From the NCBI GenBank assembly GCA_027023425.1, contig JALVVL010000007.1, positions 1 to 64,000 of the forward strand: a stretch of DNA of 64,000 nucleotides, given 5' to 3'. The translations under genes were made by a program, and so were the position numbers. The first letter of the stretch is position 1, and each line of letters starts with the position of its first letter. Shown here in pieces: positions 1 through 64,000 of this stretch. The notes beneath the pieces were generated by a model. The model made no database searches. It was not told where the DNA came from and saw only the letters and a list, made by a program, of their open reading frames with translations. Source of the DNA: Anaerolineales bacterium. Lineage in GTDB: Bacteria > Chloroflexota > Anaerolineae > Anaerolineales > DRMV01.

Positions 1-124
1 AAGTGTTTCGTATTTTGAGTGAGCGTTATCGCAATCGGAGGAAGCGCTTTCGGCTCCGGTTCAACTTGATTGCAGCCATTTACAACATGGAAATTGCCTC
101 ATCGTGACTTTTGCAAGAGGTCTA
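1..124 (+). mobile_element. 3' end of an IS5-type insertion sequence (partial)
   Basis: This is the right-hand end of an insertion sequence cut by the window edge. It holds the last codons of a DDE transposase (3-107), directly followed by TTTTGCAAGAGGTCTA, which looks like a terminal inverted repeat of the type found on IS5-group elements. The left part lies outside the window, so family and integrity cannot be settled. The outer boundary near 124 is inferred from the end of the TIR-like sequence. Confidence 0.5.
3..107 (+). CDS. IS5-family transposase, C-terminal fragment
   Basis: The reading frame enters from the left edge and stops at the TGA at 105-107. The last 34 residues are basic (SERYRNRRKRFRLRFNLIAA) and end NMEIASS. 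This resembles the C-terminal tail of IS5/IS1031-type DDE transposases, where a run of Arg/Lys follows the catalytic Glu helix and precedes an Asn-Leu-Ile-Ala stretch. No catalytic residue falls in the window. Family assignment rests on recalled motif similarity, so confidence is moderate. Confidence 0.5.
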   Translation: MFRILSERYRNRRKRFRLRFNLIAAIYNMEIASS

Positions 125-189
125 TTGAAATTACCACCAAGCACCTTAACAACAGGATAGCAACCGCCAAAATGTTGTATTTTCATGGG

Positions 190-330
190 GAGCCGTCTGA
201 ACGCCGGCGGCTAAAAGCGCATGAGGAGCCAACAGGCTGCCTCGACGCCAAGATTGTCGCTCAGGCGACTCCCCTTTACCGAGACCCGATTGGGATTATT
301 GAGGAAGGCGCTTGCCTTGCCTCGTAGGAA
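190..330 (+). ncRNA. Candidate bridge/seek RNA region of the IS110 element
   Basis: IS110-group elements encode a guide (bridge) RNA in the non-coding stretch between the left end and the transposase. The roughly 330-bp stretch before the transposase here contains three hairpins in a row: 191-197 pairing with 206-212 (one G-U), GTCGC-tcag-GCGAC at 256-269, and a bulged stem 301-309 with 314-323. I see no protein-coding signal in it. The hairpins are read from the sequence; the bridge-RNA role is inference, and exact ends are unknown. Confidence 0.35.
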
Positions 331-440
331 CCACAAGGCTGGGGTCGGAGTTTGTGTTTGGGTCTCTGCTCAATGCCGGCAACACAGACGGCTACCACGC
401 TCACAGTACCTTGACTTCATCTTTGATTAGGAGGTTTGTC

Positions 441-1540
441 ATGGTTACCCGTGTGATTGGCATTGACTTGGCCGTGAAAGGCAAACACACGGCCGCTATT
501 TACGACCCCGCCACCCGTACCTTCATAGCAAAACGGTTACATTTCCGCACTCGCCCCGATGAGATGGAAAATGTCTTGCAACGGGCGCGTCAAGGTGCAC
601 CCTCTGACGTCCAAATTGCCGTCATGCTTGAGGCAACCGGCATGAGTTGGTTCCCTGTGGGGCTTTTCTTTCACCGTCACGGCGCCAAGGTCTACCGGCT
701 CAACGGCCGGGCAACCAAGGCACAACGCAAAGTCAATTGGCCTAACGGCCGCAGTGATAGGCTGGATAGTATGACTTTGGCAAGCATGTACGCCGCTCTC
801 CCAAGTCGCCGATTGATACGTTGGAAGCCGCCCTCTGCCGATTTGATGGCTTTACAACGCATGGTGCGGGAACTCCAGCGCTTGGTAGAGCACCAAACAG
901 CCATAATTTTGCGCCTACAAGCCTTAGACCAATGGGCTTGGGGTGGTTGGCATGGTCTCATTCCCAAACCTTACCAACAATGGGTGCGGAGCAATTTCTA
1001 CGACCCTTGGGAGGTGCTCGCTCATGGCACCGAAGCCCTCGTTGCCCTTTTGCGTAAAGATTACCCTTGTCTTTCCAAGGCATTGGGGAGCGCAGTGCGG
1101 CGATTTACCATGCGTTTATCGGCGACATTTCGCGATTTCCGAACGGACAGGCATTTGCCGGTTGGACGGGGATGGTGCCACGCAGCAACCAAAGCGGAGA
1201 ATCCCAATCACCGCACATGCCCTTGAGCAAGCGGGGCCCCAACCTAATCAAAAACACGCTGTACCAGAATGCCGAAGTAGCCCGCCAATGGGATGTCCAA
1301 CTGGCGAAAGTGTACTACACCCAAATGGTGAAATACGGCAAGCACCACACGCAAGCCGTTTGTGCGGTAGCCTCTCACTTAGCCCGACGGATTTATGCGG
1401 TGCTGCGAGATAGGAAGCCTTATGAACTGCGAGATTTGAAAGGGCGTCCCATCTCAAAAAAGGACTCTCGGGCACTGATACTGAAAGAGTTTCAAGTGCC
1501 CGAGAGCCTACGCAAACAGCGCCGCAAGCATCGTCGGTAA
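441..1540 (+). pseudogene. IS110-family transposase, frameshifted
   Basis: IS110 transposases combine an N-terminal RuvC-like DEDD domain with a C-terminal domain carrying a catalytic serine. The first frame starts at ATG 441, after GGAGG at 429-433, and shows the DEDD set: D9 (VIGIDL), E64 (MLEATG), D106 and D109 (SDRLD). Around 1065-1085 the reading moves by -1. The second frame (about 1067-1540) continues with FQGIGERSAAI, RFPNGQAFAGW and VPRSNQSGES, the conserved C-terminal block with the serine region. Every motif is present but in two frames, and no obvious slippery heptamer lies at the junction. I therefore call a single-base indel rather than programmed frameshifting. Combined length (about 365 aa) is normal for the family. 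Confidence 0.8.
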
Positions 1541-1591
1541 GAGTGCTTGCTGGCCACAAGAGCCTTCCCAGCCCAGAGGCTCTTGCGTAGG
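1505..1591 (+). other. Competing inverted repeats at the IS110 3' end
   Basis: CAAGAGCCT (1557-1565) and AGGCTCTTG (1577-1585) form a perfect 9-bp stem with an 11-nt loop just past the transposase stop. CCTACGCAA (about 1508-1516) can instead pair with TTGCGTAGG (1583-1591), so two alternative pairings share the right arm. There is no U-run, so this is not a classical terminator. It may mark the right end of the element or a 3' RNA structure. Confidence 0.4.
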
Positions 1592-1761
1592 TAAATTATA
1601 CTCGTAGGGCGAAACGGAGTCAAAAGCGTTGTCTATAGCGCAGGCTCCGAACGGATTTGCGCGCTCTCACATCATAGCAGGTTGCTATTCTGTTGTGAAG
1701 GTACCCAAAAATGTCTATCTTTTGGTTGTGCTAAAACCCTTGACAAGATTTAGAATATCTT

Positions 1762-2206
1762 GTTATCCACCGATTGACACAGATTTACACCGATTGAAAA
1801 AGAAAACCACAGAGGACACAGAAATTTACAGAGAACACAGAAAGAGGGGAATTGAGGTACTGAGGGATTGGGGCGTTGAGTCGTTGAGTCGTTGGGGCGT
1901 GGGTAGGGGAGAAAAACCACAGCCACAGAGGACACAGAAATTTACAGAAATTTACAGAAGACACAGAAAAAACTTTTCCTTGCGTCATTTACATTTCTCT
2001 GCGTCTCTGCGTTGCTTTCTTTGCGCCTCTGCGTTACCCTTGGCGCCCTCTGTGCCCTTGGCGCCCTTGGCGTCTCTGCGTTCCTCTGCGCCTCTGCTTC
2101 CTCTGCGTCTTTGCGTTAATCTTGGCGTCCTAAATCGCTAATCTTCTCATCTGTGCCATCTGTGTAATCTGTGGTTTTCCTTTGCGTCTCTGCGTTAATC
2201 TGTGGG
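1762..2206. repeat. Intergenic word-repeat cluster
   Basis: This gap holds no convincing gene. It is built from degenerate copies of several words: CCACAGAGGACACAGAAA (1805-1845, 1918-1970), TTGAGGTACTGAGGGATTGG (1851-1870), TCGTTGAGTCGTTGGGGCG (1877-1900), and the CTTTGCGTCTCTGCGTTAC and CCTTGGCGCCCTTGGCGTC types (1980-2205). The order of words varies between gaps, so this is a mosaic, not one transposon. 1592-1761 shows no recognisable feature. Confidence 0.8.
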
Positions 2207-2208
2207 TT

Positions 2209-2424
2209 TTACGCAGGCGGAGGGACAGGCAGGTCTTCAATGGGCGTGTCGCGCCATTTGTCGCCCTCTTCAATCAGCATCACCGGAATATCATCCCGAA
2301 TTGGGTACTTGCGGCCACAATCGCGGCAAACCAACCATGTTTCTTTCACAAGTTCAAGTTCGCCTTTGCCTTCTTGGACGCACACCGGGCAACGCAGGAT
2401 TTCCAGCAAGTCTTGGCTAACCAT
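2209..2424 (-). CDS. Trm112-family zinc-ribbon protein
   Basis: This 71-residue protein has the Trm112/YcaR fold signature: [10 protein letters not shown] near the N-terminus, a second pair [10 protein letters not shown], then IRDDIPVML. The four cysteines form a CxxC...CxxC zinc ribbon. In eukaryotes and archaea Trm112 activates methyltransferases; bacterial members are often of unknown role. ATG 2424 is preceded by AAGGAG six bases upstream, and only 3 bp separate it from the upstream GH114 gene, so they are likely co-transcribed. The stop lies at the edge of the intergenic repeat block. The C-terminus is proline-rich (PVPPPA). Confidence 0.85.
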
Positions 2425-2427
2425 AAG

Positions 2428-3381
2428 TTACTCCTTCCAATCTTGTAAGCAAGAATATCGCCACGGGCTCAAATCCCACGGCTTGATCAGCAAAGAAAAG
2501 CCCCATTTGTTTGCCTTGGGGCACACTTGCGCGGGCAAGGCTTTATATTCTATCTCAAAAACGGCTTTGTTCGCGGCCACAAACCGCTTTAGCGGCTCGC
2601 ATTCGTTGTAGGTAAAGCATTCCTCACTAACCGAAAAATCAAAATTGCCCACCAACTGCGGGATTTGCGGGCGGTCGTTTTTCAAGCCCACAGCGAGACC
2701 GCGCCGGTGGGCTTCAGCGGCAAGCCATTTGTTGTAGCGCAGTTGGTCGGCCGCGGTAATGCGAAAGCCGGTTTCTTCCAGATAACTTTGCACATTGTCG
2801 GGGTCAACCGCGTCGCAACCCTTCCTCACCGCCAAATCCATGCGGGCGCGCATGATGGGCGCCAGAGCATCCACCTTGCGGATGTCAAGGTAGCGCTCGC
2901 CTTCCCAATCCTCCAGCGGCTTGCCGATGACGTTTTTGGGGAATTGGCCCGCGTCGGGGCGCCAATCCTCGTAAGTGCCAGCGCTGAAGTAGCAAATCAC
3001 CTTGCGGCCGAGTTTGTGCAAGGCGGCGATGGTTTCGGCGGGCGTATCAAACAAATCCACGTCGTAAGCCTGCGCCTTGTAGTGCATGTCAATGCGCCCG
3101 CCGTTGATTTGGATTTGCCACGTGGTGCGCGGCGTCGGCTTCCACCACAAAAGCGGCGTTGGGGTTGGTGGTGAGGCTGGGCTGGGGGAAGGGACAAGAG
3201 TTGGCGTGCGCTTCGGTGTGGGGGAAGGGGCGGCTTCGGTTTTGGGAGGGTTTGTGGCGAAAGCCGGAGGTTTGCTCGGCGGAGGGGGCGCGCTCGGCGC
3301 AGGGGAAGGGCTTGATGCACCGCAGGCCGCCAGTAGCAGAACCAAAAGCGCCGCCGCGGCTATTAGAAGGCGTTTTTTCAT
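2428..3381 (-). CDS. Secreted lipoprotein with GH114 (endo-alpha-1,4-polygalactosaminidase-like) domain
   Basis: The protein (317 aa) begins MKKRLLIAAAALLVLLLAACG, a signal peptide with a lipobox (LAAC) that tethers it outside the membrane. A Pro/Ser/Thr linker (residues 22-75) follows. The rest is a TIM barrel of the GH114/TM1410 type, with WQIQI, KVICYFSAGTYEDWRPD, the GKPLEDWEGERYLDIR block, CDAVDPDNVQ and GLAVGLKNDRPQ. GH114 enzymes cleave partially deacetylated galactosaminoglycans. ATG 3381 was chosen over an earlier in-frame start because it opens the signal peptide, has GGGGA upstream, and avoids long overlap with the vanW-type gene (1-bp gap). Substrate in this organism is unknown. 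Confidence 0.85.
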   Translation of the reverse strand: MKKRLLIAAAALLVLLLAACGASSPSPAPSAPPPPSKPPAFATNPPKTEAAPSPTPKRTPTLVPSPSPASPPTPTPLLWWKPTPRTTWQIQINGGRIDMHYKAQAYDVDLFDTPAETIAALHKLGRKVICYFSAGTYEDWRPDAGQFPKNVIGKPLEDWEGERYLDIRKVDALAPIMRARMDLAVRKGCDAVDPDNVQSYLEETGFRITAADQLRYNKWLAAEAHRRGLAVGLKNDRPQIPQLVGNFDFSVSEECFTYNECEPLKRFVAANKAVFEIEYKALPAQVCPKANKWGFSLLIKPWDLSPWRYSCLQDWKE

Positions 3382-3382
3382 T

Positions 3383-5266
3383 TCAGTCCCCTTTGTCCTC
3401 TTCATCGGATTTATCAGGTCGGCAGGGGTGTTTAGGGTCGGGGTGCTTGGGCGGCATTCCGGGCGTGTCGGGGCCGTATTCGCACACGGCCTGCCAAGGT
3501 TCGTAGTGGGTGTAGAAGGTGTCTTTGAAAAGGATTTTGCCGTCCTTGCGCACAATGCGCGTCACGGTCACATCTGCGCCTTTTGCGGCCCAATCCACCT
3601 GCTTGATTTCGCCCTTTTTGAGTTTGGGGTTTTCAATGTACTTTGGCGGCGGCGGGTCAACCACATTTTGCAACCCTGTGGTGTGCCACTCTACCTCGCG
3701 CCCGTCGGAGGTGCTGTAAAGTTTCCATGTGAGGTAGCGGTAGGGCACCGAGACCTTGGTTTCCATCAAAATCCAATACGGCGTATCGTTTTTGAATTTG
3801 AAATCCACCACGGGGGCGTAAACGGTGGCGTCAAGGCCGGCCAGTTTGGGGTCATTGCCGCCGCTTGGGGTTTGCTCGTAGTAAAGCACACGGTAGGCGT
3901 GGGGATGACGCTCAATGATTGGGTAACCGGCGAAGAAAACGGTGCGGAAAAGGGTGGTGCTTACCTGACAGACGCCGCCGCCCACGCCTTTGATGGTGCG
4001 GTTGCCGTAAATGATCAATGCCTCGGCGTAGCCGGTATCAAGGCTAACATCGCCGAGCACCTTTGCCATTGAAAAAACCTCTCCCGGGGCAACCAAGTAG
4101 CCGTCAAAGCGCTTGGCGGCGACTACGATATTGTGTATTCGGGCTTCGCTTGAGCCATAAAAGTATGAGGTGTATTTTGCAACCAGTTCGGTGATGCCGA
4201 GTTCTTTGGCGGTGGCGTTATCGCCTACGCGCGGCTGAATCAAATCTGCCGCGAGCACCACCTTGTGCCTGCCCGCAAGCAAATTTTTCTTCACTTCGGC
4301 GAGGCTTTCTTTGATTTTGAGGTGGCGCCCTATGACGGCATGTTGGATCAGCACCAGTTTGTGGGTCTTTTCGTTGAAATGGAAGCGGGCGTTGGCCGGT
4401 TTGCGCTCCACCTGCGGGGCAATGCGCTCCAAGAAACCTTGCAGAGGGGAGGTGTTGAGGTCAATCACAAAATGCGAGGCGTGCGGCGGGCGTTTGATTT
4501 CAAGCCAAGGGGCGAAAGTCTTTGGCGCAAAAGTCCAAGGGCCCGGGTCGTCTTTGGCAGCGGCGGGCAGGACGACTTTGAGCGGCGCGGCGAGGATGGC
4601 GCGCAGGCGTTGGGCCTCGGCGGATGGGTCGGCAATTTGCGGCGGTATTTTTTCAACCTGTAGCGGCAAGCGAATATCCCGCAGGCGCGGCAAAAGCGCG
4701 GCAAGGGCGGCGGCGGTTGCGCGCCTGTTTAAGCGCCTTCCCACCTGCCCGTGCTTGGCTATAACCTCCGTGCCTTTTATCGCGAGGACGGCCTCCTTCT
4801 TGGGGCGGTCAATTTGCTTTGCGAGTGCGTCAAGGTATTTGAGCGCTATCGGCTCGCTAAAGACCGCTACCGGTGGCAAATTGACGCCGTAATACCATGC
4901 CGCCCAGCGGTCGGCCAGTCGTTGCCACGGAGAACCGTGCCGCCCCACCGCGTAAGCGGCTTGCGCCGCGGCGCGGTTATCAAGCACAAACCCCAATTCA
5001 ATGGGATGGGCTTGCCAAGTGCGCCCTTCGTATTCCAGCGTGATTTTGCCGGTTATTGGGAAGGTCAAGGTTTTATCTAAGAGAGCGGTGGCTTCATCGG
5101 GCGTGAGTCCGCCAAGGTTAACGCCACCAACGCTCACCCCCGGGTAGATTTTGCCGCGGTAGGACCACGCGAGCCAGCCCGCACCTACCGAAATACCGAG
5201 TGCGAGGAGCGCCGCTCCCAAAACGAACGCCCATATTGTGCTGGTGAGCCATTGGGGGAGTTTCAT
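3383..5266 (-). CDS. VanW-family cell-wall-associated protein
   Basis: 627 residues. One N-terminal membrane segment (about 11-35) is followed by a peptidoglycan-binding_4-type region (PGVSVGGVNLGGLTPDEA). The VanW domain (about 370-510) shows the HNIVVAAKRFDGYLVAPGE, FSMAKVLGDVS, VGGGVCQVSTTLFR and ERHPHAYRV motifs. A G5-like tail (KYIENPKLKKGEIKQVDW) precedes a charged C-terminus. VanW proteins occur widely in Gram-positive and Chloroflexota genomes and are linked to the cell wall; their biochemical activity is unsettled. The gene heads a three-gene minus-strand run with the GH114 lipoprotein and Trm112. No strong ribosome site is visible before ATG 5266. Confidence 0.9.
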   Translation of the reverse strand: MKLPQWLTSTIWAFVLGAALLALGISVGAGWLAWSYRGKIYPGVSVGGVNLGGLTPDEATALLDKTLTFPITGKITLEYEGRTWQAHPIELGFVLDNRAAAQAAYAVGRHGSPWQRLADRWAAWYYGVNLPPVAVFSEPIALKYLDALAKQIDRPKKEAVLAIKGTEVIAKHGQVGRRLNRRATAAALAALLPRLRDIRLPLQVEKIPPQIADPSAEAQRLRAILAAPLKVVLPAAAKDDPGPWTFAPKTFAPWLEIKRPPHASHFVIDLNTSPLQGFLERIAPQVERKPANARFHFNEKTHKLVLIQHAVIGRHLKIKESLAEVKKNLLAGRHKVVLAADLIQPRVGDNATAKELGITELVAKYTSYFYGSSEARIHNIVVAAKRFDGYLVAPGEVFSMAKVLGDVSLDTGYAEALIIYGNRTIKGVGGGVCQVSTTLFRTVFFAGYPIIERHPHAYRVLYYEQTPSGGNDPKLAGLDATVYAPVVDFKFKNDTPYWILMETKVSVPYRYLTWKLYSTSDGREVEWHTTGLQNVVDPPPPKYIENPKLKKGEIKQVDWAAKGADVTVTRIVRKDGKILFKDTFYTHYEPWQAVCEYGPDTPGMPPKHPDPKHPCRPDKSDEEDKGD

Positions 5267-5282
5267 GCGGATTTACCGGCTA

Positions 5283-5740
5283 TGCTAAATTGAAGTAGAA
5301 AACCACAGAGGACACAGAAGGAGAGAGGGATTTAGGGATTGAGGTACTGAGAGATTGAGGGGATTGGGGCGTTGAGTCGTTGCATCGTTGCGTCGTAAAA
5401 GTGAAACAGGAACACAGAAATTTGCAGAGAACACAGAAAAAATCTGTGCTAATCTGTGTAATCTGTGGTTTTTCTCTTTGCGCTCTCTGCGTCTCTGTTT
5501 CCTCTGCGTCTCTGAGTTATCATCCACCGATTTACACGGATTTACACCGATTGGATTGTAAAACCGCAGATTTCACAGATTCCGCAGAAAAAATCTGTGC
5601 TAATCTGTGTAATCTGTGGTTTTTCTCCTTGGCATCCCTATCCACCGATTGACACCGATGTTCACCGATTGAAGGAAAACCACAGAAGATACAGAAACAC
5701 CACAGAGAACACAGAAAGAGAGGGATTTAGGGATTGAGGT
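5283..5740. repeat. Intergenic word-repeat cluster
   Basis: This mosaic sits between the divergent vanW-type gene and rnc. It includes AAACCACAGAGGACACAGAA, TTGAGGTACTGAGAGATTG, GTTGAGTCGTTGCATCGTTG, several CACAGATT..CTGTGCTAATCTGTG units and CACCGATT repeats. Short open frames here are made of repeat words and are not genes. 5741-5944 holds the rnc upstream region, where a possible -10 (TACAAT, 5879-5884) has no good -35 partner. Confidence 0.8.
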
Positions 5741-5944
5741 ACTGAGGGATTGGGGAGAGCGACCGTGTCCTCCGTGGCCTGTTCTTGGCTGAAAGGTTAC
5801 GTTGGCTTACCGCTTTCCTAATTTTACCGCGTCGCCAAAAGGTGAACCTTCTGCTTCGCCCCTTTTCTCAATTTGCGATACAATACCTTCCGCGTCTGGG
5901 CGCTGCTCCGACGGCAATCATGCAAAAGTGCAGGAGGTACTCCC

Positions 5945-6691
5945 ATGCCCGAAAACTCCTACGGCGCACCCGAGTCGCCGCGCGAATTCGCCGAACGGCT
6001 GAATTTGCCTTTCAAGGACATGCGCCTGCTGATTCGCGCGCTTTCACATCGCTCATACGCCAACGAGCATTCGGAGGTGCTGGAGGATAACGAGCGTTTA
6101 GAATTTTTGGGAGATGCCCTGCTGGATTTTGTGGTGGGCGAATGGCTGTATCACCACTTCCCCGAAATGGACGAAGGGGCGCTTACGCGCTTGCGGGCGG
6201 CGCTCGTTTGCGGCGACCAATTGGCCGAGTTCGCTCGGCAAATTGGGCTGGATAGGGCACTGCTGTTGGGGCACGGCGAGGATGCCGCCGGTGGCCGAAA
6301 ACGCCCCACCCTCTTGGCCGCGGCATTTGAGGCTGTGGTGGGCGCCCTTTACCTTGATAGCGGGCTGGATGCAGTGCGTGATTTCGTCCTCCCTTTGTTA
6401 GAACCGGCTACTGAGCGCATACTTGCTTACCACCTTGATGAAGACCCCAAAAGCCGTTTGCAAGAGATTGTGCAAGCGCGCGGCTTACCTTCCCCTGTTT
6501 ACCACACGCTCAAAGTCACCGGCCCAGACCATGAGCGCACTTTTGAGGTGGAAGTTTTGGTCGGCGAAGTACCGCTTGGGCGTGGCATTGGCCCCAACAA
6601 GCGCGCTGCCACCAAATCCGCCGCTCAGCAGGCTTTGAACCGGCTTGAGGACTATTTACCCATCAAGCGGGAGGATGGCGAGAGTGATTAA
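5945..6691 (+). CDS. rnc: Ribonuclease III
   Basis: RNase III cleaves double-stranded RNA in rRNA processing and decay. The 248-residue protein has the catalytic domain signature NERLEFLGDALLD (residues 49-61), with the metal-binding Asp at D57. The second acidic block is AAAFEAVVGALYLD. A C-terminal dsRNA-binding domain follows (DPKSRLQEIVQARG ... GPNKRAATKSAAQQAL). ATG 5945 follows AGGAGG with good spacing, so I prefer it to the earlier in-frame start at 5873. The end overlaps the next gene by 17 bp, which suggests translational coupling. Confidence 0.97.
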   Translation: MPENSYGAPESPREFAERLNLPFKDMRLLIRALSHRSYANEHSEVLEDNERLEFLGDALLDFVVGEWLYHHFPEMDEGALTRLRAALVCGDQLAEFARQIGLDRALLLGHGEDAAGGRKRPTLLAAAFEAVVGALYLDSGLDAVRDFVLPLLEPATERILAYHLDEDPKSRLQEIVQARGLPSPVYHTLKVTGPDHERTFEVEVLVGEVPLGRGIGPNKRAATKSAAQQALNRLEDYLPIKREDGESD

Positions 6692-7691
6692 GGCTAAAAG
6701 TCAGCCGCGGATTTTGCTGTTAGAGGATGATCTGGCTCTCGCCGAAGTTATGAGCGAACTCTTTGCCGAGGTTGGGGCAATTACAGAGGCTGTTCCTTCT
6801 ATCGGGGGAGCGATACGGGCGATGCGCTCTTTTTTACCAGATCTGATTGTGGCCGATTTGCGGCTGGCAGATGGAAACGGTATTGATTTTGTGGAGTACG
6901 TGCGCCAACGCGAGGAAGGGCGCGCTATCCCCATAATCGCTGTCTCGGCAGTGGTGGATAAGTCAACAATCGCCACCGCTCGCCGTAAGGGGGTTGATGA
7001 GTACCTGATTAAGCCATTTCAACCCGCGGAACTCTTGGCTGTCATCCGTAATCATTTGCAACGGCAAAAGGCAATTGCAAAATTAGCAAGCCGCGAGGCC
7101 CACATTCAAACGGTGAAAATGCTTGCTAATGTGATAGAAGCGCGAAGCAAGTATACCCGAGGGCATTCTGAACGCGTGCGGCGCTATGCTTTGATGCTTG
7201 GTGAAGTGCTTGGTTGGTCAGATGATGAGATGGTGTTTTTGGAATTTGGCGCTCTTTTGCACGACATCGGAAAAATCCAAATTCCCACTGAAATTATAGA
7301 GAAAGCAGGGCCGCTTACGCCGGAAGAACAGGCGCTAATAGAAACTCATCCGCAGGTTGGCGCAGAGATGTTGCGCGACGTGGAACACCTGAAGCCGGTG
7401 ATCCCGTATGTGCTTTATCACCATGAAAGGTGCGATGGCTCCGGTTATCCTTTCCATTTGCCCTGTGAGGAAATTCCTCCGGAAGGGCGCTTGATTGCCA
7501 TTGCCGATTCGTATGATGCAATGGTGAGCAATCGCCCTTACCGCGAGGCGAAACTCAAGGAGGTCGCCTTAGCAGAACTGATGCGAGGCGCCGGTGTGCT
7601 TTACGATGAGGAAATGGTGCGGGCGTTTGTGAACCTTATGCAGGAAGGTGCGCCAGAACTACATGGCAGAAAAGGTGATGATTTGCGGTAA
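6675..7691 (+). CDS. Response regulator with HD-GYP phosphodiesterase output
   Basis: The N-terminal receiver domain (residues 12-130) has the acidic pair ED(D) at 17-19, phospho-acceptor D61 (LIVADLR) and K in LIKPF. The HD-GYP domain (about 155-330) has HSERVRRYA, LLHDIGKI, HHERCDGSGYP and DSYDAMVSNRPYR. HD-GYP enzymes hydrolyse cyclic di-GMP, so this protein likely links a phosphorelay to second-messenger breakdown. GGGAGG lies directly before ATG 6675, so the in-frame GTG at 6684 is an alternative start with better spacing. It overlaps rnc by 17 bp. The cognate kinase is not in the neighbourhood. Confidence 0.93.
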   Translation: MARVIKAKSQPRILLLEDDLALAEVMSELFAEVGAITEAVPSIGGAIRAMRSFLPDLIVADLRLADGNGIDFVEYVRQREEGRAIPIIAVSAVVDKSTIATARRKGVDEYLIKPFQPAELLAVIRNHLQRQKAIAKLASREAHIQTVKMLANVIEARSKYTRGHSERVRRYALMLGEVLGWSDDEMVFLEFGALLHDIGKIQIPTEIIEKAGPLTPEEQALIETHPQVGAEMLRDVEHLKPVIPYVLYHHERCDGSGYPFHLPCEEIPPEGRLIAIADSYDAMVSNRPYREAKLKEVALAELMRGAGVLYDEEMVRAFVNLMQEGAPELHGRKGDDLR

Positions 7692-7700
7692 AATCCTCGT

Positions 7701-8969
7701 ATGCGATGGCGAATTTATGCGTTGATGGCCGATTTTGCGGTTGTGTTGTTGGCGGTTCTGTTACTTACGGCCGATTGTGCCGCCATAAGCACAATCCAAG
7801 ACCGCATTCGGCTTTACACTTACCCCCTTGAATTCAACTATACCGACTGGCTGCTGCGTGCGTGGTTCACCAAGGCCGAATTTGGCGCTTTTGGGGCGGA
7901 GCGGTTTGTGCCGCAGGCCGGAAGACGGGAGACGGTGCTGGAGTATGGCCGCCTCATGGGGGATATCGGGCGTTCGCGCTGGAAGTTGCAGGAGGAAATC
8001 GCCAATCCCAATGGCCGCGACGAAAAAGCAATTGCCGCCTTACGCGCCCATCTTCAGGAAGATTACCGCCGCCGTTCATGGCTTGCCCCAATTGCCGAGC
8101 AAATTATCCAAGAGCAGATCAGCCTCATCCTCGCCGAGCAGGGCGTTACGCTTGGGGGGGAGCCAATTCCGCCGGTGATGTACCGCACCACCGATGTGCC
8201 TATGGCATTGGTGGTTTCGCCGCGCAACGTAATCCGCCAAATTGCCAACATTTCTCTGCGCCCCGGCTTGACTTTAGACCAGCAAATTCAGTTGGAAGAC
8301 AAAGTGGCGCATGACCTCAACGTTTCCACCTTGGTGGTACCCATCGGCGGGGTGGGGGTTTATCCCACAATGGTGATGCAAACCGGTGATTTGCCCTGGT
8401 TGATTGATACAGTAGCCCATGAGTGGACGCACAATTATTTGGCTTGGCACCCGTTGGGCATGCACTACGATTCTACGGCCGAGATGCGGGTGATAAACGA
8501 AACCACGGCAAACATTGTGGGCAAAGAGGTCGGCAGGATGGTGCTCAAGCGTTTTTACCCCGAGTTGCTTCCGCCGCCACCGCCGCCCCCTTCCAAAAAG
8601 AAAAAAGCCTCGCCCAACACCCCGCCGCCGTTTGATTTCCGCGCCGAAATGCACAAAACTCGCGTGCATGTGGATAAGTTGTTGGCCGAGGGCAAGATAG
8701 AAGAAGCCGAGGCTTACATGGAGCAAAGGCGTAAGTTTTTTTGGGAACACGGCTATCACATTCGCAAGTTGAACCAAGCGTATTTTGCGTTTTACGGTGC
8801 GTATGCTGATGTGGCTGGTGGCGCGGCGGGTGCCACTGAAGACCCTGTGGGCGCGGCGGTGCGCAAATTGCGTGCTCAGAGTCCTTCGGTTGGCGCTTTT
8901 CTCAAACGCATAGCCCAAGTTTCCTCTTTTGCTGAGTTGAAAGCAATGGTTGGGGAAGGGAAACCGTGA
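7701..8969 (+). CDS. Secreted or membrane-anchored zincin-like protein, function unknown
   Basis: This 422-residue protein has an N-terminal hydrophobic segment (residues 11-29). At 238-250 the sequence reads TVAHEWTHNYLAW, an HExxH zinc site (H240, E241, H244). About 23 residues later INETTANIVGKE supplies a plausible third zinc ligand (E267), the gluzincin arrangement. A proline run (about 291-298) and a charged helical region follow. I infer a metallopeptidase, but the family is not recognised. It starts 9 bp after the HD-GYP gene without a clear ribosome site. Its stop is followed at once by a TCGTTGGG repeat tract. Confidence 0.7.
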   Translation: MRWRIYALMADFAVVLLAVLLLTADCAAISTIQDRIRLYTYPLEFNYTDWLLRAWFTKAEFGAFGAERFVPQAGRRETVLEYGRLMGDIGRSRWKLQEEIANPNGRDEKAIAALRAHLQEDYRRRSWLAPIAEQIIQEQISLILAEQGVTLGGEPIPPVMYRTTDVPMALVVSPRNVIRQIANISLRPGLTLDQQIQLEDKVAHDLNVSTLVVPIGGVGVYPTMVMQTGDLPWLIDTVAHEWTHNYLAWHPLGMHYDSTAEMRVINETTANIVGKEVGRMVLKRFYPELLPPPPPPPSKKKKASPNTPPPFDFRAEMHKTRVHVDKLLAEGKIEEAEAYMEQRRKFFWEHGYHIRKLNQAYFAFYGAYADVAGGAAGATEDPVGAAVRKLRAQSPSVGAFLKRIAQVSSFAELKAMVGEGKP

Positions 8970-9022
8970 AGTCGTTGGGGTGTTGGGTCGGTGAGTCGTT
9001 AGGTCGTTGGGTCGTGAAGTAT
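8970..9022. repeat. TCGTTGGG-type tandem word repeat
   Basis: Six degenerate units of a roughly 9-bp word (AGTCGTTGGGGTGTTGGGTC and variants) run from the stop codon of the zincin-like gene to just before the psd ribosome site. The same word, or its complement ACGACCCA, recurs at 1877, 5369, 11401, 25130, 28425 and 36180. Confidence 0.8.
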
Positions 9023-9045
9023 GAAAGGTTATTTTGGAGGTTGCT

Positions 9046-9681
9046 ATGAAAATCAATCCTGAAGGCAAGCCATACATCCTTGCGCCCGCGGCGCTTTCGG
9101 CGGTGTTGGGGGTGTTGGGTTTTCGTAAGGCGTCGGTAGCGGCGGCGCTCGCGGCGGCGAGCACGGCTTATTTCTTTCGTGACCCTGAGCGCCATCCCCC
9201 TCTCAATCCGGGGCTGGTGGTCTCCCCGGCTGATGGGGAAGTGATAGTGCTCAAGCGCACATTTGAGCCGCGTTGGCTGAAAAGTGAGGCGTGGCAGATC
9301 GGCATTTTTATGAGCGTGATGGATGTGCATGTCAATCGCGCACCGGTAAGCGGCCGCTTAGAAGCCATTGAGCACCGCCCGGGCAGTTTTTTGCGGGCTT
9401 ATGAGGCCGAAGCCATCAATCAAAATGAGCGCCGCTATTACTACATCGCTCGCGAAGACGGCAAGCGCGTGCTGGTGGTGCAGGTGGCCGGGGCTATTGC
9501 CCGCCGCACTGTGCCTTTCGTTGCGCCGGGGGATTCTTTTGCCCGCGGCGACAGGATCGGCATGATACGTTTTGGCTCGCGGGTGGAGGTTTATTTGCCG
9601 TTGCAGGCCGAGCCTTTGGTGGCTGTGGGGCACAAAGTGTGCGCCGGCGAAACCCCACTTGCTTTTCTCCCCGAGGAGTAG
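9046..9681 (+). CDS. psd: Phosphatidylserine decarboxylase proenzyme
   Basis: The enzyme converts phosphatidylserine to phosphatidylethanolamine using a pyruvoyl group made by self-cleavage. The 211-residue protein is the short Psd-A type: a hydrophobic N-terminus (12-44), FRDPERHPP, SPADGEV, FMSVMDVHVNRAP (D93, H95) and the cleavage site RFGSRVEVYLP, with G177/S178. ATG 9046 has GGAGG five bases upstream. The next gene, pssA, makes its substrate and starts 3 bp after the stop, so this is a two-gene lipid operon. Confidence 0.95.
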   Translation: MKINPEGKPYILAPAALSAVLGVLGFRKASVAAALAAASTAYFFRDPERHPPLNPGLVVSPADGEVIVLKRTFEPRWLKSEAWQIGIFMSVMDVHVNRAPVSGRLEAIEHRPGSFLRAYEAEAINQNERRYYYIAREDGKRVLVVQVAGAIARRTVPFVAPGDSFARGDRIGMIRFGSRVEVYLPLQAEPLVAVGHKVCAGETPLAFLPEE

Positions 9682-9684
9682 GCG

Positions 9685-10470
9685 ATGGCTAAACGCGGTT
9701 CGCGCCGCAGGCAGGGCATTTCTTTGCTGCCGAGCGTTTTCACAACCGGCAACCTCTTTTTAGGCTTTGCTTCGCTGGTTTCATCCATAGGTGGACACTA
9801 CAGCCGCGCTGTGGCTCTAATTTACGTGGCCATGCTTTTTGACTTTGTGGATGGGCCGCTGGCGCGCCTTACCGGCTCTTCCAGCGATTTTGGTGTGGAG
9901 TACGATTCGCTGGCCGATTCCCTTTCCTTTGGGGTCGCCCCCGCAATCCTTGCCTACCTTTACGCCCTGCATCAATACCAGCGCTACGGCTGGGTGGTGG
10001 CGTTTTTGTTTGCCGCGGGAGCGGCGCTGCGCCTCGGGCGTTACAATACTTCCACAAGGCCCGGCAAGGCAAATTCTTACTTCCAAGGATTATCCACCCC
10101 TACGGCCTCGGGCACTTTGGGCGGCTTGGTGTTTTTGACGGAAAGGTACGGCGCCGACGCTAATACGCGCGCCGCTATTTTTTTCGTGGCTGTGCCGCTG
10201 TTGGCTTTTCTGATGGTGAGCACATTGCCTTACTACAGTTTCAAGACAATGCGCCTTAACCGGCGGCAGGCTTTTTATGCCACCGTCGCGATAGTAGTTG
10301 CTTTTTCGGCAATAGCCGCCGAACCTACTTTGGTGTTGCCAATTTTATTTTTGACTTATGCTCTTTCTGGGCCTGTGCTTTGGCTGCTAAAACCCCACCG
10401 TCGCAATTCTCAGGCAAATTCGCAGGCAGTTTCTGCTCGCGATGATTCTCCGGGCGGACATTCCGCCTGA
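9685..10470 (+). CDS. pssA: CDP-diacylglycerol--serine O-phosphatidyltransferase
   Basis: This integral membrane enzyme (261 aa, about six to seven hydrophobic segments) joins serine to CDP-diacylglycerol. The CDP-alcohol phosphatidyltransferase motif fits exactly: D56-G57-x2-A60-R61-x8-G70-x3-D74-x3-D78. It is translated from ATG 9685, 3 bp after psd, with GAGGAG spanning the psd stop. Together the two genes complete phosphatidylethanolamine synthesis. A hairpin in the last codons (GGCGGA-cat-TCCGCC) and a strong terminator follow. Confidence 0.95.
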   Translation: MAKRGSRRRQGISLLPSVFTTGNLFLGFASLVSSIGGHYSRAVALIYVAMLFDFVDGPLARLTGSSSDFGVEYDSLADSLSFGVAPAILAYLYALHQYQRYGWVVAFLFAAGAALRLGRYNTSTRPGKANSYFQGLSTPTASGTLGGLVFLTERYGADANTRAAIFFVAVPLLAFLMVSTLPYYSFKTMRLNRRQAFYATVAIVVAFSAIAAEPTLVLPILFLTYALSGPVLWLLKPHRRNSQANSQAVSARDDSPGGHSA

Positions 10471-10495
10471 GGCTCTACCAACACACATAAAAACA

Positions 10496-10540
10496 CAAAG
10501 GCGGAAGCAATTCAGTTTGCTTCCGCCTTTGCTTTTTGTT
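10496..10540. terminator. Bidirectional intrinsic terminator between pssA and the FmdB gene
   Basis: CAAAGGCGGAAGCAA (10496-10510) and TTGCTTCCGCCTTTG (10517-10531) make a perfect 15-bp stem with a 6-nt loop. A T-rich tract (CTTTTTGTTTTG) follows on the plus strand, and A residues flank it on the other side. The two genes converge here. The right arm lies inside the last codons of the FmdB-type gene, so one structure ends both transcripts. Confidence 0.9.
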
Positions 10541-10790
10541 TTGAGCCTTTGTTTTGAGGAGGTGACGATTCCGTTTTTTGCTTTTGTGGGGTGTTCTTCC
10601 GCCCGCCGCCGTTGCCGTGGTCGGTGATATAAAAACCACTGCCTTTGAAAACCACAACCGGCGGGCGAAAAACGCGTACTACCTCTGTGTGCCCATTTGG
10701 GCAGACTACAACATCGGGTTTTTCGTTGAATGAATAGCGGCGAGTGAAAACCTCGCCGCAAACTTTACAGCGGTATGTGTATGCCGGCAT
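10512..10790 (-). CDS. FmdB-family zinc-ribbon protein
   Basis: The 92-residue protein opens MPAYTYRCKVCGEVF, the FmdB/CxxC regulatory-protein signature, with a second metal site CPNGH instead of the usual CxxC. A conserved FKGSGFYITD motif follows, then a Lys/Gln-rich, probably disordered tail. Family members are small putative regulators with unproven targets. ATG 10790 has GGAG seven bases upstream. The last 7 codons overlap the bidirectional terminator, which may explain the low-complexity KAKAEAN ending. Confidence 0.85.
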   Translation of the reverse strand: MPAYTYRCKVCGEVFTRRYSFNEKPDVVVCPNGHTEVVRVFRPPVVVFKGSGFYITDHGNGGGRKNTPQKQKTESSPPQNKGSKQKAKAEAN

Positions 10791-10812
10791 AGTTCATCTC
10801 CGCCCACTTGGG

Positions 10813-11256
10813 CTATTTGGCTTTCACCTCAATCACTTTAGGCCTCACTTCTTCCACCTTCGGCAGGGTTAGGGTGAGGATGCCGTTTTCAAATACCGCT
10901 TTGGCTTTGTCGGCTTCAACGGGAGTAGGCAGGGCAATGGAGCGGGTGAAAGTGCCAAAGCGGCGCTCGCGGATGTGGTAAGTGGCATCTTTCTTCTCTT
11001 CCTCTTCCTTGACCTCGCCGCGAATGGTGAGGATGTCGCCGCTGACAGTGATGTGGAGGTCTTCGGGCTTCACGCCGGGCATTGTGGCCTTGATGACCAC
11101 TTCGTCATCGGTCTGGTACATATCAATTTGCGGCACCAAGTTCGCGGCTTCGTTGACAGCCAACGGAGAGGTGAAAGCCTCGGCAAGCAGGCGGTCCACA
11201 GCCTCACGCAGAGAAATCACATCGCGGAACGGATCCCAGCGCATGAGTTCGGCCAT
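10813..11256 (-). CDS. Small heat-shock protein, Hsp20/alpha-crystallin family
   Basis: This 147-residue chaperone holds unfolding proteins without ATP. The N-terminus has WDPFRDVISLREAVDRL. The alpha-crystallin domain (about 42-140) includes VPQIDMYQTDDEVVIKA, MPGVKPEDLHI, and RERRFGTFTRSIALP. The end has the ENGILTLTLPK motif and the C-terminal I-x-V tail (VIEVKAK). AAGGAGGT precedes ATG 11256. No CIRCE operator is visible upstream, so regulation is unknown. Confidence 0.95.
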   Translation of the reverse strand: MAELMRWDPFRDVISLREAVDRLLAEAFTSPLAVNEAANLVPQIDMYQTDDEVVIKATMPGVKPEDLHITVSGDILTIRGEVKEEEEKKDATYHIRERRFGTFTRSIALPTPVEADKAKAVFENGILTLTLPKVEEVRPKVIEVKAK

Positions 11257-11400
11257 AGTCCACCTCCTTTACCGTGGGATTTGGGGCGTTTCTCTTGCCC
11301 CATCCGCTTTCAAAATTAGCGCGGTGTTGTCAGAAAAGTATAAGAGGGATGTTAGAGTTTTGTAAGAGAGGAGGGCTTGTCGTCTCAGCAACCCGCCCTA

Positions 11401-11452
11401 CCGACCCAACGCCCCAACGACCCAACGACCTAACGACCTCATGCCCTAACGC
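11401..11452. repeat. ACGACCCA-type tandem word repeat
   Basis: Degenerate units of ACGACCCA / ACGACCTA lie between the Hsp20 gene's upstream region and the end of the response-regulator gene. It is the complement of the TCGTTGGG word seen elsewhere in the window. The remainder of this 209-bp gap shows no gene. Confidence 0.75.
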
Positions 11453-11465
11453 CTCCCCCTTGGAT

Positions 11466-12227
11466 TCACTCCTCGCCTTTTTCTTTTTCCTTTTCCTCTT
11501 TTTGTTGCTTTGCCCGCCGAAAGTCTACAAACCGATAACCCACGCCTCGCTCGGTGAGGATGTATTTGGGGTGTGAGGGGTCTTCCTCTATTTTCTGGCG
11601 GAGGTAATTGATGTAAAGCCGCACATAATGGTACTCATCGCGGTATTCATACCCCCAAACCCGCGTCAACAACTGCTCGTAAGTCATCACCCAACCGGCA
11701 TTTTGCACCAGGTGGTAAAGCAGGCGGTATTCGGTAGGGCGCAGTTTCACCAGTTTGCCGTCAACCCACACTTCGCGGCGGTCAAAATCAATTTTCAGGC
11801 GGTCGTCAACCTCAACCACGCCGTGCATGGTGCCGCGCACGGCCTCCACTCGCCGCAAAACGGCCTTGATGCGGCTCACAAGTTCACGCGGGCTGAAGGG
11901 CTTGGTGATGTAATCATCCGCCCCGCCTTCTAAGCCGCGGATGATGTCTTCCTCTTCCCCCTTTGCCGTGAGCATTATCACCGGCACGTCGCTGATTTCG
12001 CGGATCATCCTCAACACTTCAAAGCCGTCAATGTCGGGCATCATCACGTCCAACAGCACAAGGTCAGGCAGGCTCTCGCGGAGTTTGTCAAGCGCCTGTT
12101 TGCCGTTTTCTGCTTCCACCACCTTGAAGCCATCGTATTCAAGGTTTAGGCGGATGAAGCGGCGCATACGTGCTTCGTCGTCTACAACCAAAATTAGGCG
12201 GGGCTGTTTTTGGTCTTTAGAATTCAT
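11466..12227 (-). CDS. OmpR/PhoB-family response regulator
   Basis: The receiver domain (residues 11-125) has DDE at 16-18, phospho-acceptor D60 (LVLLDVMMP) and K in ITKPFSP. The winged-helix DNA-binding domain (about 145-240) shows [49 protein letters not shown] and [16 protein letters not shown] lies seven bases before ATG 12227. The gene is the last of a minus-strand run, 17 bp after the 79-residue protein gene, so it may be controlled with the kinase/phosphatase operon upstream. No histidine kinase is adjacent. The C-terminus is a Lys/Glu-rich tail. Confidence 0.95.
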
Positions 12228-12244
12228 GGCAATGTCCTTGTTTT

Positions 12245-12484
12245 TTATTCGCGCACAAAGCCGATAATTTCCTCTTCTGCGCTTGGCATCACCTCTATCA
12301 GCGTGATGCGGCTCACGGGAATAATGATAGTGGTTACTTCAGGCTCAAGGTAGTGGATGTCTTTGCCATCGCGGCGGCGAGGGTTTTTGAGAAGGAGCAA
12401 AGTGTGGTTTGCTTCGGGGATTTCATCAACCTCGCCCGCTATGGGTTCTTCGTTTGGGATGTGCACAATTAGGGTGGTTGCCAT
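12245..12484 (-). CDS. Conserved hypothetical protein in signalling operon
   Basis: This 79-residue protein is mostly beta by composition ([56 protein letters not shown]). I recognise no domain or catalytic motif. Its start overlaps the FHA gene stop by one base, which fits tight coupling within the operon. It may be a small accessory to the FHA/VWA proteins, but nothing in the sequence shows this. Confidence 0.7.
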
Positions 12485-13005
12485 TATGCCGAATCCTCGC
12501 TGTGGGAATTTAGTTGCACGCGCAGAGCAAGTTTGCCCAACAATACCATATCCCCTTCCGAAAGGGGCTGCGGAATGTTCGGAGGGATTTTCAGGCCATT
12601 GAGGCGGGTGCCGTTGGAGGAGCCAAGGTCGGTGATGGTCGCCTGTCCATCCTCAGAGATGCGGATGGCGGCGTGCAGGCGAGATACGCCGTTGTCGTAG
12701 GCCTCATATGGGGTGAGGTCAATGTCGGGCACAATTGCTTGGCCCGGGGCGGTTCTGCCGAGTATCCACTCTCCGCGGCTTGTGCCGTTGAGAATTATTT
12801 TATCGCCGGTTTCTTCAACTACCAGCACAATTTTACCGGAGGTGAGGTGGCTCATCTCCTCCGCCGGGACTTCGGGGCGGGTTTGCTCTTTGGGAGAGCG
12901 GCGGCCTATAGGTTCGGGCGGTTGCTGGAATAGAGGTGCACCGCATTCACTGCAAAACAGTGCGCCTTCGTATTCCATATGGCCGCAGACTGGGCATTGT
13001 TTCAT
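12484..13005 (-). CDS. Zinc-ribbon and FHA-domain protein
   Basis: An N-terminal zinc ribbon (C4, C7, C18, C21) and a short Pro-rich linker lead to an FHA domain (about 75-170). The FHA signature is complete: WILGRT, then GVSRLHAAI, then [16 protein letters not shown] domains bind phosphothreonine, so this is the likely reader of the operon's Ser/Thr kinase. The start overlaps the DnaJ-VWA stop by 4 bp (ATGA), and the stop overlaps the next start by one base, so translation is coupled. Confidence 0.93.
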
Positions 13006-14471
13006 TCGTCTCTCTCAAATTCGGCCGGTAAAATTAGTGCTCGTGTGCCGAATTTTATCTCTTTTTCGCCTTCTGGGGAAAGAGAATTTGAGCGTTTGAG
13101 ACGGTGGGCTTCTTCCTGTACTACTGCGGCCAGGCGGGGTTCGCCTACTTGAAGCAGTCGGGTGGCTAAGTTTTCCAGCCGACGGGTGGCTTTATCAATG
13201 TTGCCTGCGGCGATTTCCCTTTTGGCTTGTTCTTGCATACGGTACATTGTGATTTTGGTCAGGGCATCGGCTATTTCAGGCGGCACGGGGCCGGCTTCTT
13301 TGCCAATTTGAAGCCCTATGCTCCACGGGATTTGCACTTTTTTGCTTGCCGCGGGGATGTGGGCGTTGATAGCGCCGGTGAGCACGATGAAGTTTTCGGC
13401 ATTTTTGGGGATTGGCGGGATTAGGAATTCAAAAATAACGCGCAAAGGGGTGCCTTCGCGCGGCACGCCGCCGAGCATTGTGGGACTTTCCATTCTCAAA
13501 GGCATGGGCTCTGGAGTAAGGCGGAATGCGTATTGCAGTTTCACCCCCCGGCCAAGCGAAAACAGCAATTCGGCTTTTGGGGCAAAGAGTTTGCCCACCT
13601 TGTGAAATTGCTCTTCCAGCAGGCGGCTTATATCCTGTGAGGAGCGAATGTACATGGATGCTCCGCCGGTTATGCCCGCAATTTTGTCCATAAAGGCGTC
13701 GTTCCATTTTGCTCCTAACCCCACGCCGTGGATGACGATGTTTTGTCTGGCGGCTTGGCGCGCCAAACGCTCGCATTTTTGTTCGTCGCCGTAGGTGTGC
13801 CCATCGGTGAGTAAGATGATGCTGTTTAGCGAGTTTGGGTTGTAAAAGCGCCCAACTTGGCGATATGCTTCTAACAAGCCGCGGTAAATTTCGGTTCCGC
13901 CTTGGGGGTGGATTTGGTTTATTTTTTGGAGGATTAGGTTTTTGTCCAGCCCCCGCCCGGCGGGGACAATGACTTCGGCGCGGTCATCAAACGCCACAAC
14001 CGAGAACACATCATCTCCCCGCAGTTCCTCCACCAACAAAGCGGCGGCGCGTTTCAGGGCGTTTAGCCGCTCCCCTTTCATTGAGGTGGAGCGGTCCAAC
14101 ACCAAGCACACATTCAGCGGTGGGCGTTTGTCGTTTTGTTTGTCGTGAGTTGGCGAAATTTCCAGCAGGGCGTAGAGAATTTGCGGCTCTTCAAGCCTTG
14201 CCAAATGAGACTGGCTAAGGGTGGTTTTTATTTTCAGCAAAGCAGTGTGTTGCGCTTGCTCGGCGAGGCGCTGGTCGTAGAGGAGCCGCTTTTGAGGGTC
14301 GCTTAGGACTGCATAGGCTTCTTGAATGCGTAAAAAAATTTCGTTTGCGTTTTGGGAAGGGTTGACGTCGGGGTGGTATCGGCGCGCGAGGGCAAAGTAG
14401 GCACGCTTTATTTCCTCCTGCGTTGCCTCTGGTGATACTCCCAAAAGCGTGTAATAGTCTTGAACGCTCAT
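13002..14471 (-). CDS. J-domain and von Willebrand factor A fusion protein
   Basis: The first 70 residues are a J domain ([20 protein letters not shown] with HPD at 33-35, [16 protein letters not shown]). A VWA domain follows (about 118-290) with the metal-site motif DRSTSM (D126-x-S-x-S), [10 protein letters not shown] and LTDGHTYGD. The C-terminal half resembles the beta and helical part of cytosolic YfbK/TerY-like VWA proteins. J domains recruit Hsp70, so the fusion could couple a chaperone to a VWA scaffold. I chose ATG 14471 because the J domain begins there; an earlier start at 14507 would overlap the PP2C gene. It lies between PP2C and FHA genes in one operon. Confidence 0.88.
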
Positions 14472-14490
14472 AATGGTCAGGGGTTTGCCC

Positions 14491-15513
14491 TCAGGCCTTT
14501 GTGGCAAACTTTATGAGGATCACTGAAATGTTATCGGGGCCTCCGGCTTCATTTGCGGCTTTGATGAGATGCTGGCAAGCCATTGTGGGGTCTTTGGCTT
14601 TTGTGACGATATCAAAAATTTTATCTTCCGAAACCACACCCCAAAGGCCGTCTGAGCACAGCATTAGGTATCCCTGTTTGGGCGCTGGCACGGTGAAAAC
14701 ATCGGGCTCAAATGGCTCTGCTTGGCCCAAGGCACGGTAGAGGACGTTGCGCTGGGGGTGCACTGCGGCTTCTTCTTCGGTAAGTTGTCCAAGTTCCTCA
14801 AGGCGTTTGACGAGGGAATGATCGCGGGTCAGCAGGGTCATGCGGCCGTCGGGGTAGATGATGTAGGCGCGGCTATCGCCTGCGTGGGCGATGGTGAGGT
14901 TGTCGCCGAGCAGAATAGCGCCGGTGAGCGTTGTCCCGCCGCCCGGTGCTTGTTCCATAACGGCGCGATGGGCGCGGTGCACGGCCTCTTGGGCAATTTC
15001 CATAAGGGAGGATTGGGGCACGCGTGGGCTTGTGCCAAAAATCACATCGTAGATGCGGCTTACAATGTAAGAAGCAAAAGAGCGAATTGCGGCCTCGGAG
15101 GCCACTTCGCCATGCTGGTGGCCTCCCATGCCATCGGCTATGGCAAAAGCGCCAAAAAGGTGGTCGCGGCCGTCGGCGCTAAGGTTGGAGGTGGAGGCGT
15201 ATACGGCGTCTTCGTTGTGAGCGCGCTGCATTCCTACAGAATAGCCAATTCCCACGACGACTTGAGGCGGTTGGATTGGCGGCGCGGCTTTAGAATCCAA
15301 TTCTTCATCCGGCAGCGGTCGGGTAGATGCCACTGCGCTTTCGGTGGAAACCGGCATTGTGGGCGCTTCATCTACAAAAGTTCCCCGTGTTGCTTTTTCG
15401 GCTATGGCTTCTGCTTCTAAACGCCGTGAACCGTTTTCCTCTTGTGGGCGGAACACTTTTAGAACTCGCGAAAGTGCTTCCAACCCCGGGATTTTAGATT
15501 TTTTTGAAGACAC
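14491..15513 (-). CDS. PP2C-family Ser/Thr protein phosphatase
   Basis: The 340-residue protein has a disordered N-terminal extension of about 85 residues, then a PP2C domain. Motifs are [22 protein letters not shown] (metal Asp), [23 protein letters not shown] and [11 protein letters not shown]. It should remove phosphates placed by the neighbouring kinase, as Stp/PrpC phosphatases do for PknB-type kinases. The start is GTG 15513, with GAGAGG six bases upstream. No membrane segment is seen. Confidence 0.95.
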
Positions 15514-15589
15514 GGTTTACCTCTCTTCGCAAAAACTTTGGCGCGCTGTAGGCGCTTTTGTTGCTCGCCGATGGCTAATTGCGGCGAAA

Positions 15590-16486
15590 TTATCTCCCTG
15601 AGTATTGGGCTATGCGTTTTTTTGCTAAGGCGATATATTCGGCGTTTGTTTCGTAGCCGATGTAGTGCCTGCCCGATTGCAGGGCCGCTATTGCCGTTGA
15701 GCCGCTCCCCATGAATGGGTCTAACACAATTTCACCTTTGAACGAGTAGAGGTTGATTAGCCGTTTAGGGAGTTCAATCGGGAAAGGTGCTGGATGCCCC
15801 ACTTTTTTTGCGGATTCCGGCTGTATGTTCCAAACCGATTTAGTCCATTCCATGAACTGCTCGCCGCTCATTGTATCTTTGCTGGTGGGGCTTTTTTTGC
15901 GGCGGAATGTGCCCTTTGAGAACACCAAAATGTATTCATGCACATCGCGCAGTACCGGGTTTGAGGCAGATTTCCAACTGCCCCATGCCAGCGAGACGCC
16001 TGCGCCTGCTCCTTTGTTCCAGATGATTTCGCCGCGCATCAAAAAGCCGATTTCTAACATCATCATAGAAATGTAATCAGAAAGCGGGATGTAAGGCTTG
16101 CGCCCCAAGTTTGCCACGTTCACACAAGCGCGCCCGCCGTGCACAAGCACTCGGTAAGTCTCGGTAAACACCCGTTTTAGGAATTCCAAGTATTCAGCCA
16201 GTGAAAGGTCGCGGTCGTATTCTTTTGTGGCGTTGTATGGGGGCGAGGTTATCATCAGGTGCACCGAGTTGTCGGGAATGGCGGTCATCTGCTCGGCGCT
16301 GGCGTGAATGATTGTGTCGCGCAAATTTTCTGGGAATTCATTGTCCGGCGGCGGATTTTTCTCTTCGGCAGTTCCCAGTTCGGCATAAAGGCGTGAATTG
16401 TAATATGGGGTGGAGTCGTGGCTTATTCTGCTCCCCGCCCCAAACTTGCTGGTTTTGGTGGATTTGCTCACTTTTGTGCTCTGCAA
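15590..16486 (-). CDS. DNA methyltransferase (TSPPY type, probably N4-cytosine), no partner nuclease nearby
   Basis: This 298-residue S-adenosylmethionine-dependent enzyme has catalytic motif IV as TSPPYN, before the cofactor motif DPFMGSGSTAIAA near the C-terminus. That order is the beta class. SPPY is usual for N4-cytosine methylases, while DPPY marks N6-adenine enzymes, so m4C is the better guess. The target recognition region lies between the motifs; the site cannot be read. No restriction endonuclease gene is adjacent. It sits between the kinase and PP2C genes, 7 bp from the kinase stop. The start is a TTG with poor ribosome site, so the first residues are uncertain. Confidence 0.85.
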   Translation of the reverse strand: MQSTKVSKSTKTSKFGAGSRISHDSTPYYNSRLYAELGTAEEKNPPPDNEFPENLRDTIIHASAEQMTAIPDNSVHLMITSPPYNATKEYDRDLSLAEYLEFLKRVFTETYRVLVHGGRACVNVANLGRKPYIPLSDYISMMMLEIGFLMRGEIIWNKGAGAGVSLAWGSWKSASNPVLRDVHEYILVFSKGTFRRKKSPTSKDTMSGEQFMEWTKSVWNIQPESAKKVGHPAPFPIELPKRLINLYSFKGEIVLDPFMGSGSTAIAALQSGRHYIGYETNAEYIALAKKRIAQYSGR

Positions 16487-16493
16487 GGCTTGG

Positions 16494-18362
16494 CTAAAGT
16501 GCCAAGGCGTATAAGTTGTGGTCTAATGAGCCAAAGAAGAGCATTTGCTCCGCGATTATTGGGGCGCCGGTTATGGGCGCTTGGGTCTGGAATTTCCAGA
16601 GTTGTTTGCCAGTTTTGAGGTCAAGGCTGTAAAGGTTGCCATCTGCTGAGCCGATGTAGACCGTATCTTGGTAGATGAGAGGGGAGCCCGGCACTTGGTG
16701 GTTTGTCTGGAAGTGCCAAATTTCCCGGCCGCGATGGGCATCCACACAGTACACAATCCCGTCGGCTGCGCCGAGCACCACGTATCGTTCGTGTACTGCC
16801 GGTGACGAAACCGAGCCTTTCCCCATGCGGAAGCGCCACAGCAGCCAGCCGCTTTGTGCATCAAGGGCATAAAGCACGCCGTCTAAGCCTGCAAAATAAA
16901 CCGTTCCTTCAGCGACGGTTGGTGAGGAAACTATGCCGCGCTTGGTGCGGTACCGCCACAGCATTTTCCCGCGGGTGCTCACCGCGTAAAATTCACCTTC
17001 TTGTGTGCCGAAATAGAGTGCGTCTTTGTGCAAGTGAGGTGTGGAGCGAATGGCGCTCCCTGCTTCAAAGGTCCAAATGCTGGTTCCCTTTTCTGCATGG
17101 ACGGCGTACAGCATTCCGTCGTCGGAGCCAAAAAAGATAAAGCCTTGGGAAACAATTGGTGAGGAATGTACAGCGTCTGTGGTTTCAAAGCGCCACACTT
17201 GCCGTCCAAAGTGCGGTTCCAACGCGTAAAGCCTCCCGTCTTCGGAGCCGAAGAAAATTAAACGCCCGTCTGTGGCTGGGCGGGTGACTACTCCGCCGTG
17301 CGAGGGGAATTTCCACTTCATTTTGCCGTCTTCGGCTTTTACGGCATAGAGGTTGTTGTCGTATGAGCCGAAGTAGACCACGCCATTGCGGTACATTGGG
17401 GTGCCGCGAATTTCATCTTCCGCTTCAAAGCGCCACAGTTCCTTGACGGTCTGAGTTCCCACCAGCCCGCGGGTCATGTCTTCGTCGGATATTCCAAGGT
17501 GCAACGAAGATACACCGCTTTTGCGGGCGATGTTCAGCAGGGCCTCTTTCATTTCTTTGGCGCTCTGGAAGCGCTCTTCGGGGTTATAGGCCAGAGCGCG
17601 GTTGACTATTGCTTCCAACTCCGGCGACACATTGGGGTTTATGCTGCGGATTGGGCGCTCGTGGAAAGAAAACGGCGGCTCGGCGCGCGGGTCGCGCTTG
17701 GTGAGCAGATGGTGCAGAGTTGCTCCTAATGCGTAAATGTCCACCGAAGGCGGGGCTTCGCCGCGATATTGTTCCGGGGCGGCATAGCCTTCGGTTCCTA
17801 TCATTGTGCCCTTTTGCCCAAGTTGGAACAGTTTGGCAATGCCAAAATCTACCAACACCAGCCGCCCCGAGGGGGTTATCATCACGTTTGCGGGTTTCAT
17901 ATCCCTAAACACTACCGGCGGCTGGCGCGTGTGCAGGTAATGGAGCACATCGCAAAGTTCTATGGCCCATTCCACCACTTGCTTTTCGGGCAAAAAGCCT
18001 TGGGTTTCGTTCAAAATGGTTTCAAGGTTTTTGCCGGGGATGTATTCAAGGACGAGGTAGGCGTGGTCGCCTTCGGAGAAAAAGTCGTAGATGTGTGGAA
18101 TGCTCGGGTGGCTAAGTCCGGCGAGGATGTGGGCTTCGCGCTGGAAATTGCGCATGATGGTTTCGCGTGTTTGCGGGTCGACGGCTGTGTTGAGCATTTC
18201 TTTGACGGCGACCAGTTTGACAATGTTGGGGAAGTGCATGTCGCGCGCGCGATAAACAGCGCTCATGCCGCCACGCCCTATCACCCCTTGGATCCTGTAC
18301 CGCCCCGCGAGGAGATCACCGGGTTGAAGGTGTCCCAACTCGGCCACCCGATGGCCGTCCAA
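16494..18362 (-). CDS. Ser/Thr protein kinase with C-terminal PQQ beta-propeller (AfsK-like layout)
   Basis: The kinase domain (about 21-275) has glycine loop GRGGMSAVY, K54 (VAVKE), catalytic FRDMKPANV (D154) and D172 (DFG). The rest is eight PQQ-type blades of the form FGSxDGxLYALD (about 315-622). No transmembrane helix separates the two parts, so the propeller is probably cytoplasmic, as in Streptomyces AfsK. The conservative start is TTG 18362. A strong AGGAGG sits seven bases before an in-frame CTG at 18404, which may be the true start and would add 14 residues. It is the first gene of the signalling operon. Confidence 0.93.
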   Translation of the reverse strand: MDGHRVAELGHLQPGDLLAGRYRIQGVIGRGGMSAVYRARDMHFPNIVKLVAVKEMLNTAVDPQTRETIMRNFQREAHILAGLSHPSIPHIYDFFSEGDHAYLVLEYIPGKNLETILNETQGFLPEKQVVEWAIELCDVLHYLHTRQPPVVFRDMKPANVMITPSGRLVLVDFGIAKLFQLGQKGTMIGTEGYAAPEQYRGEAPPSVDIYALGATLHHLLTKRDPRAEPPFSFHERPIRSINPNVSPELEAIVNRALAYNPEERFQSAKEMKEALLNIARKSGVSSLHLGISDEDMTRGLVGTQTVKELWRFEAEDEIRGTPMYRNGVVYFGSYDNNLYAVKAEDGKMKWKFPSHGGVVTRPATDGRLIFFGSEDGRLYALEPHFGRQVWRFETTDAVHSSPIVSQGFIFFGSDDGMLYAVHAEKGTSIWTFEAGSAIRSTPHLHKDALYFGTQEGEFYAVSTRGKMLWRYRTKRGIVSSPTVAEGTVYFAGLDGVLYALDAQSGWLLWRFRMGKGSVSSPAVHERYVVLGAADGIVYCVDAHRGREIWHFQTNHQVPGSPLIYQDTVYIGSADGNLYSLDLKTGKQLWKFQTQAPITGAPIIAEQMLFFGSLDHNLYALAL

Positions 18363-18442
18363 TTCTCTTGTCTTTAAGGTTTGGGTGATCCTTTTTGTTT
18401 TCAGTGTCGTTCCTCCTCACCCGGTTTTGCCGTTGATGCTTT

Positions 18443-18470
18443 ATTATAGCCGCCTTTTATGGAAATGCAA
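18443..18470 (-). promoter_or_regulatory. Sigma-70 promoter of the kinase operon
   Basis: On the minus strand a perfect -10 TATAAT (18448-18443) lies 16 bp after TTGCAT (18470-18465). The predicted transcript starts near 18436 and meets AGGAGG at 18417-18412. This spacing fits initiation at CTG 18404 better than at TTG 18362. Confidence 0.65.
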
Positions 18471-18503
18471 GTAAAGGGGCGCTCGGCGCACCTTTCCCTT
18501 TTG

Positions 18504-18512
18504 TGCTACAAT
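18504..18512 (+). promoter_or_regulatory. Extended -10 promoter for the lipoprotein gene
   Basis: TGCTACAAT matches the extended -10 form TGnTATAAT with one mismatch. No good -35 is present at the usual distance, as expected for this class. Transcription would start near 18519, about 110 bases before the lipoprotein start codon. It diverges from the kinase promoter. Confidence 0.5.
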
Positions 18513-18628
18513 GTTTGAGACAAACCGATGGCGCTTTTTGGGGTTTGGCGGCATTTTGTATCGCACGGGGGCAAATACGGCCTGCACGGCTCCCGGATAG
18601 CGCTTTTGTACTCACCATAAGGAGAAAA

Positions 18629-19306
18629 ATGATGAAAAAAGTGTTCGCTTTTTTTATGTTTTTGGCTTTAATAGCCGTGGCGTGTTCGTTCTCGGTTGGT
18701 AAGGGTGGGCAAAAATCTGCGGGTGAGCAGGCTTCAAACAAGCCCCTCGGGCAGGTGCTTTTCAAAGATGATTTCAGCGATAAAACTTCCGGTTGGGATC
18801 AGGTGAGGGAGGACGACGGCATAAGCGATTACGAAAACGGCGCTTACCGCATTTTTGTGAAAGATGCTCAAACTGACATTTGGGCAAATCCGGGCAAAAA
18901 CTTTGACGGCGATGTGGTAGTGGAAGTGGATGCTACCAAGAAAGCAGGGCCGGATGACAATGACTTTGGGGTGCTCTGCCGATACAAAGATAAGAGCAAT
19001 TACTATTTCTTCATCATCGGCAGCGATGGTTATGCCGCCATTGGCAAGGTTGACCATGATTCGCAAATTTTGCTCAACAAAGGCGGCAAAATGGTGCAGG
19101 TTGCCATCCCCAACGCCAAAGCGAACAAATACCACATCAAGGTGGCATGTGTGGGTTCGCACCTAACGCTTTGGGTGAACGGCGCTAAACTGCTCACTGC
19201 CGAAGACACCACTTTCACCAGCGGCGATGTTGGCCTAATTGCAGGCACGTTTGACGACGGCGGCACCGATATTTTGTTTGACAATTTCGTGGTGAGCCGT
19301 CCTTAG
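18629..19306 (+). CDS. Lipoprotein with LamG/concanavalin-like domain, paralog 1
   Basis: The signal peptide ends in a lipobox (LIAVAC). A short linker leads to a beta-sandwich with VLFKDDFSDKTSGWD, GVLCRYKDKSNYYFF, HIKVACVGSHLTLWVNG and GDVGLIAGTF, typical of DUF1080/LamG-like carbohydrate-binding folds. It is probably surface-anchored; the ligand is unknown. AAGGAG is followed by two adjacent ATGs; the second (18632) has the better 7-base spacing. The next gene is a clear paralog, so the pair arose by tandem duplication. Confidence 0.8.
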   Translation: MMKKVFAFFMFLALIAVACSFSVGKGGQKSAGEQASNKPLGQVLFKDDFSDKTSGWDQVREDDGISDYENGAYRIFVKDAQTDIWANPGKNFDGDVVVEVDATKKAGPDDNDFGVLCRYKDKSNYYFFIIGSDGYAAIGKVDHDSQILLNKGGKMVQVAIPNAKANKYHIKVACVGSHLTLWVNGAKLLTAEDTTFTSGDVGLIAGTFDDGGTDILFDNFVVSRP

Positions 19307-19328
19307 CGGCTTGTTTCAAGCAATATAG

Positions 19329-19370
19329 TACAATTGTGAGGGCGCGCCACTTTTGACGCGCCCTTAAACT
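19329..19370 (+). terminator. Hairpin between the paralogous lipoprotein genes, with a TACAAT element
   Basis: GGGCGCG (19340-19346) pairs perfectly with CGCGCCC (19357-19363) across a 10-nt loop, followed by TTAAACTTTCTT. This can act as a weak terminator for the first gene. TACAAT at 19329-19334, just before it, could be a -10 for the second gene, in which case the hairpin would lie in its leader. I cannot choose between these from sequence alone. Confidence 0.45.
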
Positions 19371-19387
19371 TTCTTCAGGAGGATGTT

Positions 19388-20065
19388 ATGCGCAACCTCA
19401 GGTTGCTTTTTGTACTTGCCGTTGCCGCGGCCTTGTTGGCCGCTTGTGGAAGCGCCGCCCAGCCTGCCAAACCACCGACCGCCGCCCCCACTACTGCCCC
19501 TCAATCCAATCTCCGCGTGCTTTTTCAGGATGACTTCTCCAACCCTAAGAGCGGCTGGGACACCGAGCACGAAAAAGAAGCCGTGATTGAGTACAAAAAC
19601 GGCATGTACCGCATGTGGCTAAATTACCCTCATACCGTGATGTGGGCAAATCCTCATCTGGATTTTAGCGATGTCCGCGTTGAGGTGTCGGCCACCAAGG
19701 CTGGCGGAACGGATGATAACCAGTTCGGTCTGATTTGCCGCTATCAGGATGAAAACAACTTCTATTTCTTCATCATCAGCAGCGATGGCTATTATGGCAT
19801 CGGCAAATCCAAAAACGGCAAGCAAACCCTGCTCACCGGCCACGGGAACATGGAGTATTCCAAATTTATCAACCGCGGCCACGCAACTAATCGTCTGCGC
19901 GCCGACTGCGTTGGCCCTTCGCTGGCTTTTTACGTCAACGGCCAGCGGCTGGCGCGGGTCAACGACTCCGATTTCACCAAAGGCGATGTTGGCTTGCTGA
20001 TAGGCACTTTCACCGAGCCGGAGACCGAGGTGTATTACGATAACTTTGTGGTGTATCAGCCGTAG
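19388..20065 (+). CDS. Lipoprotein with LamG/concanavalin-like domain, paralog 2
   Basis: 225 residues with signal peptide and lipobox (LLAAC) and a Pro/Thr/Ala linker typical of exported proteins in this window. The beta-sandwich repeats the motifs of the preceding gene: VLFQDDFSNPKSGWD, GLICRYQDENNFYFF, ADCVGPSLAFYVNGQ and GDVGLLIGTF, ending DNFVVYQP versus DNFVVSRP. CAGGAGG lies before ATG 19388. Function is unknown; a carbohydrate or peptidoglycan ligand is only a guess. Confidence 0.8.
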   Translation: MRNLRLLFVLAVAAALLAACGSAAQPAKPPTAAPTTAPQSNLRVLFQDDFSNPKSGWDTEHEKEAVIEYKNGMYRMWLNYPHTVMWANPHLDFSDVRVEVSATKAGGTDDNQFGLICRYQDENNFYFFIISSDGYYGIGKSKNGKQTLLTGHGNMEYSKFINRGHATNRLRADCVGPSLAFYVNGQRLARVNDSDFTKGDVGLLIGTFTEPETEVYYDNFVVYQP

Positions 20066-20145
20066 AAATTGCGAATTGCGAGTTGCGAATTGCGCCTTAA
20101 TACCTTAGTACCTCAATTCCTTAATCCCTCAATCCCTTCTCCCTC
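20066..20145. repeat. GCGAATTGCGAGTT and CTTAGTACCTCAATTCC word repeats
   Basis: Directly after the lipoprotein stop come units of a 7-bp word (TTGCGAA/TTGCGAG), then ACCTCAATTCCTTAATCCC words. These run to within a few bases of the mtaB start and leave no separate ribosome site except CCCTCCC-like sequence. The same words recur at 42356-42421 (first type) and at 1851, 5327, 5716, 25048 and 47312 (second type). Confidence 0.8.
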
Positions 20146-20147
20146 CC

Positions 20148-21455
20148 ATGAAAATTTACCTTGACTCTATCGGTTGCAGGCTCAACCAAGCCGAGATAGA
20201 GCGGCTGGCGCGCGAGTTCATCGCCGCGGGGCACACGCTCACCGGTGAACCGGCTGAGGCAGACCTTGCGGTTGTCAACACCTGCACCGTGACCGCGGCG
20301 GCAGATGCCGATTCGCGCCAACTGGTGCGGCGGTTGAAGCGCGCGGGCGCAAAGCGCGTGGTCGTTACCGGCTGCTGGGCAACCCTGAACCCCGAAGCCG
20401 CGGCGGCGCTCCCCGGCGTGGCGCTGGTTGTGCCCAACCCGCAAAAAGAAAACCTGCTCCGCCTTGCGCTGCCCGACACGCCGGAGTTTGACATTGAGCC
20501 GATAGCGCGCCGCCCAATCCCCGGCAGCAGGGCGCGCACCCGCGCTTTCATCAAAGCCCAAGATGGCTGCGATAACCGCTGCACCTTTTGCGTCACCACC
20601 ATTGCTCGCGGGCCGGGGCGCAGTGTGCCCGCCGAGCGCGTGGTGGCGGATGTGAGCGCGGCCATCCGCGGCGGCGCGCAGGAGGTTGTACTCACCGGCG
20701 TGCACCTCGGCTCGTGGGGGCACGATTTCACCCCGCCGCAACGCCTGCATTCGCTGGTGGAAGCAGTGCTCGCACAGACAAGCGTGCCGCGCCTGCGCCT
20801 TTCTTCGCTTGAACCGTGGGATTTGGACGCCGAATTCTTTTCCCTCTGGCGGAATGGGCGGCTCGCGCCGCATTTGCACCTGCCCCTGCAATCTGGTAGC
20901 GCGAGCGTGCTGCGCCGCATGGCGCGCAAAACCACCCCTTCCGCCTTTGCCCGGCTTGTGGAAACCGCGCGCTCGCTCATCCCCGACCTCGCCGTGACCA
21001 CCGACATAATCGTGGGCTTCCCGGGCGAAACGGATGAGGAATTTCGCGAAAGCCTTGAATTTGTGCGGTCGCTGGAACTTGCCGGCGGGCATGTGTTCAC
21101 TTATTCCCCTCGCCCCGGCACTGCGGCGGCTAAGATGCCAAACCAAGTGCCGCTCCAAATTCGCAAGGAGCGCAATGCGGAAATGCGCGCCGTGATAGCC
21201 GAAGCCGCCGCGCGCTTCCGCCGCCGCTTCATCGGGCGCACGCTCACGGTGCTTTGGGAAAGCAGTCAACCCACCGCCGAGGGATTTGCCCTGCGCGGTT
21301 TGAGCGGCAATTACCTCCGCGTCGTTGCCCATTCCCAAACCGACCTCTGGAATCGCTTCAGCCGCGTTACAATAATTGCAGAGGAAAACGGCTATCTGCG
21401 CGGCGAAATTGTTAACGCCAAGGACGCCAAAAAAAGCCAAGGGCGCCAAGGTTAA
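20148..21455 (+). CDS. mtaB: tRNA t6A37 methylthiotransferase MtaB-type
   Basis: MtaB converts t6A to ms2t6A at position 37 of tRNAs using radical SAM chemistry and two 4Fe-4S clusters. The N-terminal UPF0004 domain supplies C10 (SIGCRLNQ), C46 (NTCTV) and C76 (TGCWA). The radical SAM triad is C141-x3-C145-x2-C148. LSSLEPWDLD and IVGFPGETDEEF are typical of the family, and the end has a TRAM-like region. The IGCRLNQAE start favours MtaB over MiaB. The last residues (VNAKDAKKSQGRQG) and the stop are encoded by the CGCCAAGGACGCCAAG repeat, so the natural C-terminus has been replaced or extended. Confidence 0.9.
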   Translation: MKIYLDSIGCRLNQAEIERLAREFIAAGHTLTGEPAEADLAVVNTCTVTAAADADSRQLVRRLKRAGAKRVVVTGCWATLNPEAAAALPGVALVVPNPQKENLLRLALPDTPEFDIEPIARRPIPGSRARTRAFIKAQDGCDNRCTFCVTTIARGPGRSVPAERVVADVSAAIRGGAQEVVLTGVHLGSWGHDFTPPQRLHSLVEAVLAQTSVPRLRLSSLEPWDLDAEFFSLWRNGRLAPHLHLPLQSGSASVLRRMARKTTPSAFARLVETARSLIPDLAVTTDIIVGFPGETDEEFRESLEFVRSLELAGGHVFTYSPRPGTAAAKMPNQVPLQIRKERNAEMRAVIAEAAARFRRRFIGRTLTVLWESSQPTAEGFALRGLSGNYLRVVAHSQTDLWNRFSRVTIIAEENGYLRGEIVNAKDAKKSQGRQG

Positions 21456-21735
21456 CGCAAAGACGCAGAGGAAACAGAGACGCAGAGAGAAAAACCACAG
21501 ATTACACAGATTAGCACAGATTTTTCTGCGTAATTTGTGAAATCTGCGGTTTATCCCAAATCTAATCGGTGTAAATCTGTGCCAATCTGTGGATGGTAAC
21601 GCAGAGCCGCAGAGGAACACAGAGGCGCAGAGAGAAAAACCACAGATTACACAGATTTTTCTGCGTAATTTGTGAAATCTGCGGTTTATCCCAAATCTAA
21701 TCGGTGTAAATCTGTGCCAATCTGTGGATAAAAAC
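21412..21735. repeat. Intergenic word-repeat cluster overlapping the mtaB 3' end
   Basis: CGCCAAGGACGCCAAAAAAA words begin inside mtaB. They are followed by TTAACGCAAAGACGCAGAGG and two near-identical blocks (about 21500-21605 and 21633-21735) made of CCACAGATTACACAGATT, TTCTGCGTAATTTGTGAAAT and CTAATCGGTGTAAATCTGTG. The block ends about 20 bp before the HIT-gene ribosome site. No gene is present. Confidence 0.85.
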
Positions 21736-21766
21736 TCAATCGGTTGGCACCCCAAAGGAGGCTGTG

Positions 21767-22108
21767 ATGAGTGACTGCATCTTTTGCAAAATAATCGCCG
21801 GTGAAATTCCCAGCAAGCAGGTTTACAAAGACGACCTTGTAACTGCTTTTTACGACATCAACCCCCTTGCGCCAGTGCATGTGCTCATTGTGCCCAACGA
21901 GCACATTCCTTCGGTGAACGAAGTAGAGGAGCGCCACGAAGCGGTTTTGGGCAGGATGTTCACGGTGGCGAAGAAAATCGCTGCCGAGCACGGCATTGCT
22001 GAGGGTGGCTACCGCTTGGTGGTGAACACCGGCGCCGACGGCGGGCAAGAGGTCTTCCACTTGCACATGCACCTGCTTGGCGGCAGGAAAATGGGCAAAT
22101 TGGGATAG
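21767..22108 (+). CDS. HIT-family nucleotide-binding protein (HinT-like)
   Basis: 113 residues with the HinT signatures DCIFCKIIAGEIPS at the N-terminus (CxxC zinc half-site), FYDINPLAPVHVLIVPNEHI and the histidine triad HLHMHLLGG. HIT enzymes hydrolyse purine nucleoside phosphoramidates and adenylated compounds. The ATG at 21767 sits five bases after AAAGGAGG; an adjacent in-frame GTG at 21764 is less well placed. 12 bp after the stop the next gene begins. Confidence 0.95.
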   Translation: MSDCIFCKIIAGEIPSKQVYKDDLVTAFYDINPLAPVHVLIVPNEHIPSVNEVEERHEAVLGRMFTVAKKIAAEHGIAEGGYRLVVNTGADGGQEVFHLHMHLLGGRKMGKLG

Positions 22109-22120
22109 AAGGAGTTTGTG

Positions 22121-22669
22121 ATGAGCACCAATGCCGATTATGACCGCGCATACTTGCGCTACGCGTTTGACTTGCTGGAGCGCTACCTGCTTTCCGACGA
22201 TTTGTATTGGCAGGTGAGCCTGAAAGCGCCAAAGGGCGCTCCGCCCTATCCTTCGCTGACGCCGGGGAACATTTTGCTTTCGCTGCGGCGGTTGAAAGCG
22301 CGCGGCGCGGCCGACGACTTTCAGGCCGAACTTGAGGCCGCCAAAGCCAAATGGGGCGCCCATTGGCGCCAGAAGGAAGAGCGGGAGGCAAATGCCCGCT
22401 TCCGCCAGTGGAAGGACTTTCTCACCCAATACGGCCAAGAAGCGGACGAACCAGCGCCCTACTACCACTACGAGGTGCGCGAGCGCGTCATCCTGCGCCT
22501 CCTTGAAGAGGATTTGGGCGATTTGCCGCCCGAGGTCGCCGTTGGGCTGCGGAAGTTGGACGAAATCCTGCGCGCTTCTTTTGCCCCGGGCGAATTTATT
22601 TGGGAGCCGGATTTGCAACCTGCCTTCCCGCGCGATGAATTTTGGTTTCTCTACGGCACGCTGAAATGA
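22121..22669 (+). CDS. Conserved hypothetical protein
   Basis: This 182-residue protein is rich in helices and acidic and aromatic residues (YLRYAFDLLERYLLSDDLYW near the start, EEDLGDLPPEVAVGLRKLDE later). It has no signal peptide, membrane segment or recognised catalytic motif. GAAGGAG is placed for ATG 22121. It lies between the HIT and recD2 genes with short spacing (12 and 6 bp), so they form an operon. A link to RecD2 is suggested only by location. Confidence 0.7.
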   Translation: MSTNADYDRAYLRYAFDLLERYLLSDDLYWQVSLKAPKGAPPYPSLTPGNILLSLRRLKARGAADDFQAELEAAKAKWGAHWRQKEEREANARFRQWKDFLTQYGQEADEPAPYYHYEVRERVILRLLEEDLGDLPPEVAVGLRKLDEILRASFAPGEFIWEPDLQPAFPRDEFWFLYGTLK

Positions 22670-22675
22670 AGCCAA

Positions 22676-24940
22676 ATGACCCCAACCGGCGCTGCTCCGC
22701 CGATGGCGCGCGCTTCGCTGCGCGGCTCGGTTGAGCGCATCACCTTTTACAACCCCGAAAACGGCTACACCGTGCTCCGCCTGCGCCCCGAGCGCCGCGT
22801 GGGCGGCATGGGCAACGACGGCTTGATAACCGTTGTGGGGAATTTGCCGCAGGTCGCGCCCGGGGAACACTTGGAACTTCTGGGACGCTGGGTTACTCAC
22901 ACGCGCTTCGGGCGGCAGTTTCAGGCCGAAACCTGCCGCCGCACCATGCCTGCAACCGCCGAGGGCATTTTGCGCTATCTCGGTTCGGGATTGGTCAAAG
23001 GCGTGGGCAAGCGCCTCGCCGAGCGGATTGTGGCGGTTTTTGGCGAAGATACGCTCAAAATTCTGGACACCGCACCTGAGCGCCTGCGCGAAGTGCCCGG
23101 CATTGGCCCCAAGCGCGCCGCAAGCCTGCGCGCCGCGTGGGAAGAGCAAAAGCACATCCAGCAAATTATGCTCTTTTTGCACTCCCACGGCGTCACAACC
23201 GGCCTCGCGGTGAAAATTTACAAAACTTACGGCGATGACGCTCTTCAAATCCTCCGCGAAAACCCCTACCAACTCGCCGAAGACATCCGCGGCATTGGCT
23301 TCAAAACCGCCGACAAAATTGCCCGCGCCCTCGGCTTGCCCGAAGACCACCCTTCCCGCCTGCGCGCCGGTTTGGTCTATGCCCTCAACCGCGCTTCTGA
23401 GGATGGGCAAGTTTACCTACCCAAAGACGAACTTTTGCGCCGAGCCGCCGAATTGCTGGAGGCTGACCGCAAATTGCTTGAGGAGGCGCTTGATTCGCTC
23501 ATCGCTGAGCAAAAAGTGGTGGCCGAGGAAGTACCGGACGGGCGGGTGAGGGTTGCCGCGCGCGGCGTTGCCGAGCCTCAGTCCGACTACCGCACGCTTG
23601 GGGTTTACTTGCCCGCCTTCCACGTGGCAGAAACGGGCATTGCCGAGCGCCTGAAACGGCTTTTGGGCGCGCAACGGCTCATGCCCATTGCTGAAATGCC
23701 CCGCGAGGAACTGGCGCGCCTCAGCGAAAAGCAAGCCGCCGCGGTGGAAACTGCCCTCCGTTCCCCCGTGAGCGTGCTCACCGGCGGGCCGGGCACGGGC
23801 AAAACCACTGCCCTGCGCGCCTTGATCGCCGCGCTGGATAAGGCGCAAATCTCCTACGCCCTTGCCGCCCCTACGGGCAGAGCGGCCAAGCGCCTTGCCG
23901 AGGCCACCGGCCGCCCTGCTTCCACCATCCACCGCTTGTTAGGCTACAAGCCGGGGGAGGGCTTTCGGTTCAACCCGCAAAATCCGCTTCCCCACGATTT
24001 TTTGGTGGTGGATGAGGCTTCTATGATTGACCTGATCCTCGCCTACCACCTGCTCGGCGCGGTCAAGCCGGGCGCTCATCTGCTTTTGGTGGGCGATGTT
24101 GACCAATTGCCCTCTGTTGGCGCGGGCGACTTTCTGCGGCATGTGATCGCCAGCGGGCTGGTGCCGGTAACTCGGCTCACCGAGGTCTTTCGGCAGGCGG
24201 CGGATTCGCTTATCATTACCAACGCCCACCGCATCAACCGCGGCTTGATGCCGCTTTTCCCGAAGGATGCGCGCGATTTTTTCCTTTTCCCCGCTGAAAC
24301 GCCCGAAGCCGCTGCGGATTGGGTGGTGGATGTGGTCACCAAGCGTATTCCGCGGAAGTTTGGGCTGCGCGCGCCTTCGCAAATTCAGGTGATTACGCCG
24401 ATGTACCGCGGCGCGGCGGGCGTTCACGCTCTAAACGCCCGTCTGCAAGCGGCGCTAAACCCGCCCGACCCATCCCGCCCCGAAGTCGCACTGTTTGGGC
24501 AACTTTTTCGCTTGGGCGATTGGGTGATGCAGACGCGCAACAACTATGATTTGGAGGTGTTCAACGGCGACCTTGGCGCGATTGTGGAAATTGACCGCCA
24601 AGCCCAAACCCTGACGGTGTATTTTGAGGGACGCCGCGTGCGCTATGCGTGGTCTGAAGCCGACCAGTTGACCTTGGCGTATGCAATTTCGGTTCACAAG
24701 GCGCAGGGCGCGGAATTTCCGGCGGTAGTGATTCCGGTGGTGACGCAACACTACATGCTCCTGCGGCGGAATTTGCTCTACACGGCGGTGACGCGGGCGC
24801 AAAAACTCTGCGTGCTTGTGGGGCAAAAGCGGGCAATCGGCTTAGCCGTGCGCAACGCCACCGAACGAAACCGCTACAGCGCATTGGCTTGGAGGTTGAT
24901 GCCAAGGGCGCCAAAGGCACAAAGGACGCCAAGGGATTAA
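22676..24940 (+). CDS. recD2: RecD2-type ATP-dependent DNA helicase
   Basis: RecD2 (YrrC) is a 5'-3' superfamily 1B helicase found in bacteria without RecBC. The order is N-terminal OB-like part (SVERITFYNPENGYTV), helix-hairpin-helix motifs (VPGIGPKRAA and IRGIGFKTADKIA), then helicase core with Walker A GGPGTGKTT (about residue 370), VVDEASMID and GDVDQLPSVG, and the final motif AYAISVHKAQGAEF. ATG 22703 is an alternative start. The last dozen residues (LMPRAPKAQRTPRD) and the TAA derive from the CGCCAAGG repeat, like mtaB. Length (754 aa) is normal. Confidence 0.95.
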   Translation: MTPTGAAPPMARASLRGSVERITFYNPENGYTVLRLRPERRVGGMGNDGLITVVGNLPQVAPGEHLELLGRWVTHTRFGRQFQAETCRRTMPATAEGILRYLGSGLVKGVGKRLAERIVAVFGEDTLKILDTAPERLREVPGIGPKRAASLRAAWEEQKHIQQIMLFLHSHGVTTGLAVKIYKTYGDDALQILRENPYQLAEDIRGIGFKTADKIARALGLPEDHPSRLRAGLVYALNRASEDGQVYLPKDELLRRAAELLEADRKLLEEALDSLIAEQKVVAEEVPDGRVRVAARGVAEPQSDYRTLGVYLPAFHVAETGIAERLKRLLGAQRLMPIAEMPREELARLSEKQAAAVETALRSPVSVLTGGPGTGKTTALRALIAALDKAQISYALAAPTGRAAKRLAEATGRPASTIHRLLGYKPGEGFRFNPQNPLPHDFLVVDEASMIDLILAYHLLGAVKPGAHLLLVGDVDQLPSVGAGDFLRHVIASGLVPVTRLTEVFRQAADSLIITNAHRINRGLMPLFPKDARDFFLFPAETPEAAADWVVDVVTKRIPRKFGLRAPSQIQVITPMYRGAAGVHALNARLQAALNPPDPSRPEVALFGQLFRLGDWVMQTRNNYDLEVFNGDLGAIVEIDRQAQTLTVYFEGRRVRYAWSEADQLTLAYAISVHKAQGAEFPAVVIPVVTQHYMLLRRNLLYTAVTRAQKLCVLVGQKRAIGLAVRNATERNRYSALAWRLMPRAPKAQRTPRD

Positions 24941-25200
24941 CGCCAAGGGCGCCAAGGACACAAAGGACGCCAAGAATTAACGCAAAGGCGCAAAGAGAGT
25001 GACGCCAAGGACGCCAAGGAACGCAAAGGCACAGAGGGACACAAACTCTCAATTCCTTAATCCCTCATTCCCTCATTCCTTCCCGCTTTCTGTGTCTTCT
25101 GTGGTTTACGCTTTTGCTCTACCTACGATGCAACGACCCAACGACCCAACGACCCAACGACCTAACGACCTAACGACCCAACGACCTAACGACCTAACGA
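24898..25200. repeat. Intergenic word-repeat cluster joining recD2 to yvcK
   Basis: CGCCAAGGGCGCCAAGGACA words start inside recD2 and run to about 25040. CTCAATTCCTTAATCCCTC words (25045-25080) follow, then about eight units of AACGACCCA/AACGACCTA (25128-25200). The last unit ends a few bases before the yvcK start, so no Shine-Dalgarno is present there. No gene is seen in the gap. Confidence 0.85.
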
Positions 25201-25204
25201 ACTT

Positions 25205-26509
25205 ATGAACAAATGGCATTCCTTCTGGCAAAAAGTTGCGATGTGGTTCACGCCGGGGCTGGGGGTTAAGCGCTGGCTGGGATTTGTGATTTTGGGCACA
25301 ACCCTGCTCGGCGTGGGCTTTGCAATGCTGTTGCTGCAGGTTTACCGCACCGCGCCTGACACTTGGTGGCTGCCGTTGCTTTCGGCGGCGTCGCTACGGT
25401 TTTTACCACGCCCCCTGCGCGCACTCATCTTTGCCGCTCTGGGCTTTACCGCCATCGGCATTGGCCTCTGGGGGCTGAGCCACTCATTGCTCGCACCGTT
25501 TTTACGTCCGGGGCAACAAGTGGTAGAAATGCTGAGCGCCTATCGGCGGCGCGAGCGCGGTCCCCACATTGTCGCCATCGGCGGCGGGCATGGGCTTTCT
25601 ACGCTGCTGCGCGGCCTCAAGGAACACTCCCATAACATCACCGCCATCGTCACCGTTGCCGACGATGGCGGCTCTTCAGGCCGTCTGCGCAAAACCTTGG
25701 GCATTTTGCCCCCGGGAGATATTCGGAATTGCCTTGCTGCCCTTTCCAACGATGAGGCTTTGCTCACCCAGTTGTTTCAGTACCGCTTTGCGGACGACTA
25801 CGGCGAACTCGGCGGGCATTCGTTCGGAAATTTGTTTATCTCGGCAATGACCGCGCTCACCGGCAGTTTTGAAGAAGCCGTTGCCGAGGCCGGGCGGGTG
25901 CTGGCTGTGCACGGCCGGGTTTTGCCTTCAACGCTGAAAAACGTGCACTTGGCGGCTGAGGTTGCCTTGCCATACCAAAATGAAGGCGTGCGCGTGGTCG
26001 GCGAAAGCCGCATCCCCACAATGCCGGGGCGAATCAGGCGCGTGTGGCTGGAGCCTGAACACCCCCCTGCTTTCCCGCTGGCGGTGCAGGCAATTTTGGC
26101 GGCGGATTTGGTGGTGGTTGGCCCCGGCAGCCTCTACACCAGCATTTTGCCCAACCTGCTGGTGCCCGAAATTGCCGCGGCACTGCGCGCCACACGCGCC
26201 TTCCGCGTTTTCGTCTGCAACGTCGCCACACAGCCCGGGGAAACGGACGGTTTTTCTTGCCAAGACCATCTGCGCGTGCTTGAAGAGCATGTAGGGCATG
26301 GGCTTTTTGATGTTGTGCTGACCAACAGCGATACTTCCGCCTCGCTCCCCCAAGGCGTGAATTGGGTGCTTGTGGATGGCGAGGAAACTTCCCCCTACCG
26401 AATAGTGAGCCGGCCAGTGGCTTCGGATGAGCATCCGGGGCGGCACGATGCCCGCTCTTTGGCCTCGGCGCTACTCCAATTGTGGGAAAACTACGCCTCG
26501 CGGCGGTGA
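25205..26509 (+). CDS. yvcK: YvcK/CofD-family gluconeogenesis factor with N-terminal membrane segments
   Basis: YvcK proteins bind UDP-sugars and are needed for growth on gluconeogenic carbon and for wall integrity; the fold is shared with the CofD lactyl-phosphate transferase. Two membrane segments (about 24-46 and 72-98) precede the soluble domain. That domain shows VAIGGGHGLSTLLRGLK (125-136 for the glycine core), TVADDGGSSGRLR, LPPGDIRNCLAAL, GHSFGNLFI and GPGSLYTSILPNLLVP. The translation start directly follows an ACGACCTA repeat and lacks a ribosome site, so this start may be inefficient. The end overlaps the convergent methyltransferase gene by 19 bp. Confidence 0.92.
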   Translation: MNKWHSFWQKVAMWFTPGLGVKRWLGFVILGTTLLGVGFAMLLLQVYRTAPDTWWLPLLSAASLRFLPRPLRALIFAALGFTAIGIGLWGLSHSLLAPFLRPGQQVVEMLSAYRRRERGPHIVAIGGGHGLSTLLRGLKEHSHNITAIVTVADDGGSSGRLRKTLGILPPGDIRNCLAALSNDEALLTQLFQYRFADDYGELGGHSFGNLFISAMTALTGSFEEAVAEAGRVLAVHGRVLPSTLKNVHLAAEVALPYQNEGVRVVGESRIPTMPGRIRRVWLEPEHPPAFPLAVQAILAADLVVVGPGSLYTSILPNLLVPEIAAALRATRAFRVFVCNVATQPGETDGFSCQDHLRVLEEHVGHGLFDVVLTNSDTSASLPQGVNWVLVDGEETSPYRIVSRPVASDEHPGRHDARSLASALLQLWENYASRR

Positions 26510-27306
26510 ATTTCAAAAAAGTGCCATACAAAGCGCCGCGTATCTTGCAGGGGGGCGTTGAGGTTGCCAAAAAATTCCGTAGCGGCGCGCTCCAATTCCG
26601 CAATTATTGCAACGTGTTCCTCGTCCGGCAGCCCCCAATACGGGGTGAACAGCCGCTCGGCGGCGCTGCGCAATGCTTCAGCAGGCGAAATGACGCCTTG
26701 CCATTGCGCCGCTATCACGATGTGGGGCGGGCCAAATTTTTGCCTCAGCGCGGCGACAATTTGCGAATGGCGACGCCACATCGGGCGGCTGAGGTCGTAG
26801 CCGCGCGCGGCGAGTGCCCGCCGCCAGTTCTCCAGCACCCAGCCTATGGGCGAATCGGCCTCGTGCTCAATGTAACCGAGCGCGAAAAATCCACCATTTT
26901 TTAGAACGCGCTCAATTTCCTTTATTGCCGTCGTCAAGTTTTCCACGAGATGGAGGGTGTGCACGCTGAAAGCGCTGCCGAAAGCCGCGCTCCGAAACGG
27001 CAAACGCATGGCATCGGCCTGCACCAGCAGAGGGCAGGCGCTTTTCTGCGCGCATTTGCCGAGAAGGTGGCGTAACATTTCGGCGGATAGGTCGGCGGCA
27101 AAGACGCGCGCCCCCCGCTCCGCCAACGGGATGGCAAACCTGCCGCTTCCGGCGCCCAAGTCAAGCATTGCGTCGCCAACGCCGATTTTTGCGAGCAGGT
27201 GCGCCACAATGGCTTCTTGCACGCCGTCGGGCAGGCCGCGGGTCCGGTCGTATTGCCGAGGGTCTTTGTGGTAAGCCGTGTCTTGTTTGGGGAAGTGCTT
27301 GCTCAT
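26491..27306 (-). CDS. Class I SAM-dependent methyltransferase
   Basis: 271 residues. The Methyltransf_11-type fold has motif I as MLDLGAGSGRFAIPLA (about 47-62), an acidic residue after strand 2 (FAADLS), then VQADAMRLPF and a post-motif block (HLVENLTTAIKEIERVLKNGG). The substrate cannot be read; the family includes small-molecule, quinone and protein methylases. The start overlaps the upstream PLD-like gene stop by four bases (ATGA), showing translational coupling. The 3' end overlaps yvcK on the other strand. Confidence 0.88.
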   Translation of the reverse strand: MSKHFPKQDTAYHKDPRQYDRTRGLPDGVQEAIVAHLLAKIGVGDAMLDLGAGSGRFAIPLAERGARVFAADLSAEMLRHLLGKCAQKSACPLLVQADAMRLPFRSAAFGSAFSVHTLHLVENLTTAIKEIERVLKNGGFFALGYIEHEADSPIGWVLENWRRALAARGYDLSRPMWRRHSQIVAALRQKFGPPHIVIAAQWQGVISPAEALRSAAERLFTPYWGLPDEEHVAIIAELERAATEFFGNLNAPLQDTRRFVWHFFEIHRREA

Positions 27307-28400
27307 TGGCCGGATTGCCTGTGCGCGGCTTTATAAATTCGCCAAAATTCGTCGGTGAATTGCCGTGCCGCCGCCGCATCGTCTAGTAGCACCATGTTTT
27401 CATCGTTGCGCTCTTCGGCGCTGTAGGTGAAATTGTAAGAGCCAAACTCAACCACTTCGCCGTCAATGATGAAAACTTTATGGTGCATGGCGTAAGGGTT
27501 GGCGTCAAGGTAAACCGGCAAACCGGCGCGCTTCAGCCTCAGATACTGGGTATTGCGGTTGCTGTGGAATTGGTCTTTATCCATCACGCCGCGCACATCC
27601 ACCCCCTCTTTTGCTTTGGAAATTAGCAGGTACGCCAATTCATCATCGGTAAAACTGAAAGCAAGGAAATAAATGCTTTGCTTTGCATGCCGCACGGCGG
27701 TAAGCAGGTGCGAAAGAGCGTGGTCTTCGGGTGCGAAAAACACTCCCAGCGGATGGCCGTTCAGCACAATGTTGGGATAGGGGGTGTTCGCGGGCGAATA
27801 TTCGCCGAAAAGCCTGCGAGAAAACATTTCCTCAAACTCGGCTTCGTAATCGGCGGCGACCCGCGCCGAGCGCAACCGCACTTCGTTATTGTTGTTGCGG
27901 TAAACGCCGCTGAGGGTGTAGTTCATTGAACCGGTCCAGACCTCGTAGCGGTCAATCACAATGAATTTGTCGTGCATGAGTGGGCGGCGGTTATCGCCCA
28001 CAATCGGTATGCCCGCGGCGCGCAGGGCTTTGAACTCAGGACGGTTGAGGTGCGCCGATTCGGCGACAATCCGCACCTGCACGCCGCGGCGGTGGGCGCG
28101 GATGAGGGCGTCGCGAATGCTCCAGAGGTTGAGGTCGTAGAGCGCGGCGTCCACGCTTTGCTTTGCACCGTCAATCGCATTGGCGACCTGCGCGTCCACG
28201 CCGCCGCGCAGCGTGCGCGCCTGTGGGGTGTTGGGCTTAGTGAAGAAAACCGCCACCCAATCCGCCGAAGCGCCAACGGTGGGGGACGGGGCGGTGGTTG
28301 GCTGAGGGGAAATTCCTTGCGATGGGGCACACGCGCCCGCGAGCGCGGCAAGCGCAATCGCCGCGACGAGCAAAAATGCGAATCCGGAGGTTTTGGGCAT
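27303..28400 (-). CDS. Exported lipoprotein with two PLD-like HKD motifs
   Basis: A 365-residue protein with signal peptide and lipobox (LAGAC). Two phospholipase D half-sites follow: MHDKFIVIDRYEVWTGSMNYT and MHHKVFIIDGEVVEFGSYNFT. Each carries HxKxxxxD and a downstream GSxN, the full catalytic set for a PLD-superfamily phosphodiesterase. Family members act on phospholipids or nucleic acids; Nuc-type PLD nucleases have one motif per chain and this has two. The location outside the membrane fits lipid or extracellular DNA cleavage. It is coupled to the methyltransferase gene by a 4-bp overlap. The upstream gap is repeat-filled. Confidence 0.9.
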   Translation of the reverse strand: MPKTSGFAFLLVAAIALAALAGACAPSQGISPQPTTAPSPTVGASADWVAVFFTKPNTPQARTLRGGVDAQVANAIDGAKQSVDAALYDLNLWSIRDALIRAHRRGVQVRIVAESAHLNRPEFKALRAAGIPIVGDNRRPLMHDKFIVIDRYEVWTGSMNYTLSGVYRNNNNEVRLRSARVAADYEAEFEEMFSRRLFGEYSPANTPYPNIVLNGHPLGVFFAPEDHALSHLLTAVRHAKQSIYFLAFSFTDDELAYLLISKAKEGVDVRGVMDKDQFHSNRNTQYLRLKRAGLPVYLDANPYAMHHKVFIIDGEVVEFGSYNFTYSAEERNDENMVLLDDAAAARQFTDEFWRIYKAAHRQSGQ

Positions 28401-28421
28401 TGGGAACTCCGAGGCGTGGGG

Positions 28422-28960
28422 TGTTAGGTCGTTAGGTCGTTAGGTCGTGGGGCGTTGAGTCGTTGAGTCGTTGAGGCGTTGGGGCGTTAGGTCGTTGGGT
28501 CGTGGGTAGAGCAAGAGTGTAAACCACAGAAGGCACAGAAATACCACAGAAAACACAGAAAATTACAGCGGACACAGAAATTTTTCCTTATGCGTCTCTG
28601 TTTCCTCTGCGTCTTTGCGTTCCTCTGCGTCTCTGCGTTACTTCCTTGGCGTCCTTGGGGTCCTTCCGCAAATCCTAAATCGCTAATCTTCTCATCTGTG
28701 CTAATCTGTGTAATCTGTGGTTTTTCTCTTTGCGCTCTCTGCGCCTCTGGGCGAGGCGATGCCTCGCCCCTACTCTGCGCCTCTGCGTTTTCTTGGCGTC
28801 CTTCGTGCCCTTGGCGCCCTTGGCGTCCTCATCCGCCAATTGACACAGATTTGCCCCGATTGGATGGTTGAAACCGCAGATTACGCAGATTCCGCAGAAA
28901 AAATCTGTGTAAATCTGTGTAATCTGTGGTTTTTCTCTTTGCGCCTTTGCGTTAATTTGT
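28422..28960. repeat. Intergenic word-repeat cluster
   Basis: The 551-bp gap between the PBP-like gene and the lipoprotein is mosaic: nine or so TCGTTAGG/TCGTTGAG units (28425-28503), AACCACAGAAGGCACAGAAA and related words (28520-28590), CTTTGCGTTCCTCTGCGTC and CCTTGGCGTCC words (28595-28830), then ATTGACACAGATTTGCCCCG and CTGTGTAAATCTGTGTAATC words up to the stop of the PBP-like gene, which they supply. No gene is present. Confidence 0.85.
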
Positions 28961-31702
28961 GCTTTCAACCGGCACCAGCATTTCGGCGTCGGCGCGGTTG
29001 CCCGCGGCGTCGGTTGCCGTCAGGCGCAGGCGAATTTGCCCGCGATGCATCGGCACGGCAAAAATGTAGGGCGGCGCAACCAGCGTGCCGAAGGGCTTTC
29101 CGTCCACGCTCAGGCTCACCGAAGCCAAGCGTAGGTCATCCTCAACTTCGGCGCGCACGATGAGATAGCCGCCGCGCCGAAATTTCACCTTTTCGCCTGC
29201 CCGCGGCGAGCCAAATGCCACCCGCGGCGGCTCATTGTCCACCGTCACCTGAAGCGATTGCGAGCGCAAAGAGCCGTCCTTGGCCGTGACCAGCAATTGC
29301 AGGGTGTAAAGCCCGCTCAGCCCCGCGGTGTCCCATTCCCCCAATTTGCCGTTCGCAACCGGGGAATTGCCCTGCGCGATGGTCGTCCACTCGTGCGGGT
29401 TCACACCCGCACCGGCTTGCAAAATGTAGTGGGCAAAATTCGCCCCCGCGGCTGTGCCGACGACGGCTACCTTGCCGCGCACATACGCAAGGCCCCGCGG
29501 CGCCGTGATTTGCACCCCTGCCGCTTTGGGCGGCGGCACGATCAAATCATATTCATCCGGTGGAAGCGGAAGCCCCGCCTGCTTAGCCCATGCCCGCGCC
29601 TCCGGCGGAACGTGCATGTAAACCTGATCTTCAATCAACTCCGGCGGCGTGAAAGCGGTCGCCAGCAATCCCGTTTCTTTGTCAATCGGCACGCGGCGGA
29701 AGAGCGTGTCGGGCGATTTGGGCTCGTTGCCGCTCAGGAAGACCTCTTCAACCCAGTTGGGGCAATCAGCGGTCGGGAGCATACCCGAAGGGTCGCAAAC
29801 GGTAACGACCGAGACGTTTGCGGGCTTGCTCCAGCCGTTTTCGGCGGAAGTGAAGGCGGTGCGCGCCAAGGCGTGCCAATAAGCCAGCGCCGCCTGTTCG
29901 CTTTGGGCGGGCTTACCACCGCGGGCATAAACCACAACCAGCCGATTGGGGGTTGCGCCCGCCACCCAAACGCCGCCGTCGGGCGCGCGCCCGATGTGGC
30001 TCGCCACGGGTTTGCCAATTTCAAGTTGGTTTGGATGCCCAAGCGATTGCCACTTTGCACCTGTATCGGCGAGCACGTTCACCACGAGGTAGGAAACCCC
30101 TTCGCCGAGCACCCGTCTTTCCACCGGGCGGGGGGCTAAGCGGAGGTTTTGGTCGGCGTCCACCGCGCGGCGCACAACTTCGGGCTGGAGCGAGCCGCCC
30201 GCGCCCAAACCGCGCCAGTCCCCCAGCGCGGCGAAAATGCTGAAGGCATGAGCGGCTTGCAGGATGTTGAGCGGAACGCCGCCGAGCAGGGCATCGTAGC
30301 CGTGCGGGCGGGAGGCGAGTTGGGGCAAGCCGAGGTGCGCGGCGGTAGGCCAAACGGTGTCGGCGCCGAGTTGGGCGAGCAGGTGCAGGGTGGGTACGAG
30401 GTAATCGTTGGCGAGCGCAAGCCGCAGGCGCATCGGCCCGTGAAAGCGCCCATCAGGGTTGGCGGCGTCTATGCCCTCGGGGAGCGCCGAGGGCACATCC
30501 CACGTGAGCGTGGCGGGCGAAAAGCCGCGCGTGAACGCCACTGCGTAAACCCACGGGGCGAGGAATGTACCCGCTTCGTGCGGCGGCAGGTCGTTGGGCG
30601 AAACTAATGCCAGCACCGCGCTTGTTTTCACATCCAGCACCGCGGCTTCAAGTTGGGCGTTGGGCGGGAGCGGGTTGGCAAGCAACGAAGGCGGCAAAAA
30701 GCGCGCCGCGGGACAATGCGTGGGCGAAAGGTCGGCTTTGAGCACGGCAGAGCGCAGGCATTCGGCTTGCGATTGGGTTTGGAAGTCAAGCGTGGTGAGC
30801 ACGTCAAGCCCGCGGCGGGGGAAATACCAGCCGAGTGCGGCGAGTTGCTTTTGGGCGAGCAAAAGCGCAGCGGGGGGCGGCGCGGGGCGCTTGGTGGGCT
30901 TGGGAATTTTGGTCAGCGCGGTTTGGGCTTGCGGGGCGGTTATTTTCGCCGCGGCGAGCATCCGCATTATCAGCGCTTGGCGGCGCTGGTCGGCGAGGCT
31001 CGGCGCATCCCACGGGTTGATTTGCGGCGATGGCAGAACGGCGGCGAGCAGGGCGGATTCGGAAAGGCTGAGTTTTTGGGCGGGCTTGCCGAGGTAAGAA
31101 CGGGCGGCGTCGTCTATCCCCACAATGCCATTGCCGAAATCGGCAGTGTTGAGATACCACTCCAGCACGCGGTTGGCGCCGTAGTCGGCGAGCATTTGGG
31201 CGGCAAGCAGGCGCGCGCGCAGCCTGCGGCGGAGCGAAGGGCGCTCATCGCGCAAAAGCAAGCGCAGGGCAAGTTGCTCGGCTATCGTTGGGGGGAAGCC
31301 GGTCTGCCAAAATTTGCCGCGGTAGGGCTGGTCGGCAGGGGTTTCGGGCTGGACGGCGGTGAGCACCGCATCGGGTACATAGCGCGGCAACTCGGTGAGC
31401 GAAACGGCAGAAATGGGCGGGGTTTTGCCCAGAGGGTGCTCGCCGTCGGCAAAGTAATAGCGTGTGGGGTGAAGGAGCAAGCCGTTGGGCGCATCCAGCA
31501 GGGGCGGCAGGGCGGCAACCGAGGGTAAGCGCGCCGTCAGGTAGGCGTAGCCCAGCGCCGCGGCCAAGGCGGCGATTGCCGCTAACATGCCCATTCCAGC
31601 AAGCAGGGCAAGCCCCCAGTGCATAAGCCGCACGCTTGGCAGGGAACGCTCACGCTTTTCCCGCCGACGGCGCAGGCGCAACACTTTTGTCGTCTTTAGC
31701 AT
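28952..31702 (-). CDS. Class A penicillin-binding protein homologue with degenerate catalytic sites
   Basis: 916 residues in class A PBP layout: basic N-terminus, one membrane helix (about 28-54), glycosyltransferase-51 region (about 95-270), transpeptidase-like region (about 300-610) and Ig-like C-terminal domains. The GT51 EDRxFxxH motif is missing (VQPETPADQ), with Q118 about where the catalytic Glu should be. GGSTITQQ reads GFPPTIAEQ, and only the second Glu remains (E181, VLEWYLN). In the transpeptidase region the expected GSSFKP reads GTFLAP (T379, A382), SxN is NDY and KTGT is KPVAS. It probably has neither activity and may be a scaffold. The stop codon lies in repeat sequence. Confidence 0.85.
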   Translation of the reverse strand: MLKTTKVLRLRRRREKRERSLPSVRLMHWGLALLAGMGMLAAIAALAAALGYAYLTARLPSVAALPPLLDAPNGLLLHPTRYYFADGEHPLGKTPPISAVSLTELPRYVPDAVLTAVQPETPADQPYRGKFWQTGFPPTIAEQLALRLLLRDERPSLRRRLRARLLAAQMLADYGANRVLEWYLNTADFGNGIVGIDDAARSYLGKPAQKLSLSESALLAAVLPSPQINPWDAPSLADQRRQALIMRMLAAAKITAPQAQTALTKIPKPTKRPAPPPAALLLAQKQLAALGWYFPRRGLDVLTTLDFQTQSQAECLRSAVLKADLSPTHCPAARFLPPSLLANPLPPNAQLEAAVLDVKTSAVLALVSPNDLPPHEAGTFLAPWVYAVAFTRGFSPATLTWDVPSALPEGIDAANPDGRFHGPMRLRLALANDYLVPTLHLLAQLGADTVWPTAAHLGLPQLASRPHGYDALLGGVPLNILQAAHAFSIFAALGDWRGLGAGGSLQPEVVRRAVDADQNLRLAPRPVERRVLGEGVSYLVVNVLADTGAKWQSLGHPNQLEIGKPVASHIGRAPDGGVWVAGATPNRLVVVYARGGKPAQSEQAALAYWHALARTAFTSAENGWSKPANVSVVTVCDPSGMLPTADCPNWVEEVFLSGNEPKSPDTLFRRVPIDKETGLLATAFTPPELIEDQVYMHVPPEARAWAKQAGLPLPPDEYDLIVPPPKAAGVQITAPRGLAYVRGKVAVVGTAAGANFAHYILQAGAGVNPHEWTTIAQGNSPVANGKLGEWDTAGLSGLYTLQLLVTAKDGSLRSQSLQVTVDNEPPRVAFGSPRAGEKVKFRRGGYLIVRAEVEDDLRLASVSLSVDGKPFGTLVAPPYIFAVPMHRGQIRLRLTATDAAGNRADAEMLVPVESTN

Positions 31703-31717
31703 GGGGCAATTGTAACC

Positions 31718-31999
31718 CTAATTCGGCAAACTGGTTTTGCTCCCTCGCAGTGCGCAGAAGTAGTACACCGTTCCCCCTACCAGAATTGCGAGCCGCCAAG
31801 CGTGCAGCCAGCCCGCGCTCGGTTGAGCGTCAAGGGCGCTTACCCCAAAATCAAAGAAAATACCCCACAAGATTGCCGACGCAATTACCACAAGCAAATG
31901 GTATTCTTTGTTGCCCTCTCGGGAAGTCTTGCGCCCTAATTGCATCAACACCACCAAAATGACAAAAGCGGCAAGCGTTGCGTAGTCGGCCTGTGCCAT
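31718..31999 (-). CDS. Small membrane protein of unknown function
   Basis: 93 residues with about three hydrophobic segments (6-21, 33-53 and 66-84). There is no recognised domain. AGGAGG lies five bases before ATG 31999. It sits between the LCP gene (20 bp upstream) and the PBP-like gene (15 bp downstream), so a wall-related context is likely, but the sequence itself gives no function. Confidence 0.75.
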   Translation of the reverse strand: MAQADYATLAAFVILVVLMQLGRKTSREGNKEYHLLVVIASAILWGIFFDFGVSALDAQPSAGWLHAWRLAILVGGTVYYFCALRGSKTSLPN

Positions 32000-32018
32000 A
32001 AGTCCTCCTCGCGGCTCG

Positions 32019-33470
32019 CTATGGCGAGCACTTTATTCCTTTCAACCTTTTGCTCTTTGCCCAGTCGTTGCCGAGCACAATGACCAGATCGGCTGGTGGC
32101 TGCGCAGACGAAATGTAAAACACCCGCTCTTCGGGCACGTTCATCAGCCGCATTAGGTAGGTCAGGCTGTGTCTTTTAGGGGTGTAGTTGCGTATTTCGG
32201 TTTTGGAGGTTAGGTTTTTGGCGTTGCCGGTTTCAATTTGGGTGAAGCCCTGCTTTTTCAAAAGTGCGGCGGTGCGGCAAGCAAGGCCGTTCACCGTAGT
32301 GCCGTTGAGCACAATCAGGTGCGGGTTTTCGGCCACTGCCGCGGTGCGCAAGGCCTTCAAGTTGGGCGTGGGCGTTACGGTGATGCCGGAAGGCGGCGTG
32401 GGACTTGCGGTGGGTGAGGGTGTTGGCGTTGGCTTGGGCGGGTTGAACACACGGCTTGCCGCCGCGCGGATGGCTTTGATATCCGGCACCAGAATGTACA
32501 TTCCTTGCGGCGTCATGGTGGCCTGCGCCTCTTTTTGGTCTATCACCACAAGGTGGACACGCGAGCGCGGCACTTCGGCGGCCAAGCGCGCCAGCCGCAG
32601 GGCATCTTTTACCGAAATGTCGGTATGCAGGCTGTCTTTGAGTTGGACGGCCAGAATTGGGGCTTTGACGGTGAGTTCGGCCAAAACTTTCGGGTTTTTG
32701 AGGCGTTCCAGCACGCCTTCCAGCACCTGTTGCTGGCGCTCCATGCGCCCGAAATCGCCGTTGCCGCCCACCGAGCGGTTGCGAGCGTATGCCAATGCGA
32801 GGTCGCCCGGCAACACTGTGACGCCGGGGTAAAGGGCATGCAGGCGGCGCGTGCCGTCCGGCTCAAAAACGTCCAGCGCCATGCGATGACGCACATGCAC
32901 TTTTACGCCGTGGATGGCATCCACAAATGCGATGAAGGCGCGGAAATTCACCACAATGTAATGGTGGACGGGGACGCCGAGCAGTTGCCCCACGGTTTTC
33001 ATTGCCAGCAGCGCGCCCTGCCCCTCGCCTAGGTATGCTTCGCCGAGTTGGTAGGCTTGGTTGAGTTTGTGGTAGCCAAAGCCGGGGATGTTCACCCAAA
33101 GGTCGCGCGGCAGCGAAATTGCCCCGCCGCTCATGGTTTTTGGGTCTAATGTGAGCAAAATGATGGTGTCGGAGCGCGGCGCGCCCCAGTTCTTTTCCCA
33201 CGGGCGGTCATCAACCCCCAAAAGGAGCACGTTGATGCGTTCCTTGCCGTCCCACGGCGGGGGAAGGGCTAATGTGGGGCGGGGTGTTGTGCCCGCGCGC
33301 ACATGCGCGGCTTTTGCCGCGAAAACTTGCTTTATCAGCAGCACCCCAGCGAGCAGAATCAGGGAAATGCCGAGGATAAAGCCGCCGATGAGGAAGGTTT
33401 CAATGCCCAGCCGCGGCGGGCGCGTTCTGCGGCGGGGACGGCGTGGGGGAAGGTAGGGTGAGTTTGCCAT
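32019..33470 (-). CDS. LytR-CpsA-Psr (LCP) family wall polymer transferase with LytR_C tail
   Basis: LCP enzymes move teichoic acid- or capsule-like polymers from lipid carriers to peptidoglycan. After a basic N-terminus and one membrane segment (about 27-50), the LCP domain has NVLLLGVDDRPWE, RSDTIILLTLDP, SLPRDLWVNIPG, KLNQAYQLG and ALAYARNRSVGGNGDFGRMERQ. The C-terminal LytR_C domain (about 385-475) shows IVLNGTTVNGLACRTAALL. A Pro/Thr linker separates them. Located next to the PBP-like gene, this fits a wall-assembly locus. Confidence 0.95.
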   Translation of the reverse strand: MANSPYLPPRRPRRRTRPPRLGIETFLIGGFILGISLILLAGVLLIKQVFAAKAAHVRAGTTPRPTLALPPPWDGKERINVLLLGVDDRPWEKNWGAPRSDTIILLTLDPKTMSGGAISLPRDLWVNIPGFGYHKLNQAYQLGEAYLGEGQGALLAMKTVGQLLGVPVHHYIVVNFRAFIAFVDAIHGVKVHVRHRMALDVFEPDGTRRLHALYPGVTVLPGDLALAYARNRSVGGNGDFGRMERQQQVLEGVLERLKNPKVLAELTVKAPILAVQLKDSLHTDISVKDALRLARLAAEVPRSRVHLVVIDQKEAQATMTPQGMYILVPDIKAIRAAASRVFNPPKPTPTPSPTASPTPPSGITVTPTPNLKALRTAAVAENPHLIVLNGTTVNGLACRTAALLKKQGFTQIETGNAKNLTSKTEIRNYTPKRHSLTYLMRLMNVPEERVFYISSAQPPADLVIVLGNDWAKSKRLKGIKCSP

Positions 33471-33496
33471 ACTGCCTTGGGGTGCAAGCGGCGTGC

Positions 33497-34129
33497 CTAT
33501 GCCGCGGCGGGAACGACCTCATTCACTGCACGGAGCACGGTCATCAGGCGAGCGTCGTCGCGGAGCAGGTTGATGAGGGCGTGCAGGGCTTCGTTCAGCC
33601 AGTTTTCGTTGCCCGCGGCTTTGTGCGCTGCGGCAGCGCGTTTGAGGTGGACGGCTATCATTTCCGCAACGGGGGCGTCGTCGGCGCGGAGCATGTGGCG
33701 CAGGTAGCCCCAGCCGCGCGAGGTGAATTCGCGCACCTCTTCGGGCGAGCAGGTGTAAAGGCGGGCGAGGGTCAGCGGCGGGCGCGGCGGCAGTAGGTAC
33801 GAAATTTGCCCTTCTTTCGTCTTGTGCCCCAGCACCAGCACTTCAATTTGGATTGGCAGGTTGCGCTGATGCTGGTCGGAGTAGATGCTTTCCTCAATTT
33901 GGTCAAGCGGGGCTATGCTTTCCACCAGTTGGTCGCTCCGCAGGCGGATTTGCGAAATGATGCCGTAAATTTGGGTAGAAGGGGCGGCCTGCGGGGCTTT
34001 TTCGGCCGCGACGCGCACCAACGAGCCAAACGACAGCGCGCTTTGCTCTAAGCGCGACACGCGGCTTCCGACCCAAAAGCGGGTTGCGGTTGCTTCAAGC
34101 ACGCGTCCTACAAATTCTGCTTGTGGCAT
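33497..34129 (-). CDS. HAS-barrel-like protein adjacent to NurA
   Basis: The N-terminal part (FVGRVLEATATRFWVG ... SFGSLVRV ... QIYGIISQIRLRSD) resembles the HAS barrel found at the N-terminus of HerA-type DNA translocases. The C-terminal half (SPEEVREFTSRGWGYLRHM onward) is helical. There is no Walker A motif in the 210 residues, so it is not HerA itself. It begins 15 bp after the NurA gene with GAGG six bases before ATG 34129. The likely role is an accessory to DNA-end processing with NurA; the HAS assignment is by motif shape only. Confidence 0.6.
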   Translation of the reverse strand: MPQAEFVGRVLEATATRFWVGSRVSRLEQSALSFGSLVRVAAEKAPQAAPSTQIYGIISQIRLRSDQLVESIAPLDQIEESIYSDQHQRNLPIQIEVLVLGHKTKEGQISYLLPPRPPLTLARLYTCSPEEVREFTSRGWGYLRHMLRADDAPVAEMIAVHLKRAAAAHKAAGNENWLNEALHALINLLRDDARLMTVLRAVNEVVPAAA

Positions 34130-34144
34130 GGTTTACCTCGGTGG

Positions 34145-35392
34145 TCAATGGTTGGCGGTAAGGTCTTTCAAAATTTGTTTAGCCGAGCGGCTGCCGAGCG
34201 GCACGTTGTTTTCGGCGAGTGCGCCGGTGAGCCATCTTTCAACCGTTTCGCGGTCGCCGCGGCGCACCACGGCTTCTTCGTGGGCGCGGTGCAGGATGTA
34301 GGGGTAGGGGGCATTGGGCACGTGCCGCGTCTGCCACAGCAGCGCGGCGTGCAGGGTTTGCACCGCCTTGGGGTCTTTTGTCACCCACGCGGGGATTTCC
34401 ACGCGGGCGATGGCGGCGCGCCCCGTTGTAGGCGAGGCGTTGAGGTAGAAAAAGTGCAAGGCGAGGTCGCCGGTGTAGTCCTCACGCGAGCGCGAAACAA
34501 GGCGGAAGATGGCCGAGCGCTCGCCCGGGGCGAGCAAGCGGCGGAAAAGCGCGGCGTCGCTGATGGCGGCAAAGCGCGGCGGGCGGCGTTCCAATTCCGC
34601 TTTGATTTGCTCCGGCGTTGCGGTTTCGCCGATGGCCGCGAGCCTGAGCAATTGCACTACCGGGTCGGCGTGGGGCTTATCCACATAGCCGGCGGTGAGC
34701 ACCGCGGGCGGCGCTTGCCGGTGAGCGGCAAGCAGTGAGTGCAGGCTTTTCAGGTATTCCTTCAGCGCTTCAGCAAAGCCGCCTGTGGCGTCTTTCGCAC
34801 CCCAGAGTTCCAAGGGCCCGTCGGTGAGAGTGACGACGGCTTCGGGCTGCGGAAGGCCGTCCATGAGGTCGCGCCATTCCTGCTCGGCTTTTGGCTCGCC
34901 TTGCCACGCGGCAACGGCTTTGGCGAGAGCCTGCCGCTCGGCGAGGTCGCGCTGGAGGGGGATGTCGGGGCGGTTTTCAAGCAGGGTTTCGGGGTCGTAA
35001 AAGCGGCTTTCAATGAGGGTGCGCGGCGTCTCATGCCCTGCCATCACGACCACGCCCACATTTACCAAAGCGTAAAACAGCGCCCCGTGCGGGTTGGGCT
35101 CAATTTGGGAGCCGTCGGCGGCTAAAAACAGCACCCGCTCGGCGCAATTTTCGGTCGGCGGCGGTGGGAATGTGGCGTTTATCGGTTCTTCGGTGGGCGC
35201 GGCGAGGTGCACATAGCTGGCGATTTCGGCGGCTACGGCGACGCGGTAGCGCAAGTCCTCGGCTTTTTCGCCCCAGCCGTGCAGAAGTTCCAGTGCCTTT
35301 TCTTGCTGTTTTTCGCGCTCGCGCTTGAGCCGCGCCGCACCGCTGGCGAAGTTTTGGATTTCGCGAAACACTTTGGAGTAATTCAGCGGCAT
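34145..35392 (-). CDS. nurA: NurA-domain nuclease
   Basis: NurA is a 5'-3' ssDNA/dsDNA nuclease partnered with the HerA translocase in archaea and some bacteria. The metal-binding motif is visible: FLAADGSQIEPNPHG (catalytic D93) followed by a strand ALVNVGVVVM. Later VVTLTDGPLELWG (second Asp) and AGYVDKPHADPVVQLL are also NurA-like. The N-terminal 45 residues form a charged helix. ATG 35392 was chosen because AAGG sits eight bases upstream; GTG 35401 in the same frame is less supported. Two DnaA boxes lie upstream. No HerA ATPase is in the window. Confidence 0.8.
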   Translation of the reverse strand: MPLNYSKVFREIQNFASGAARLKREREKQQEKALELLHGWGEKAEDLRYRVAVAAEIASYVHLAAPTEEPINATFPPPPTENCAERVLFLAADGSQIEPNPHGALFYALVNVGVVVMAGHETPRTLIESRFYDPETLLENRPDIPLQRDLAERQALAKAVAAWQGEPKAEQEWRDLMDGLPQPEAVVTLTDGPLELWGAKDATGGFAEALKEYLKSLHSLLAAHRQAPPAVLTAGYVDKPHADPVVQLLRLAAIGETATPEQIKAELERRPPRFAAISDAALFRRLLAPGERSAIFRLVSRSREDYTGDLALHFFYLNASPTTGRAAIARVEIPAWVTKDPKAVQTLHAALLWQTRHVPNAPYPYILHRAHEEAVVRRGDRETVERWLTGALAENNVPLGSRSAKQILKDLTANH

Positions 35393-35453
35393 TTCGTTCA
35401 CCTTCGGGGGAATCCCACGGTTTTCCCCCGTTTTCTACATTGTTTGCACAGAG

Positions 35454-35483
35454 TTATCCACAGGATTTAGGGGGTTATCCACA
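35454..35483 (-). promoter_or_regulatory. Two tandem DnaA boxes upstream of nurA
   Basis: TTATCCACA occurs twice, at 35454-35462 and 35475-35483, in the same orientation and 21 bp apart (two helical turns). Each is a perfect match to the consensus high-affinity DnaA box. They lie in the 102-bp gap between nurA and the phosphoribosyltransferase gene. DnaA could control nurA transcription or be titrated here. No dnaA or dnaN gene is nearby, so this is not an obvious origin. Confidence 0.65.
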
Positions 35484-35494
35484 GGGTCGGTGGC

Positions 35495-36046
35495 TTAGTC
35501 CGTGAAAATGGGCAAGTGCCCTAAGGAGATGATATTGCGCCACTTGGCGCGGTCGCCCTCGGTGAAAATGGCGGCTTCGGTGACCACCTCGGCCCCGGCT
35601 TTGTCCATCAGCAGGCGCATCCCTTGGAGGGTTGAGCCGGTGCTGATGACGTCGTCCACCAGCACCACTTTTTTGCCCGCGAGCAGGGCACGGTCTTTTT
35701 CGTCAAGGTAAAGCGTTTGCGGCTCGCCGGTGGTGATGGAAAGGGTTTCAGCGCTCAGGGCGTCGCCCATGTAGGGCTTGTAGGACTTGCGGAGCACCAC
35801 ATAGGGTTTTTTGGTGCGCAAGGCGAGCGCGTAAGCCAGCGGAATGCTTTTGGCTTCGGCGGTAACGAGCACGTCAAAGTCAACATCAGCAAGGTGCTCA
35901 GCAAGCGTGTCGGCCGCGGCTTCGGTCAGTTCCACATCGCCCAAAATGTTGAGGACGGCTATCCGCACGCCCGGGGCGACTTCAAAAAGCGGCAGGTCGC
36001 GCTTGACCCCCGCCACCACTACCGGATACACATCCCGCTTGGGCAT
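35495..36046 (-). CDS. Purine (adenine-type) phosphoribosyltransferase
   Basis: 183 residues with the PRPP-binding loop VVLVDDVISTGSTL at 127-140 and the upstream segment VLVTAEAKSIPLAYALA, both as in adenine or xanthine phosphoribosyltransferases. It salvages free purine bases to nucleotides. KPYVVLRKSYKPYMGD matches APRT-type hoods, so adenine is the likely substrate, but xanthine cannot be excluded. ATG 36046 with AAAGGAG upstream was chosen over a longer start at 36121. Confidence 0.88.
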   Translation of the reverse strand: MPKRDVYPVVVAGVKRDLPLFEVAPGVRIAVLNILGDVELTEAAADTLAEHLADVDFDVLVTAEAKSIPLAYALALRTKKPYVVLRKSYKPYMGDALSAETLSITTGEPQTLYLDEKDRALLAGKKVVLVDDVISTGSTLQGMRLLMDKAGAEVVTEAAIFTEGDRAKWRNIISLGHLPIFTD

Positions 36047-36104
36047 TTTGAGTCTCCTTTCGCAAGGCTTTGCGGGTAGATTATACCGCTTGCTTTGGGC
36101 AGGG

Positions 36105-36248
36105 AAAAACGCAGAAAACACGGAGAAGACTCAGAGAACACATAAATTTGGTGACTGGCGGCTCAGCGGTTCGGTGGCTTACCCGACGCAACGACTCACG
36201 ATGCAACGACCCACGACGCAACGACTTACGAGGTAACGAATTTACGAA
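36105..36248. repeat. Intergenic word repeats
   Basis: AACGCAGAAAACACGGAGAA words are followed by about seven units of ACGACTCACG / ACGACCCACG / ACGACTTACG. This gap lies between the phosphoribosyltransferase and MEMO1-type genes. No gene is visible. Confidence 0.7.
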
Positions 36249-36268
36249 ATTGCCATTACCTGAGGAAC

Positions 36269-37105
36269 TTACCTGAGGAACGCCACCGCCCCGTAGCCTA
36301 CTACCGAGGAGTAGTCGCCGGTGGTGTCGCCCGAGGTGGCGTAGTGCAGGATGACGCCGCGGCGGGCGCCACGCGCTTTCACCGCCCAAATCGTGGCGGC
36401 TATGGGTCCGGCGCCACAGGCAAAGCCTACGCCTTCCGCCTCGGCGCGGAGCACTGCTATTGGGTCAAGCGAGGCGATTCGCTTCAGCATTTCCCTGTCA
36501 TAGCGCTCGGCTACGGCCTGCGGGTAGTAGTGCGAAAGGTCACTGCTGGCGACGAAGAGCGTGTCGCGCGGGCAAACTTCCGCCAGCGCCAAGCCAAGCG
36601 CTTGGCAAACTTGCGGACGATAATCCCTCAGCATGATGGGGAGGAGTTTGAATTCCCCTGCAAGCGCCCGTTGTAGGAACGGCAGTTCAATTTCCAGCGA
36701 ATGTTCGGGATCGTTGGCTACGGGCGTGGGGCTGATGCCGATTTCGGCTTCCAGCAGGGCGCTCAGCCGCGCCAGTGCACTTTGGTCAACCGGAATTGCA
36801 CCCAGGGGTGTGGCGTAGGCTTTGTGCGCGGTGGTGAGCATGGGATGGGGGTAAGGGTAGTGCATGGGCGAGACTACCACCACCAATTCGGGGCTTTTGC
36901 CCTTCACCGCCGCGTAGGAATAGCCCGCCACCGGGCCGGAATAGCGGATGCCCGCGTGCGGCGAAACAACGCCCAGCACTTCCCCATCCAGCGGGGGGAG
37001 GTTGCGCTCGGCGTTGGCAATGTATTCATCAACCTCGGCGGCAAGCGCCGCCGGCGATGCCGGATACCACGTGCCTGCTATGGGTGAAGGACGGATGTCC
37101 AACAT
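36269..37105 (-). CDS. MEMO1-family protein (AmmeMemoRadiSam system protein B)
   Basis: 278 residues. The MEMO fold is seen in RPSPIAGTWYPASPAAL, VVSPHAGIRYSGPVAG, VVVVSPMHYPYPH, DPEHSLEIELPFLQ, FVASSDLSHYYPQ and GFACGAGPIA. His residues in SPHAG, HYPYPH and SDLSHY form the metal-binding or extradiol-like pocket. Bacterial members usually neighbour AMMECR1 and a radical SAM gene; neither is in this window. AGGAGGTGAACC precedes ATG 37105. Confidence 0.92.
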   Translation of the reverse strand: MLDIRPSPIAGTWYPASPAALAAEVDEYIANAERNLPPLDGEVLGVVSPHAGIRYSGPVAGYSYAAVKGKSPELVVVVSPMHYPYPHPMLTTAHKAYATPLGAIPVDQSALARLSALLEAEIGISPTPVANDPEHSLEIELPFLQRALAGEFKLLPIMLRDYRPQVCQALGLALAEVCPRDTLFVASSDLSHYYPQAVAERYDREMLKRIASLDPIAVLRAEAEGVGFACGAGPIAATIWAVKARGARRGVILHYATSGDTTGDYSSVVGYGAVAFLR

Positions 37106-37143
37106 GGTTCACCTCCTTATTAGCGCGGTCGCGATGCAACGGC

Positions 37144-39555
37144 TCATGCTTCTTTTTTGTCTTCCTCTTCCTCCTCATCCTCTTCTTCGCCGTCTTCGCG
37201 CTTCAGTGCCTCGGCAAACTCTTCCAGTTTTTTCTGCACGGCATGGTTGAACGTGCCTTCGGGGAAGTTGCCATCTTCGTCGGGCTTGCCTGCTTCCATG
37301 TCGGTCAGCAGAGGAATGGCCTCGTCCACGTGCTTTATCGCCCAGATGTGGAATTTGCCCTCTTCCACCGCTTGGCGGACGTCGGCGCGGAGCATGAGGT
37401 CTTCCACATTTGAGGCTGGGATTATCACGCCTTGCTCGCCGGTCAAGCCTCTATCGCGGCACACGGCGAAGAAGCCTTCAATTTTCTCGTTCACTCCGCC
37501 AATGGCTTGGATTTGCCCGTGCTGGTTGATGGAGCCGGTGATGGCGCGGTCTTGGCGGATGGGCACTTCGCCGATCGCCGAGAGCAGGGCGATGAGTTCG
37601 GCGGCAGAGGCGCTATCGCCCTCTACGCCGTCGTAGGATTGCTCAAAGGTCAACCGCGCCGAAAGGCTAAGCGGCCGCTTGCGCCCGTACCGCCATGCGA
37701 GGAAGCCGCCCAAAATCAGCACGCCTTTGGTGTGGATTGGGCCGCCCAATTCGGCGCGGCTTTCAATATCCACCACCTCGCCGCGGCCCGGGTAGGCCGT
37801 GGCGGTAACGCGGGTTGGGTGCGAGAAGGCGTAGTCTCCCAACATTATCACCGAGAGGGCGTTTATGCGCCCCACTGCCTTGCCGGTAACATCAATCAGG
37901 AGGACGCCCTTGGCGATTTCCTCGCGGATGCGCTCTTCAAGCAAGTTGGCGCGGTGGGCGCGCTCGGCGACGGCGCGCTCCACATCCTCGGCCAGCACTT
38001 GCTCGTGCCCTGCCCGCCGTGCCCAATAGGCAGATTCGCGCAGCAGGTCGGCAAGGTTGCCAAACCGCGTGGAAAGTTTGTTTTTGTTGCCCGCCCAGCG
38101 CGCACTTTCTTCAATCACACGCGCAATCGCGCCGCTTTGGAAATGCGGCAGGTTTTCCTTTTCAACCACGCTCCGCACGAAGAGGGCTAAATCTTGCTCG
38201 CTTTCGGCCGTGCGTGGGATATCGGGCGCAAATTCCGCCCGCACTTTGAACAGCAACTTGAAATCCTCATCGTAGGATTGGAGCAGGTAGTACAGCATGG
38301 GCGTTCCGATGAGCACCACTTTGGTTTTCAGCGGCACGGGTTCGGGCTCTAAGGTGAGCGTGCTAATCCAGCCCATCTGGACGGCGAGTTCCACGATGCG
38401 GATTTCGTTGGTGGAAAGGGCGCGCTTCAGCCCTTCCCACGCGTAGGGGTGGAGCAGGAGTTCGCGCACGGGCAGGAGGAGATAGCCGCCGTTGGCGCGG
38501 TGCAGTGCGCCGGGGCGGATTAGCGTGTGGTCGGTGCGGCTCGCACCCATGACGACTTCGTGGTCAATTCGCCCGAGCAGGGTGTAGTAGGAAGGATGGG
38601 TTTCAACCACAACGGGCGCGCCTTCATCTTCGCTGTGGCTCACCAGCACGTTGACGGCGTAACGGCGCTTCCATTCCTGCCACGCGCGGCTGTTCTCGTC
38701 GTCATCTTTCAGGAAGGGTTGAGGGTTTTCAACGATGTCCTTTTGAACAGCGTCCAAAAACTCGGTAACGCTGGGGTAGGGGAATTGGTCTTTGAGGTTT
38801 TGGACGAGATGCCCCACGGCGAAAACGATCGTGCGGCGGTTTAGGTCTTCAAGCGATTTGCGGGCTTGTTCTTCGTATTCGTGTATTTCGCTCAGGGTTT
38901 TCTCAACCTCTGTTTCTAATTTGCGCTTCACCTGCTCCAGTTTTGCCTTGTGCTCGTCGTCCAGTTTTTGCAATTCCTCCGGCGGGATGGGCTTGCCGTT
39001 CACCGCAGGGGCGAGCGCCAACCCAAACGGTGTTTGGATGATGGTGAAGCCGTATTTTGAAGCCTTGATTTGTAGGCGGTTGAGGGCGTCTTCGCGTTGC
39101 TTTTGCAGGGTGGAAGAGATGTTGTCGCGTTCCTTGCGGTAGGTGTCGGTGGAAAAGGCGCTCCGCAGTTCGGTGCGGCAGCGTTCTATCAGGCTGTTGA
39201 CGGAATCGCGAAGCGCCGCGCCTTTTCCCGGTGGCAGGCTGAGGGCTTTGGGTTTTTGGGGTTCGGCGAAGTTGTTGACATAGCAGAGGTCGTTGGGCGC
39301 AGGCTCGGATTTTGCCTTGCGGCGCAGGTAGTCGGTAACGAGGGTGGTGCGCCCGCTCGCGGGCAGTCCAAGTACGAAAATGTTGAAACCCTCGCTTTGG
39401 ATGGATGTCCCAAGGTCAAGCGCGCCAAATGCCCGTTCTTGGCCTATCACGCCTTCAAGGGGCGGCAATGTGGCGCTGCTTTCCGCGCCGATGGCTGCGA
39501 GGTCGGCCGCGCGGTAAAGTTCGCTTGCGGAAAGTTCATAGCCTGTTGTGCCCAT
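37144..39555 (-). CDS. Lon-like ATP-dependent protease (AAA_32/LonB type)
   Basis: 803 residues. The ATPase part has Walker A LGLPASGRTTLV near residue 65 and a long coiled-coil insert (about 125-275) rich in Lys/Glu. The protease part near the C-terminus has the catalytic dyad: Ser in EGDSASAAEL (about 648) and Lys in VNEKIEGFF (about 691). This is the soluble COG1067 type, not classical LonA. The tail is a run of Glu/Asp. ATG 39555 has GGAGAG upstream; an earlier in-frame start at 39615 has none. Confidence 0.92.
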   Translation of the reverse strand: MGTTGYELSASELYRAADLAAIGAESSATLPPLEGVIGQERAFGALDLGTSIQSEGFNIFVLGLPASGRTTLVTDYLRRKAKSEPAPNDLCYVNNFAEPQKPKALSLPPGKGAALRDSVNSLIERCRTELRSAFSTDTYRKERDNISSTLQKQREDALNRLQIKASKYGFTIIQTPFGLALAPAVNGKPIPPEELQKLDDEHKAKLEQVKRKLETEVEKTLSEIHEYEEQARKSLEDLNRRTIVFAVGHLVQNLKDQFPYPSVTEFLDAVQKDIVENPQPFLKDDDENSRAWQEWKRRYAVNVLVSHSEDEGAPVVVETHPSYYTLLGRIDHEVVMGASRTDHTLIRPGALHRANGGYLLLPVRELLLHPYAWEGLKRALSTNEIRIVELAVQMGWISTLTLEPEPVPLKTKVVLIGTPMLYYLLQSYDEDFKLLFKVRAEFAPDIPRTAESEQDLALFVRSVVEKENLPHFQSGAIARVIEESARWAGNKNKLSTRFGNLADLLRESAYWARRAGHEQVLAEDVERAVAERAHRANLLEERIREEIAKGVLLIDVTGKAVGRINALSVIMLGDYAFSHPTRVTATAYPGRGEVVDIESRAELGGPIHTKGVLILGGFLAWRYGRKRPLSLSARLTFEQSYDGVEGDSASAAELIALLSAIGEVPIRQDRAITGSINQHGQIQAIGGVNEKIEGFFAVCRDRGLTGEQGVIIPASNVEDLMLRADVRQAVEEGKFHIWAIKHVDEAIPLLTDMEAGKPDEDGNFPEGTFNHAVQKKLEEFAEALKREDGEEEDEEEEEDKKEA

Positions 39556-39835
39556 AGTTACTCTCCTGCCGATGCCGGTTTGCGTTGCGGGTTCATTTTC
39601 AAGTATAGCCAACACGGGGCTAAAAGTCTACTGCCCGATGGTATTGGAAGCCTGCTGACAGGTACGGTTTCAACTGCTATCGTTTGCTCGGCGGCTGGAG
39701 CCGCAGGTTGACTTTTACTCTCGCCGCGCCGCAGTGTTTATGCTCACAAGTGGGTGGGCAATTGCAGGTAATGAGGTAAAATGAGGTGGCTCTTGCGGGC
39801 GCTAAGCCGCCCATTTCACCTTTCCGAGAGGGCTT

Positions 39836-40825
39836 ATGCCTACCGTCCTTTTGACTGCTCCCTACATGATTCCGTTCCTTGACCGCTTTCGGCCGGTGTT
39901 TGAGCACTATGGGCTGGAAGTGATTGTGCCTGAAGTGAACGAGCGCATGGAGGAAGAAGACCTGCTGCGCTATGCAGGGCAGTACGACGGCACGATTTGC
40001 GGCGACGACCGCTACACCGCCCGCGTGCTGGAGGCCTGTGCGCCGCGCCTGAAGGTGATTTCCAAATGGGGCACCGGCATTGATTCCATTGACAAAGCCG
40101 CCGCCGAGCGGCTTGGGATCATGGTCGGGCGCACGCCTAACGCATTCACCATTCCCGTTGCCGACAGCGTGTTGGGCTACATGCTGGCGTTTGCCCGCAA
40201 CATCCCGTGGATGGACGCGCACATGAAAGCCGGCCGCTGGGAGAAAATCAACGGCTTTGCGCTCAGCGAAGCGACTTTGGGTGTAATCGGCGTGGGTGAT
40301 GTGGGCAAAGCGGTGCTTCGTCGCGCCCGTGCCTTCGGGATGCGACTGTTGGGCAATGACATCGTGGAAGTTGACCACGTTTTCCTCACCGAATACGGCG
40401 TGGAAATGGTGCCCTTGGAGCGCCTGTTACGCGAAGCCGATTTTGTCAGCCTGAACTGCGACCTCAACCCCACGAGTTACCACCTCATCAACCGCGAGAC
40501 TTTGGCACTGATGAAGCCCAACGCGGTGCTCATCAACACCTCCCGCGGCCCGGTGGTGGATGAGTCCGCGCTGATTGAAGCCCTGCAAAGCGGCAAAATC
40601 CGCGGCGCGGCGCTGGATGTGTTTGAGGTTGAGCCGTTGCCAGATGATAGCCCCCTCAAGCAGATGGACAACGTCCTCCTTGCTCCCCACAACGCTAATT
40701 CCAGCCCAACCGCGTGGGAGCGCGTGCATTGGAACAGCATCCGCAACTTGCTGAAGGGCTTGGGCATTCCCTATGATGATTTGGACGATCTGCGAGCGCA
40801 GGTGCAAAGCGCCCCTGATGTGTGA
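39836..40825 (+). CDS. D-isomer-specific 2-hydroxyacid dehydrogenase
   Basis: 329 residues. The NAD-binding motif is GVGDVG (152-157). Catalytic residues are R237 (NTSRGPVVDE), E266 (DVFEVEP) and H285 (LAPHNANS). The family oxidises or reduces 2-oxo acids; this one resembles phosphoglycerate dehydrogenases without the C-terminal ACT domain, so the substrate could be phosphoglycerate or another hydroxy acid. GAGAGGG is close to ATG 39836. It diverges from the Lon-like gene (280 bp apart) and its stop is followed immediately by repeats. Confidence 0.92.
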   Translation: MPTVLLTAPYMIPFLDRFRPVFEHYGLEVIVPEVNERMEEEDLLRYAGQYDGTICGDDRYTARVLEACAPRLKVISKWGTGIDSIDKAAAERLGIMVGRTPNAFTIPVADSVLGYMLAFARNIPWMDAHMKAGRWEKINGFALSEATLGVIGVGDVGKAVLRRARAFGMRLLGNDIVEVDHVFLTEYGVEMVPLERLLREADFVSLNCDLNPTSYHLINRETLALMKPNAVLINTSRGPVVDESALIEALQSGKIRGAALDVFEVEPLPDDSPLKQMDNVLLAPHNANSSPTAWERVHWNSIRNLLKGLGIPYDDLDDLRAQVQSAPDV

Positions 40826-41036
40826 AAACCGCAGAGGCACAAAGAGGTTAACGCCAAGGTTAACACAGAGACGCAGAGAGAAAAACCACAGATTACACAG
40901 ATTTTCACAGATTTTTCTGCGTAATTTGCGAAATCTGCGGTTTCAATTATCCAATCGGTGTAAATCTGTGTCAATCGGTGGATAAAATAAACCACAGATT
41001 AGCACAGATTTTTTCTGCGAAATCTGCGGTTTATTC
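40826..41036. repeat. Intergenic word-repeat cluster
   Basis: AACCGCAGAGGCACAAAGAG, TTAACGCCAAGG, CCACAGATTACACAGATT, CTGCGTAATTTGCGAAATCT and CAATCGGTGTAAATCTGTG words fill this gap. They closely match the block at 21460-21735 in word order. No gene is seen. Confidence 0.85.
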
Positions 41037-41049
41037 AGGGAGATATGCT

Positions 41050-41592
41050 ATGAAAGATTTTCTCCTCCGCCGCGCCCAACAACAACACAGCCCCACTCAC
41101 CGCTGGCTTGCCCTGCTCGGCAGTGCAATTTTGTTTTGGGCGATTGTGCCCGCTTTTCTGCTCTGGCTGAGCGGGTGGCTTACCGCGCGCTTCGGCGTCC
41201 CATCCTTGCCGCATAGCGGCTGGCTGATGGGGCTTGGGCTGTTGCTCATGGCAGTTGGCGCGCTGATTGACTTGTGGGTGATTTACTACCAGCACACCGA
41301 AGGGCAGGGCACGCCTTCGCCGTTTGTGCCTACCCAGCGCTTGGTGCAGGATGGCCCCTTTGCTTACAGCCGCAACCCGATGTATGTCGGCACTCTCACC
41401 ATTTACACCGGCTTGGGCTTGCTTACCGGCTCGGTGGCAATGCTGGCTTTGGTGGCGCTGGGGGCGCTGATGGTGCATTCTTACGTTGTGCTGGTTGAAG
41501 AGCCGGAGTTGGAAGCCCGCTTTGGCGAGGAATACCGCGCATACAAGCGGCGTGTGCCGCGCTGGCTGTCGTTGAGGAGGAAGCATGGCTGA
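41050..41592 (+). CDS. Isoprenylcysteine carboxyl methyltransferase-like membrane protein
   Basis: 180 residues with about four hydrophobic segments. The C-terminal part shows QDGPFAYSRNPMYVG (the R-NPMY motif), VEEPELEARFGEEYRAYKRRVPRWL, which is the ICMT/PEMT membrane methyltransferase signature. The substrate in bacteria is uncertain (lipids, isoprenoids or quinone-like molecules). GGGAG lies before ATG 41050. Its end overlaps the SDR gene by 8 bp. Confidence 0.85.
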   Translation: MKDFLLRRAQQQHSPTHRWLALLGSAILFWAIVPAFLLWLSGWLTARFGVPSLPHSGWLMGLGLLLMAVGALIDLWVIYYQHTEGQGTPSPFVPTQRLVQDGPFAYSRNPMYVGTLTIYTGLGLLTGSVAMLALVALGALMVHSYVVLVEEPELEARFGEEYRAYKRRVPRWLSLRRKHG

Positions 41593-42355
41593 GCGGATCG
41601 TGCTGATTACCGGCGCGGCAGGCGGCATTGGCGCGGCGATGGCGCGGTGTTTTGCCGCGCGCGGCTGGCGCGTCATCGGCTGGGATAAAGCCCCCGCGCC
41701 TGCCGATTTCCCTGCGGGGGGCGTGTTTGCCCAAGTTGACCTCGCCGACCCCGCGGCTATTGAAACCGCTGCCGAGGAAGTGCGCGCCACCTTCCCTAAA
41801 CTGCACGCGCTGGTCAACAACGCCGCGCTTCAGATTGCCAAACCCCTGCTGGAAACCACGGCCGCCGAGTGGGATGCCGTGCAGGCGGTCAACCTGCGGG
41901 CGGCTTTTTTGGTGAGCAAGGCGCTGTTCCCGCTGTTGCGGGCGGCGGCGCAGGCAGGGGAAGGCGCGGCGGTGGTCAATGTCTCTTCGGTGCATGCCGT
42001 AGCCACTTCGGCCAACATCGCTGCCTACGCCGCGAGCAAAGGTGGCTTGCTTGCCCTCACCCGCGCGATGGCAATTGAATGGGCGCCCTACGGCATCCGC
42101 GTCAACGCCCTCCTGCCCGGCGCGGTGGATACGCCCATGCTGCGCGCCGGCTTGAGCCGCGGGCATTTGAACTCCGCCGACGTGGAGGCACAACTTGCCG
42201 AACTCGCCCGCCGCACGGTGAACGGGCGCGTCGCGCGCCCCGAAGAAATTGCCACAGCCGCTTGCTTCCTTGCCGACGAAAGCCAATCCTCGTTTATGAC
42301 CGGCCAGCCGCTCATCGTTGACGGCGGCGCAACGGCGAGGTTGAGCACGGAGTGA
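41585..42355 (+). CDS. Short-chain dehydrogenase/reductase
   Basis: 256 residues, classical SDR. The cofactor loop is TGAAGGIG (9-16), the NNAA motif is at 78-81, and the catalytic set is S135, Y148 and K152 (YAASK). LLPGAVDTPM follows. Asp34 after the second strand (IGWDK) favours NAD(H). The substrate is unknown. Overlap with the upstream methyltransferase-like gene implies co-expression. The stop is followed at once by a GCGAATT repeat. Confidence 0.95.
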   Translation: MAERIVLITGAAGGIGAAMARCFAARGWRVIGWDKAPAPADFPAGGVFAQVDLADPAAIETAAEEVRATFPKLHALVNNAALQIAKPLLETTAAEWDAVQAVNLRAAFLVSKALFPLLRAAAQAGEGAAVVNVSSVHAVATSANIAAYAASKGGLLALTRAMAIEWAPYGIRVNALLPGAVDTPMLRAGLSRGHLNSADVEAQLAELARRTVNGRVARPEEIATAACFLADESQSSFMTGQPLIVDGGATARLSTE

Positions 42356-42421
42356 GAAATTGCGAGTTGCGAGTTGCGAATTGCGAATAGCGAGTTGCGA
42401 ATTGCGAATTGCGATTTAGGA
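42356..42421. repeat. GCGAATT/GCGAGTT heptamer tandem repeat
   Basis: Nine units of TTGCGAA / TTGCGAG / ATAGCGAG follow the SDR stop directly. The same heptamer follows the lipoprotein stop at 20066. A possible slippage-prone tract. Confidence 0.85.
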
Positions 42422-42469
42422 TTTGCGGCTCACTTGACACCGGAACACCTGCCACTGGAGCACTTCCCC

Positions 42470-43237
42470 ATGCTATCCCTTCTCCGCCGAGCATACCAAA
42501 CCGCCCAATGGCTTCCGCAATGGCCTGCGGCGGCGTTTCACCCGTGGCGGCTTGAAAGCAAGCGCCGCCTTGCCGCGCTGCGCGATGTCCACCGCGGGCA
42601 GCGTTGCTTCGTCATCGGCAACGGCCCCAGCCTGCGCCGCACCGACGTCTCCAAACTGCGGAACGAAATCACCTTTGGCATGAACCGCGTTTACCTTGCC
42701 TTCCCCGAATGGGGCTTCCGCACGACCTATTTGGTTTCGGTAAACGATTTGGTGATTGAGCAATGCGCCGAGGATTTCCGCAAACTCGCAATGCCTAAGT
42801 TTTTTACGTGGCGCGCCCGCCGCTGGCTGACGCTTGACGAGTACACCACTTTCCTTTTTACAACCTACATGGCGCCCAAATTCGCCACCGATGCCCGCGG
42901 CCGCCTGTGGGAAGGCGCGACTGTCACCTATGTCAGCCTGCAACTTGCCTACCACATGGGCTGCGAGGAGGTCGTCCTCATTGGCGTTGATCACAACTTC
43001 GCCACCCGCGGCGAGCCGAACAAAACGGTGGTCTCTGAAGGCGATGACCCCAACCACTTCCACCCCGGCTACTTCGGCAAGGGCTTCCGCTGGCAATTGC
43101 CCGATTTGGAGACTTCGGAATTGGCTTATCGGATGGCGCGCGCGGCCTACGAGCGCGCCGGACGCCGCATTTTGGATGCCACCATCGGTGGTAAACTCAC
43201 GGTTTTCCCCAAAGTGGATTACGAGAGCCTGTTCTGA
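42470..43237 (+). CDS. DUF115/GT42-like protein with GNGPSL motif
   Basis: 255 residues. The signature FVIGNGPSLRRTDVSKL (about 47-62) and FGMNRVYLAFPEW fit the DUF115/MptE-like and GT42 sialyltransferase-like nucleotide-binding fold, in which GxGPSL binds the nucleotide. A later stretch (GCEEVVLIGVDHNFA) is also typical. It could be a glycosyltransferase or related phosphoryl-transfer enzyme; the sequence does not settle this. ATG 42470 was chosen because the preceding 33 codons fall in the heptamer repeat. The stop overlaps the next start by one base (TGATG). Confidence 0.75.
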   Translation: MLSLLRRAYQTAQWLPQWPAAAFHPWRLESKRRLAALRDVHRGQRCFVIGNGPSLRRTDVSKLRNEITFGMNRVYLAFPEWGFRTTYLVSVNDLVIEQCAEDFRKLAMPKFFTWRARRWLTLDEYTTFLFTTYMAPKFATDARGRLWEGATVTYVSLQLAYHMGCEEVVLIGVDHNFATRGEPNKTVVSEGDDPNHFHPGYFGKGFRWQLPDLETSELAYRMARAAYERAGRRILDATIGGKLTVFPKVDYESLF

Positions 43238-43986
43238 TGCCCGCTTTGAAACTTGAAACCCTTCGGCGGGAGGCGCAAGCACTGGCGGCGCTGGCAGAAG
43301 ACCCCGCCGCTTTTGTTTCCCGTTGGCAGGAAATGGGGGAGGAATACGCCGACCGCACCCGCCGCGCCGGTCAGGCTGTCAAGCGCCCCACTCTGCCGGT
43401 GCTCCATTTGCCCAAGGCCTTGATGAATGCTGTTGAGCAGGCGGTCCGCGCCCGCCTTGCCTACGCCCCTGAACATGCCCTTCCGCTTGCCGATGCGCTT
43501 TGGGAGCGTGAGGATTGGGAATCGCGCCTGCTGGCGGCTAAAATTTTGGGCTTTGCGCCGCCCCAAGCCGCCGACGAGGTCTTTGAGCGCCTGTGGCGCT
43601 GGGCAGAAACGGCAGCGACGCCCGAACTGCGCGAGGCGGTGATAAACCACGGCAGCGCTCGCCTCGCCGCCGAAGCCCCCACCGCCTACCTCAACGCTCT
43701 TTTGCCCCACCTGCGCAACCGCGAAACGGCGGCGCTGGCATTGCAGGCGTTGTTGCCTTTGCTCAATTCGCCGCGCTTTGTCAGCACCCCGCCGGTGTTT
43801 GATGCGCTTTTGCCGCTGATAACCCCTCCCCCGCCCGAACTCCGTCCCGAATTGGCGGCCGTGCTGCGCGCCCTTGCCCGCCGCTGGCCGCGGGAAACCG
43901 CCCCATTCCTGCAAACTGCGCTCAGCCTTGCCCCCGGCCCTCAACTGGACTGGCTGGTGCGGCGGGTGGAAAAATTGCTCAACTAA
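43237..43986 (+). CDS. Helical-repeat (HEAT-like) protein
   Basis: 249 residues, nearly all helical, Ala/Leu/Arg-rich, with repeated units such as WESRLLAAKILGFAPP, TPELREAVINHGSARLAA and ETAALALQALLPLL. This pattern resembles HEAT-like proteins including AlkD-type DNA glycosylases. I see no specific catalytic residue, so only the fold class is suggested. It is joined to its neighbours by TGATG and TAATG junctions. Confidence 0.65.
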   Translation: MPALKLETLRREAQALAALAEDPAAFVSRWQEMGEEYADRTRRAGQAVKRPTLPVLHLPKALMNAVEQAVRARLAYAPEHALPLADALWEREDWESRLLAAKILGFAPPQAADEVFERLWRWAETAATPELREAVINHGSARLAAEAPTAYLNALLPHLRNRETAALALQALLPLLNSPRFVSTPPVFDALLPLITPPPPELRPELAAVLRALARRWPRETAPFLQTALSLAPGPQLDWLVRRVEKLLN

Positions 43987-44981
43987 TGACGCTTCAATCT
44001 GTGGAAATCGCCCCTCCAATTTCCGTTGGCACAATCCGCCCGATAGACATCACCCGCGACCTTGCCCCGCTTGCCGACCTACTTCACGAGGCTTTCAAGG
44101 GGTATATTGACGCCGATGGTGTGCGCTCACTTCGCCAAATGCGGCGGATGGCGCGCAACCGTCGCGCCCAGCGGCAGATCCTCGCGCGCGGCGAGATGCC
44201 CGGCATGCCCTACTACGGCTATGTTTACGAAGTGGACGGGCGACTGGTGGGCAACGTGACCTTGGTTCCCATCAGGCACAAGGGGCAAAGGCTGTATCTG
44301 GTGGTGAACGTGGCGGTGGCTCCGGCTTACCGCAGGCGGGGGATTGCGCGCGCCCTGATGCTCCGCGCCGAGCAACACGCCCGTCGGCGCCGTGCTCAGG
44401 CGCTGTGGCTTCAGGTGGATGAGAACAACGAAGCGGCGGTGAGGCTTTATGAAGGCTTGGGTTTTGAAAAGCACAGTGTTGTGACGCTGTGGCGCAGTGG
44501 TGAAGTCCCCGCAGATGCGCCCATTGCCGTGCCCTCGCCGGAGGTGCGAGTGCGGAAAAGGCTGACGCCGCGCCCGCTGTGGGATTTGGAGCGCGCGTGG
44601 TTCACCGAAGCCTACCCGCCGGAACTCGGCTGGCATCATCTCTTGCCTTCGTGGGAACTGCTTGCGCCGACGGCGTTGGGGCTTTGGCAGCGGCTGAAAA
44701 GCGGCGTTTGGGCTTTGCACTGGCGCGCTCTCCGCGGCAATGAACTGGTCGGCGCGGTGGCTCTTTTACCCCGCTCCTATGCCGTGAGCGACGAGGTGGC
44801 ACTGGCTTTGCCCGCCGACCCCGCGCCTGCCGAAGTCGCGGCTCTGCTCCAGCCAATTTTGCGCCGCAAGAAGCCCATCCGTGCTGAATACCCCCGCGGC
44901 CGCGCCGCCAAAGCCCTTCGCTCTGCCGGCCTTTGGCCTGCGCGTTACCTCCGCTGGATGGTGAAAAAGATTTCGGCGTAG
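43986..44981 (+). CDS. GNAT-family N-acetyltransferase with C-terminal extension
   Basis: 331 residues. The GNAT domain (about 15-170) has the acetyl-CoA loop VAVAPAYRRRGIARALML (Q/RxxGxG/A type) and NEAAVRLYEGLGFEKHSVVTL. The C-terminal half (about 185-331) may be a second, decayed GNAT unit, since it lacks the CoA-binding loop. The acceptor is unknown. It is the last gene of the run from 41050; the start overlaps the upstream stop (TAATG). Confidence 0.88.
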   Translation: MTLQSVEIAPPISVGTIRPIDITRDLAPLADLLHEAFKGYIDADGVRSLRQMRRMARNRRAQRQILARGEMPGMPYYGYVYEVDGRLVGNVTLVPIRHKGQRLYLVVNVAVAPAYRRRGIARALMLRAEQHARRRRAQALWLQVDENNEAAVRLYEGLGFEKHSVVTLWRSGEVPADAPIAVPSPEVRVRKRLTPRPLWDLERAWFTEAYPPELGWHHLLPSWELLAPTALGLWQRLKSGVWALHWRALRGNELVGAVALLPRSYAVSDEVALALPADPAPAEVAALLQPILRRKKPIRAEYPRGRAAKALRSAGLWPARYLRWMVKKISA

Positions 44982-45451
44982 CAGATTGTTCTTGTGAAAC
45001 TTTGGTAGGAGTTACGCAGTTCTCCTGCTTCATGTCACCGCGAGGCGGTCGTAGACCGCCGAAGCGGTTTCCCCTATCATCTGTGGGTTCATGGGCGGAC
45101 AGGGGTTTATCAAACCCCTGTCCTACCACCTCCAAAGGCGGAACAAGCGAAACGTTGCACTTTTAGCGCCGAAAAAGTAATTTGGCAAAGTGAGGCGGCC
45201 GCCCGAATTTTCCAATCTTATCGCTAATACTTGCTTTCTCGGAGGATGTTCTTATTGGAATGCGGCGACAAGTCACCGCTTTCCAAAGCGGTGCCGAGGC
45301 ACCGCACTCCAAAAAATGGTGTTTTCAGGGGCTGGTGTCCGCCCCTGAACATCTGTGGGGGATGGCTTCGCCGCCTACGGCGGCTCGCCATGACATGAAA
45401 ACGAGCGTTTCTACGAGCAACTGCGTAAGTCCTATGGAAATTATTTTGCGC
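44982..45451. other. Gene-free gap with a cluster of perfect hairpins
   Basis: This 470-bp gap holds no convincing gene. It contains five perfect short-loop palindromes: 45044-45060 (7 bp), 45097-45123 (12 bp, loop ATC), 45275-45292 (8 bp, loop CC), 45288-45305 (8 bp, loop GA, overlapping the previous one), and 45370-45384 (6 bp). All have 2-3-nt loops. The motif GTTACGCAGTTCTCCTG at the left end and GAGCAACTGCGTAAGTCCTA at the right share an inverted core (TACGCAGTT/AACTGCGTA), so the segment may be one element with inverted ends. Confidence 0.6.
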
Positions 45452-46348
45452 TTACCCCCTTACTCTGCTCTCTTTCTCCACCGTTGGATTCCAGTTCATG
45501 TAGGTTGTCAAATTGCGGTAGAAGTAGCCCCGCTCTTGGAAGCGCACGAATTTTAGTGAGGATTTGTTAGCGCGCACGTGGATGCGGTCATCGGTTTGGA
45601 GTTCCACCGGCTCATGGCCGTCCACGCTGACAACCGCTTCGTGCTGGACGCGCACGGTGAGCACCACCTCGCTGCCTTCGGAAAGGACGACCGCGCGGTC
45701 AACCGACAAATGCGGCGCCACTGGCACGAGCAAAATGTTGCGCAACTCCGGCGGCAAAATTGGCCCGCCTGCGGCAAGGGCGTATGCGGTTGAGCCGGTC
45801 GGCGTTGCGGCAATAAGCCCATCCGCCACGTAGCGCGCCAGCAACAAATCATCCACGTGCGCGGTAACTTGAATTGGGCGCATGAGGCGGCCGCGACTCA
45901 CGACAACCTCGTTCACCACATCCCACCGGTGGAGCACGTCGTCGCCGCGGCAGAGGTGCGCTTCCAACATCATGCGCTCCTCAATCCAAGCCTCGCCCAG
46001 CAGCAGGCGGCGCAAGGCATTTTCCCAATCGCGGCGCTCAACCTCAATCAGAAAGCCGAAATGCCCCATGTTGATCCCCAAAATTGGGACGCCAACATGG
46101 GCGCATAGGTGGCCGGCGCGCAGCATAGTGCCATCACCGCCAAGGGCGATCAGCAAATCTGCTTGCTTTTCTTGCACCCGCCGCCGCAGTTCCTCGGAAT
46201 AGAGATAATCGGCAAAAGCCTCAATGCCGTGCCTATGCAGGAACTCGGCTATGCGCTGTGCCTCGGCGAACGCTTCGGGCACTTGGGGGTGTGCGGCAAT
46301 CACAATTTGCCTAAACGAATTGCGAGGAAAGGGGGTGGATGAGTCCAT
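45452..46348 (-). CDS. nadK: NAD kinase
   Basis: NAD kinase phosphorylates NAD to NADP. The 298-residue protein has ALGGDGTMLRA (GGDGT at 70-74), a NMGHFGFLIE loop, the NE motif (VVNEVVVSRG), ADGLIAATPTGSTAYALAAGGP and SVDGHEPVEL. These are all diagnostic. It is encoded alone on the minus strand between plus-strand genes. ATG 46348 lacks a strong ribosome site. Confidence 0.95.
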   Translation of the reverse strand: MDSSTPFPRNSFRQIVIAAHPQVPEAFAEAQRIAEFLHRHGIEAFADYLYSEELRRRVQEKQADLLIALGGDGTMLRAGHLCAHVGVPILGINMGHFGFLIEVERRDWENALRRLLLGEAWIEERMMLEAHLCRGDDVLHRWDVVNEVVVSRGRLMRPIQVTAHVDDLLLARYVADGLIAATPTGSTAYALAAGGPILPPELRNILLVPVAPHLSVDRAVVLSEGSEVVLTVRVQHEAVVSVDGHEPVELQTDDRIHVRANKSSLKFVRFQERGYFYRNLTTYMNWNPTVEKESRVRG

Positions 46349-46461
46349 TGCTGCCTACTTTGGGGTTTTGGGGTGCGGTGCACGTCGCTCGGCGCAACTT
46401 TTACGCAACTTTTACCTTTTTGCGGGGTTTTTGGTTTCAGCCCTTTTGTGAGGAGCGTACA

Positions 46462-47325
46462 ATGGCAAACCCCGTCGCTTTGGTGACCGACAGCACTGCT
46501 TCCATTCCGCCGGATTTGTTGGAAAAGTATAACATCCGTGTTGTGCCTTTGGTAGTGGTTTGGGGGAATGAAAGCCTTGCCGATGGTGTTGATATCCAGC
46601 CTGACGAGTTTTACCGCCGCTTGCAGACCGCTAAAGTCATGCCCTCAACCAGCCAAGCGGCAGTCGGCTCGTTCCTGAGCGTGTACCGCGAATTGCTGGA
46701 CGGAGGGCACGATGTGTTGACAGTTGTGATTTCCAGCAAACTTTCGGGCACATATCAATCGGCGGCGCAAGCACGCGAGGAACTGGGTGCGAACGGGCGG
46801 ATCGCGATTGTGGATTCGCTCACCACCTCAATGGAAATGGGCTTTCACGTGCTTGAGGCGGCGCGCGCGGCCAAAAGCGGCGCTTCGTTGGAGGAGTGCC
46901 GAAGCATAGCCGAAGAGGCAAAGAAGCATACCGGCGTGGTCTTTGCTGTAGATACGCTGGAATTTTTGCACCGCGGCGGCAGAATTGGCGGCGCGAGCCG
47001 CTTTTTAGGCACGGCGTTGGGCATCAAGCCCATCTTGGAGGTGCGCGATGGCAAGGTTGAGGCGCTGGACAAGGTGCGTACCCGCCGCAGGTCGCTTGAA
47101 CGCATTGCCAACATTGTCATCAACCGCGTGGGCGACCGCCGCCCGGTCCGTTTAGCCGCAGTCCATGCCAACGCCCCCGAAGACGCCGCCTTTGTGCTGG
47201 AAACAGCCTCTGCCTCCTTAGAGCCGGTTCAAACCCTGATTTCGCCGGTCAGTCCCGTAATCGGCACGCACACCGGCCCGGGTACCGTCGGGCTGGCTTA
47301 CATGACCGGTTCCCTCATTCCTTAG
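46462..47325 (+). CDS. DegV-family fatty-acid-binding protein, copy 1
   Basis: DegV/FakB proteins bind fatty acids and present them to the FakA kinase. The 287-residue protein has VTDSTASIPPDLLEKYNI, VMPSTSQAAVGSFLSVYREL, SSKLSGTYQSA, LEFLHRGGRIGGASRFLG, ALGIKPILEVRDGKV and IGTHTGPGTVGLAYM. GAGGAG lies six bases before ATG 46462. The last codons (SLIP) and stop are shared with the CTCATTCCTTAGTTTCC repeat. The next gene is its tandem paralog. Confidence 0.93.
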   Translation: MANPVALVTDSTASIPPDLLEKYNIRVVPLVVVWGNESLADGVDIQPDEFYRRLQTAKVMPSTSQAAVGSFLSVYRELLDGGHDVLTVVISSKLSGTYQSAAQAREELGANGRIAIVDSLTTSMEMGFHVLEAARAAKSGASLEECRSIAEEAKKHTGVVFAVDTLEFLHRGGRIGGASRFLGTALGIKPILEVRDGKVEALDKVRTRRRSLERIANIVINRVGDRRPVRLAAVHANAPEDAAFVLETASASLEPVQTLISPVSPVIGTHTGPGTVGLAYMTGSLIP

Positions 47326-47362
47326 TTTCCTCAATCCCTATTCCCTCAATTCCTCCACCCTC
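47312..47362. repeat. CTCAATCCCTCAATTCC word repeat between degV copies
   Basis: Words TCCCTCATTCCTTAGTTTCC, TCAATCCCTATTCCCTC and AATTCCTCCACCCTC cover the last degV1 codons and most of the spacer up to the AGGAG of degV2. The same words are seen at 20097 and 25048. Confidence 0.75.
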
Positions 47363-47373
47363 AGGAGTTTCCC

Positions 47374-48225
47374 ATGACCAAGCCAGTTGCAGTAGTTACT
47401 GACAGCACGTCCTACATTCCGCAAGAATTGCGCGAAAAATACAACATCAGCGTTGTGCCCTTGCTGGTGATATGGGATGGGGTGACTTACCGCGATGGCA
47501 TTGACATAACCCCCGAGGAGTTTTACCCGAGGCTCGCTACCAGCAAAACCCTGCCAACGAGTTCTCAGGCTTCATTGAAAGATTTTATGGACACCTTCAG
47601 CCGTTTGTTAGATGAAGGCTACGACATTCTCACGGTGGTGATTTCTTCACGAATGTCGGGCACAATCAAAGTGGCCGAACAGGCGAAGCAGGAACTCGGC
47701 GCGGACAACATTGAAATTGTAGATTCACTTTCCACGGCGATGCAATTGGGTTTTCAAACGCTGACGGGGGCGCGCGCCGCGGCCGATGGTGCTTCTCTGG
47801 CCGAGGCCAAGGCTCTGGTGGAAAAGGCGCGGGAAAACAGCGGCTTTTTGCTCACCGTGAAAACGCTGGAATTTCTGCACCGCGGCGGCAGAATTGGCGG
47901 CGCGAGCCGTTGGTTCGGCACAGCACTTGGCATCAAGCCCATCTTGGAGGTGCGCGATGGGCGGGTTGAGCCACTGGAAAAAGTGCGCACCCAGCGGCGC
48001 GCCCTCAGGCGCATGATTGAAATTGCTGTAGAGCGCACGCGCGGCCGCCACCCTATCCACTTGGCAATAGGTCACATCAACGCTGAGGAAAAGGCGCGAG
48101 AAGTGATGGAGCAAATTACCCCCATGCTTGAGCCTGAGGAGGTGCTGTTCACCACCGTAAGCCCTGTGGTCGGCACCCACGTTGGGCCCGGAGGAATAGG
48201 CATTGCCTACATGACCGGAATTTGA
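47374..48225 (+). CDS. DegV-family fatty-acid-binding protein, copy 2
   Basis: 283 residues. It shares motif order with copy 1 (VTDSTSYIPQELREKYNI, SSRMSGTIKVAEQA, FLHRGGRIGGASRWFG, ALGIKPILEVRDGRV, GTHVGPGGIGIAYM) and ends YMTGI without the extra tail. The two copies differ in many pocket residues, so they may bind different fatty acids, as FakB1 and FakB2 do. A strong terminator follows. Confidence 0.93.
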   Translation: MTKPVAVVTDSTSYIPQELREKYNISVVPLLVIWDGVTYRDGIDITPEEFYPRLATSKTLPTSSQASLKDFMDTFSRLLDEGYDILTVVISSRMSGTIKVAEQAKQELGADNIEIVDSLSTAMQLGFQTLTGARAAADGASLAEAKALVEKARENSGFLLTVKTLEFLHRGGRIGGASRWFGTALGIKPILEVRDGRVEPLEKVRTQRRALRRMIEIAVERTRGRHPIHLAIGHINAEEKAREVMEQITPMLEPEEVLFTTVSPVVGTHVGPGGIGIAYMTGI

Positions 48226-48244
48226 GAGCGCTGAAGGTTTGTGG

Positions 48245-48275
48245 AAGGCCGCCGACAACCTCGGCGGCCTTTTTG
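48245..48275 (+). terminator. Intrinsic terminator after the degV pair
   Basis: AAGGCCGCCGA (48245-48255) pairs perfectly with TCGGCGGCCTT (48261-48271) across a 5-nt loop (CAACC), followed by TTT. An 11-bp GC-rich stem plus T-run is a textbook factor-independent terminator 20 bp after the degV2 stop. Confidence 0.93.
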
Positions 48276-48453
48276 CGCCGTTGAGCGGGTTTTGTATCGT
48301 ATGCCGGCGCGGCTCTGATATTCTGCTAACATTTTGCTAATGAAATTATTGCATTGATGCTTCATAATGAAGCACCGCAAAAAGCCCGTGCGGAAAATCT
48401 TGGGCAAGCGGTTACCAACTCATGTTACGCACTTTAGCATCAACACATATGAG

Positions 48454-48557
48454 CGCCCTCACCTTACCCCCGCTGCGCGCCCCCTTTCCTCTCCCACCGG
48501 GAGAGGAAAGGGGGCTGAGCCGCCGCGAAGCAAGGCTCTGGGGGATAGGTGAGGGCG
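48454..48557. mobile_element. MITE-like palindromic element, copy 1
   Basis: A perfect 10-bp terminal inverted repeat, CGCCCTCACC (48454-48463) and GGTGAGGGCG (48548-48557), encloses a central 16-bp perfect stem (48480-48495 with 48499-48514, loop ACC). No reading frame is present. Two related elements lie at 48671-48804 and 51935-52032. Confidence 0.7.
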
Positions 48558-48670
48558 AAAAGGCCAAATGTGTACCGGTTTCATAGGGCGAAATTGTTGG
48601 CCGTTAATGCATTCTCAAACAAGATTTTGGTCATTACGGAAGGCGCCATCCGCCCTCTTTGTGGCAAGAT

Positions 48671-48804
48671 CTCACCCATCCCCCGCTGAGCCTCGCTGAC
48701 GCTCGGCTCATCTGCCCCCTTCCCTCCCTTACCAAGGGAGGGAAGGGGGCGGCTACGGCGGGCTGAGCGGAAGCGAGGCCTCGCCGTAGCGGGGGTAGGG
48801 AGAG
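48671..48804. mobile_element. MITE-like palindromic element, copy 2 (diverged ends)
   Basis: A 17-bp perfect central stem (48714-48730 with 48734-48750, loop ACC) lies between less well conserved ends (CTCACCCATCCCCCGCT and AGCGGGGGTAGGGAGAG). The layout matches copy 1. The surrounding 48276-48453, 48558-48670 and 48805-48919 show no gene or recognised repeat. Confidence 0.6.
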
Positions 48805-48919
48805 ATTAAGCCATACGACTGGGCATTGCCGAAGAGCCTAAACCCAACATCTGGGTTGATTATGCATTAACCATCCGTGCGTAACGCAAGTTACTAATTC
48901 AGACTTTCAGGAGGCAATA

Positions 48920-49645
48920 ATGGGCAAGAAGAAAAAACTCAGCGCCGAGGAACTCAAGCGCAGACATCAGCGCATGTTGAACACCTTTGTGCGCGAACAG
49001 TGGGGCGAAATCCCCGCTGAAATTGAGGTGAAACTCAAAAGTTTGAAGGCGTGGGGCTTTGACCTGCTCGCCGGTTTGCGCGGCGGTCAGCAGGCGGTTT
49101 TTGTAGCCCCAAGTGAAGATAAGCGCGCCGTTGGCGACACTTACGAATCCCAAGGCGAAGAATTTGTAGTTCAAGAGGTTTGGAACGAACTCAAGAAGGG
49201 AGCGCGCATCCTCATCCGTGTTGGGCTGGAAGAGCGCCGCGGTGTTATCCGCGCCTACTACCTCTCGCCCTTTGGCGAAGAAACCCTGCTTTTCACCCTC
49301 CCCGCCGCGGAATTGCTGTTGGCCTATTTCAAAAAGCGCGGCTATGGTAAACTGCTTGAGGCGTTTCACTCCAGCGGCCTGACCACCGAATTCATCCAAA
49401 AGCGCGGTGATCAGGGCAAGGCCTACGACTTTGACCACCTTCCGCCCAAAATGCGCCGCGCCTTGCGAGAAGGCCGCGACCTCATCCGCAAATTCACCGG
49501 CGTTGGCCGCTTCACGTTGGTGTATTTCGGAAAGAACAAAGACGGCGACGACCGCTACGCCGTGACTTGGCTTTTGCCAACCATCCACTTGTTCAATGTT
49601 GAAGTTGCAGAGCGGCTGGAAAAACTGCTCGCCGCTTTGGACTAA
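48920..49645 (+). CDS. Conserved hypothetical protein
   Basis: 241 residues with a strongly basic N-terminus (GKKKKLSAEELKRRHQRM), mixed alpha/beta composition, and KNKDGDDRYAVTWLLPTIHL near the end. There is no signal peptide or recognised catalytic motif. CAGGAGG precedes ATG 48920. It is followed by the DUF505-like gene after 135 bp containing a palindromic element. Function unknown. Confidence 0.7.
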   Translation: MGKKKKLSAEELKRRHQRMLNTFVREQWGEIPAEIEVKLKSLKAWGFDLLAGLRGGQQAVFVAPSEDKRAVGDTYESQGEEFVVQEVWNELKKGARILIRVGLEERRGVIRAYYLSPFGEETLLFTLPAAELLLAYFKKRGYGKLLEAFHSSGLTTEFIQKRGDQGKAYDFDHLPPKMRRALREGRDLIRKFTGVGRFTLVYFGKNKDGDDRYAVTWLLPTIHLFNVEVAERLEKLLAALD

Positions 49646-49657
49646 GACTCGCATGAT

Positions 49658-49741
49658 GTCATTGCGAGCCCCGAAGGGGCGAAGCAATCCCCTTTTTGGG
49701 TACAGGAGCCTGCTTCGGCGGCTATGCCGCCTCGCAGTGAC
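49658..49741. repeat. Palindromic repeat of the ATTGCGAG...GAAGCAAT type
   Basis: GTCATTGCGAG (49658-49668) and CTCGCAGTGAC (49731-49741) form nearly perfect inverted ends (one mismatch). Inside are AGCCCC-gaa-GGGGC and GGCGGC-tat-GCCGCC (49717-49731) hairpins and the words GCGAAGCAATCC. This type of extragenic palindrome recurs in many bacterial genomes; here only one copy is in view. Confidence 0.65.
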
Positions 49742-49780
49742 ACGTTTATGAAGAATCTAAGCCACACAAGGAGGTGAACG

Positions 49781-51799
49781 ATGCTGATCCGAAAAGCGCA
49801 CGCCATCGCACTGAAGCGCTTGCTGAAAGACCAAGAAGACAGCCTCGCGTTCAGCGAGTTTGCGGTGGAAGACACCAACACCCTGCTTGAATTGGAGCGC
49901 GCCGGCCTTGTCCGCCAGCAAACGCCGGTTCGCTGGGTACTCACCTATTCCGGCACGGCCTTGGCTCAGGCGTTGCAGGAACTTTACACTGCCGGCCCAA
50001 AGCCCTATGGCGAAAACGAAGACGAAACCGGCGGCGATATTGTCCTCCGCTCCACCCACGGCCTGCCTGCGCCGGAAGAATGGGAGGACGATTGGCGCTG
50101 GCTCGGCACCGAAATCATCGCTATGCTGGACGCCGCCGACCGCGCCGGCCGCGTTGGCCCTAAGGCCGAAAGCGCCCTGATGGACCGTGGGCTGGCTGCG
50201 CGCGTTTGGGATCGGGAAAAGAAGGCCGAATACACCATCCTCAGCGACGCAGGCCGCACCGTGCTGGAAATTTACCGCAACACCCACCCGCGCCTCATCA
50301 TTGACAACGAACTGGCGGATTTCATCCGCAGCGCGCCTATCGGGCCTGCGCCTTCTTCGCGCCTGCCGTTGGGCTCGCATGAAGAGCACATGCTTGAGGC
50401 CATGCGCTTGATTGCCTACAGCGCCCCGATAGCCGACGTGGTGGCGTTCACCGCGCTCGGTCAGGCGGTGAAGCGCGCCCTTCAAGCCGGTGGCTTTGGT
50501 GAAGGCACTGTGCTTTCGGGTGATTTGCTCTGGCTGCTCGCCCAGCACGCCGATGGCGAGGACATCGGCGCCGATTCGGTCGCCGTCCTCCAGTCGCTCG
50601 GCTATCTTGACTCCGAAGGCGAACTGCTCCCCGCCGGTGAATGGGCGCTTGAAGCCTTCCGTCTGTGGCGCGATGGCCCTCGCACCGATGTGTGGACGCT
50701 TGCCATCACCGCCGAGGAAGTGGAAATTTTGCAGACCATTGACGCCCTCTGGAAGAAATACGGCGAAACCGGCAATGAGGACGAAATCCCGACCTTCAAG
50801 CGCCTGCGCCGCGAAATGATTGACCGCAAGGTCAAGGAATACCGCCGCTTGCTTGAAAAATATGGCCGGAAAATCAAAGAAATGCCGCGGCAATATCAGG
50901 CCATCGCCCAAAAATTTGCTGAGGCGAAGGACTTGGCGAAGTGGTACGACGACAACTTCGTACTGCGCGAAAGCCTTTACAGCCTTGAATCGTTCAACTT
51001 GGTGAGCAGTGATGAAGATGAGCGCGGCGCGGAGGTGTTCAACATCACGCCGATAGGCCGCGAAGTGCTGGCCGAGCAGGAAAAAGGCCGCCGCGACATC
51101 ACCTCCACTGCGGTGAAGGCGATCACGATGACGCGCAAGATGTTCTCCGCGCCCGCCGACGATTGGTGGCAGGAAGCGCACGAGGCAGGGCTGATAGGCT
51201 CGGCCGAGCCCACCCGCAGCGGCTGGCTTTACGCTCACCTTGCCGAAACGCTTTACCGCAGGCCGCTTGTCACCCGTTTTGAAATGTTGGTGTTCCAGAC
51301 CATCCCCGAGAGCGGCATGACGGTGGACGAGGTTTACGAAATCCTGCAAAAGCGCGGCGAAGAGCCCGAGCGCATCCGCTGGGCGTTAGAGAAATTGGAA
51401 GCCCGCCACCTGATAGAGATTTTGCCCGACGGCAATGTGGTTGAAACCGAAGCGGGCAAATTGCTGGACAGGGCGCTTTCGGGCGTGCCGCAGGGCTTCG
51501 GCAATCCGGTGAACCCGCTGATGGTGCGCGTTTTGAGCGCCCTGCGCGAAGTGGGCACGCTCTACGTGAAAGAGCGAAAGGTGCGCGTGCTGCCGCGCAA
51601 CATCAAGGAGGCATGGAAGCGGAGCGGCCTGAGCAAAGAAGCGTTTGACGATGCTTTGAAGGCGGCGCGCGTGAGCGGGTTTGTGGGCAAAAACTCGGTG
51701 ACAACCGCTGGCTTGCTGGTGCTGGAGGCCACCGAGGCCATGCAGCCGAAAATTGGTAGCGAATTGGGCGGCTTCATTCAGCCTGAGGAATTGGGCTAA
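49781..51799 (+). CDS. Conserved protein, DUF505-like, winged-helix content
   Basis: 672 residues with several winged-helix-like segments (LELERAGLVRQQTPVRWVLTYSGTAL, KLEARHLIEILPDGNVVETEAG, AARVSGFVGKNSVTTAGLLVLEA) and a helical centre rich in Lys/Arg (about 325-390). The N-terminus MLIRKAHAIALKRLLKDQ is like DUF505 proteins of thermophiles and archaea, from memory. No enzyme motif is visible; nucleic-acid binding is possible. AGGAGG lies seven bases before ATG 49781. A terminator-like hairpin follows the stop. Confidence 0.65.
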   Translation: MLIRKAHAIALKRLLKDQEDSLAFSEFAVEDTNTLLELERAGLVRQQTPVRWVLTYSGTALAQALQELYTAGPKPYGENEDETGGDIVLRSTHGLPAPEEWEDDWRWLGTEIIAMLDAADRAGRVGPKAESALMDRGLAARVWDREKKAEYTILSDAGRTVLEIYRNTHPRLIIDNELADFIRSAPIGPAPSSRLPLGSHEEHMLEAMRLIAYSAPIADVVAFTALGQAVKRALQAGGFGEGTVLSGDLLWLLAQHADGEDIGADSVAVLQSLGYLDSEGELLPAGEWALEAFRLWRDGPRTDVWTLAITAEEVEILQTIDALWKKYGETGNEDEIPTFKRLRREMIDRKVKEYRRLLEKYGRKIKEMPRQYQAIAQKFAEAKDLAKWYDDNFVLRESLYSLESFNLVSSDEDERGAEVFNITPIGREVLAEQEKGRRDITSTAVKAITMTRKMFSAPADDWWQEAHEAGLIGSAEPTRSGWLYAHLAETLYRRPLVTRFEMLVFQTIPESGMTVDEVYEILQKRGEEPERIRWALEKLEARHLIEILPDGNVVETEAGKLLDRALSGVPQGFGNPVNPLMVRVLSALREVGTLYVKERKVRVLPRNIKEAWKRSGLSKEAFDDALKAARVSGFVGKNSVTTAGLLVLEATEAMQPKIGSELGGFIQPEELG

Positions 51800-51849
51800 A
51801 AAAGACGCATAAAGCCTTGTGTTGCTATGCCGCGATTTGCGGCAGGTTT

Positions 51850-51876
51850 GGGGCGCGGGGTGCCGCGCCCCATTTT
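51850..51876 (+). terminator. Terminator-like hairpin after the DUF505-like gene
   Basis: GGGGCGCGG (51850-51858) pairs perfectly with CCGCGCCCC (51863-51871), loop GGTG, followed by ATTTTG. The T-run is short, so efficiency is uncertain. Confidence 0.7.
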
Positions 51877-51934
51877 GCTCGCGAGCGCGCGTTTTGCGGG
51901 AGCACTAAAAGGTGGTTGAGAGACGCCTTGCTTT

Positions 51935-52032
51935 GCCCTCACCCCTCAAGCCGCCGTTAGGCGGCTTTCTCCCCTCTCCCAGTGGGAGAGGGGAGAAACG
52001 GCGAGCGCAGCGAGCCAAAGTGGGGTGAGGGC
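51935..52032. mobile_element. MITE-like palindromic element, copy 3
   Basis: An 11-bp perfect terminal inverted repeat, GCCCTCACCCC (51935-51945) and GGGGTGAGGGC (52022-52032), encloses a 15-bp perfect stem (51966-51980 with 51984-51998, loop AGT). Ends and centre match copy 1 in type. It sits about 70 bp before the str operon promoter. 52033-52102 is otherwise featureless. Confidence 0.7.
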
Positions 52033-52102
52033 TGGATAAGGCTTCTACACTCGTGAGCATCTGTTTCAACACATCTTTATCGCTCCCCGTTTTCCGATTT
52101 TC

Positions 52103-52131
52103 TTGACGCCCCCATACCCGCATGGTACAAT
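52103..52131 (+). promoter_or_regulatory. Sigma-70 promoter of the str operon
   Basis: TTGACG (52103-52108) and TACAAT (52126-52131) are separated by exactly 17 bp, near consensus. Transcription would start near 52138. The rpsL start codon is at 52260, leaving a roughly 120-nt leader that holds GGCC-containing inverted repeats and no gene. Confidence 0.85.
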
Positions 52132-52259
52132 CGCGACCTGCTCCGGCAGGCATTGCCTTCCGGGGGCGTTGTACGCGTGTCTATAGGTCATAGAGGCCAT
52201 CGCAAGTGGGTGGCCTCCATTTTCGCAAACCAGCATTTTTTCAGTTTGTGGAGGCAGAG

Positions 52260-52679
52260 GTGCCAACTATCAATCAATTAGTACGCAAAGGTCGCAAGCC
52301 AAAGAAGACCAAGAGCAAGGCTCCGGCGTTGCAGTACATCTACAACTCAATGAAGCAGCGCCGCATCCGCGTGCCCAAGGGCGCGCCGCAGAAGCGCGGT
52401 GTGTGCACGGTAGTGCGCACCATGACGCCCAAAAAGCCGAACTCGGCCCTGCGCAAAATCGCCCGTGTGCGCCTCACCAATGGCATTGAGGTTACCGCTT
52501 ACATTCCGGGCGAAGGACACAACTTGCAGGAGCACTCGGTGGTGTTGGTGCGCGGCGGCCGCGTGAAGGACTTGCCGGGCGTGCGCTACCACATCATCCG
52601 CGGCACCCTTGACGCCGCCGGTGTGGAAAACCGTCGGCGCGCGCGCTCCAAATACGGCGCTCGCAAACCGAAGAAATAA
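52260..52679 (+). CDS. rpsL: Ribosomal protein S12
   Basis: S12 lies at the decoding centre of the 30S subunit. [12 protein letters not shown] at the start, [27 protein letters not shown] and [30 protein letters not shown] are diagnostic. The start is GTG 52260, with GGAGG five bases upstream; an ATG further upstream (52206) adds unrelated residues. Lys in [11 protein letters not shown] is the site where streptomycin-resistance changes occur in other bacteria; here it is the sensitive form. First gene of the ribosomal block. Confidence 0.98.
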
Positions 52680-52690
52680 TTTCCCGAACA

Positions 52691-52707
52691 GCCGACCTCC
52701 GGTCGGC
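52691..52707 (+). promoter_or_regulatory. Hairpin in the rpsL-rpsG spacer
   Basis: GCCGACC-tcc-GGTCGGC is a perfect 7-bp stem with a 3-nt loop, 40 bases before the rpsG start. In E. coli this spacer is where S7 represses the operon. A similar role here is possible but the structure is simpler. Confidence 0.5.
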
Positions 52708-52745
52708 GTTCACTTCGTTTAATACCGTTGGAGTTGGAGTGAGTT

Positions 52746-53216
52746 ATGCCCCGAAGATACAGGCCTGAGCGGCGGGTAATTCCGCCCGACCCGAAATACG
52801 GCAGTGTGAAGGTGCAGTCCTTCATCAACCGCGTGATGCGCGGCGGCAAGAAGAGCGTGGCCGCGCGGCAGGTTTACATGGCGTTTGACATCATCGCCGA
52901 GAAAACTGGCAAAGCGCCGCTTGAGGTGTTTGAGCAGGCAATCAAAAACGCCTCGCCGATCATGGAAGTGCGGCCGCGGCGCGTCGGCGGTGCTACTTAC
53001 CAAGTGCCGATGGAAGTGCCGCCCCACCGCCAGTTTGCACTTGCCTGCCGCTGGATTATCGGCGCGGCGCGCGCCCGCTCCGGCAAATCGTTTGCCGAGA
53101 AACTTGCCGCCGAGTTGATGGACGCCGCCAACAATCAGGGAAGCGCCGTCCGCAAGCGCGAAGAAACCCACCGCATGGCAGAGGCCAACCGCGCCTTCTC
53201 GCATTTCCGCATCTAA
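52746..53216 (+). CDS. rpsG: Ribosomal protein S7
   Basis: S7 starts assembly of the 30S head by binding the 3' domain of 16S rRNA. The 156-residue protein begins [19 protein letters not shown], with [33 protein letters not shown] and [17 protein letters not shown]. All are typical; length is normal. GGAG precedes ATG 52746. Hairpins lie in both flanking spacers. Confidence 0.98.
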
Positions 53217-53224
53217 AAACCAAT

Positions 53225-53263
53225 TGCGCCGGTTTGCACCAACTCTCGGTAAAAACCGGCGCA
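53225..53263 (+). promoter_or_regulatory. Hairpin in the rpsG-fusA spacer
   Basis: TGCGCCGGTTT (53225-53235) pairs perfectly with AAACCGGCGCA (53253-53263) across a 17-nt loop. It ends 10 bases before the AGGTG that serves fusA, so it could tune EF-G translation or stabilise the upstream message. There is no U-run, so it is not a terminator. Confidence 0.6.
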
Positions 53264-53280
53264 TTGGCGACAGGTGATTT

Positions 53281-55362
53281 ATGCCTCGCAAGTATCCGCT
53301 TGAAAAATACCGCAATATCGGCATCATAGCCCACATTGACGCCGGCAAAACGACCACGACCGAGCGCATCCTGTTCTACACCGGTAAAACCTACCGCCTT
53401 GGCTCGGTGGATGAGGGTAACACTGTTACTGACTGGATGGAGCAGGAGCGCGAGCGCGGCATTACCATTGTCTCCGCGGCGGTGAGTGCCGAGTGGAAGG
53501 GCTACCAAATCAACATCATTGACACGCCCGGCCACATTGACTTCACCGCCGAGGTGCAGCGGTCGTTGCGCGTTTTGGACGGCGGCATTGTGGTTTTTGA
53601 CGCGGTGCAGGGTGTGGAACCGCAAAGCGAAACGGTTTGGCGTCAGGCCGACCGTTACAACGTCCCGCGCATTTGTTTTGTGAACAAGATGGACCGCGTG
53701 GGCGCTTCGTATGAGCGCTCTATTGAAAGCATCCGTGAGCGGCTGGGGGCGAACCCTGTTGCTATGCAGGTGCCGATAGGCGTAGAGGCGGATTTCCGCG
53801 GCGTGGTTGACCTGCTCACCGAAAAGGCGATTGTGTGGGTTGACGACCTCGGCAAGCGCCCCGAGATCACCGAAATTCCGCCTGAACTGGCGGATGAGGT
53901 GGCGGAGGCGCGCGAGCGTATGATTGAGCAAATTGCCGAAACCGACGATGCCCTTACCGAAAAATACCTTGAGGGCGAAGAAATAACGGTTGAGGAATTG
54001 AAGGCGGCGCTGCGGCGCGCAACCATCAGCGGCGAAGTAACGCCCGTTTACTGCGGCAGTGCGCTCAAAAACAAGGGCGTGCAACCGCTTTTGGACGCAG
54101 TGGTGGATTTTCTGCCTTCGCCGCTGGATATTGCCGAGGTGCGCGGCGTTGACCCCCGCACCGGCGAGGAAATCACCCGTCCGCCGAGCGACGATGCGCC
54201 GCTCAGCGCGCTCGTTTTCAAAATTGTTACCGACCCCTATGTGGGGCGCTTGGCTTATTTCCGCGTGTACTCCGGCAAAATTTCGCAGGGCGCGCAGGTT
54301 TACAACGCCACGCGCGGCAAGCGCGAGCGCATTGGCCGCTTGCTGAGGATGTATGCCGACCGCCGCGAGGATGTAACCGAGGTTTACGCAGGCGACATCG
54401 GCGCCGTTCTGGGGCTGAAAAACACTTTCACCGGCGATACCCTGTGCGATATGGCTAACCCAATCGTGCTGGAAAGTATTTCCTTCCCCGAGCCGGTGAT
54501 TTCAATTGCCATTGAGCCGAAGAGCGCCGCCGACCAAGATAAACTTTCCACCGCGCTCAACAAACTCGCCGAAGAAGACCCGACTTTCCGCGTCCGCACC
54601 GATGAGCAAACCGGGCAGACCATCATTTCGGGGATGGGCGAGTTGCACCTTGAAATTTTGATTGACCGCATGAAGCGGGAATTTGGCGTGAAGGCGAATG
54701 TGGGCAAGCCCCGCGTCGCCTACCGCGAATCCATCACCCGCCCCGTGCCGCGCGCCGAATATCGCTTTGTCAAGCAAACCGGCGGGCGCGGCCAGTACGG
54801 CCACGTTGTCCTCGCTTTGGAGCCCGGCGAGCCCGGCTCGGGCATTACGTTTGAGGATGAAATTGTGGGCGGTGTGATTCCCAAGGAGTTCATCCCCGCG
54901 GTGGAAAAGGGCGTGCGCGAAGCCGCCGAGGCCGGTGTGATCGCCGGCTACCCTGTGACCGACGTCAAAGTGCGCCTTTACGATGGCTCTTACCACGAAG
55001 TTGACTCCAGCGAAATGGCGTTCAAGGTCGCTGGTTCTATGGCTTTCCGCGAAGGTGTGAAGCGCGGCAAGCCAGTGTTGCTGGAGCCGATAATGAAAGT
55101 GGAAGTCGTCGTGCCGGAAGAATACATTGGCGATGTGATAGGGCAACTTTCGGCGCGGCGCGGTGAAATTCAGGGGATGGAACAGCGGCCCGGCAACACC
55201 CGCGCGGTGCGTGCCATGGTGCCGCTGGCTGAAATGTTCGGTTACGCCACTCAATTGCGTTCTGCCACGCAGGGGCGCGGCGCTTTTACGATGGAATTTG
55301 ACCATTACGCCCAAGTGCCCGAAAACGTGGCTAAGGCGATTATTAGTGGCGAGAAAGTCTAA
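53281..55362 (+). CDS. fusA: Elongation factor G
   Basis: EF-G drives translocation on the ribosome using GTP. 693 residues, normal length. GTPase motifs: [13 protein letters not shown] (G1), [10 protein letters not shown] (G2), DTPGHIDF (G3), NKMDR (G4). Domain IV and V features include [27 protein letters not shown] and [16 protein letters not shown]. The start has AGGTG eight bases upstream. Follows rpsG as in other bacteria. Confidence 0.98.
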
Positions 55363-55411
55363 CAAATCCGCAATTATCATTCCCAAAAAAGGAAAGTAAG
55401 GAGAGAGACCG

Positions 55412-56614
55412 ATGGCTAAGCAGAAATACGAACGCACGAAGCCGCACCTGAATGTAGGCACGATGGGGCACATTGACCACGGCAAAACCACGCTGACCGC
55501 GGCGATCACCAAATACTGCGCCCTTCAGGGCTGGGGTCAATACACCCCCTTTGACGAAATTGACAAAGCCCCCGAAGAGCGCGAGCGCGGCATCACCATC
55601 AACATTGCCCACGTGGAATACGAAACCCCCAAGCGCCACTACGCCCACGTGGACATGCCCGGCCACCGTGACTACATCAAAAACATGATCACCGGTGCCG
55701 CACAGGTGGACGGCGCAATCCTCGTCGTCGCCGCACCCGACGGCCCCATGCCGCAAACCCGCGAGCACGTCCTCCTTGCCCGTCAGGTGGAAGTGCCCGC
55801 CATCGTGGTCTTCCTCAACAAAGTTGACATGATGGACGACCCCGAACTGCTTGAGTTGGTGGAACTTGAGGTGCGCGAACTGCTCAACGAATACGGCTAT
55901 CCGGGCGATGAGACACCGGTGGTCAAAGGTTCTGCGCTTCTCGCCCTGCAGAGCGAAAGCAAAGACCCCAATGCACCCGAATACCAACCGATTGCCGAGT
56001 TGCTGCGCGTGATTGACGAATACATCCCCGAGCCGCAGCGCGACATTGACAAGCCGTTCATGATGCCGATTGAGGATGTATTCAGCATCAAGGGCCGCGG
56101 CACGGTGGTGACCGGTCGTATTGAGCGTGGCAAAATCAAGGTTGGCGAGCCGGTGGAAATCGTGGGCTTGCGCGACAAGACCATGAGCACGGTAGTGACC
56201 GGCGTTGAAATGTTCCACAAGCAGTTGGACGAAGGCATTGCAGGCGACAATGTAGGCTTGCTGTTGCGCGGCATAGCGCGCACGGATGTAGAGCGCGGCA
56301 TGGTGGTAGCAGCGCCGGGTAGCATCACGCCGCACAAGAAATTCAAGGCCGAGGTGTATGTGCTGAGGAAAGACGAAGGCGGGCGGCACAAGCCGTTCTT
56401 CAACGGGTATCGTCCGCAGTTCTACATCCGGACGACGGATGTGACGGGCACAATCCAGTTGCCCGAAGGCGTAGAAATGGCAATGCCGGGCGACAATGTG
56501 AACATGACGGTAGAATTGCTGAAGCCGGTGGCGCTGGAAAAGGGTAGCAAATTCGCCATCCGCGAAGGCGGCCTGACCGTCGGCGCCGGCGTGGTTACCG
56601 AGATTCTGGACTGA
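55412..56614 (+). CDS. tuf: Elongation factor Tu
   Basis: EF-Tu delivers aminoacyl-tRNA to the ribosome. The 400-residue protein has [11 protein letters not shown] (G1, with Ile where many have Val), [27 protein letters not shown] and the SAL motif (GSALLALQ). [19 protein letters not shown] opens domain II. GGAGAG lies before ATG 55412. Only one copy is in this window. Confidence 0.98.
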
Positions 56615-56624
56615 GGTGGTCAAG

Positions 56625-56933
56625 ATGGCTAAGCAACGCATTCGTATCCGCTTGAAGGCGTATGACCATAGGGTTTTAGACCAATCTGCCAAGCGGATTG
56701 TGGAGACCGCCGAGCGCACCGGGGCGCGCGTGGTCGGCCCTGTGCCTCTGCCTACTAAAATTGAGCGCTTCACCGTGCGCCGCTCTCCTTTCATTGACAA
56801 AGACTCGCACGAGCATTTTGAAATCCGCACCCATAAGCGCTTGATTGACGTGCTTGACCCCGACGCCAAGACGATTGACATGCTGATGCGGCTCAATTTG
56901 CCCGCCGGCGTGGATATTGAAATCAAGTTGTAG
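56625..56933 (+). CDS. rpsJ: Ribosomal protein S10
   Basis: 102 residues. [40 protein letters not shown] and [15 protein letters not shown] are diagnostic. It sits in the 30S head and is also NusE in antitermination complexes. ATG 56625 follows GAGGTGG; 8 bases separate the tuf stop from it. Here S10 is attached to the str genes, and a new promoter follows it before rplC. Confidence 0.98.
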
Positions 56934-56988
56934 TTGAAATGCGCGGAGCGGAAAACGCGAGTTTGTGCAACCGCTCTTGGTGAAAACG

Positions 56989-57017
56989 TAGACAAAGTGC
57001 CTCCAATCGGTTAGAAT
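56989..57017 (+). promoter_or_regulatory. Sigma-70 promoter between rpsJ and rplC
   Basis: TAGACA (56989-56994) and TAGAAT (57012-57017) are separated by exactly 17 bp, each with one mismatch to consensus. Transcription would start near 57024, giving a leader of about 220 nt before rplC. It restarts transcription inside the ribosomal block. Confidence 0.7.
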
Positions 57018-57023
57018 TGGCGG

Positions 57024-57247
57024 GCTTGCGTTCTGCCTAATTCCGTCGGGGAAGGGGCGTTTGTGCCTCTTCCCCGACGGGTGCGGATGCAGGGCAAGTT
57101 CCCTTCGCGTAAGAGCGGCTCCGTGTTCGCCACCGGAGCAAACCCCTGTGGTTGGCGGCGGACTGCTGACTGCGCGAAGGCGGGATGATGCGGCTCAAGC
57201 CCAGGCCGACAGTCCCGAGAAACTTTGAGTAAAGGAGAACAACCGAG
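57024..57247 (+). promoter_or_regulatory. Structured leader upstream of rplC, candidate ribosomal-protein autoregulatory RNA
   Basis: Three consecutive structures fill this leader. (A) CCGTCGGGGAAG (57043-57054) with CTTCCCCGACGG (57069-57080), a perfect 12-bp stem. (B) CCTTCGCG (57102-57109) with CGCGAAGG (57173-57180), enclosing GCTCCG (57118-57123) with CGGAGC (57134-57139). (C) CGGGA (57181-57185) with TCCCG (57213-57217). The ribosome site AAAGGAG follows at about 57231. No open frame here looks real. In E. coli the S10-operon leader is bound by L4, whose gene is next but one downstream. Confidence 0.6.
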
Positions 57248-57877
57248 ATGTTCAAAGGGCTCATTGGAAAGAAGATCGGCATGACCCAGATCTTCAATGA
57301 GGAAGGTTTGGCAATTCCTGTTACCCTCATTGAGGCTGGGCCTTGCTACGTTACCCAAGTGCGCCGCCCCGAAAAAGATGGCTACTCGGCGGTGCAATTG
57401 GGCTTCCAAGAAGTGAACCCCAAGCGTTTGACCGGCGGCCAGTTGGGTCACCTGAAGCGCGCGGGCGTTCCGCCTCTCCGCTACCTCCGCGAGTTCCGCG
57501 TCAAAGACCCTGATGTTTCCGAAGGCAACGTGGTAACCGTGGAGCGTTTTTCTGTTGGTGAGCGCGTTGATGTGGTCGGTACGAGCAAAGGCCGCGGCTT
57601 TCAAGGCGGCGTGAAGCGGTTTGGCTTTGGCGGTGGGCCTAAAACCCACGGTCAATCCGACCGCTGGCGCGCGCCGGGTTCGCGCGGTGCCGGTTCTACC
57701 CCCGGGCGCACTATGAAGGGCGCGCGCGGCCCCGGCCACATGGGCAACGAGCGCGTTACCGTGATGGGGTTGGAAGTGGTTTTGGTTGACCCCGAGCGCA
57801 ACCTGTTAGCCGTCAAAGGCGGGGTGCCCGGCCCGAAGGGTGGGCTGGTGCTCATCCGCGAGGCCCGTAAGCAATAA
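57248..57877 (+). CDS. rplC: Ribosomal protein L3
   Basis: L3 is an early 50S assembly protein near the peptidyl-transferase centre. The 209-residue protein has [69 protein letters not shown] and the family end. First gene after the internal promoter and structured leader. Confidence 0.98.
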
Positions 57878-57898
57878 TTTGGGATTCGGAGCAGAGCC

Positions 57899-58540
57899 AT
57901 GAAAGTGGATGTGTATAACATGGAAGGCCAAAAGGTGAGCGAGGTGGAACTGCCTGCTCACATTTTTGAGGCCCCCATACGAACCGATTTGATGCACCAA
58001 GCGTATGTGCGCCAAATGGCGAACGCACGCTTGGGCACGCATAGCACGAAAACGCGCGGCGAAGTCTCCGGCGGTGGGCGCAAGCCTTGGCGGCAAAAGG
58101 GCACCGGTCGCGCCCGTCAGGGTTCTATTCGCGCGCCGCAGTGGGTCGGCGGCGGCAAGGTGCACACGCCAAAGCCGCGTAAATACACCAAAGACATGCC
58201 GCGCAAAATGCGCCGTGCCGCTATGCGCTCCGCCCTTTCGGTCAAGGCCGCCGAAGAAGCACTGGTAGTTGTTGACGACATCAAATTTGAAGCCCCCAAA
58301 ACCCGTGTGATGGCCGAGGCTCTTGAACGCCTCGTAGGCGAAGGGCAGAGCGCTTTGATTTTGTTACCCGAAAGCCCCAGGTCCAGCGAGCAGTGGGAAA
58401 TCGTCGCCAAATCGGCAGACAACCTTCCCTACGCTAAGACTTTGGTGGCGAATTACATCAACATCCGTGACCTGTTGGCTTACGACAAAGTCGTGATGCC
58501 GTTAGCGGCGCTGGATGTTATCAAATCGTTCTTAGGATGA
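57899..58540 (+). CDS. rplD: Ribosomal protein L4
   Basis: 213 residues with the extended loop that reaches the exit tunnel: TKTRGEVSGGGRKPWRQKGTG and RQGSIRAPQWVGGGKVHTPKPR. L4 is also the known autoregulator of the S10 operon in E. coli, which makes it the prime candidate ligand for the leader at 57024-57247. Start ATG 57899 has GGAG upstream. Confidence 0.97.
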   Translation: MKVDVYNMEGQKVSEVELPAHIFEAPIRTDLMHQAYVRQMANARLGTHSTKTRGEVSGGGRKPWRQKGTGRARQGSIRAPQWVGGGKVHTPKPRKYTKDMPRKMRRAAMRSALSVKAAEEALVVVDDIKFEAPKTRVMAEALERLVGEGQSALILLPESPRSSEQWEIVAKSADNLPYAKTLVANYINIRDLLAYDKVVMPLAALDVIKSFLG

Positions 58541-58550
58541 GGAGGGCGCA

Positions 58551-58853
58551 ATGACTACGATTTATGATGTGCTACGACGCCCGATAATCACCGAAAAAAG
58601 CCGCTACCAGCATACCAAACTGGGGCAATACACGTTTGAGGTCGCGGCCGATGCCACCAAGCCGATGATAAAAGAGGCGGTGGAAACACTGTTTGACGTC
58701 ACCGTTGAAAAGGTGCGGGTGATGAACATGCCCCCCAAGCGTAAAATGCAGTGGCAGAACCGCCGTATGGTCATCCGCCGCCCTGCGTACAAAAAAGCCG
58801 TTGTTACCCTCGCCCCGGGCGAGGTGATAGAAGCGTTTGAAGGGGTGAAGTGA
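58551..58853 (+). CDS. rplW: Ribosomal protein L23
   Basis: 100 residues. [38 protein letters not shown] and [16 protein letters not shown] are typical. L23 sits at the tunnel exit and docks trigger factor and SRP. GAGGAGG lies five bases before ATG 58551; the stop overlaps the rplB start (TGATG). Confidence 0.97.
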
Positions 58854-59689
58854 TGGGTATCAAAAAGTTCAAACCGGTAACCCCCGGCCGCCGCGGCATG
58901 TTGGGCTACACCTTTGAGGAAATCACCAAGACTGAGCCCGAGCGCTCGTTGGTGGAGCCTTTGAAAAAACACGCCGGGCGCAACGCTTATGGCCGCGTCA
59001 CTGTCCGCCATCAAGGCGGCGGCAACAAGCGCTACTACCGCATCATTGACTTCAAGCGCAACAAGCGCGGCATCCCCGCCAAGGTGGCGGCGATTGAATA
59101 CGACCCGAACCGCACTGCCCGCATTGCCCTGCTTCACTACGCCGACGGCGAAAAGCGCTACATCATTGCCCCCGTTGGCTTGAAGGTGGGCGATACGGTG
59201 ATGGCGGGCCCCGATGCCGAAATTCGCCCGGGCAATGCGCTGCCGATTGCCAATATCCCGACCGGCACCATGATTCACAACATTGAACTTTACCCCGGCC
59301 GCGGTGGGCAATTGGTGCGCTCTGCCGGCTCTTCGGCGCAGTTGCTGGCAAAAGAAGGCGATTATGCCCACATCCGCTTGCCCTCGGGCGAGGTGCGCTT
59401 GGTTCGCCAAGAATGCTACGCCACCATCGGCCAAGTGGGCAATGTGGAGCACAGCAACATCAAAATCGGGAAAGCCGGGCGCAAGCGCCACATGGGCATT
59501 CGCCCGACCGTGCGCGGCTCGGCGATGAGCCCGCGCGACCACCCCCACGGCGGTGGTGAGGGCCGTCAACCCATCGGTTTGCCCGGCCCCAAATCGCCTT
59601 GGGGCAAGCCTACCCTAGGCGCTAAAACCCGCCGCAACAAGAAGACCGACAAGTACATTGTGCGTCGCCGCAGCAAGAAGCGCCGCTAA
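58853..59689 (+). CDS. rplB: Ribosomal protein L2
   Basis: 278 residues. L2 is needed for subunit joining and peptidyl transfer. [64 protein letters not shown] and [17 protein letters not shown] (with the conserved His) are present. The usual basic tail ends it. ATG 58853 overlaps rplW by one base. Confidence 0.98.
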
Positions 59690-59719
59690 AGCATGTAGTT
59701 TGGTTGGAGGTAGAAAAAT

Positions 59720-59995
59720 ATGGGACGCTCCCTGAAAAAAGGGCCTTACGTAAACCCTAAACTGCTTCGCAAGATTGAGGAAATGAACGCCCGCGGTGAA
59801 AAGAAAGTCATCCGCACGTGGAGCCGCGCGAGCACCATCTTCCCTCAAATGGTAGGCCACACCATAGCGGTGCACAACGGCCGACGCCACGTGCCGATTT
59901 ACATCACCGAAAACATGGTCGGGCACAAACTGGGCGAATTTGCCCCCACACGGACTTTCCGCGGGCACATCGTTGAAAAGAAGAAGAGGAGATAG
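59720..59995 (+). CDS. rpsS: Ribosomal protein S19
   Basis: 91 residues. [45 protein letters not shown] and [18 protein letters not shown] are diagnostic of S19 in the 30S head. GGAGG lies before ATG 59720. Six bases separate it from rplV. Confidence 0.98.
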
Positions 59996-60000
59996 TCGTC

Positions 60001-60351
60001 ATGCCGACAGATGTCCGCGCGAAAGCGCGCTACGTTCCCATTTCGCCGTTCAAAGTGCGCCGAGTGATTAACTTGGTGCGCGGCAAGGGAGCGGATGAGG
60101 CGCTGGATATTCTCCAATTCCTGCCCCATTCCGCCGCCCGGCCGGTTTATAAACTCATTGCTTCGGCAATCGCCAATGCCGAAGAAAATTTCGGCCTGAA
60201 CCGTGAAGACCTTTACATCTACCGCATTTTTGCCGATGAAGGCCCCACCCGCAAATGGCGTCGTTTCGGCGCGCGGGGGCGCTTTAAGCCCATTCTGAGG
60301 CGCTCCTCTCATATCACGGTTATCCTGCGCGAGCGCGAAGAAGAGTTATAA
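60001..60351 (+). CDS. rplV: Ribosomal protein L22
   Basis: 116 residues. [54 protein letters not shown] and the loop [16 protein letters not shown] match L22, which lines the exit tunnel. GAGGAG precedes ATG 60001. Confidence 0.97.
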
Positions 60352-60365
60352 GGATAGGAGTCGTT

Positions 60366-61046
60366 ATGGGTCGCAAAGTACATCCTATTGGCTTTCGTTT
60401 GAAGATCAACAAGACATGGGAAGGCCGTTGGTACGCCGAGGGCAAAGACTACACCGAAAGGCTTCACCAAGACCTTGCCTTGAGAAAACTGGTGCGCAAC
60501 CATGCTCCCCGCGCCGGCATTTCTCGCATTGAAATAGAACGCTTCCCGGCCAAGGTCAAAGTTACCATTCACACCGCGAAACCGGGCATTCTCATCGGGC
60601 GCAAAGGCGCCAACATCAAACAACTGCGCACCGCCCTTGAGAAAATGGTCGGCTCAAAAGTGGATGTTGACTTGGTGGAAATCAAAAACCCCGACCTGGA
60701 TGCGTACCTGGTAGCGCACAACATCGCCGAGCAGTTAGAGCGCCGCGTGGGTTACCGCCGCGCCATGCAGCGGGCTATTCAGCAGGCTATGCGGCAGGGA
60801 GCAAAGGGCATCAAAATTCAGGTCTCGGGGCGCTTGGGAGGCGCCGAAATGGCGCGCACCGTTTGGCTGCGCGATGGCCGTGTCCCCCTGCAAACGCTCC
60901 GCGCCGACATTGACTATGCCAAGGCCGAAGCCCTGACCACTTACGGCCGCATCGGCGTGAAAGTGTGGATCTACAAAGGCGAAATTTTGCCCGAGGTTGA
61001 AGAAAAAACGCCCGTAGCGACCGAAGGCGTGTATGTGAGCGAGTAA
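60366..61046 (+). CDS. rpsC: Ribosomal protein S3
   Basis: 226 residues. [11 protein letters not shown], the KH domain ([24 protein letters not shown] as GRKG) and the C-terminal domain ([34 protein letters not shown]) are clear. S3 lies at the mRNA entry. Usual order after rplV. Confidence 0.98.
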
Positions 61047-61079
61047 CGGCATATTCAAAGCCGTGAGAGGAGAAAAACC

Positions 61080-61502
61080 ATGTTGATGCCTAAACGCGTC
61101 AAATACCGCAAGCAAATGCGCGGCCGCATGAAAGGCAAAGCCCTGCGCGGCGCCGAAGTTCATTTCGGCGATTACGGCTTGCAGGCCTTGGAGCCGGGGT
61201 GGATTTCGGCCCGGCAGATTGAGGCCGCCCGTAGGGCAATGGTGCGTCATGTGCGCCGCCGCGGCAAAATTTGGATTCGCATCTTCCCGGATAAGCCGGT
61301 GACCAAAAAACCGGCCGAAACCCGTATGGGCTCCGGTAAGGGCAATGTGGAAATGTGGGTGGCGGTGGTCAAACCCGGCCGCATCATGTTTGAAATCGGC
61401 GGCGTGTCGCACGAACTTGCAAAAGAAGCCCTGCGTTTGGCTTCCTACAAACTCTCGGTGAAGACCAAAATCGTCGCCCGAGAAGGATTGGAGGAAGAAT
61501 GA
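61080..61502 (+). CDS. rplP: Ribosomal protein L16
   Basis: 140 residues. [60 protein letters not shown] and [19 protein letters not shown] are typical of L16, which contacts the A-site tRNA. GAGAGGAG lies upstream. The stop overlaps the rpmC start by 4 bp. Confidence 0.98.
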
Positions 61503-61705
61503 AAGCCGCAGAGATAAGAAAACTGAGCACAGAAGAAATAGAGGCGCGGTTAGACGAGGCGCGGCATGAATTGATGAACCTGCGCTTCCAAAAGGTCACC
61601 GGTGAATTGGTAGACACCAATGCGGTGCGCCGCACCCGCCGCCTGATAGCCCGTTATCTCACCATTTTGCGGGAACGGGAACTGGAGGAGGAAGGCAATG
61701 AATAA
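61499..61705 (+). CDS. rpmC: Ribosomal protein L29
   Basis: 68 residues, all helical. [45 protein letters not shown] fit L29, which neighbours L23 at the tunnel exit. It overlaps rplP by 4 bp (ATGA) and rpsQ by 8 bp. Confidence 0.96.
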
Positions 61706-61985
61706 TCGTCGTCGTCTTACCGGAATTGTGGTTTCTACCAAAATGGACAAGACGGTGGTGGTGCGGGTGAGTAGCACGTTCCGGCATCCACTTTACAAGA
61801 AGGTCGTGCACAGCCACAAAAAATACAAGGCGCACGACGAACTCGGTGCTCAAATTGGCGACCATGTGCGCATCGTGGAAAGTCGCCCCATTTCTAAAAC
61901 CAAGCACTGGGTGGTGGAAGCGATTGTGCGCCGCGCCCGCCGCGACGAAGCCGAAGCATTGGCTGAGCAGGAGGCGGAAGCATGA
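61698..61985 (+). CDS. rpsQ: Ribosomal protein S17
   Basis: 95 residues. [40 protein letters not shown] and [20 protein letters not shown] are diagnostic. The tail is longer and more acidic than average ([12 protein letters not shown]). GGAGGAAGGCA precedes ATG 61698; it overlaps both neighbours. Confidence 0.97.
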
Positions 61986-62353
61986 TTCAGCAAGAATCTC
62001 GTCTAAAAGTTGCCGATAACACCGGCGCGCGCGAGGTGCTGGTTATCCGCGTTATGGGCGGCTCAAAGCGGCGCTATGCCCGCGTGGGCGATGTGGTCAT
62101 CGCCACTGTGAAGTCGGCCACCCCTAACGGCTCGGTGAAAAAGAGCGAAATTGTGAAGGCCGTGGTGGTGCGCACTGCCAAAGAATGGCGTCGCCCCGAT
62201 GGCTCACACATCCGCTTTGACGACAATGCCGCCGTGATTTTGGATAACGACGGCGTAAACCCGAAGGGCACCCGCATTTTTGGGCCGGTGGCGCGCGAAC
62301 TGCGCGAAAGGGGCTTTATGAAGATCGTGTCCCTTGCTCCGGAAGTGTTGTGA
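61982..62353 (+). CDS. rplN: Ribosomal protein L14
   Basis: 123 residues. [62 protein letters not shown] and [28 protein letters not shown] match L14, at the subunit interface. Overlaps rpsQ by 4 bp. Confidence 0.98.
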
Positions 62354-62365
62354 GGAGTGTGTGCC

Positions 62366-62689
62366 GTGAAAGTGAAAATTCGCAAAGGAGACACCGTTGA
62401 AGTGATCGCCGGCCGCGACAAAGGCAAACGGGGCGAGGTGATACGGGTTTTGCCGCGCGAGCGCCGGGTTGTGGTGCAAGGCGTCAACATCCGCAAAAAG
62501 CACCAACAACAGGTGGAGGCGCAAGGGCGCACCATCACCCCGGGCATCATTGAATTTGAAGCGCCGATTGATATTTCCAATGTGATGCTGGTGTGCCCCA
62601 AGTGCGGCGAGCCGACCCGCGTTGCCATCCGCCGCGAAGGCGGCGTCGTGGAACGCATTTGCAAGCGTTGTGGCGCTGTGATAGGTTAG
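62366..62689 (+). CDS. rplX: Ribosomal protein L24, zinc-ribbon form
   Basis: 107 residues. The KOW core ([22 protein letters not shown]) is normal. The C-terminal part has two cysteine pairs, CPKC and CKRC, forming a zinc ribbon that is absent from E. coli L24 but seen in several thermophilic and Chloroflexota lines. The start is GTG 62366, eight bases after TGAGGAG; an in-frame GTG nine bases upstream is less well placed. Confidence 0.95.
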
Positions 62690-62708
62690 GCCGGTTAGGA
62701 GAGCAACC

Positions 62709-63260
62709 ATGACCAAGATGAGACTTGAAGAGAAGTACAAAAACGAAGTGGTGCCGGCCTTGGTAAAAATGTTCGGCTACAAGAACATTATGCAGGTGCC
62801 GCGCATCACCAAAATTGTGGTCAATATCGGCTTGGGCGAGGCGTTAGACAACCCCAAGGCGATAGACCACGCGGTGGAAGATATTATGACCATCACCGGT
62901 CAGCGCCCCATTGTTACCAAAGCCCGCAAAAGCGTTGCGGCTTTCAAACTGCGCGAAGGTCGCCCCATAGGCGTCAAAGTTACCCTGCGCGGCGCCAAAA
63001 TGTGGGCGTTCCTTGACCGGTTGATGAACGTTGCCCTGCCCCGGGTGCGCGACTTCCGCGGCGTTTCGCCCAATGCCTTTGACGGCCGCGGCAACTACAC
63101 CTTGGGGCTGCGCGAGCAACTCATCTTCCCTGAAATTGACTACGACAAAATTGACAAAGCCCGCGGCATGGAGGTTACCATTGTAACCACCGCCAAAACC
63201 GATGAAGAAGGTCGGCAACTGTTGGCTTTGCTCGGTATGCCGTTCAAGAAGGAAGGATAG
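62709..63260 (+). CDS. rplE: Ribosomal protein L5
   Basis: 183 residues. [85 protein letters not shown] are diagnostic for L5, which binds 5S rRNA. GGAGAG lies six bases before ATG 62709. Confidence 0.98.
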
Positions 63261-63264
63261 CGAA

Positions 63265-63447
63265 ATGGCCAAAAAGAGCATGATTTACCGCGAAAAACGG
63301 CGAAAGTACCCAACCCGTGTGCGCAACCGCTGCCGCATTTGCGGGCGGCCGCGTGGCTACATGCGCAAATTCGGGGTATGCCGCATTTGTTTCCGCGAAT
63401 TGGCCTTAGAGGGTAAAATCCCCGGCGTCACCAAGGCATCTTGGTAG
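63265..63447 (+). CDS. rpsZ: Ribosomal protein S14, zinc-binding (type Z)
   Basis: 60 residues, the short form of S14 with CRICGRPRG and CRICFRELA (four zinc ligands). ATG 63265 was chosen because an earlier in-frame start at 63202 lies inside rplE. AAGGAAGG precedes it. It assembles into the 30S head. Confidence 0.96.
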
Positions 63448-63466
63448 TCGGGCGGAGGTGGTAACG

Positions 63467-63883
63467 ATGACAATGACCGATCCCATTGCGGATATGCTGA
63501 CGCGCATTCGCAACGCACAAATGGCGGGGCATCCGCGTGTGGAAATGCCCAGTTCTAAGATGAAGGTAGCCATTGCCAAAATCCTCAAAGAGGAAGGCTA
63601 CATTGACGGCTACCACGTGACTCAAGACAAAGACCGCCCCAGCCACAAAACCTTGACCATTCGCCTGAAGTACGTGGGCGAACGCCGCCACCGCCGTCCG
63701 GTTATTGAAGGGCTGGAGCGCGTGAGCAAGCCCGGGCGCCGCGTTTACGCAGGCAAGAAAGACCTGCCTTGGGTGCGCTCCGGCTTGGGCATTGCAATTG
63801 TGAGCACCCCTAAAGGCGTGATGACCAGCGAACGGGCACGCAAGTTGGGCGTTGGCGGCGAGGTTATCTGCAAAATCTGGTAA
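63467..63883 (+). CDS. rpsH: Ribosomal protein S8
   Basis: 138 residues. [62 protein letters not shown] and [28 protein letters not shown] match S8, a central-domain assembly protein and, in E. coli, the spc-operon regulator. GGAGG lies eight bases before ATG 63467. Confidence 0.98.
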
Positions 63884-63902
63884 AGCGAAATTTCGGAACG
63901 AC

Positions 63903-63926
63903 CTGAAGCGCCAACGGCGACTTCAG
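63903..63926 (+). promoter_or_regulatory. Hairpin in the rpsH-rplF spacer
   Basis: CTGAAG and CTTCAG enclose an inner GCC-aac-GGC stem in this 63-bp spacer. It ends shortly before the GAAAGGAGG that serves rplF. No other feature is seen. Confidence 0.45.
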
Positions 63927-63946
63927 TGGCCGAAAGGAGGTAGAAC

Positions 63947-64000
63947 GTGTCTCGTATTGGACGATTGCCCGTCCCTGTGCCCGAAGGGGTGCAGGTGAAG
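63947..64000 (+). CDS. rplF: Ribosomal protein L6, N-terminal fragment
   Basis: Only 18 codons are in the window: SRIGRLPVPVPEGVQVK, the conserved start of L6. The start is GTG 63947, with AAAGGAGG upstream. The gene runs off the right edge. It continues the spc gene order after rpsH. Confidence 0.95.
   Translation, partial: MSRIGRLPVPVPEGVQVK

What the first reader, a model, noticed from the sequence alone, without database searches (positions are those of the whole stretch)
108..1600. IS110 element with frameshifted transposase but intact motifs and a structured upstream RNA region
DEDD and serine-region motifs are all present in two frames joined near 1065-1085. The 330-bp upstream region has three hairpins that fit a bridge RNA, the guide used by IS110 recombinases. 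The element lies directly beside an IS5-type end. A recent single-base lesion would leave the guide RNA intact though the recombinase is broken, so it might still be used in trans.
Basis: partly seen in the sequence, partly recalled or inferred. Interest (0 to 1): 0.5.

Follow-up and report, generated by a model that had tools for sequence, protein, structure and literature searches.

The report
Broken IS110 element, guide RNA preserved
This is a dead copy of a known kind of RNA-guided jumping gene: its enzyme gene has lost a piece of about 215 bases and another jumping gene has cut off its left tip, but the guide RNA it encodes still folds correctly and still matches a repeat scattered through the host genome.

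Summary
Against one-frame relatives the recombinase has lost about 214-220 nt (the coiled-coil region), out of frame, at about 1065-1078; this is neither a single-base lesion nor programmed frameshifting. The right end is 1760, not 1600. An IS5-type copy ends at 122, inside the IS110 left end; the severed tip is probably on contig C43. The leader folds as a two-loop bridge RNA, supported by covariation and guide/target pairing across relatives, partly held out. The window's guide names CTTGGCGTC, a dispersed host repeat (10 exact copies in 64 kb), but fits its actual flanks poorly. No other IS110 recombinase or bridge RNA was found in the genome, so present use in trans is unlikely. A relative genome holds an intact copy plus a deletion derivative with a complete bridge RNA. 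The clade joins a left-end bridge RNA with element-specific subterminal inverted repeats of about 23-34 bp in 6 of 7 elements, longer than the published ranges I read.

The parts
1..122 (+). right end of an IS5-type element (contig starts inside it)
   Evidence: same end at three other contig ends, each followed by TA; left end of the same IS encodes a peptide like an annotated IS5 family transposase (52% over 29 aa)
123..124 (.). TA target duplication of the IS5-type element, inside the IS110 left tip
   Evidence: TA outside the IS end in all four right-end copies
123..440 (+). IS110 left end (LE), tip severed; rest of tip probably on contig C43 (L072)
   Evidence: alignment with relatives' left ends
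143..175 (+). left subterminal inverted repeat
   Evidence: local alignment with right end, score 19.5 against shuffle maximum 13.5
174..348 (+). bridge-RNA region matched by covariance model R1
   Evidence: the window is one of the nine sequences of the model
187..200 (+). outer stem of target loop, 5' strand (pairs with 261-274)
213..222 (+). left target guide (LTG), last two bases at the core position
   Evidence: register from relatives
223..243 (+). inner hairpin of target loop (GAGGAGCC...GGCTGCCTC)
   Evidence: 98.6% of cells paired in helix 4
244..254 (+). right target guide (RTG), reads CT-TGGCGTC on the target
261..274 (+). outer stem of target loop, 3' strand
283..346 (+). donor-type loop, closed by GACCC/GGGTC; contains TATTGA as in the left tip
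   Evidence: pairing with donor not tested statistically
441..1076 (+). recombinase N-terminal part, DEDD domain (frame runs on to a stop at 1224-1226)
   Evidence: PF01548, E 1.1e-16; motifs
1065..1078 (+). junction of the 214-220 nt internal deletion and frame change
1067..1540 (+). recombinase C-terminal part, Tnp domain with serine motif
   Evidence: PF02371, E 1.9e-19
1541..1758 (+). IS110 right end (RE); TTGACA at 1740-1745
   Evidence: alignment with relatives' right ends
1669..1702 (-). right subterminal inverted repeat
1759..1760 (+). CT core at right junction
1761..1803 (+). right flank, a dispersed host repeat
   Evidence: about 80 matches to 1760-1800 in the genome
2057..2074 (+). 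nearby host repeat unit that carries the target named by the RTG (CTTGGCGTC at 2066-2074)

Best explanation
A decayed IS110-group insertion sequence of a lineage found in Anaerolineae/Chloroflexota. Intact relatives should work like IS621 (inferred): the element excises as a circle, the RE-LE junction forms a TTGACA-17-TATATT promoter, a bridge RNA from the left end pairs by one loop with the target and by the other with the donor, and the DEDD/serine recombinase inserts the circle at a CT core, here inside dispersed host repeats. The window copy can no longer do this alone: an out-of-frame deletion of about 215 nt removed the coiled-coil region, and an IS5-type element inserted into its left tip. 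The bridge RNA has kept its fold and a readable guide. With no partner recombinase found in the genome it is most likely a stranded relic. Shown by computation: anatomy, deletion, covariation, guide/target pairing in relatives. Inferred: transcription, binding, activity of relatives, inactivity of this copy.
For: Both Pfam domains; NF033542 covered at 1-148 and 223-343 only; six of six complete relatives one-frame, with 75-77 residues where four measured relatives are compared and the window has 11 nt. IS5-type junction and C43 tip. Bridge RNA: 17 of 31 pairs with double changes, 0 of 500 shuffles; outer stem 0 of 20000 and, held out, 1 of 40320 permutations; RTG-flank pairing 30 of 35, 2 of 5040; held-out LTG-flank 38 of 56, 4 of 40320. 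Guide 9-mer 10 times in 64 kb. One PF01548 match and one R1 match in the genome.
Against: The window's own guides fit its own flanks poorly: RTG 2 of 5, LTG 1 of 7 (3 of 7 with a one-base shift). The left flank rests on joining two contigs through a repeated IS, with an unexplained 14-bp tandem. The assembly is a draft, so a partner copy could be in the missing part. No expression or binding data; Rfam has no match at its cut-off.
Confidence: 0.83

Rival explanations
1. The two frames are joined by programmed ribosomal frameshifting and the element is active.
For: Both frames are open with all motifs kept.
Against: Six of six complete relatives have one frame, and joining the frames would still lack the coiled-coil region, which in IS621 mediates dimerization (PMC11208158, passages). 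The left tip is severed.
Confidence: 0.02
2. The copy is still used in trans: its bridge RNA serves, or its ends are moved by, a recombinase from elsewhere.
For: RNA fold intact, guide matches host repeats. In G786 an intact copy (L018) and a deletion derivative with complete ends and bridge RNA (L032) coexist. Bridge RNA works in trans for IS621 (PMC11208160, passages).
Against: No other IS110 DEDD domain or bridge RNA in the own genome; left tip and with it the donor side broken by the IS5-type insertion; intact RNA in single decaying copies is also expected by chance.
Confidence: 0.06
3. The 214-220 nt deletion is an assembly artefact and the real gene is whole.
For: Draft genome of 45 contigs whose contig starts in a repeated IS, with an odd 14-bp tandem at the C43 end.
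Against: The element is single-copy, so there is no repeat of it to collapse; L032 in another genome shows internal deletions occur in this family.
Confidence: 0.07
4. The conserved leader is an ordinary regulatory leader of the recombinase gene, not a bridge RNA.
For: No RNA or binding data here; no Rfam match.
Against: Guide segments agree with each element's own flanks far above permuted pairings, and layout follows the IS621 rule (PMC11208160, section 6).
Confidence: 0.02

Closest known systems
IS621 and the IS110 group with left-end bridge RNA (PMC11208160, PMC11208158)
   Same: DEDD plus serine recombinase, long left end before the gene, two-loop RNA with guides on both sides of each loop, CT core, promoter formed across the RE-LE junction, insertion in dispersed repeats.
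   Different: Relatives' recombinases are longer (436-482 aa); a right end of about 180-220 nt and subterminal inverted repeats of about 23-34 bp in 6 of 7 elements against 2-3 bp reported for the group; sequence match to IS621 only in the Tnp domain by phmmer. The window copy is broken.
IS1111 group (PMC11208160 section 12; PMC11187229 passages)
   Same: Subterminal inverted repeats, RNA-guided DEDD recombinase.
   Different: Bridge/seek RNA usually downstream of the gene there, upstream here; repeats there 7-17 bp (11-13 bp usual) and 7 and 3 bp from the tips, here longer and about 18-27 and 13-58 nt from the core.
Plasmid-borne IS110 relatives in Leisingera, Burkholderia, Gluconobacter, Rhodococcus (L114-L117)
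   Same: Recombinase about 28-41% identical in one or both halves.
   Different: No inverted repeat above shuffles in 4 of 4 looked at; no confident match to R1 (best 8.1 bits, E 0.15).

Membership tests
IS110 family (recombinase) | DEDD RuvC-like domain PF01548 | tested here: met
   E 1.1e-16 above cut-off, motifs at 459-473, 627-641, 753-767
IS110 family (recombinase) | C-terminal PF02371 domain with conserved serine | tested here: met
   E 1.9e-19, QSG at 1190-1204
IS110 family (recombinase) | Continuous gene with coiled coil between the domains | tested here: not met
   Missing in the window copy; present in intact relatives. The copy is a defective member.
IS110 group with left-end bridge RNA | Structured RNA region upstream of the gene | tested here: met
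IS110 group with left-end bridge RNA | Guides match target of each element | tested here: met
   For the lineage: RTG 30 of 35, held-out LTG 38 of 56
IS110 group with left-end bridge RNA | Guides match the window's own insertion site | tested here: inconclusive
   RTG 2 of 5, LTG 1 of 7; the RTG 9-mer is in the left flank instead and frequent in host repeats
IS110 group with left-end bridge RNA | Promoter across the RE-LE junction | tested here: met
   TTGACA-17-TATATT in 5 of 7; the window's uses the tip inferred on C43. Activity not tested
IS110 group with left-end bridge RNA | Subterminal inverted repeats only 2-3 bp | tested here: not met
   About 23-34 bp in 6 of 7 elements. This property describes the published group and is not a strict criterion
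IS110 group with left-end bridge RNA | Transcribed and bound by its recombinase | not testable with these tools
   needs RNA and binding data
IS1111 group | RNA region downstream of the gene | tested here: not met
   R1 region is upstream in the window and relatives
IS1111 group | Subterminal inverted repeats of 7-17 bp close to the tips | tested here: not met
   longer and further inside
Programmed frameshift transposase | Relatives share the two-frame layout | tested here: not met
   0 of 6 complete relatives

The most novel reading that the evidence does not exclude
This Chloroflexota lineage is a separate branch of bridge-RNA elements in which long, element-specific subterminal inverted repeats co-evolve with a left-end bridge RNA, and in which deletion derivatives (L032, perhaps once the window copy) keep complete bridge RNAs with their own, slightly re-aimed guides and are mobilised in trans by intact relatives: bridge-RNA-bearing non-autonomous elements.
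Probability: 0.2. Interest if true: 0.62.

Novelty: new variant of a known kind. Interest (0 to 1): 0.32.

Why it matters
For the window copy alone it matters little: it is a dead IS. For the lineage, it adds a bridge-RNA clade whose guide/target pairing can be read from draft genomes, whose landing sites include host repeats, and whose long subterminal inverted repeats have an open and testable role. G786 offers a natural pair (intact copy plus deletion derivative) for testing whether broken IS110s with their own guide can be moved in trans.

Tried and rejected
Single-base lesion: rejected by alignment with relatives. Programmed frameshifting: rejected. Rfam family: none at gathering score over the window; at E up to 10 on 100-460 only an Xist_exon1 match far below its cut-off. 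Other copies in the own genome: none by DNA, PF01548 or RNA model. Close relatives in viral contigs: none. A fold of 190-352 gave local hairpins with z -1.70; it cut the outer stem and was replaced. The LTG register was first tried at five offsets on nine elements (weak), then fixed at offset 0 and tested on eight held-out elements, with offsets -1..1 also run there. The constrained fold is not used, because enforcing pairs made its energy not comparable. No structure prediction was run. L016/L042, L021/L047, L017/L044, L019/L046 and L013/L101 are taken as the same loci fetched twice, from identical ends, lengths or scores.

Rows left out of tests: L041, L043 and L020 have a right end but no left end; L028 has a truncated RNA (used only for the outer stem and LTG); L038 has most of its RNA deleted; L097 and L099 repeat the element of L089; L092, L093, L095 and L098 belong to another IS110 group and L094 is unclear, so these five were not in the held-out tests.

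Full report
What is there. The window begins at the first base of contig C7 of a 2.2-Mb, 45-contig draft genome, 93.9% complete. Class-mates carrying the relatives are titled Anaerolineae or Chloroflexi bacteria where the same loci were fetched by name, so the class is taken as Anaerolineae (inference). Bases 1-122 are the right end of an IS5-type element; the same end stands at the ends of three other contigs, each with TA outside it. The IS110 element then runs to 1760: left end to 440, recombinase 441-1540 in two frames, right end to a CT core at 1759-1760.

The lesion. Pfam finds the DEDD domain in the first frame and the Tnp domain in the second. The acidic motifs and the serine motif are present. 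Six relatives with complete genes (L042, L044, L045, L046, L018, L013) each have one continuous frame of 436-482 aa. Between the shared 'P' and 'GVG/GIG' positions, L016 and L021 have 75 residues and L017 and L018 have 77; the window has 11 nt, a net loss of 214 or 220 nt, out of frame. NF033542 is covered at 1-148 and 223-343, not between. In IS621 the part between RuvC and Tnp is a coiled coil that mediates dimerization (PMC11208158, passages). So this is an internal deletion that removes a domain, not a point lesion; ribosomal slippage across the frames would not restore it.

The left tip. Four right ends and four left ends of the IS5-type element were seen in the assembly. Only one left end, at the start of C43, is flanked by the IS110 tip sequence CTTGTATATTA, preceded by CTTTGCGTCCCTTGGCGTC. 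I infer that the IS5-type element inserted at a TA within the IS110 left tip and that C43 is the left neighbour. A 14-bp tandem at this junction is unexplained. The joined flanks match a dispersed repeat at 73 places with E up to 1e-5, two of them being the two halves themselves; the top dozen span the junction at 82-93% identity. The element therefore sits in a host repeat.

The RNA. Nine left ends were aligned; RNAalifold gives 31 pairs, 9 with changes on both sides. Covariance model R1 finds one copy in the own genome, and matches in 18 of 396 genomes of the class, own included, and in 3 of 400 of the phylum, own included. On 18 aligned matches 87.1% of cells pair, 17 of 31 pairs change on both sides, and 0 of 500 shuffles reach any of the five measures (the alignment is fitted to the model, and 9 of the 18 built it). 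The outer stem of the target loop is not in that model. Tested separately with hand-delimited segments, own strands pair better than swapped ones: mean -23.8 against -16.6 kcal/mol, 0 of 20000 permutations for 10 elements; -23.0 against -16.9, 1 of 40320 for 8 held-out elements. The window has the strongest outer stem of the first ten (-30.1). Folded alone, window 185-350 gives this architecture with z -2.87.

Guides. The 3' side of the target loop (RTG) should pair with the CT core and the right flank. Over all 7 elements with both RNA and right flank in hand, 30 of 35 positions pair, and 2 of 5040 permutations do as well; per element five have 5 of 5, L032 has 3 and the window 2. The 5' side (LTG) against the left flank was weak in the first 9 elements (24 of 63 at the best of five offsets, 330 of 20000) but clear in 8 held-out elements at that fixed offset (38 of 56, 4 of 40320); the misses are L085 and L089 with 2 of 7 each. 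The layout is that reported for IS621: 5' side of the loop like the top strand, 3' side complementary to it (PMC11208160, section 6).

The window's own guide. Its RTG names CTTGGCGTC. This 9-mer occurs 10 times exactly in the 64 kb outside the RNA, and 2 of 712 nine-mers of the same composition (itself among them) are as frequent; the corresponding 9-mers of 14 other elements occur 0-4 times. With one mismatch allowed there are 46 matches against 23.6 expected. The guide thus fits this host's repeats. It fits the actual flanks badly: right flank TGTTATCC, 2 of 5; LTG 1 of 7, or 3 of 7 with a one-base shift. The left flank reads CTTGGCGTC, one repeat unit away from the expected side. A near-cognate insertion shifted by one repeat unit, or later recombination between repeats, would explain this; neither is shown.

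Ends. All 7 elements have TTGACA near the right tip; joined to the left tip this gives TTGACA-17-TATATT in 5 of 7, a weaker second hexamer in L032 and none in L046 (the window's left tip is the one inferred on C43). A junction promoter is known for IS110 (PMC11208160, passages). In addition, left and right ends share subterminal inverted repeats of about 23-34 bp in 6 of 7 elements, each above all of its 200 shuffles; L044's alignment is longer and gapped, and L046 stays below its shuffle maximum. The match is element-specific: 2 of 5040 permutations of right ends among elements reach it. Four plasmid-borne relatives, picked from lists of 19 and 1067 records, show none. The papers give 2-3 bp for the IS110 group and 7-17 or 11-13 bp for IS1111 (PMC11208160 section 12; PMC11187229 passages). 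The second paper also mentions IS110-type elements with short imperfect repeats and a few IS1111-type elements with an upstream non-coding region. My paper searches listed no paper on such Chloroflexota elements; beyond the three papers named I saw listings only, no preprints are held, and ISfinder was not available.

Trans use. Relatives show that the situation occurs. In G786, L018 carries an intact 459-aa gene; L032 is about 91% identical to it, keeps both ends and the whole bridge RNA, and has lost about 980 nt of the gene. Their RTGs differ by one base, and each fits the first base of its own right flank. L087 in G557 has a left end and bridge RNA with a 10-base LTG match to left flank plus core, and I saw no IS110 gene after it in the 3166 bases held. 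Among nine elements with a complete RNA whose gene state I could decide, six are intact and three (window, L032, L087) are not. Decay alone would give that too, so it is not evidence of selection for the RNA.

Verdict. Observation partly confirmed: a defective member of the IS110 group with an intact, readable bridge RNA, most likely a stranded relic. The lineage, with its long subterminal inverted repeats and its deletion derivatives, is the part worth following.

Noticed in passing
L092 and L095 (also L093, L098), left flanks: A more distant IS110 group found by model R1 has left ends beside CTCC; in L092 and L095 the flank read on the other strand looks like a Shine-Dalgarno sequence followed by ATG (AAGGAGATTCGCATG, AGGAGGAAAAATG), and the RNA carries CTCCTT just before its GAGG hairpin. 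It may aim at ribosome-binding sites.
   Followed up: no
L072 (contig C43 start): A 14-bp tandem, CTTGTATATTAGAC twice, lies at the junction of the severed IS110 tip and the IS5-type left end; slippage or an assembly artefact.
   Followed up: no
window 1760-1803 and about 2039-2188; also near 24.9-25.0 kb and 28.6-28.8 kb: Arrays of dispersed intergenic repeats (CTTGGCGTC / CTCTGCGTC / ACACAGATTTACACCGATTGA types), with about 80 matches to the 1760-1800 unit in the genome.
   Followed up: partly
G838: L089, L097, L099: Three copies of one element of this lineage lie at contig ends, with different left flanks of the CTTTGCG / CTCCGTG repeat type, suggesting recent transposition.
   Followed up: partly
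L100 (G160:C566): A member of the lineage is inserted in the C-terminal part of another transposase gene that looks IS110-like; its LTG shares CGCTACT with the left flank plus core.
   Followed up: partly
L087 (G557:C503): Left end plus bridge RNA without a recombinase gene, flanked by CTTCGTCGCTTCG and CCTCGCAATGACA; possible bridge-RNA-only remnant.
   Followed up: partly

Follow-up and report, generated by a model that had tools for sequence, protein, structure and literature searches.

A class A PBP homologue whose glycosyltransferase (GT) and transpeptidase (TP) sites both appear to be lost, and whose reading frame is intact, raises the question of what such a protein is kept for. The gene lies at positions 28,952 to 31,702 on the reverse strand of the window, the whole stretch of 64,000 nucleotides of Anaerolineales DNA analysed here. 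An earlier note on this DNA treated it as a single gene selected for a non-catalytic role beside an LCP protein and a small membrane protein. Selection for a non-catalytic role is borne out by the wide spread of orthologues with the same losses, by their intact reading frames and low omega values, and by a shift of conserved residues to a C-terminal module; the scope of the earlier reading, some of its motif columns and its genomic context have to be revised. Rather than standing alone, the gene is one case in an orthologous group that appears to have been inactivated repeatedly and is catalytic elsewhere.

Domain organization and identity of the protein

The frame is complete with its stop codon and encodes 916 amino acids, as expected from the intact 2.7-kb frame described before. 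A hydrophobic segment at residues 26–59 (31,526–31,627, reverse strand, as are all features of this gene), overlapping a helix modelled at residues 5–56, is probably an N-terminal membrane anchor. It is followed by a GT51 remnant at residues 95–265 (30,908–31,420), of which the second half is recognisable and the region of motifs 1 and 2 is shortened, and by a transpeptidase-fold domain devoid of catalytic residues at residues 346–620 (29,843–30,667). A conserved pair of cysteines, C315 and C330, is located in the linker between these domains. The remainder consists of a conserved C-terminal module at residues 630–735 (29,498–29,815) and two Ig-like domains at residues 738–912 (28,967–29,491); the second of these is Big_7, and most of it is missing in the orthologues of family f12.

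The protein is identified as a class A PBP homologue by homology over both domains, by its TP fold and by its orthology to intact PBPs in phylogenetic trees. The PBP1A model TIGR02074 (PBP_1a_fam) matches residues 139–610 of the 916 (E = 2.5e-47) with a score of 161.9 bits against a curated cut-off of 508.75, which places the protein outside that family. The PBP1C model TIGR02073 scores 127.5 bits, far below its equivalog cut-off of 494, and the C-terminal Ig-like region matches BiPBP_C at 15.3 bits, below the 26.8-bit cut-off, so that the likeness to PBP1C/PbpC with BiPBP_C is weak; PBP1C is catalytic. Pfam Transgly matches with an E value of 4.8e-23, covering the second half of the model only, and the Pfam Transpeptidase model has no match anywhere in the protein. 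The predicted TP domain superposes on S. aureus PBP2 (VIA-align Z = 28.0, rmsd 3.1 Å over 306 residues). The full-length AlphaFold2 model, for which only the window and related-locus sequences served as input, is mediocre (mean pLDDT 61) and poor in its GT half. Of the two folds that the earlier note had proposed to confirm by structure prediction, the TP fold is upheld by the model.

Loss of both active sites

The motif columns were placed by alignment to intact orthologues, which are about 35–40% identical to the protein overall. Judged from this alignment, both active sites are destroyed and every catalytic residue is lost, in agreement with the central claim made earlier. The column of the first catalytic glutamate of GT51 (EDxxF) holds V117 (31,352–31,354); Q118, to which this glutamate had been approximately assigned, stands in the neighbouring Asp column. 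That of the second glutamate (RKxxE) holds A163 (31,214–31,216). GGSTITQQ is replaced by GFPPTIAEQ at residues 135–143 (31,274–31,300), as had been read, with FPPTIAEQ aligned at 136–143. In the TP domain, SxxK is replaced by T379-F-L-A382 (30,557–30,568), in the same columns as before. The SxN column is D433-Y-L435 (30,398–30,406), one column away from the NDY chosen earlier, and the KTGT column is H569-I-G-R572 (29,987–29,998); the KPVAS formerly equated with it lies about 6 residues upstream, in the RPAA segment. Relocation of the catalytic residues within the protein, which the earlier note had named as grounds for rejecting its reading, is rejected, as no other SxxK, SxN or KTG aligned elsewhere in it. 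With V117 and A163 in the GT51 glutamate columns and TFLA, DYL and HIG in the TP columns, the motifs are not those of a class A PBP enzyme. On this sequence evidence the protein is a pseudoenzyme, namely an enzyme homologue that has lost its catalytic residues and whose reading frame is kept by selection.

The closest comparison is with the active Anaerolineae orthologues (about 1010 amino acids; for example L066 and L138). They are the same gene by phylogeny and have the same domain order, the linker cysteine pair, the C-terminal module and the Ig domains, but all catalytic motifs are intact in them and all are lost in the window protein. The PBP1A family, including the intact class A PBP of the window genome (G000:C10), is homologous over residues 139–610 and has the C-terminal module in common with the window protein. 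However, G000:C10 is a paralogue of about 33% identity with intact motifs and without the linker cysteine pair.

Distribution of inactive orthologues

The orthologous group is usually single-copy per Anaerolineae (Chloroflexota) genome. A match is present in all 61 genomes searched, and the closest orthologues are 55–58% identical. The alignment comprised about 170 fetched family members, the majority of them from the class Anaerolineae. Motif-intact orthologues occur in most Anaerolineae families. Inactive orthologues, in which the GT site is lost in part or completely and the TP site is destroyed, occupy ten families (f1, f2, f5–f9 and f12–f14) within the window's order and are also present in f33, in f58 and in seven f46 genomes among those read. 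Orthologues with the same losses, for which a search of related Chloroflexota had been suggested, are hence widespread. No inactive copy was found outside the class: in other classes of the phylum all motifs are intact, in a thin sample of 13 loci.

The SxxK lysine, the SxN serine and the SxN asparagine are each absent from 80 of the 81 inactive orthologues aligned. The loss of the GT site is more variable than that of the TP site, because the first GT glutamate is absent from 57 of the 81 and both glutamates are kept in 17, by some clade-2 and f46 members. These members may therefore have residual GT activity. In f46, decay looks unfinished: the genome G223 retains the serine and SxN, with both lysines changed to glutamine, and G313 retains the SxxK lysine. 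Chance is excluded as the source of these losses by their recurrence across the 81 aligned orthologues. The same 81 rows likewise rule out a genome-specific loss or an assembly error.

A full-length member of the group was not found in G042, G281, G323 and G334 (all f13) or in G174 (f12), assemblies with a completeness of 95–97%. Some lineages thus seem to have lost the inactive gene, and this suggests that it is dispensable in places.

Repeated inactivation

The motif columns were left out when the phylogenetic trees were computed, which kept the inactivation trait itself from driving the grouping. A first small tree with a single inactive clade implied one change, and this single origin was overturned once more families were added. 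In the careful tree (84 rows, LG+C20 mixture), exactly three changes are required (bootstrap 5–95% range, 3–3), and they are forced by strongly supported branches. One is placed in the window's order, another in f33 and f58, which are sister to the intact families f57, f63 and f64, and the third in a subclade of f46 that lies within otherwise intact f46 genomes. One common origin for every inactive copy is rejected (AU p = 0.00017), and so is a common origin for the window's order and f33 plus f58 (p = 0.0101). The phylogeny indicates that the orthologue has been inactivated at least three separate times.

Selection and the shift in conservation

Inactive copies are evidently kept at full length under purifying selection. 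Omega in independent pairs of inactive orthologues ranges from 0.04 to 0.25 with a median of 0.157 (19 of 20 pairs with computable dS), as compared with a median of 0.126 in active pairs, and reaches 0.38 in a further set of overlapping inactive pairs; these values are approximate because the NG86 distances are saturated for some pairs. The dN/dS check proposed in the earlier note has thus come out in favour of selection.

The distribution of constraint along the protein differs between the two groups. The ratio of dN in the catalytic domains to dN in the C-terminal module plus the first Ig domain has a median of 1.20 in inactive pairs versus 0.66 in active ones (Mann-Whitney p = 9.5e-5). Positions conserved at 90% or more number 13 in inactive versus 55 in active orthologues for the GT domain and 18 versus 92 for the TP domain, whereas the corresponding figures are 24 versus 20 for the C-terminal module and 8 versus 8 for the first Ig domain. 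In the inactive proteins no other part is as well conserved as the module, whose conserved residues are C636, S639-G640, C647-P648, W705 and Y718-D719 and which contains the pattern CxxSGxxPxxxCP. It resembles residues 781–877 of a PDB entry called Chlamydia PBP1A (7u4h; E = 2.4e-4). Because the module is also present in the intact PBP1A paralogue and is similar to this stretch, it can be regarded as a general PBP accessory domain, and its role is not unique to the inactivated group.

Genomic context

The window genome encodes one intact class A PBP (G000:C10), three PBPs with a TP domain only and two SEDS proteins, and presumably makes peptidoglycan by the usual route. In a set of 44 genomes, exactly one weak GT51 match (54–113 bits) accompanies at least one intact match (at least 128 bits) wherever the orthologue is inactive. 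Where it is active there is no weak full-length GT51, the only weak match being a fragment of 145 residues. In G044 and G056 (f15), assemblies that are about 87% complete, the single GT51 found is the active orthologue of the window PBP, which appears to be their sole class A PBP.

In the window, the PBP gene is preceded on the same strand by a gene for a small membrane protein of 92 residues with no Pfam family (31,721–31,999), 18 bases upstream, and by that for an LCP protein with LytR_cpsA_psr and LytR_C domains (32,019–33,470), the three being about 18–20 bases apart. The earlier note had used this arrangement as evidence. However, the fetched stretches of about 4–19 kb show neither the LCP gene nor any other window neighbour next to the orthologues, and an LCP operon is rejected as the functional context. 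The position on the recN side recurs in six related genomes only.

Other features of the surrounding DNA were also observed. Downstream of the PBP gene on the same strand, an ORF for a secreted lipoprotein with PLD-like domains (27,303–28,400; PLDc_2, E = 6e-51) adjoins one for a class I methyltransferase (26,491–27,306). Intergenic direct repeats of 89 and 42 nucleotides, rich in AATCTGTG, are located at 21,515–21,738 and 28,694–28,944, one pair lying immediately downstream of the PBP gene. At 25,109–25,220, 20,096–20,147 and 25,040–25,091, the intergenic DNA carries tandem arrays with a unit of 8 bases (ACGACCYA; CTYAATYCC-like) together with related CGCCAAGGA repeats. A 210-residue ORF without a Pfam match (33,497–34,129, reverse strand) adjoins a NurA nuclease gene (34,145–35,401), and this region, 33,497–35,401, is a possible NurA/HerA-type locus.

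Possible roles of the inactive protein

The reading that we favour, with a probability of roughly 0.6, is that a class A PBP has turned into a pseudoenzyme that acts through its C-terminal module as a membrane-anchored scaffold or regulator of the cell envelope. The N-terminal helix would hold the protein in the membrane, the GT and TP folds would form a rigid extracytoplasmic stalk, and the function under selection would reside in the module (residues 630–735) together with the first Ig domain, which would bind a partner in the envelope. Candidate partners are peptidoglycan, another PBP, a SEDS enzyme, and a division or surface-layer component; the outcome would be scaffolding or regulation of wall assembly. 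If such binding were an ancestral second function of the enzyme, and catalysis were supplied by the other intact class A PBP, catalysis could be lost repeatedly.

The main rival assigns the work to the PBP folds themselves, through which the inactive protein would pair with the remaining intact class A PBP and regulate it allosterically. Pseudoenzymes often regulate an active partner. All of the inactive genomes that were checked encode one or more intact class A PBPs, and the TP fold is kept in the predicted model. However, conservation has collapsed in the fold domains and survives in the C-terminal module, so that an interface on the GT or TP surface is not favoured, and this explanation is possible but rather doubtful. 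It is improbable that the gene is simply a surplus duplicate drifting to loss. The apparent absence of the gene from several genomes of the inactive order, the faster evolution of the catalytic domains than in active orthologues and the half-decayed sites in f46 would be expected of decay, but nearly all of the 81 orthologues are full length with intact reading frames, omega is low at all divergences, the C-terminal module is conserved, and the inactive state is at least as old as an order spanning ten families.

Two further explanations are very improbable. In one, different residues have reconstituted the GT or TP site and provide a new catalytic activity; GT glutamate pairs do persist in 17 of the 81 rows, and the KTG glycine is kept in 35 of 44, but the replacements vary between lineages and no new polar residue is conserved family-wide in the former motif columns. 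In the other, the C-terminal module and the Ig domains tether the protein to the wall or S-layer as an anchor for peptidoglycan or surface glycans, with no regulatory role. This would fit the module being the selected part, and the C-terminal structure model matches Ig-type modules of cellulases, adhesins and an S-layer protein; however, these matches are generic, and Pfam finds no carbohydrate-binding family in the window protein.

Relation to known systems and implications

Precedents exist both for pseudoenzymes of wall metabolism and for non-catalytic PBP roles that are separable from the enzyme activity. The non-catalytic C-terminal PASTA domains of S. aureus PBP1 bind peptidoglycan and are required for septum progression apart from the enzyme activity (PMC9426605), but that protein is a catalytic class B PBP, whereas the window protein is an inactivated class A homologue. 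CwlM (PMC4946905) and Csd2 (PMC9507126) are wall-enzyme homologues with a regulatory or scaffolding role that needs no catalysis; they are homologous to hydrolases (amidase, peptidase), in contrast to the synthase homologue described here. The open-access papers searched yielded no account of a class A PBP that is inactive by nature, or of the recurrent inactivation of one.

For the annotation of Chloroflexota genomes, a GT51 match above cut-off overcounts wall synthases, because each inactive genome checked carries one such match whose role as a polymerase cannot be taken for granted. Whether class A PBPs serve bacteria solely as enzymes or are structural components of the wall machinery as well is usually probed with engineered point mutants. 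Anaerolineae provide a natural version of this experiment, with intact, half-decayed (G223 and G313) and fully inactive orthologues, and the natural series suggests that one particular conserved module is the non-catalytic part of a class A PBP. Somewhat better than evenly balanced is the broader proposal that, in this one Anaerolineae class A PBP, a catalysis-independent envelope function of the C-terminal module preserves the protein after both sites have been lost, and that at least three convergent inactivations would separate the enzymatic from the structural role.
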